From an uncultured candidate division Zixibacteria bacterium (lineage in GTDB: Bacteria > Zixibacteria > MSB-5A5 > GN15 > FEB-12): a DNA stretch of 13,780 nucleotides. Below the pieces are notes generated by a model, which made no database searches, was not told where the DNA came from, and saw only the letters and a program-made list of their open reading frames with translations. Within the stretch, counting starts at the first letter, position 1, and every line of letters starts with the position of its first letter. Positions 1 through 13,780 of this stretch are shown one piece after another. Position numbers and translations under genes: made by a program. The DNA lies in contig CAJVYT010000068.1 of NCBI GenBank assembly GCA_913009765.1, positions 1 to 13,780 on the forward strand, in the 5' to 3' direction.

Positions 1-99
1 GGAGAGAACGCTCCGTGAGGCAAGAGGACGGTGATAGGGAATAGGGGGGGGGGGGGGTGGAGGGTGGGGGGGGGGGGGGGGGAGTGGGGTTTTTTTTTT
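1..99. other. Low-quality artefact sequence outside the left adapter
   Basis: These bases are poly-G runs, a poly-T stretch and short unstructured sequence lying outside a complete Illumina adapter. Long G runs are typical of dark cycles in two-colour Illumina chemistry, and the T run mirrors the A run that follows the adapter at the other contig end. No biological content should be read from this stretch. Confidence 0.93.
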
Positions 100-157
100 A
101 ATGATACGGCGACCACCGAGATCTACACTCTTTCCCTACACGACGCTCTTCCGATCT
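100..157. other. Illumina P5/TruSeq universal adapter (contamination)
   Basis: The 58 bases match the Illumina universal adapter from its flow-cell P5 part through to the GCTCTTCCGATCT end. It is fused directly to the interior of cas1, so the open reading frame is falsely extended by the peptide [11 protein letters not shown], a well-known adapter translation. Genuine sequence starts at 158. Confidence 0.98.
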
Positions 158-845
158 GATGTAAAAAGCCTACATAGGGATCAAGACCGACACCCTGTAA
201 TGCTGAAGAGCACTCATGTGTAACAAGTGTGTATACATATGACAGAAGTGCGTTTACTGGATCAGTTGGTGGGCGGCGAACTCTACCACCAAAAACAAAG
301 CCACTGCCTCGTAACAATTCGTTAAAAGCACCAAAATACGTACTGGCAGCATCGCCTTCTATACCCATGGCCTCACTAACTGATTGTGCATGTTGAGCAC
401 GACGTAAACTTACTGCCAGTTTAGAAACAGCCCCACCCAATGATGCATTTTCTCCGTGATTCCGAATCTCCCTCATAAGCACAGACCGGCCATTAGCAAT
501 TTTTGCAGCGACCATAAGCCGTGCAATACTTATTGATTTTTCTTCACTATCAGCCCAGCGATACTGGGCACGTCGCAACAAGACATTACCTGTTTGCTTG
601 CCTTGTACACGGGCAAGAAATTTCCCGTATTCCGTATAAAAAGCCAGGCCAATTCCCTGTTCGCCACAATAGCCCATAAGGAAAGGTGATACTGATACCT
701 GCCCAAAGCAAAGAATATTAGCAATGCTAATAGCAGGAAACTGTCCAAGCTTATCCTTACCCTGCTTAATCACGATGGTTTCACGTTCTTTATGTAAGTA
801 ACTTTCCTGACGAGTTACATAAAGGGTGTTGAGTAGTTTCTTCAT
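158..845 (-). CDS. cas1: CRISPR-associated endonuclease Cas1 (3'-truncated by contig end)
   Basis: Cas1 is the integrase of CRISPR adaptation. With Cas2 it inserts new spacers at the leader end of the array. About 229 genuine residues remain of a protein usually near 340. The family core is visible: the catalytic Glu163 in the [11 protein letters not shown] motif, and [10 protein letters not shown] ending in the second metal ligand His229, where the contig stops. The last active-site acidic residue and the C-terminal helices are missing because the assembly ends, not because of a mutation. The start is ATG at 845, sharing an ATGA overlap with the stop of the Bro-N gene. No clear Shine-Dalgarno sequence precedes it, so translation probably depends on coupling to that gene. 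cas2 is expected next but lies outside the window. Confidence 0.95.
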
Positions 846-1720
846 GGCTTTTTGCCTGAAGTTTTTTTTCTACTTGCCCTTTTGGTTTTCCTGATAACCT
901 TATTATCTGCTGAAGGTAAGTAATTATTTGAGGTGGTCACTTTTTTACCTGTTTTGGCTTCCAACTCCTTACGTGCACTTTTAGCGATCCCGCCACCCGT
1001 TTTAGCGGCTGTTTTGTTTTCATCCATACCTCTCGCAACGTCACTCTCTGCAATCTGCCGTGTCGATAATTCAGCAAGTGCTGTAAAAATTAGTTCTGCC
1101 TCGCTCATATGATCACGCAGATTTTGGCTTTTTAATCCTTTTAGTGTCTTATGGTCTTTTACACTTACTCCAGACCATTCCTGGTGGATGATATTTGTGA
1201 GAATAGCGAATTCCTCGCCTTGTTTGATCTCGTGGTTACTCCAGTAATCTGTGAGTTTATTGCGAGTTTCCTGCCCCGTCATACGTTGTTGAATCCATTT
1301 TTCGCTACGGCCATGTTTCTGCCAGGTTTCTCTGGCGCGATTGAGTGATTTTGCTGGATCGGCCATCTCCTGCATTCGCTCATAACCCACCTTGGCCAGC
1401 CAGAGCTTGATTGGTTCGGCTTTTGGGCTGGGTACAGATTGCACCAGGCGCAGCAGGGTTTCGGCAGTGGCGACATCTGTAAGCCGTTGTTTTCCATCAG
1501 TTGCCGTCATTTTCAACCGGTTACAATTTGTAACCACTTCACTCCCTTCCTTTTTTAGTCGATTTTTTAATACTTTCCAATAATTTCTGGCTGCCTGGTA
1601 GTCAGCTTGCTGGGTCAATACCTGCACTATGTCAATCACCGAAAACCACCAGATTTCCAACTCTTCATCATAAATTCGGCGAATCTCGTAATTCTCAAAC
1701 AAAGTCATATCAGTTTTCAT
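842..1720 (-). CDS. Bro-N / DinD-like phage antirepressor-family protein inside the cas operon
   Basis: This 292-residue protein has an N-terminal Bro-N-like DNA-binding domain (roughly residues 5-115). Its hallmarks are [12 protein letters not shown] near residue 25 and [20 protein letters not shown] near residue 97. A DinD/antirepressor-like helical C-terminal half follows (ENLRDH-type motif, here [19 protein letters not shown]), then a lysine-rich tail. In phages and mobile elements such proteins act as antirepressors or damage-response factors. The role here is unknown. I chose ATG 1720 over an upstream GTG at 1729 because a GGGAG ribosome site sits 8 nt before it (1729-1733). The gene overlaps the end of cas4 by 11 bases and its stop overlaps the cas1 start by four. 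It is therefore fully embedded in the adaptation cassette, which is unusual, and it may be co-regulated with or modulate Cas4-Cas1. That last point is inference. Confidence 0.85.
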
Positions 1721-2360
1721 TTGAATCACTCCCTGTTAATTCTGTAAAAAGTCCCGCAATGTAAGCTCCCGAATGATCGCGCCGAAAAGTATCTGGTCCA
1801 CATAAATCCACCAATGAGCAGGCTTTGCAGCGCTTCTTTTGATCAGTGGGTGGCGGGGTGCTGCCGGATGCCAATATTTTATGTGCGCCTTCAATGGCCG
1901 CACGTGTTACACCCCGCAATACATCATCAAACAATACAGGTTCCCGTTTTCTCACCTGCCAGTACCACAAAGCGCCCTCATCAATGTGTACTTCACGCAT
2001 TTCTTCCAGGCACAACGCCTGGGCACAGAGCTGAATTTTATCCCAGTCTTCAATCTTGGGCTTGCCACGTTTATATTCCACAGGGAAGTATTTAGTTGGC
2101 GGCTTGCCTTCTATTTCCAGCAAATCGAGCTTACCCGTGAGTTGCAATTTGTGAGATTTTACGGCTACTCCACGCTCAAAGCGCACATCACCTCGTTGCT
2201 CTGGTTCACAGCTATCGACACGTTCATGCAATAGCTTGCCATGGGCGGTAAAAAAGTTATCATCCCAGACCTGCTCAAGATGAATCAGCGCAAACTGACG
2301 CGGGCAGTAGGCATAGTGCTGCAATGCAGAGATAAGGATTATTTGATCGGTATCTACCAT
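1710..2360 (-). CDS. cas4: CRISPR-associated exonuclease Cas4
   Basis: Cas4 is a RecB-family nuclease with an iron-sulfur cluster. It trims prespacers and selects PAM-bearing ends for Cas1-Cas2. The 216-residue sequence shows the four cluster cysteines (Cys19 in the N-terminal YAYCPRQF motif; Cys178, Cys181 and Cys187 in [10 protein letters not shown]). It also has the nuclease core with His45, Asp79 in TGKLDLLE, and Glu95 and Lys97 in PVEYKRGK. Length and motif order are normal for Cas4 of type I-C/I-B systems. The start is ATG 2360, 25 bases after the RhuM gene's stop, with only a weak purine-rich site in front. Its stop lies inside the start region of the Bro-N gene. Normally cas1 would follow directly. 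Confidence 0.95.
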
Positions 2361-2385
2361 TTCTTGATAGCCACTGTTGTCTTAA

Positions 2386-3426
2386 CTATTCTAGATCGCC
2401 ATTTTCTTTTTTCTGTAAGCTGATCAACTTGTCAAAGTCAGACTCAAACAACCTGTCCTGCACAATGCGGTATTTCTCAAATTCTAACTCAGCAAAGTTT
2501 TTAGCTACCTCAGCCCTGATTTCTCCTGCATTCTCCAGGATTTCCTTTTCATTGAAATGAAGAAATGCATCAAGTTTTTTAACCCAATCGTGCATACTCA
2601 TGACTTGCATGTTCCTTGCCTGCATTTCTGCATAATCCAGGTACATTGTCACAATACGGTTTAACCCATCCAGTTCTGCTTTGTTAAGGTAATTTTTAGC
2701 AACCGAAACATCGAGTTTTCGAACTCGGCCTGAAGGCGCATTTTTCCATGAGGTAAGGCCCATGTTCTGTTGTTGGCTATCAGCCCGTTCATGGATAATT
2801 TCTGCAGCCGTCTGCCGTGTAATAGCCCAATGTAATTTGTTTTGTACGGTAGCAAAAAAACTTTTTGTTTCCTCCGTATCCTTATTGTAGTCCACGCTGC
2901 ACTGGGCATAGATGTCTGTAATTTTCTGGTAAAAGCGACGTTCACTAGAGCGAATGTCTCGAATACGTTCCAGTTGTTCTTCAAAGTAATCTTCGCCAAA
3001 GAAACGATCAGGGTTCTTAAGTCGCTCATCATCCATGGTAAAACCCTTGATAATGTACTCTTTAAGACGCTCAGTTGCCCAAATACGAAATTGTGTCGCC
3101 TGTATTGAGTTAACACGATAACCCACTGAGATAATGGCATCCAGATTATAAAAATTAGTCTTATAGCTTTTACCATCCTGAGCAGTTAGTTCCATTTTGG
3201 AACTAACTGAATCCTTCACCAGCTCACCAGATGCAAAAATATTATTCAAGTGTTTGGTGATTGCAGGCCGCTGCACCCCAAAAAGCTCGGCAATTTTATC
3301 CTGAGTCAGCCAAATATTCTCATCCTTTAGAAATATCTCAACCTTCACTTTATTATCTGGCGTGGTATAGAGAAGGAACTCAGTAAAAGAATTTTCAAGG
3401 CTATTGTTAGTTTTTATTCTGCTCAT
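2386..3426 (-). CDS. RhuM-family (virulence RhuM-like) protein inside the cas operon
   Basis: The 346-residue protein belongs to the RhuM family, first named from a Salmonella pathogenicity island and widespread in mobile and defence islands; its biochemical role is not settled. The N-terminal part contains a helix-turn-helix-like segment (WLTQDKIAELFGVQRPAITK, about 39-58). The family signature follows at about residues 92-136 (NLDAIISVGYRVNS, then QATQFRIWAT and IIKGFTMDDERL). The C-terminal half is helical and charged. ATG 3426 has a good ribosome site (AAGGAC at 3434-3439, 7 nt spacing). It stands between cas3 and cas4, same strand. The 70-base gap from cas3 is by far the largest in the operon, which suggests a later insertion. 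A role in regulating or accompanying the CRISPR system is possible but not shown. Confidence 0.88.
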   Translation of the reverse strand: MSRIKTNNSLENSFTEFLLYTTPDNKVKVEIFLKDENIWLTQDKIAELFGVQRPAITKHLNNIFASGELVKDSVSSKMELTAQDGKSYKTNFYNLDAIISVGYRVNSIQATQFRIWATERLKEYIIKGFTMDDERLKNPDRFFGEDYFEEQLERIRDIRSSERRFYQKITDIYAQCSVDYNKDTEETKSFFATVQNKLHWAITRQTAAEIIHERADSQQQNMGLTSWKNAPSGRVRKLDVSVAKNYLNKAELDGLNRIVTMYLDYAEMQARNMQVMSMHDWVKKLDAFLHFNEKEILENAGEIRAEVAKNFAELEFEKYRIVQDRLFESDFDKLISLQKKENGDLE

Positions 3427-3496
3427 TCGAGTCGTCCTTGGTTTGGTAGATGAGGAATTGGGAGTTAGAATTTAGCACTAAGCTACCCTAGAAGGT
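3427..3496 (-). other. 70-base intergenic gap between cas3 and the RhuM gene
   Basis: All other junctions in the operon overlap or are separated by at most 25 bases, so this gap stands out. It contains the RhuM ribosome binding site near its downstream end. I see no convincing terminator hairpin with a T run and no clear promoter in it. It may mark the boundary where the RhuM gene was inserted. Confidence 0.5.
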
Positions 3497-5863
3497 TTAA
3501 ATAATACCAGATTTTGAATTAATCAAATCAGGCATAATGCCAAGAAAACTAGGGTCGTATTCATAAGCATCTGTCCATGAGAAAATATTATCTTGAGAGC
3601 AATTAACAATAGGCCGTAAGTTTAATTTCGCTATTTTCTGCATCCAAAGTTGTACGGAGTTATTTTGCAAGTCTTGCCAATTCACAGGAAATCCATGTTC
3701 AAGTTTTTCTACTAATTTGGCGTCAATAATAACCGTAGCTGTATCGGAATCGATAACTCGATAAGTTGTTGATACCTCCTGGAACCCCTGTTTTTGTTCT
3801 TCAGACAACAGTAGTTCTGATTTATTTCTTTTCTCTGGAAACCGAGAAAGCTCTTTACGAATAGCTTTACTACAAAGCTCACTACTATCCACTTCGTCAC
3901 TAACTATTTCTGACCACAGGTTATTCAAAATATCTGATGATTCAATAAAACCCGGATGATGATTGAGACCATCTTCAGAAAAAATAGAAAAATCAAATAA
4001 CCGACCAAAAGATCGTATACCATGACGATTAATTCTCCCTGACACTTGCAAAAAACTGGTTACTGAACAAGTTTCTCGAAAACCAATGGCGAAGTCCAAA
4101 TCGACACCTGCTTCAACACAACTGGTGGCAATTAAATACCAGGGACGGTGATTCCAGTCGCTATCACCTTGTCTATGGATTATTTCCTCCAGCATTCTAT
4201 CTCGATCCTTGGGTGCCAGAACAGTCGATAGATGCAATACGACTTTATTGGATAATTTATTTTTCTTATCATCTAAGCTTTTTGCCAACGTATCTGCAAT
4301 AACCGCTGCCGATTGCACTGTATTTAAAATCACCAAACACGATGGTTTGTCTTGATCGATAAATTCACCCCAAGTTTCATCTGATTGTATACGTTCAACT
4401 AGATCATCGCGCTTCAAAGGATTTCTAATTCGGTCAAAAATAACGCGTTGCCTTTCAAATTGTTGTGTTTTTATCCTCAATGATTCAGGCAGTAGGTCAG
4501 GCAAGGTACGCATACCTTCTTCACTAACTAAATAATCGTCTTTCCAAAATTTGACCATTGATCCTGATGAAAAAACAATGTTGCATCGCCAAATATCGAC
4601 TAACTGTCTCATCCAATACCAACTGACATTTAACAGTTCAGCAGGCAGACAAGCATGCGATTCATCAATAAATATGGCAGAACCAACCACATTATGTAGC
4701 TTTCGAAGTTTTGAGGGGTTGGATGCAGCGAGTGTTTCAAAAAACTGTACAGCAGTGGTAACTACAATGGGCGCTTGCCAACTAGCGGCATATTTGCGCA
4801 TATCTTTATCGCTGAACTCTGCTTTATGATGATGCGCAACAACAACTGATGTAGCATCTTCATTATTTAGAACGATAGCTTTGCGTAAAACTTTGACGGT
4901 TTGATCTATAATGTTAGAAAATGGTGCAATGACGAAAATTCTGCTGGAATTATCTTTAATTGCACAACGAAGCAAGTAAGCCATTACCGAGGTTGTTTTT
5001 CCTAAGCCTACCGGTGCTGAACAAGCAACTAGACGAGATTCAAATAAGTCTGTATCAAAACAGTGTCGATAAAATTCTCCCCGCATCAGGTTACGATCGC
5101 TTTGAGGGTCACTGCTCGAATCAACTATGCTTAAAATATACCTATCCAAAGCCAATAAACGTTGTGTCCAGCAAGTTTTAGCTGGCTTAAAACGTGTCAT
5201 GAGAATATCTTGGCTATAGCAAGCAGCACTGCTGTGATCAGCATCGACTAAACAAGACAACATCAAACGAGACGTTAAACTACTGGAGAGTAATTGCAAA
5301 CTAAGCTGCGGCCATTGGCCACAAGATTCAATCTGTCTCTGTTTATAAACTTCAATCCTTTCATTCGTGGTGATTATAGCCTCTTTGTGCTTATCAAAAT
5401 CAGCCGTGAGTTTGTCTCGGTGATGGCGCCGACCTCTTAGGCTGTAAGGCGACAAAGTTAGATGGGATTTTTTCCGTAGTTGTTTGATGAAATATTTTTC
5501 AGTTTTTTTACTCGGTAACCCTGGTGCATGATGACCGCGGATCAACCAGGCCAACAACTCATTTTTCATTTCATCAGCAACTGCAACCCCTGCATCAATA
5601 TGATCCACTGGCAAACGACCTGAATCCACGCCACGAAATATTCGTTGAATTGACTCATCCAGTTTACCCATGTCGTGCAACATCAGTGCTGCTTTGAATG
5701 TTATTCGTAGCTCAAGTTTTTCCGAATCAACCAACGTATAAAATGACAGCAGGTAGTCAAATAAATCTAATCCATAACCCAACACCTCCTCAATATGATC
5801 AGTATATCGATGAGCTTCCAGCTCAGGTTTTGCCCTAGGAGGTGTATGAGCAAGGTAATACAT
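3497..5863 (-). CDS. cas3: Cas3 helicase-nuclease (HD domain plus superfamily 2 helicase)
   Basis: Cas3 is recruited by target-bound Cascade to unwind and degrade DNA. In the 788-residue protein an N-terminal HD nuclease shows His23, the His63-Asp64 pair (MLHDMGK), His88, His111-His112 (RGHHAP) and an Asp near 207-209 (LVDADH). The helicase shows Walker A VGLGKTT (285-291), motif II DESH (400-403), a motif III variant FSSGS (431-435, usually SAT), ATSCVEAGVDLDF (579-591) and motif VI QVSGRINRHG (606-615). Size and domain order are normal for a fused Cas3, and no key residue is evidently lost. The ATG shares one base with the cas7 stop (TAATG), indicating translational coupling. Its place after cas7 rather than at the operon head is unusual for type I-C. 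Confidence 0.95.
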   Translation of the reverse strand: MYYLAHTPPRAKPELEAHRYTDHIEEVLGYGLDLFDYLLSFYTLVDSEKLELRITFKAALMLHDMGKLDESIQRIFRGVDSGRLPVDHIDAGVAVADEMKNELLAWLIRGHHAPGLPSKKTEKYFIKQLRKKSHLTLSPYSLRGRRHHRDKLTADFDKHKEAIITTNERIEVYKQRQIESCGQWPQLSLQLLSSSLTSRLMLSCLVDADHSSAACYSQDILMTRFKPAKTCWTQRLLALDRYILSIVDSSSDPQSDRNLMRGEFYRHCFDTDLFESRLVACSAPVGLGKTTSVMAYLLRCAIKDNSSRIFVIAPFSNIIDQTVKVLRKAIVLNNEDATSVVVAHHHKAEFSDKDMRKYAASWQAPIVVTTAVQFFETLAASNPSKLRKLHNVVGSAIFIDESHACLPAELLNVSWYWMRQLVDIWRCNIVFSSGSMVKFWKDDYLVSEEGMRTLPDLLPESLRIKTQQFERQRVIFDRIRNPLKRDDLVERIQSDETWGEFIDQDKPSCLVILNTVQSAAVIADTLAKSLDDKKNKLSNKVVLHLSTVLAPKDRDRMLEEIIHRQGDSDWNHRPWYLIATSCVEAGVDLDFAIGFRETCSVTSFLQVSGRINRHGIRSFGRLFDFSIFSEDGLNHHPGFIESSDILNNLWSEIVSDEVDSSELCSKAIRKELSRFPEKRNKSELLLSEEQKQGFQEVSTTYRVIDSDTATVIIDAKLVEKLEHGFPVNWQDLQNNSVQLWMQKIAKLNLRPIVNCSQDNIFSWTDAYEYDPSFLGIMPDLINSKSGII

Positions 5864-6765
5864 TATTCGTTCGCTAGATCAAGAACATCTTTAAACCGAT
5901 CTAACAGATCACCCAAATCGTCTCGCTCAGGAATAGCGTAATCATTTGCTGATGTAGATTGTGTCAACCCTGATTTTAATTTAGGCGTTAAGGCATTAAT
6001 AAACAGATGCTCAGGACAGGAACCCAAGGTATTTTTATGCTCAGCAAACCACGCATGTAAAACTGAGATTTGTGGACGAATTGCTGAAGCTGTATGCTGA
6101 TAAACATACGGCAGCATGAATTTGAGTAGCTCTAAATCTTCGGCAGTTGCCCCCGTTTTTTTAGCAATACTTGGATTCACAAAAATAGGAATGCAATAGA
6201 TGCCGTGCTGCACCACTCGAAAGGCCAAAGGTGCCATACCACGATCTTTACCAGCCTCTACACCAGACTTGTTGGTATTGGTCATCCGAACAACCTCAAT
6301 AGGTGCAATCGACATTCCCACGCCCATTTGGGTTGTTCCTGTATTAATTAAATGAGCATAACCCCCTTCTTCTTTTTTCTTCTTTTGCTCTTTGCTTAGT
6401 TCAGAGTCTTTCAATGATTCCAAAAAGGTATTGCCAAACATGCGAGCATCCCAGTAGGTTTTCATAAACTCTTCTTTATCCATTGCTTTGATGGCATCTC
6501 GATCACGCCCCTGCTCTTCCAATATTTTGAATTGATTTTTCGTTTCTGCACCCAGATTTAGCTGCTTCTTGGCCACAGCAAAAACCTCAGAATCGTCACT
6601 AATTAAATCCCGTAACTTACGTTTCAGCGAAACAGGTGAGATCATTCCCAGGCCGTCTAGCTCACGAGTTCTTGGTTCTGATTCCATATCTGGATCACCA
6701 TTCGGGTTCGACATAGTGACATCTAAAACCAATAAGCCAACATGGCGATTAAAAGGTGCATTCAT
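5863..6765 (-). CDS. cas7: Cas7c/Csd2 backbone subunit of type I-C Cascade
   Basis: Cas7 forms the helical filament that holds the crRNA spacer in the Cascade complex. The 300-residue protein starts with the family's GLLVLDVTMSNPNGDPDMES segment, the Csd2/Csh2-type RAMP motif, and continues with RTRELDGLGMISPVSLKRKL (about 32-51). A lysine/glutamate-rich loop lies near residues 125-135, and a GTTQMGVGMSIAPIEVVRMT segment follows. Length is as usual for Cas7c. Its ATG overlaps the cas8 stop (ATGA) and it also has its own AAGGAG site (6773-6778, 7 nt spacing), consistent with the high copy number of this subunit in the complex. Confidence 0.95.
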   Translation of the reverse strand: MNAPFNRHVGLLVLDVTMSNPNGDPDMESEPRTRELDGLGMISPVSLKRKLRDLISDDSEVFAVAKKQLNLGAETKNQFKILEEQGRDRDAIKAMDKEEFMKTYWDARMFGNTFLESLKDSELSKEQKKKKEEGGYAHLINTGTTQMGVGMSIAPIEVVRMTNTNKSGVEAGKDRGMAPLAFRVVQHGIYCIPIFVNPSIAKKTGATAEDLELLKFMLPYVYQHTASAIRPQISVLHAWFAEHKNTLGSCPEHLFINALTPKLKSGLTQSTSANDYAIPERDDLGDLLDRFKDVLDLANE

Positions 6766-7193
6766 GAGTTTTCTCCTTGATTATTACTTGATTCGGTTGA
6801 TGTTTTTTTCTGTTCAAAAGGGCGCCCCGCTAAATAGCCGAGCATTAGTTCGGCTTTGTATGTGTCGGAGTTGGCTATAGGGCTTGACAGGAATTCGTTT
6901 AAAGACTTGGCCTGTTTACTCATCCAGATTTGAGCAAAAATAGCCGCAGTTATCGCCTTATCTTCTGATCGAATATTTTTAGCCATTATTCGCTTAACCC
7001 ATGAGTCATAGGGTTTTCGACGAGTTGCTAAAATAGCCATCGCTCTAATCGGGTTTTGTAAGGCCATGCCATAAATCTGATTCCCTAGCAAAGAACTTGG
7101 AATATCACCTTTGCGTTCACTTTTGCAATAACCGATATGCAGCTCATCCATCGCAGAACATAACTGCCCTAGCTGAAAAGCAAAATCTTTCAT
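6762..7193 (-). CDS. cas11c: Probable Cas11c small subunit from an internal start in cas8c
   Basis: In type I-C and several other subtypes the small subunit Cas11 is produced by internal translation initiation near the 3' end of the cas8 gene. Here, in frame within cas8c, an ATG at 7193 (residue 565) is preceded by a perfect AAGGAG at 7200-7205 with 6 nt spacing. That site is better than the one for cas8c itself. The product would be 143 residues, starting MKDFAFQLGQLCSAMDELH, mostly helical, close to the size known for Cas11c. Cas11 lines the belly of Cascade and helps hold the non-target strand. The call is inference from family knowledge plus the ribosome site; expression is not shown. Confidence 0.75.
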   Translation of the reverse strand: MKDFAFQLGQLCSAMDELHIGYCKSERKGDIPSSLLGNQIYGMALQNPIRAMAILATRRKPYDSWVKRIMAKNIRSEDKAITAAIFAQIWMSKQAKSLNEFLSSPIANSDTYKAELMLGYLAGRPFEQKKTSTESSNNQGENS

Positions 7194-8885
7194 ATAGTTC
7201 TCCTTTCTTCGTCCAATTTTAAATAAAAGTACAGTCATCAAAGTGACCGCACTCAAAGCTTGTGTGTTATTTATAATGTTGGTTTTTACATGAGCCTTGG
7301 CTTGCAATACCCACTGCAACCTGCTCAAAGCACAATAGTTTAATAAGGGCTGATATTGCTCCGCGATACGTTGCAAACTACGTTTTGCCAAAGCTTGGTT
7401 ATCTTGCCCAAGAAATAACTTCATCACATCAGCAAAGCTAATGCCGGGCAGATTTGTAGTGGCACTGCCATCACGAATATATTTTTGACGTGACAAATAC
7501 ATCACCTGCTGCGGGCTAATCGCCCAGGGTGAACACATCTGTTTTTCTTTTTTGTGTGTCAGAGCAAGTAGTTTGAAACTGGGCGAATTTTGACAAGCCT
7601 GTTTCCACTGTTCAGCCGCATGTTTCAATTTCCCAACTTTGGTCGTCGTACTGAAATTGATTTTACGGTTAGCTTTATCTAAAACTATGATCTCGGCAAA
7701 ATCGACCACCGCATCAAGACTCAAGTTCTTGCCCCTGAACGAGGCTAGCACCGACTCGGTTGCATCAAGGTAATCATCAAAATCATCGACTTCTGACTCA
7801 CCTGTAATCAAGGGTGTAAGCGTCAGATCCCATTCCTCCTTGCAATAGGCCAGCAACAAACTGGGTGATGCACCAAGGGTTGAGGGCAGCTTTGCCCAAT
7901 TTTTATCTTTGAATTTTGCTGAATTAATAAAGGCGATACTGGCCGCCAGCTCCTGGCTAAGTTTGTCGGAAATAGGAAAAGCCGCCCCGCCCGAAACACC
8001 GTATCGTTTAACTGTAGGGCCGCTGGTTGTAGCATTTTTAGCAAATAGAGTAGTGCTTCCTACAATGTTTAATTTTTCTTTTGGAAATATATCATATACA
8101 ACCTGCCCAATATTTCCTGTTAGGGCGCACTCGTCATTTCGAATCTTCTTATTGGTTTTCGATTCTGCTGCGAATAATGCCAAAGAAAGACCCGCGACCC
8201 TATCTCTGGATGATGCGTAGATATCGATGTCAACGTCCGGAAAATAATCGAGCATCAGTGTAACTCGCTTACCATCTTTAATTTTACCTTTTGACGTTAC
8301 ATCATCGCCAAATAACAGGGTGCAAATATCTTTTAAAGTGTATTTATCTGCCCCTTGTAGAGCTGATTCAATCAACAGGCTTGCAACTTGCTCAAGTATC
8401 TCTACGCCAGTTTCTGTTTGGCTGTATCGTTCAAATAACTGATAAACTTCTTTGCAATCATCATTGCCAGCTAATTGATCTTTACGCGCCAACACTTGCT
8501 TGCGATAACTAGGCCAATTACCGATAAGGGATAAATCAACTAAATAATTTTGTGAGGCGCATTTAATTAATTTTCGATAATCTTCTTCGTCAGGGTTGCT
8601 GATTTGTTTTTTCCAGGCAAGATATTCCACATGCCCCTCTGCCAAGAGCAAGGGATAAACAACCTTAACCGCCGGAAACTGGTTTTTGTTACCATTCCCC
8701 AGTGACCAGCTATTCTGTATTTGCTCTTTGGTCATTAATTTAACCGAGGTCACTTGGCCTTGCTTATCCAGCATCACTCGAAATGTTGTACCCATCCCAG
8801 GCGATTGAATATCGTTATGTTTAATCGCTGGCGATTCTCCGATAGCTTTCAATCCCTGATAGATTGAATAGAGTTCATTCAGCAT
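6762..8885 (-). CDS. cas8c: Cas8c/Csd1-like large subunit of type I-C Cascade
   Basis: Cas8c recognises the PAM and positions target DNA in the type I-C complex. Identification rests on its place between cas5 and cas7, its size, and an N-terminus of Csd1 style (MLNELYSIYQGLKAIGES). The sequence is divergent and I see no short diagnostic motif. The frame is open up to 8951, but I chose ATG 8885. It overlaps the cas5 stop by 11 bases, has a G-rich ribosome site (AGGGGG about 9 nt before), and begins the recognisable N-terminus. At 707 residues it is somewhat longer than the 570-650 common for Cas8c. The C-terminal 143 residues probably are also made separately as Cas11c from an internal start. 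Confidence 0.88.
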   Translation of the reverse strand: MLNELYSIYQGLKAIGESPAIKHNDIQSPGMGTTFRVMLDKQGQVTSVKLMTKEQIQNSWSLGNGNKNQFPAVKVVYPLLLAEGHVEYLAWKKQISNPDEEDYRKLIKCASQNYLVDLSLIGNWPSYRKQVLARKDQLAGNDDCKEVYQLFERYSQTETGVEILEQVASLLIESALQGADKYTLKDICTLLFGDDVTSKGKIKDGKRVTLMLDYFPDVDIDIYASSRDRVAGLSLALFAAESKTNKKIRNDECALTGNIGQVVYDIFPKEKLNIVGSTTLFAKNATTSGPTVKRYGVSGGAAFPISDKLSQELAASIAFINSAKFKDKNWAKLPSTLGASPSLLLAYCKEEWDLTLTPLITGESEVDDFDDYLDATESVLASFRGKNLSLDAVVDFAEIIVLDKANRKINFSTTTKVGKLKHAAEQWKQACQNSPSFKLLALTHKKEKQMCSPWAISPQQVMYLSRQKYIRDGSATTNLPGISFADVMKLFLGQDNQALAKRSLQRIAEQYQPLLNYCALSRLQWVLQAKAHVKTNIINNTQALSAVTLMTVLLFKIGRRKENYMKDFAFQLGQLCSAMDELHIGYCKSERKGDIPSSLLGNQIYGMALQNPIRAMAILATRRKPYDSWVKRIMAKNIRSEDKAITAAIFAQIWMSKQAKSLNEFLSSPIANSDTYKAELMLGYLAGRPFEQKKTSTESSNNQGENS
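7200..7205 (-). promoter_or_regulatory. Internal Shine-Dalgarno site for Cas11c
   Basis: On the minus strand this reads AAGGAG, ending six bases before the in-frame ATG at 7193 inside cas8c. A perfect ribosome site at this position in a coding sequence is unlikely to be chance, given that the family uses internal initiation here. Confidence 0.75.
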
Positions 8886-9531
8886 AATTAAACGCCCCCT
8901 TTTTAATCCAGACTTCTTCACCTTGCTGGAATCGTGGTTTGTACCGTCCATTCACGGCTTTATCAAAAACCTGATTAAGCACTGATACTAAATCCAAATT
9001 AATTTCAGTATCAACCTCAGTTGCATCAGGAAGAGATTCATCATCACGAAGTGGCCCCCAATAACTGGGTACAAACTCATTCCAGCCAAGCGCAGGTGTT
9101 TTGTGACATTGTCCTTTTTTTAATCGACGTTTAAAGATTGCTTCCAAAGCATGACAAGGGTTGTTGCCATTTTTTAGATGCTGACCACTGCCATTCTCGA
9201 CAACACCATAAATCCGATAACAAACATCAGTCAAGATTAAACTCGAAAATTGAAAGTTAACCTTTTTCTTATCCTTCAGTGGGCCACGATAATTATTGGT
9301 ATAACATTGAAAATTCATCACGCCACCCGATGAGTCTTTCCTCTTGCATATCTCCACTTTCGTAGGTCGAATCCATGCCTTGCCATCATTAAAAAATGCC
9401 ACCGATTCAAATATTCCCTTCACTGCAGACCATGTTGGTACTGGGTAGCTTGTCGGTGTTGCCCCAGTATCAGGTCGAGACCACATTGCAAAAGGGCCGG
9501 ATATTTCCATTGCTATTTCGTATTTGCTCAT
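8875..9531 (-). CDS. cas5c: Cas5c (Cas5d) subunit, expected crRNA-processing protein of type I-C
   Basis: In type I-C, Cas5 replaces Cas6 as the endoribonuclease that cuts pre-crRNA, and it caps the 5' handle in Cascade. The 218-residue protein carries the Cas5c signature TSYPVPTWSAVKGIFESV (27-44) and the later IFKRRLKKGQCHKTPALGWN block (132-151), which resembles the family's RRxxKGQC..P.LG.REF region. No other processing nuclease is present. By position against the Bacillus halodurans Cas5d triad (Tyr46, Lys116, His117, from memory), the histidine seems kept (His127), but the Tyr and Lys positions look like Ala45 and Cys126. The catalytic set may therefore differ. ATG 9531 has an AAGGAG site (9539-9544). 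It is the first gene of the operon. Confidence 0.92.
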   Translation of the reverse strand: MSKYEIAMEISGPFAMWSRPDTGATPTSYPVPTWSAVKGIFESVAFFNDGKAWIRPTKVEICKRKDSSGGVMNFQCYTNNYRGPLKDKKKVNFQFSSLILTDVCYRIYGVVENGSGQHLKNGNNPCHALEAIFKRRLKKGQCHKTPALGWNEFVPSYWGPLRDDESLPDATEVDTEINLDLVSVLNQVFDKAVNGRYKPRFQQGEEVWIKKGAFNYAE

Positions 9532-9587
9532 TTAGGCACTCCTTATGTTGAAATACTCAGTCAAACAATTCACGGTTCTTTAGCTTC

Positions 9588-9615
9588 ACTATAATAAACT
9601 TATTCATTCTACCAA
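9588..9615 (-). promoter_or_regulatory. Putative promoter of the cas operon
   Basis: On the minus strand a -35-like TTGGTA (9615-9610) is followed after 16 bases by a -10-like TATAGT (9593-9588), about 57 bases before the cas5 start. It lies in the 92-base gap between the DUF4143 ATPase gene and cas5, the only suitable space at the head of the operon. It is a sigma-70-type match by eye only. No terminator is visible between the two genes, so read-through from the ATPase gene is also possible. Confidence 0.45.
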
Positions 9616-9623
9616 CCCTGTAT

Positions 9624-10811
9624 TCATTCGCTTTCCGGTTTTGTTAACAACTGAACATCCCGCCAGGACAACAATCGCGCATCCGAACGCTGCTGGGTTG
9701 TTTCGCCGCCGTAAACCAATTGTTTTGTAATGCTGCGTTCACGGTTTTTATTTTGTTTCAGGTTGGCAAAGGTGTTCAGGTTTTTGAAGAAATAGGTGTT
9801 GACGGTGGCGGACGATTTTATTTCGATGGCGTTGAGTTGTTCGCCACAGTCTATGATCAAGTCTATTTCTAGTCCGCGTGTTTCTCTGTAGTGATACAGA
9901 TCAGGTTGTTCTCCATTGTGAACCAGTGCTTTGCAGGCTTCTGCTGCAACCCAGCTTTCAAAAATTGCACCTCTTTGTGGATGATGACGAAGTTGTTCTG
10001 GTTCTCGTATGCCGAGCAGATAGCAAACCAGGCCACTATCTAGAAAATGTAATTTGGGCGCCTTGATAACCTGTTTCCTTACGTTAGTGTGCCACGCGGG
10101 TAGTTGTTGAATGATGTAACTGGTTTCGAGGATGGATAACCATGCGCGGGCGGTGTTATGGCTTATACCAGCATCGTTACCGAGTGACGATAAATTTATT
10201 TCCTGTGCGGTGCGGCCTGCGCAGAGTTTCAGAAAGCCTGAAAAATGCTGCAAGTCACTAACGTTAATGACTTGACGGACATCTCGCTGGATGTAGGTGG
10301 CCACATAATCGGCCAGCCATTGTTGTGGGGGGATTTTCTGGTCGTAAATTCTGGGGTAGGCACCTTGCCATAGTGTGGTGAAGAATTCATCGGGTGCATT
10401 CTTAAAGGCGAGCAATTCTTCCCGATTGGGTGGCAATAAAGTGAGTATGCCGCAGCGCCCTGCCAATGATTGTGCTATCGATTGTGATAAGCCGAAATGC
10501 TGTGAGCCGGTGAGTATGAACCTTCCGGGTTCTGGCCGGTCGTCCACATCGCTTTGCATATAATTGAGTAGTTCAGGCGCATGCTGAACTTCGTCGATAA
10601 TGGCACCTTCGGAATATTCGGCCAGAAATCCTCTGGGGTCATTATGTGCGTAGTCTCTATTGTCTATGGCTTCCAGCGAGACATAGGCTTTGTCTGGAAA
10701 ACTTGCCCGGCACAGGGTGGTTTTACCGGACTGGCGTGGACCGGTAACCACCACAACGGGGTAATAAGTCGCGAGTTCTGTTATTTTTGTTGCTAATTTA
10801 CGCGGTATCAT
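9624..10811 (-). CDS. AAA ATPase with DUF4143 domain
   Basis: The 395-residue protein is a typical member of the AAA_14/DUF4143 family of unknown cellular role, common in bacteria and often in accessory islands. It shows Walker A GPRQSGKT (24-31), Walker B AIIDEVQ (70-76) and a sensor-like LTGSQ (100-104). A winged-helix-like segment lies near 195-235. The C-terminal DUF4143 domain carries a restriction-nuclease-like pattern: Glu315 and Asp317 in LEIDLII, Glu330 and Lys332 in AIEIKSS. The length is complete for the family. It lies 92 bases upstream of cas5 in the same direction but has no known link to CRISPR. No strong ribosome site precedes ATG 10811. Confidence 0.9.
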   Translation of the reverse strand: MIPRKLATKITELATYYPVVVVTGPRQSGKTTLCRASFPDKAYVSLEAIDNRDYAHNDPRGFLAEYSEGAIIDEVQHAPELLNYMQSDVDDRPEPGRFILTGSQHFGLSQSIAQSLAGRCGILTLLPPNREELLAFKNAPDEFFTTLWQGAYPRIYDQKIPPQQWLADYVATYIQRDVRQVINVSDLQHFSGFLKLCAGRTAQEINLSSLGNDAGISHNTARAWLSILETSYIIQQLPAWHTNVRKQVIKAPKLHFLDSGLVCYLLGIREPEQLRHHPQRGAIFESWVAAEACKALVHNGEQPDLYHYRETRGLEIDLIIDCGEQLNAIEIKSSATVNTYFFKNLNTFANLKQNKNRERSITKQLVYGGETTQQRSDARLLSWRDVQLLTKPESE

Positions 10812-10836
10812 GATTTGAGTCTGATCCGATGTGCAT

Positions 10837-10849
10837 GGATTGTCAATCC
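10837..10849. promoter_or_regulatory. Short perfect inverted repeat upstream of the ATPase gene, with a -35-like TTGACA
   Basis: GGATTG and CAATCC flank a single central base, giving a 13-base dyad. On the minus strand it contains a consensus-like TTGACA (10846-10841), about 30 bases before the ATPase start. The matching -10 position is poor (CAGACT). It could be an operator at the ATPase promoter, but the evidence is only the symmetry and the hexamer. Confidence 0.25.
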
Positions 10850-10862
10850 TGCTTACAATTAA

Positions 10863-11075
10863 TGCATAAAACTTATATCCTCTTTAAATGTCGATTGCAC
10901 TAAAAAACCAACTGTACGTATCGAAACTGACGAAAATATCAAGGCAGATATAAAAAACACAGCTAAAAAGGATTTGTATTCCGAATTAAAAAAACTAAAG
11001 CAGTTAAAAGATGATGGTCTTATTACGCAGCAAGAATACGACAAAGAGAAGAAGGAACTTTTAGAGAAATATTAA
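10863..11075 (+). pseudogene. 5'-truncated SHOCT-domain gene remnant
   Basis: The frame is open from 10863 (just after a stop) to TAA at 11073 and encodes about 70 residues. The last 30 or so are a clear SHOCT domain: ELKKLKQLKDDGLITQQEYD followed by KEKKELLEKY. SHOCT domains are short C-terminal oligomerisation modules found in many small envelope or cytoplasmic proteins. There is no ATG, GTG or TTG before residue 35 or so. The gene has therefore lost its 5' end, probably along with an upstream cassette boundary. It ends 10 bases before an attC site, the position expected of an integron cassette gene. Confidence 0.7.
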
Positions 11076-11082
11076 ATGGCAA

Positions 11083-11181
11083 TACAACAATCTCATCCAG
11101 TCGGACAGTCAAAAGGCTCACGATTTTTGCATCCGCAAAAAATCGCGCCCCTTTTGCCTGCCGCTGATGAGGGCGTTAGCC
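11083..11181 (+). other. Integron attC recombination site
   Basis: The outer boxes pair as AAC (11086-11088) with GTT (11175-11177). After a 2-base mismatch the arms pair almost fully: CTCATC/GATGAG, AG/CT, CGG/CCG, CAG/CTG, CAAAAGG/CCTTTTG. Three bases of the left arm stay unpaired (C11098, T11101, A11105), the extrahelical bases that the integrase reads to choose the bottom strand. A central hairpin (11121-11145) closes the structure. Strand orientation fits a cassette gene on the plus strand upstream. The core GTTAGCC departs slightly from GTTRRRY. This architecture is diagnostic of attC. Confidence 0.85.
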
Positions 11182-11182
11182 C

Positions 11183-11210
11183 TTGCAAAAAAAACAATAA
11201 CTTGTACAAT
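11183..11210 (+). promoter_or_regulatory. Putative promoter and operator of the toxin-antitoxin cassette
   Basis: A -35-like TTGCAA (11183-11188) and a -10-like TACAAT (11205-11210) are separated by 16 bases and end 7 bases before the toxin ATG, so a transcript would be nearly leaderless. A palindrome TTGTACAA (11202-11209) overlaps the -10. Such a dyad could be the operator for autoregulation by the toxin-antitoxin complex. Evidence is sequence pattern only. Confidence 0.45.
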
Positions 11211-11217
11211 TGTCTGC

Positions 11218-11607
11218 ATGAAGATTATATCTGACACAAATATCCTATTGGCTGTAGTATTTAATGAACCTGAAAAAGCAAATATTATCCAGCTTTCATC
11301 TGGAAACGAAGCAATAGGACCAGAAATACTTCCATATGAAGCTGGAAATGCTTTATCAGCAATGATTAAAAGAAGACAAGTAACACATAAAGAGGCGTTG
11401 GATGCGTATAAATTACTAAGCAATATCCCAGTGCGCTTACTTAGTGTAGATATTATTCAAGCATTAAAAATAGCAATGGACTTTAACATTTATGCATATG
11501 ATGCTTACTTTCTACAGTGTGCTATAGAGCAAGCCAGCCCCTTACTTACGCTTGATAAAGGCATGAAAAAAGTAGCAAAAGCACTAAATATTGAAGTTAT
11601 GGAGTAA
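11218..11607 (+). CDS. PIN-domain toxin, VapC-like ribonuclease
   Basis: PIN-domain toxins of type II toxin-antitoxin pairs cut specific RNAs such as initiator tRNA or rRNA when freed from their antitoxin. The 129-residue protein has the acidic active-site set in order: Asp6 in MKIISDTNILLA, Glu41 in PYEAGNAL, Asp95 in YAYDAYFLQCA and Asp113 in LLTLDKGM. The frame is open further upstream, but ATG 11218 gives the standard PIN start and the upstream codons lie within the attC and promoter. It is the first gene of an integron cassette, with the antitoxin directly downstream after 4 bases. This toxin-first order is less common. Confidence 0.88.
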   Translation: MKIISDTNILLAVVFNEPEKANIIQLSSGNEAIGPEILPYEAGNALSAMIKRRQVTHKEALDAYKLLSNIPVRLLSVDIIQALKIAMDFNIYAYDAYFLQCAIEQASPLLTLDKGMKKVAKALNIEVME

Positions 11608-11611
11608 TAAA

Positions 11612-11830
11612 ATGAAAGTATTCACATACTCAGAAGCACGTCAAAATCTGTCTAAACTCCTGATACTCGCACAAAAAGAGGAAGTAGAAATACGCAGAAG
11701 AGATGGGACAATATTTTCTTTAAAATCAAAAAAAAAGAAGAGACCATCTCCTTTTGATGTCCCAGGAATTCAGACAAAAGTAACCACAGAAGATATTCTT
11801 GACGCAGTTAAAGAATCAAGATTGGGCTAA
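11612..11830 (+). CDS. Phd/YefM-family antitoxin
   Basis: The 72-residue protein begins MKVFTYSEARQNLSKLLILA, the typical Phd/YefM fold start, followed by EVEIRRRDGTIFSL. Its C-terminal part after the KSKKKKRPSPFDVPG stretch would wrap around and inhibit the PIN toxin. The N-terminal part would bind DNA as a dimer and repress the promoter. ATG 11612 is 4 bases after the toxin stop, with GGAG at 11601-11604 as ribosome site; an upstream in-frame TTG is not needed. Its stop codon TAA lies in the left box of the following attC-like site, as is usual in compact cassettes. Confidence 0.85.
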   Translation: MKVFTYSEARQNLSKLLILAQKEEVEIRRRDGTIFSLKSKKKKRPSPFDVPGIQTKVTTEDILDAVKESRLG

Positions 11831-11892
11831 CAACACGCTTAAATTCGTTCCAGCCTACGGCCTCCACCGGACGCGTGAACGCGCCGTTTAAG
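11825..11892 (+). other. Second, degenerate attC-like site
   Basis: GGCTAAC at 11825-11831 (overlapping the antitoxin stop) and GTTTAAG at 11886-11892 are in the places of the two core boxes, with AAC pairing GTT. Partial pairing is seen between the arms (CGCTT/AACGCG region and CGTTCC/GGACG), and a small GCC-TAC-GGC hairpin lies in the middle. It is much weaker than the first site. The resulting cassette, from GTT 11175 to GTT 11886, is about 711 bases and holds exactly the toxin-antitoxin pair, which supports the call. Confidence 0.6.
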
Positions 11893-11896
11893 GAAA

Positions 11897-12001
11897 AGGG
11901 GGACGGAGTTAAAATAATAAAATAAGGACTTTCGTGCGGTGAATAACAATGAAAACGGAAAGAGAGGATATCTTATCTTATTATTTTAACTCCGTCCCCC
12001 T
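11897..12001. repeat. Long inverted repeat (REP/MITE-like hairpin)
   Basis: The arms 11897-11926 and 11972-12001 are 30 bases with one mismatch, separated by 45 bases. Each arm begins outermost with AGGGGGACGGAGTTAAAATA. The 14-base unit CGTCCCCCTCTTTT is repeated at 11993-12006 and 12008-12021. The element lies about 175 bases before a RAYT transposase remnant. RAYTs mobilise palindromic REP elements, so this is likely a REP/REPIN- or MITE-like unit of the same family. It could fold as a strong RNA hairpin, but no clean T run makes it a typical terminator. Confidence 0.7.
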
Positions 12002-12021
12002 CTTTTACGTCCCCCTCTTTT

Positions 12022-12175
12022 CACTGGCGTTTTGTTAATGATGGTATCTTGTCTTGCATTGCTTTCTCCTGATTAAATAGTCAGAGAGAGCTTCGTGCAA
12101 GGTGAATCAGAATAATAGTGTGTGGTTTATTTTGCGCTTACTATAAAACAACTCAAATCCACACGGAGGTGGACA
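12022..12175. other. Non-coding stretch between the inverted repeat and the RAYT remnant
   Basis: No gene is seen here. The last bases hold a strong GGAGGT ribosome site (12165-12170), 5 bases before the RAYT ATG at 12176. The stretch probably belongs to the RAYT element's upstream region. Confidence 0.4.
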
Positions 12176-12457
12176 ATGGCTCGACTACCAAGATTTACGA
12201 TACCAGGTGTTCCGCAACACATCATACAACGTGGTAATAATCGCCAGCCCTGTTTCTACGCAAAGGAAGATTATAGGCGATATCATAACGATTTAACTGA
12301 GCCAATAAAAACCAGGCGATTGTTCATGCCTATGTGTTCATGAAGACATAAGCTAAATACGCATAGAATAGAGGAAATGACAAATAGACAAACACGCCCA
12401 CGGTCTTTAGGTCGTCCTAGGGTAGAAGAAGATGAAGCTGTATACTATTTTATTTAG
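12176..12457 (+). pseudogene. REP-associated tyrosine transposase (RAYT, IS200-like) with internal deletion
   Basis: Full RAYTs (about 220-240 residues) are Y1-type single-strand transposases that act on REP palindromes. The N-terminus is intact: MARLPRFTIPGVPQHIIQRG followed by NNRQPCFYAKEDYRRY. A shifted frame then reads AIVHAYVFMK, matching the segment just before the HVH metal site. The middle, including the HuH and catalytic tyrosine regions, is missing. After a stop at 12341 the same frame as the N-terminus resumes with the family-type C-terminus IEEMTNRQTRPRSLGRPRVE (ending TAG 12455-12457). It is therefore a decayed copy with a large internal deletion and a frameshift, and it cannot encode a working transposase. 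Confidence 0.82.
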
Positions 12458-12797
12458 TATATTAGAGGAATCTGTGTTCTGACCCCGATTCTGCTGCCTG
12501 GGATTTGTCTTATAAAGACAGAGGCTTAAGTTGAGCTATTGGCATTTTTTAGTGTTATTCTTCATTTCATCTGAACAGTAGAAATAGTATATGACTGTTT
12601 TACTAACATATATGGTCTTGATTGAGCCTGATCTGCAGCAGCTCTCCAAATTTGTCCTGGAATCGGCAGAAAGGCTGGACGCCAATCAGTTTAAGGTGTT
12701 TGTATGGGTGTCTATTTTTTTCACTATTAGCGCCATCTGCTGGTAGTCAGGTTCGTTAGAAGCTATCATCAAAGCAACATTTTTTCTCGAACATTTC
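12458..12797. other. 340-base region without a confident gene
   Basis: The stretch starts with the CTGTGTTCTGACCCCGATT type of sequence often seen at ends of RAYT/REP elements. It also includes a small GTCTT-ATA-AAGAC dyad and one doubtful 44-codon ORF (listed separately). The promoter of the outer-membrane protein gene must lie in its right part, but I cannot point to a convincing pair of hexamers. Confidence 0.4.
12612..12746 (+). CDS. Doubtful 44-residue ORF with C-terminal hydrophobic segment
   Basis: From ATG 12612 to TAG 12746 the frame reads MVLIEPDLQQLSKFVLESAE, then a short linker and a hydrophobic stretch VFVWVSIFFTISAIC. It looks like a small single-pass membrane peptide, or the surviving end of a larger gene. 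No good ribosome site precedes it and I do not recognise a family. Base composition and amino-acid mix look protein-like, which is the only support. Confidence 0.25.
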   Translation: MVLIEPDLQQLSKFVLESAERLDANQFKVFVWVSIFFTISAICW

Positions 12798-12833
12798 ATG
12801 AATTTTCGGGATAAACATAAAAGAGATCTGATA

Positions 12834-13604
12834 ATGCACAGTAGAAAAATTACAATACAGTGCCAGCTTCTGATGTTAATGGTTATCGGCTTTGGCTTGA
12901 GTACCCACACCGCAGCGCAGGCAGCCAGTGACGCAGGTCTTGCACAAGAACTTACCAACCCTATTGCAAACCTCGTGACGATTCCGATCCAGATGAACTA
13001 TGACAACAACATTGGCCTGAATGATAAGGGGAGTAAAATCATCACTAACATCCAGCCGGTAATCCCCGTTGATGTAAATGAAGACTGGACACTTATAACC
13101 CGAACCATAGTTCCGATTATCTCTCAGGATAAAATATTTCCCGATGGAAGCTCTCAATTTGGCCTGGGTGATATCAATGAGCAATTATTCTTCTCGCCCA
13201 AAAAACCGACTTCCGGCGGTATAACCTGGGGTGTAGGGGCGGCTTTACTTCTACCAACGGCAACGGATTCCAAACTGGGCAGCAAGAAATTGGGCGCAGG
13301 GCCGTCAGTGGTCGCAATTACCATGCGTGGCCCCTGGACATTTGGTGCGATTGCAAACCATGTCTGGTCCTTTGCCGGCGATAAAGACCGCATCGATATC
13401 AGCAACACCTTTATGCAGCCCTTCATGGCTTACACCTGGCCAAATACATGGACTGTTTCCGCACAAACCGAAACTACCTACAACTGGAAACTCGAAGAGT
13501 GGGCCATACCGGTCAATGTCGCAGCCGCCAAACTGGTCAAATTCGGCAAAGTACCTGTCAGTCTACAAGCCGGTGTCGGTTACTGGCTGGAGTCTCCAAC
13601 AGCC
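12834..13604 (+). CDS. Outer-membrane beta-barrel transporter-like protein (3'-truncated by contig end)
   Basis: This resembles the gammaproteobacterial 'transporter' family related to the MetA-pathway phenol-degradation outer-membrane proteins; substrate is unknown. A signal peptide is visible (residues 1-30, cleavage after THTAAQA). The mature part has repeated amphipathic beta strands and family segments: NIQPVIPVDVNEDWTLITRT, SQFGLGDINEQLFFSPKKP, LGAGPSVVAIT and NHVWSFAGDKDRIDIS. About 257 genuine residues are present of roughly 280-290, so only the last strands are lost. ATG 12834, after an AAGAGA-like site, is preferred to ATG 12798 because it gives a standard signal peptide. The frame's apparent ending ARSEERRVGKECRSRWSPYH (after the final genuine Thr) is largely adapter translation. 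Confidence 0.85.
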
Positions 13605-13662
13605 AGATCGGAAGAGCGTCGTGTAGGGAAAGAGTGTAGATCTCGGTGGTCGCCGTATCATT
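13605..13662. other. Illumina P5/TruSeq adapter, reverse complement (contamination)
   Basis: The 58 bases from AGATCGGAAGAGCGTCGTGT to CGCCGTATCATT are the exact reverse complement of the adapter at the left end. They interrupt the outer-membrane protein gene. Genuine sequence ends at 13604. Confidence 0.98.
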
Positions 13663-13780
13663 AAAAAAAAAAATAAATAGAGTAAGAAAAATAAGGGAGT
13701 AGATCTTACATGTATGCCTTATCTAGCGCTCCTATGTTTGTATGAAACTGCTTTTCGCATTGATTTATCAACACTCCACA
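13663..13780. other. Artefact sequence outside the right adapter
   Basis: A poly-A run and low-complexity bases follow the adapter, as expected when a read passes beyond the end of its library fragment. No biological feature should be inferred. Confidence 0.9.

Follow-up and report, generated by a model that had tools for sequence, protein, structure and literature searches.

A gene of the PDC-S13 family, encoding a protein with a Bro-N domain, lies between cas4 and cas1 of a type I-C CRISPR operon in the window, the whole stretch of 13,780 nucleotides analysed here. Distant bacteria carry genes of this kind around cas1 as well, where they seem to have settled on more than one occasion; for this reason the gene is probably an accessory built into defence and not an accident. 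The reading towards which we lean, by a modest measure, is that of an embedded accessory defence gene whose product would bind DNA breaks in the manner of DdrC, with a backup or dormancy effect, and which is tied to Cas1 by coupling. Many single-gene defence candidates of this embedded kind are on record, most of them unvalidated, and within this class PDC-S13 shows a sharp positional preference for the cas1 junctions of three subtypes.

Operon layout and gene junctions

The operon is encoded on the minus strand in the order cas5c-cas8c-cas7-cas3-rhuM-cas4-[Bro-N]-cas1, as read from the ORF list, Pfam, NCBIfam and PADLOC (Table 1). The type I-C genes cas3, cas5c, cas8c, cas7, cas4 and cas1 are present and the contig stops inside cas1, before cas2 and the array. 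Perfect 69-nt inverted copies, which we take to be Illumina adapter, are located at 90-158 and 13604-13672, and odd or low-complexity sequence comes after them. With such adapter-like sequence at either end, the contig has the look of a metagenome assembly; its ends are probably artefacts that cut both cas1 and the gene at 12798-13664; cas1 is as short as it is because the contig runs into the adapter-like sequence at about 90-158.

Table 1. Features of the type I-C locus in the window and the evidence for each
Feature	Positions	Strand	Remarks
cas1 (type I-C), first 229 codons	159..845	-	TIGR03640 8e-91, below the cut-off because cas1 is cut short
PDC-S13/Bro-N gene	842..1720	-	292 aa, open throughout, between cas4 and cas1; Pfam, PADLOC, AF2 model
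cas4	1710..2360	-	Pfam, NCBIfam, PADLOC
GGGAG, ribosome-site-like (by eye)	1729..1733	-	inside the 3' end of cas4, 8 nt before the ATG at 1720
RhuM gene (PDC-S05), second embedded gene, cas3/cas4 slot	2386..3426	-	Pfam 9e-112; PADLOC
cas3	3497..5863	-	Pfam, PADLOC; downstream of cas7, an order found at 6 surveyed junctions
cas7 (Csd2-like)	5863..6765	-	Pfam, NCBIfam
cas8c	6762..8951	-	PADLOC Cas8c 1e-180
cas5c	8875..9531	-	Pfam, PADLOC
AAA_14/DUF4143 gene (PDC-S01), third defence candidate, upstream of the operon	9624..10811	-	Pfam, PADLOC

The placement between cas4 and cas1 is as the preliminary description had it, with the start of the gene overlapping the end of cas4 by 11 bases (1710-1720) and its stop forming an ATGA overlap with the start of cas1 (845-842). 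The 11-nt overlap recurs with identical letters in the loci L071, L131, L132, L133 and L134 and in the relic L136, so that an assembly error, which had been raised as a possibility, does not account for the junction; the identity also points to one insertion that was probably inherited. L135 keeps the overlap with changed letters and the junctions of L072 differ. The PDC-S13 frame has an alternative start, GTG, at 1729, and the longest anti-SD match found by script upstream of the gene is GTGAT. Upstream of cas1 the longest such match is 3 nt (AGG), in agreement with the earlier remark that cas1 lacks a ribosome site of its own. Since cas4 and cas1 mostly overlap by 4 nt at empty I-C sites, this lack is probably ancestral, the coupling having been kept on insertion and not created by it, as far as the sequences tell. 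PDC-S13 would probably be co-translated with Cas1 from the cas operon. The further suggestion that translation of cas1 depends on this gene fails, because the gene is absent from many loci or stands there as a broken copy next to a cas1 whose frame is open, and cas1 is therefore used independently of PDC-S13.

Family membership and a predicted DdrC-like fold

The protein matches PADLOC PDC-S13 over its full length (E 6e-121, residues 3-279 of 292) and, flanked by cas4 and cas1, its gene sits inside a known defence operon; it has at least 8000 homologues. PDC-S13, PDC-S05 (RhuM) and PDC-S01 are reportedly PADLOC defence candidates from a 2024 preprint by Payne et al. By HMM the three genes in the window belong to these same families and are likewise single genes embedded in defence operons. 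PDC families are described as candidates obtained by guilt-by-embedding and mostly unvalidated (PMC12988326, PMC10855318), antiphage validation being pending for most of them (PMC12988326), and the available parts of both sources make no mention of a cas1 preference or a DdrC-like fold of PDC candidates.

Of the initial label, Bro-N/DinD-like, the first half stands, with a match to Pfam Bro-N PF02498 (E 3.8e-8) of 34.3 bits that passes the gathering cut-off of 25.6, whereas DinD-like applies only loosely and PDC-S13 is the specific family. DinD of Escherichia coli is SOS-induced and inhibits RecA filaments. The window protein has no NCBIfam match at E up to 10, including the DinD equivalog NF008573, for which E. 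coli DinD itself scores 488 bits. The two proteins share 26% identity over 144 aa and a similar C-terminal stretch (hhalign E 3.7e-4, 102 columns, probability 36%), and E. coli dinD sits between yicC and yicG, unlike the window gene.

The antirepressor-family label is doubtful in view of the few phage relatives and the DdrC-like fold, although a PHROG family does match. It is most improbable that the gene is a phage-derived regulator of the cas operon of the prophage antirepressor type. Such a regulator would agree with the Bro-N domain, with the full-length match to PHROG 15286 (E 6e-94), with homologues in four of 50,697 phage records, two of them covering 80% or more of the protein (best E 4e-84), and with the Bro-N and KilA-N proteins of phages among the BFVD structure matches, but the four records, unannotated short contigs from faeces, show 37-52% identity, and no BFVD match among the 50 listed exceeds a TMq of 0.36. 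Furthermore, an IMG/VR scan with the single sequence, a scan that detects close relatives only, returned no close relative, and no phage genes surround PDC-S13 in the window.

From its AF2 model the protein is predicted to consist of an N-terminal Bro-N domain, taken as DNA-binding, and a C-terminal helical domain, sharing its overall architecture with the DNA-damage protein DdrC. The model matches the DdrC fold of Deinococcus radiodurans (PDB 8u0g, 7udi, 7qvb) closely enough to count as the same fold; its pTM is only 0.59 and the whole-chain rmsd to DdrC is 11.8-12.7 Å, which counts against the accessory-defence reading. The likeness is structural only: a profile of 52 PDC-S13 sequences, compared with PDB sequences at E up to 10, does not detect DdrC, and nothing in the PDB scores below E 0.65. 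The domain arrangement of DdrC differs from that of PDC-S13, and DdrC, a protein that binds and stabilises DNA breaks, is not known as a CRISPR gene. No catalytic motif is seen by eye in the PDC-S13 protein, and the window has no small gene between cas4 and cas1 that could serve as the antitoxin partner of a type II toxin-antitoxin pair.

Recurrence and decay around cas1

Among the 369 genomes of a class sample, PDC-S13 occurs in 42 at E <= 0.001 and, at E <= 1e-40, in 30 genomes at 37 places, five of which are within 3 kb of a type I-C or I-F cas1 against a chance expectation of 0.043. The first impression of more than a random insertion is thereby borne out. Cas1c is over the cut-off in 31 of these genomes (30 of 31 loci examined) and Cas1f in 41 (40 of 41 examined); PDC-S13 occupies the cas4/cas1 junction of two I-C loci (G084, which is L071, and G240, which is L072), lies between cas1 and cas2-3 in the I-F loci of G155 and G228, and is just upstream of the I-F cas1 in G339. 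A second draw of 398 genomes from the phylum, partly overlapping the class sample, has 37 with a PDC-S13 match, and two of the 20 places examined there are type I-F (L219 and L222). On the plasmid pACLO of Arcobacter cloacae, a type I-B operon of the order cas5b-cas3-(ATP-binding protein)-cas4-(Bro-N)-cas1b-cas2, followed by at least 52 repeats, encodes a Bro-N protein with 52% identity to the window protein over 262 residues. The gene is thus found around cas1 in three subtypes (I-B, I-C and I-F) and is carried by distant species, not by a single contig or near-identical strains alone. There are 13 plasmid records with a PDC-S13 match, of which seven were examined, and in the six besides pACLO the gene was not found inside a cas operon, one of them having cas3 about 4 kb away. 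The PDC-S01 gene (AAA_14/DUF4143) of the window lies just upstream of cas5, and the Arcobacter I-B operon has its ATP-binding protein in the cas3/cas4 slot.

The family also has a life outside CRISPR loci. When 50 PDC-S13 loci from the class and phylum draws are taken together, up to 13 have members of hsdM, hsdS or hsdR clusters within four ORFs, membership being defined by single-linkage protein clusters and ten of these loci being labelled R-M in the trees; the rest comprise five I-F loci and others with mixed or unknown neighbours. The adaptation-specific role that had been envisaged does not hold as stated, because homologues occur near type I R-M genes and, on plasmids, outside defence operons.

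A search of genome contigs with the window Cas1 gave at least 338 confirmed loci. The best 80, the window and 30 class loci, less two duplicates (L139 = L072, L143 = L110), make up a set of 109 I-C loci, whose frequencies are not population frequencies because the sample favours the window's kin. PDC-S13 genes or relics are located at cas4/cas1 in 15 of them (window, L071, L072, L131-L138, L141, L162, L170, L191), six of which are full-length (window, L072, L132, L135, L138, L170). The other nine are truncated, frame-broken or relics, L191 being counted among the broken copies because its middle does not align though its frame is open, and this decay argues that PDC-S13 is dispensable. Copies away from cas1 are a relic at cas7/cas4 in L166 and pieces upstream of cas3 in L185 and L193. 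A further gene or remnant separates PDC-S13 from cas1 in L191, where it is a RhuM gene, and in L219, and a KilA-N gene lies between cas4 and the relic in L141.

In the tree the window protein belongs to a clade of 13 rows (support 99/95), 12 of which are around cas1 in I-C or I-F loci, the exception, L092, lying at a contig edge and not around cas1. Five of the 13 rows are the window or were picked for their cas1, and the remaining eight come from PDC-S13-centred searches. The PDC-S13 proteins of L162, L170 and L191 (records named Deltaproteobacteria or Smithella) and of Arcobacter fall outside this clade, and branches with strong support require no fewer than three label changes, be they three gains or a single gain with two losses. 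Several separate entries of PDC-S13 beside cas1 are likely but not proven; the three positions of the gene, at cas4/cas1, at cas1/cas2-3 and upstream of cas1, favour more than one. Separately, the PDC-S13 frame of L092 (495-1430) carries an in-frame insert, PVLSMVEG, that resembles a protein-coding palindromic repeat element.

The proteins of L071 are 93% (Cas1), 87% (PDC-S13) and 79% (Cas4) identical to those of the window, as opposed to 26% for Cas7, for which reason cas4-PDC-S13-cas1 seems, from sequence comparison, to have travelled as a unit. Twelve pairs of PDC-S13 genes were compared: dN/dS is 0.04-0.07 in the seven with estimable dS, a rough figure at dS of 1.1-1.9, and five pairs are saturated. 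The truncations in L071 and L134 are probably recent, as both loci are among the seven low-dN/dS pairs.

A dedicated adaptation factor, which would capture or protect DNA ends or nicks, pass prespacers to Cas4-Cas1-Cas2 or limit acquisition from self DNA, is unlikely. It would explain why nearly all observed CRISPR copies are at a cas1 junction (cas4/cas1, cas1/cas2-3 or just upstream) in three subtypes, why the gene is coupled with cas1 and stays in its cassette while the effector module differs (L071), and why seven of the eight clade members from PDC-S13-centred searches sit beside cas1, and the predicted DdrC-like fold would suit it. However, 94 of the 109 I-C loci have no PDC-S13 at cas4/cas1, in a sample that favours the window's kin, whereas a core adaptation component would be present in most I-C loci; the gene occurs in two of the 31 Cas1c genomes of the class sample (30 loci examined); L134, whose copy is truncated, has an open cas1 and no fewer than 42 repeats; and the family is also found in R-M loci.

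Inserts were surveyed as gaps of at least 250 nt between neighbouring cas genes. In type I-C, none is found at cas5/cas8 (0/91), cas8/cas7 (0/95) or cas7/cas3 (0/6), and the remaining junctions give 33/89 at cas7/cas4, 5/6 at cas3/cas4, 3/5 at cas7/cas1, 4/107 at cas1/cas2, 12/82 at cas3/cas5 (mostly about 300 nt) and 24/103 at cas4/cas1, the last made up of 12 PDC-S13, two RhuM alone, one KilA-N and nine unlabelled inserts. For 43 I-F loci the counts are 10/38 at cas1/cas2-3 (four PDC-S13, two of them, L219 and L222, included because they carry it, one KilA-N and five others), 10/28 at cas2-3/cas8f and 0/28 at both cas8f/cas5f and cas5f/cas7f. If one locus is kept per Cas1 cluster, inserts between effector genes and cas4 stay high (9.3/25.3) and those at cas4/cas1 drop to 1.5/28.7, which suggests that the latter are concentrated in large Cas1 clusters. 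Inserts flanking cas4 include a ParE pair, a nucleotidyltransferase, a MazE-PIN pair, Zeta, Fic and YhcG, together with an MqsA-like/DUF4258 pair and DUF4160, HEAT-repeat and 23S-IVP-like proteins; two of the 20 insert proteins scanned have no Pfam match.

These counts bear on a neutral or selfish hitch-hiker that lands at insert-tolerant operon junctions and spreads through selection on the host operon, an explanation we consider quite unlikely. Frequent decay, the use of the same junctions by many unrelated genes and the fall at cas4/cas1 after thinning by Cas1 similarity are what it would predict, yet dN/dS is low, albeit on rough, near-saturated dS, adjacency to cas1 is far above chance, the identified inserts are mostly of toxin or defence families, and the window has neither an adjoining mobility gene nor a flanking repeat of 20 nt or more.

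A possible role in defence

The R-M and plasmid contexts and the frequent decay weigh against a strict acquisition role, and low dN/dS and repeated cas1 adjacency weigh against neutrality. If PDC-S13 is an accessory defence gene, phage infection, nuclease action of Cas3 or Cas4, or acquisition itself would produce breaks or single strands, to which the PDC-S13 protein would bind so that DNA is compacted or stalled, or repair is blocked. Replication of phage and cell would then slow down, as a backup or dormancy effect that may gain time for acquisition or act once immunity fails. Embedding would tie the level of PDC-S13 to that of Cas1, with possible control by Cas proteins, and let the gene travel with the adaptation cassette. 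There is a small chance of a more specialised version, in which a DdrC-like break-capture protein was repeatedly recruited in types I-B, I-C and I-F for spacer acquisition, either keeping invader DNA that is nicked or broken in place for Cas1-Cas2, together with Cas4 in systems that have it, or halting replication during acquisition.

The position of the accessory gene fits a proposal of 2012 which, in the part of the source available, couples toxins or dormancy factors to Cas1/Cas2 (PMC3506569). The preference for cas1 junctions, a relative by fold whose structure is solved (DdrC), low dN/dS and the existence in nature of sister loci with an intact copy, a broken copy or none make this proposal directly testable, with natural controls. 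Related embedded genes are described in the accessible portions of other sources. RhuM has been proposed as a toxin encoded alongside R-M genes (PMC3710099), and in the type II-C locus of Bacteroides fragilis RhuM genes lie between cas1 and cas9 (PMC5704556), so that there too an embedded gene of related kind adjoins cas1, in a different subtype; it differs from the window gene in being RhuM in type II-C and not Bro-N in type I-C. CreTA resembles PDC-S13 as a toxic module tied to the CRISPR system that it guards, but consists of an RNA toxin and an RNA antitoxin acting via Cascade, with no protein (PMC9458426). PrrC and DarTG likewise are second defence genes within or near those of another system, type I R-M operons, and differ in their host and in being toxins with described activities (PMC3710099, PMC12255303).

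RhuM is itself a recurrent neighbour. In the 109-locus survey it precedes cas4 in 14 loci, eight times at full length and six times as a partial, split or relic copy, the preceding gene being off the contig in L131 and L134, and in three I-C loci (L186, L191, L200) it is at cas4/cas1. Genome G001 otherwise matches the window, but its contig breaks off within rhuM (window 3161), in the effector/cas4 slot, where strain variation is possible. Four-helix-bundle or 23S-rRNA-IVP-like genes lie beside cas4 in the I-C loci L169, L192, L197 and L203, those of L169 and L203 scoring below the Pfam cut-off and those of L192 and L197 labelled by eye, and the I-F locus L252 (2513-3484) has a helix-turn-helix gene, WYL-like by eye, between cas1 and cas2-3. 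Upstream of the operon in the window, a PIN-domain gene (Pfam; 11167-11830) overlaps a small gene that by eye resembles a Phd-type antitoxin. The intervals 11894-12004 and 12122-12343 hold 33-nt arms, 94% complementary, beside a short ORF that looks by eye like the remnant of a REP-associated transposase, and stretches near these arms (11894-12343) are repeated in several G001 contigs. At about window position 12695, G001 is 100% identical on both flanks yet about 3.6 kb longer.
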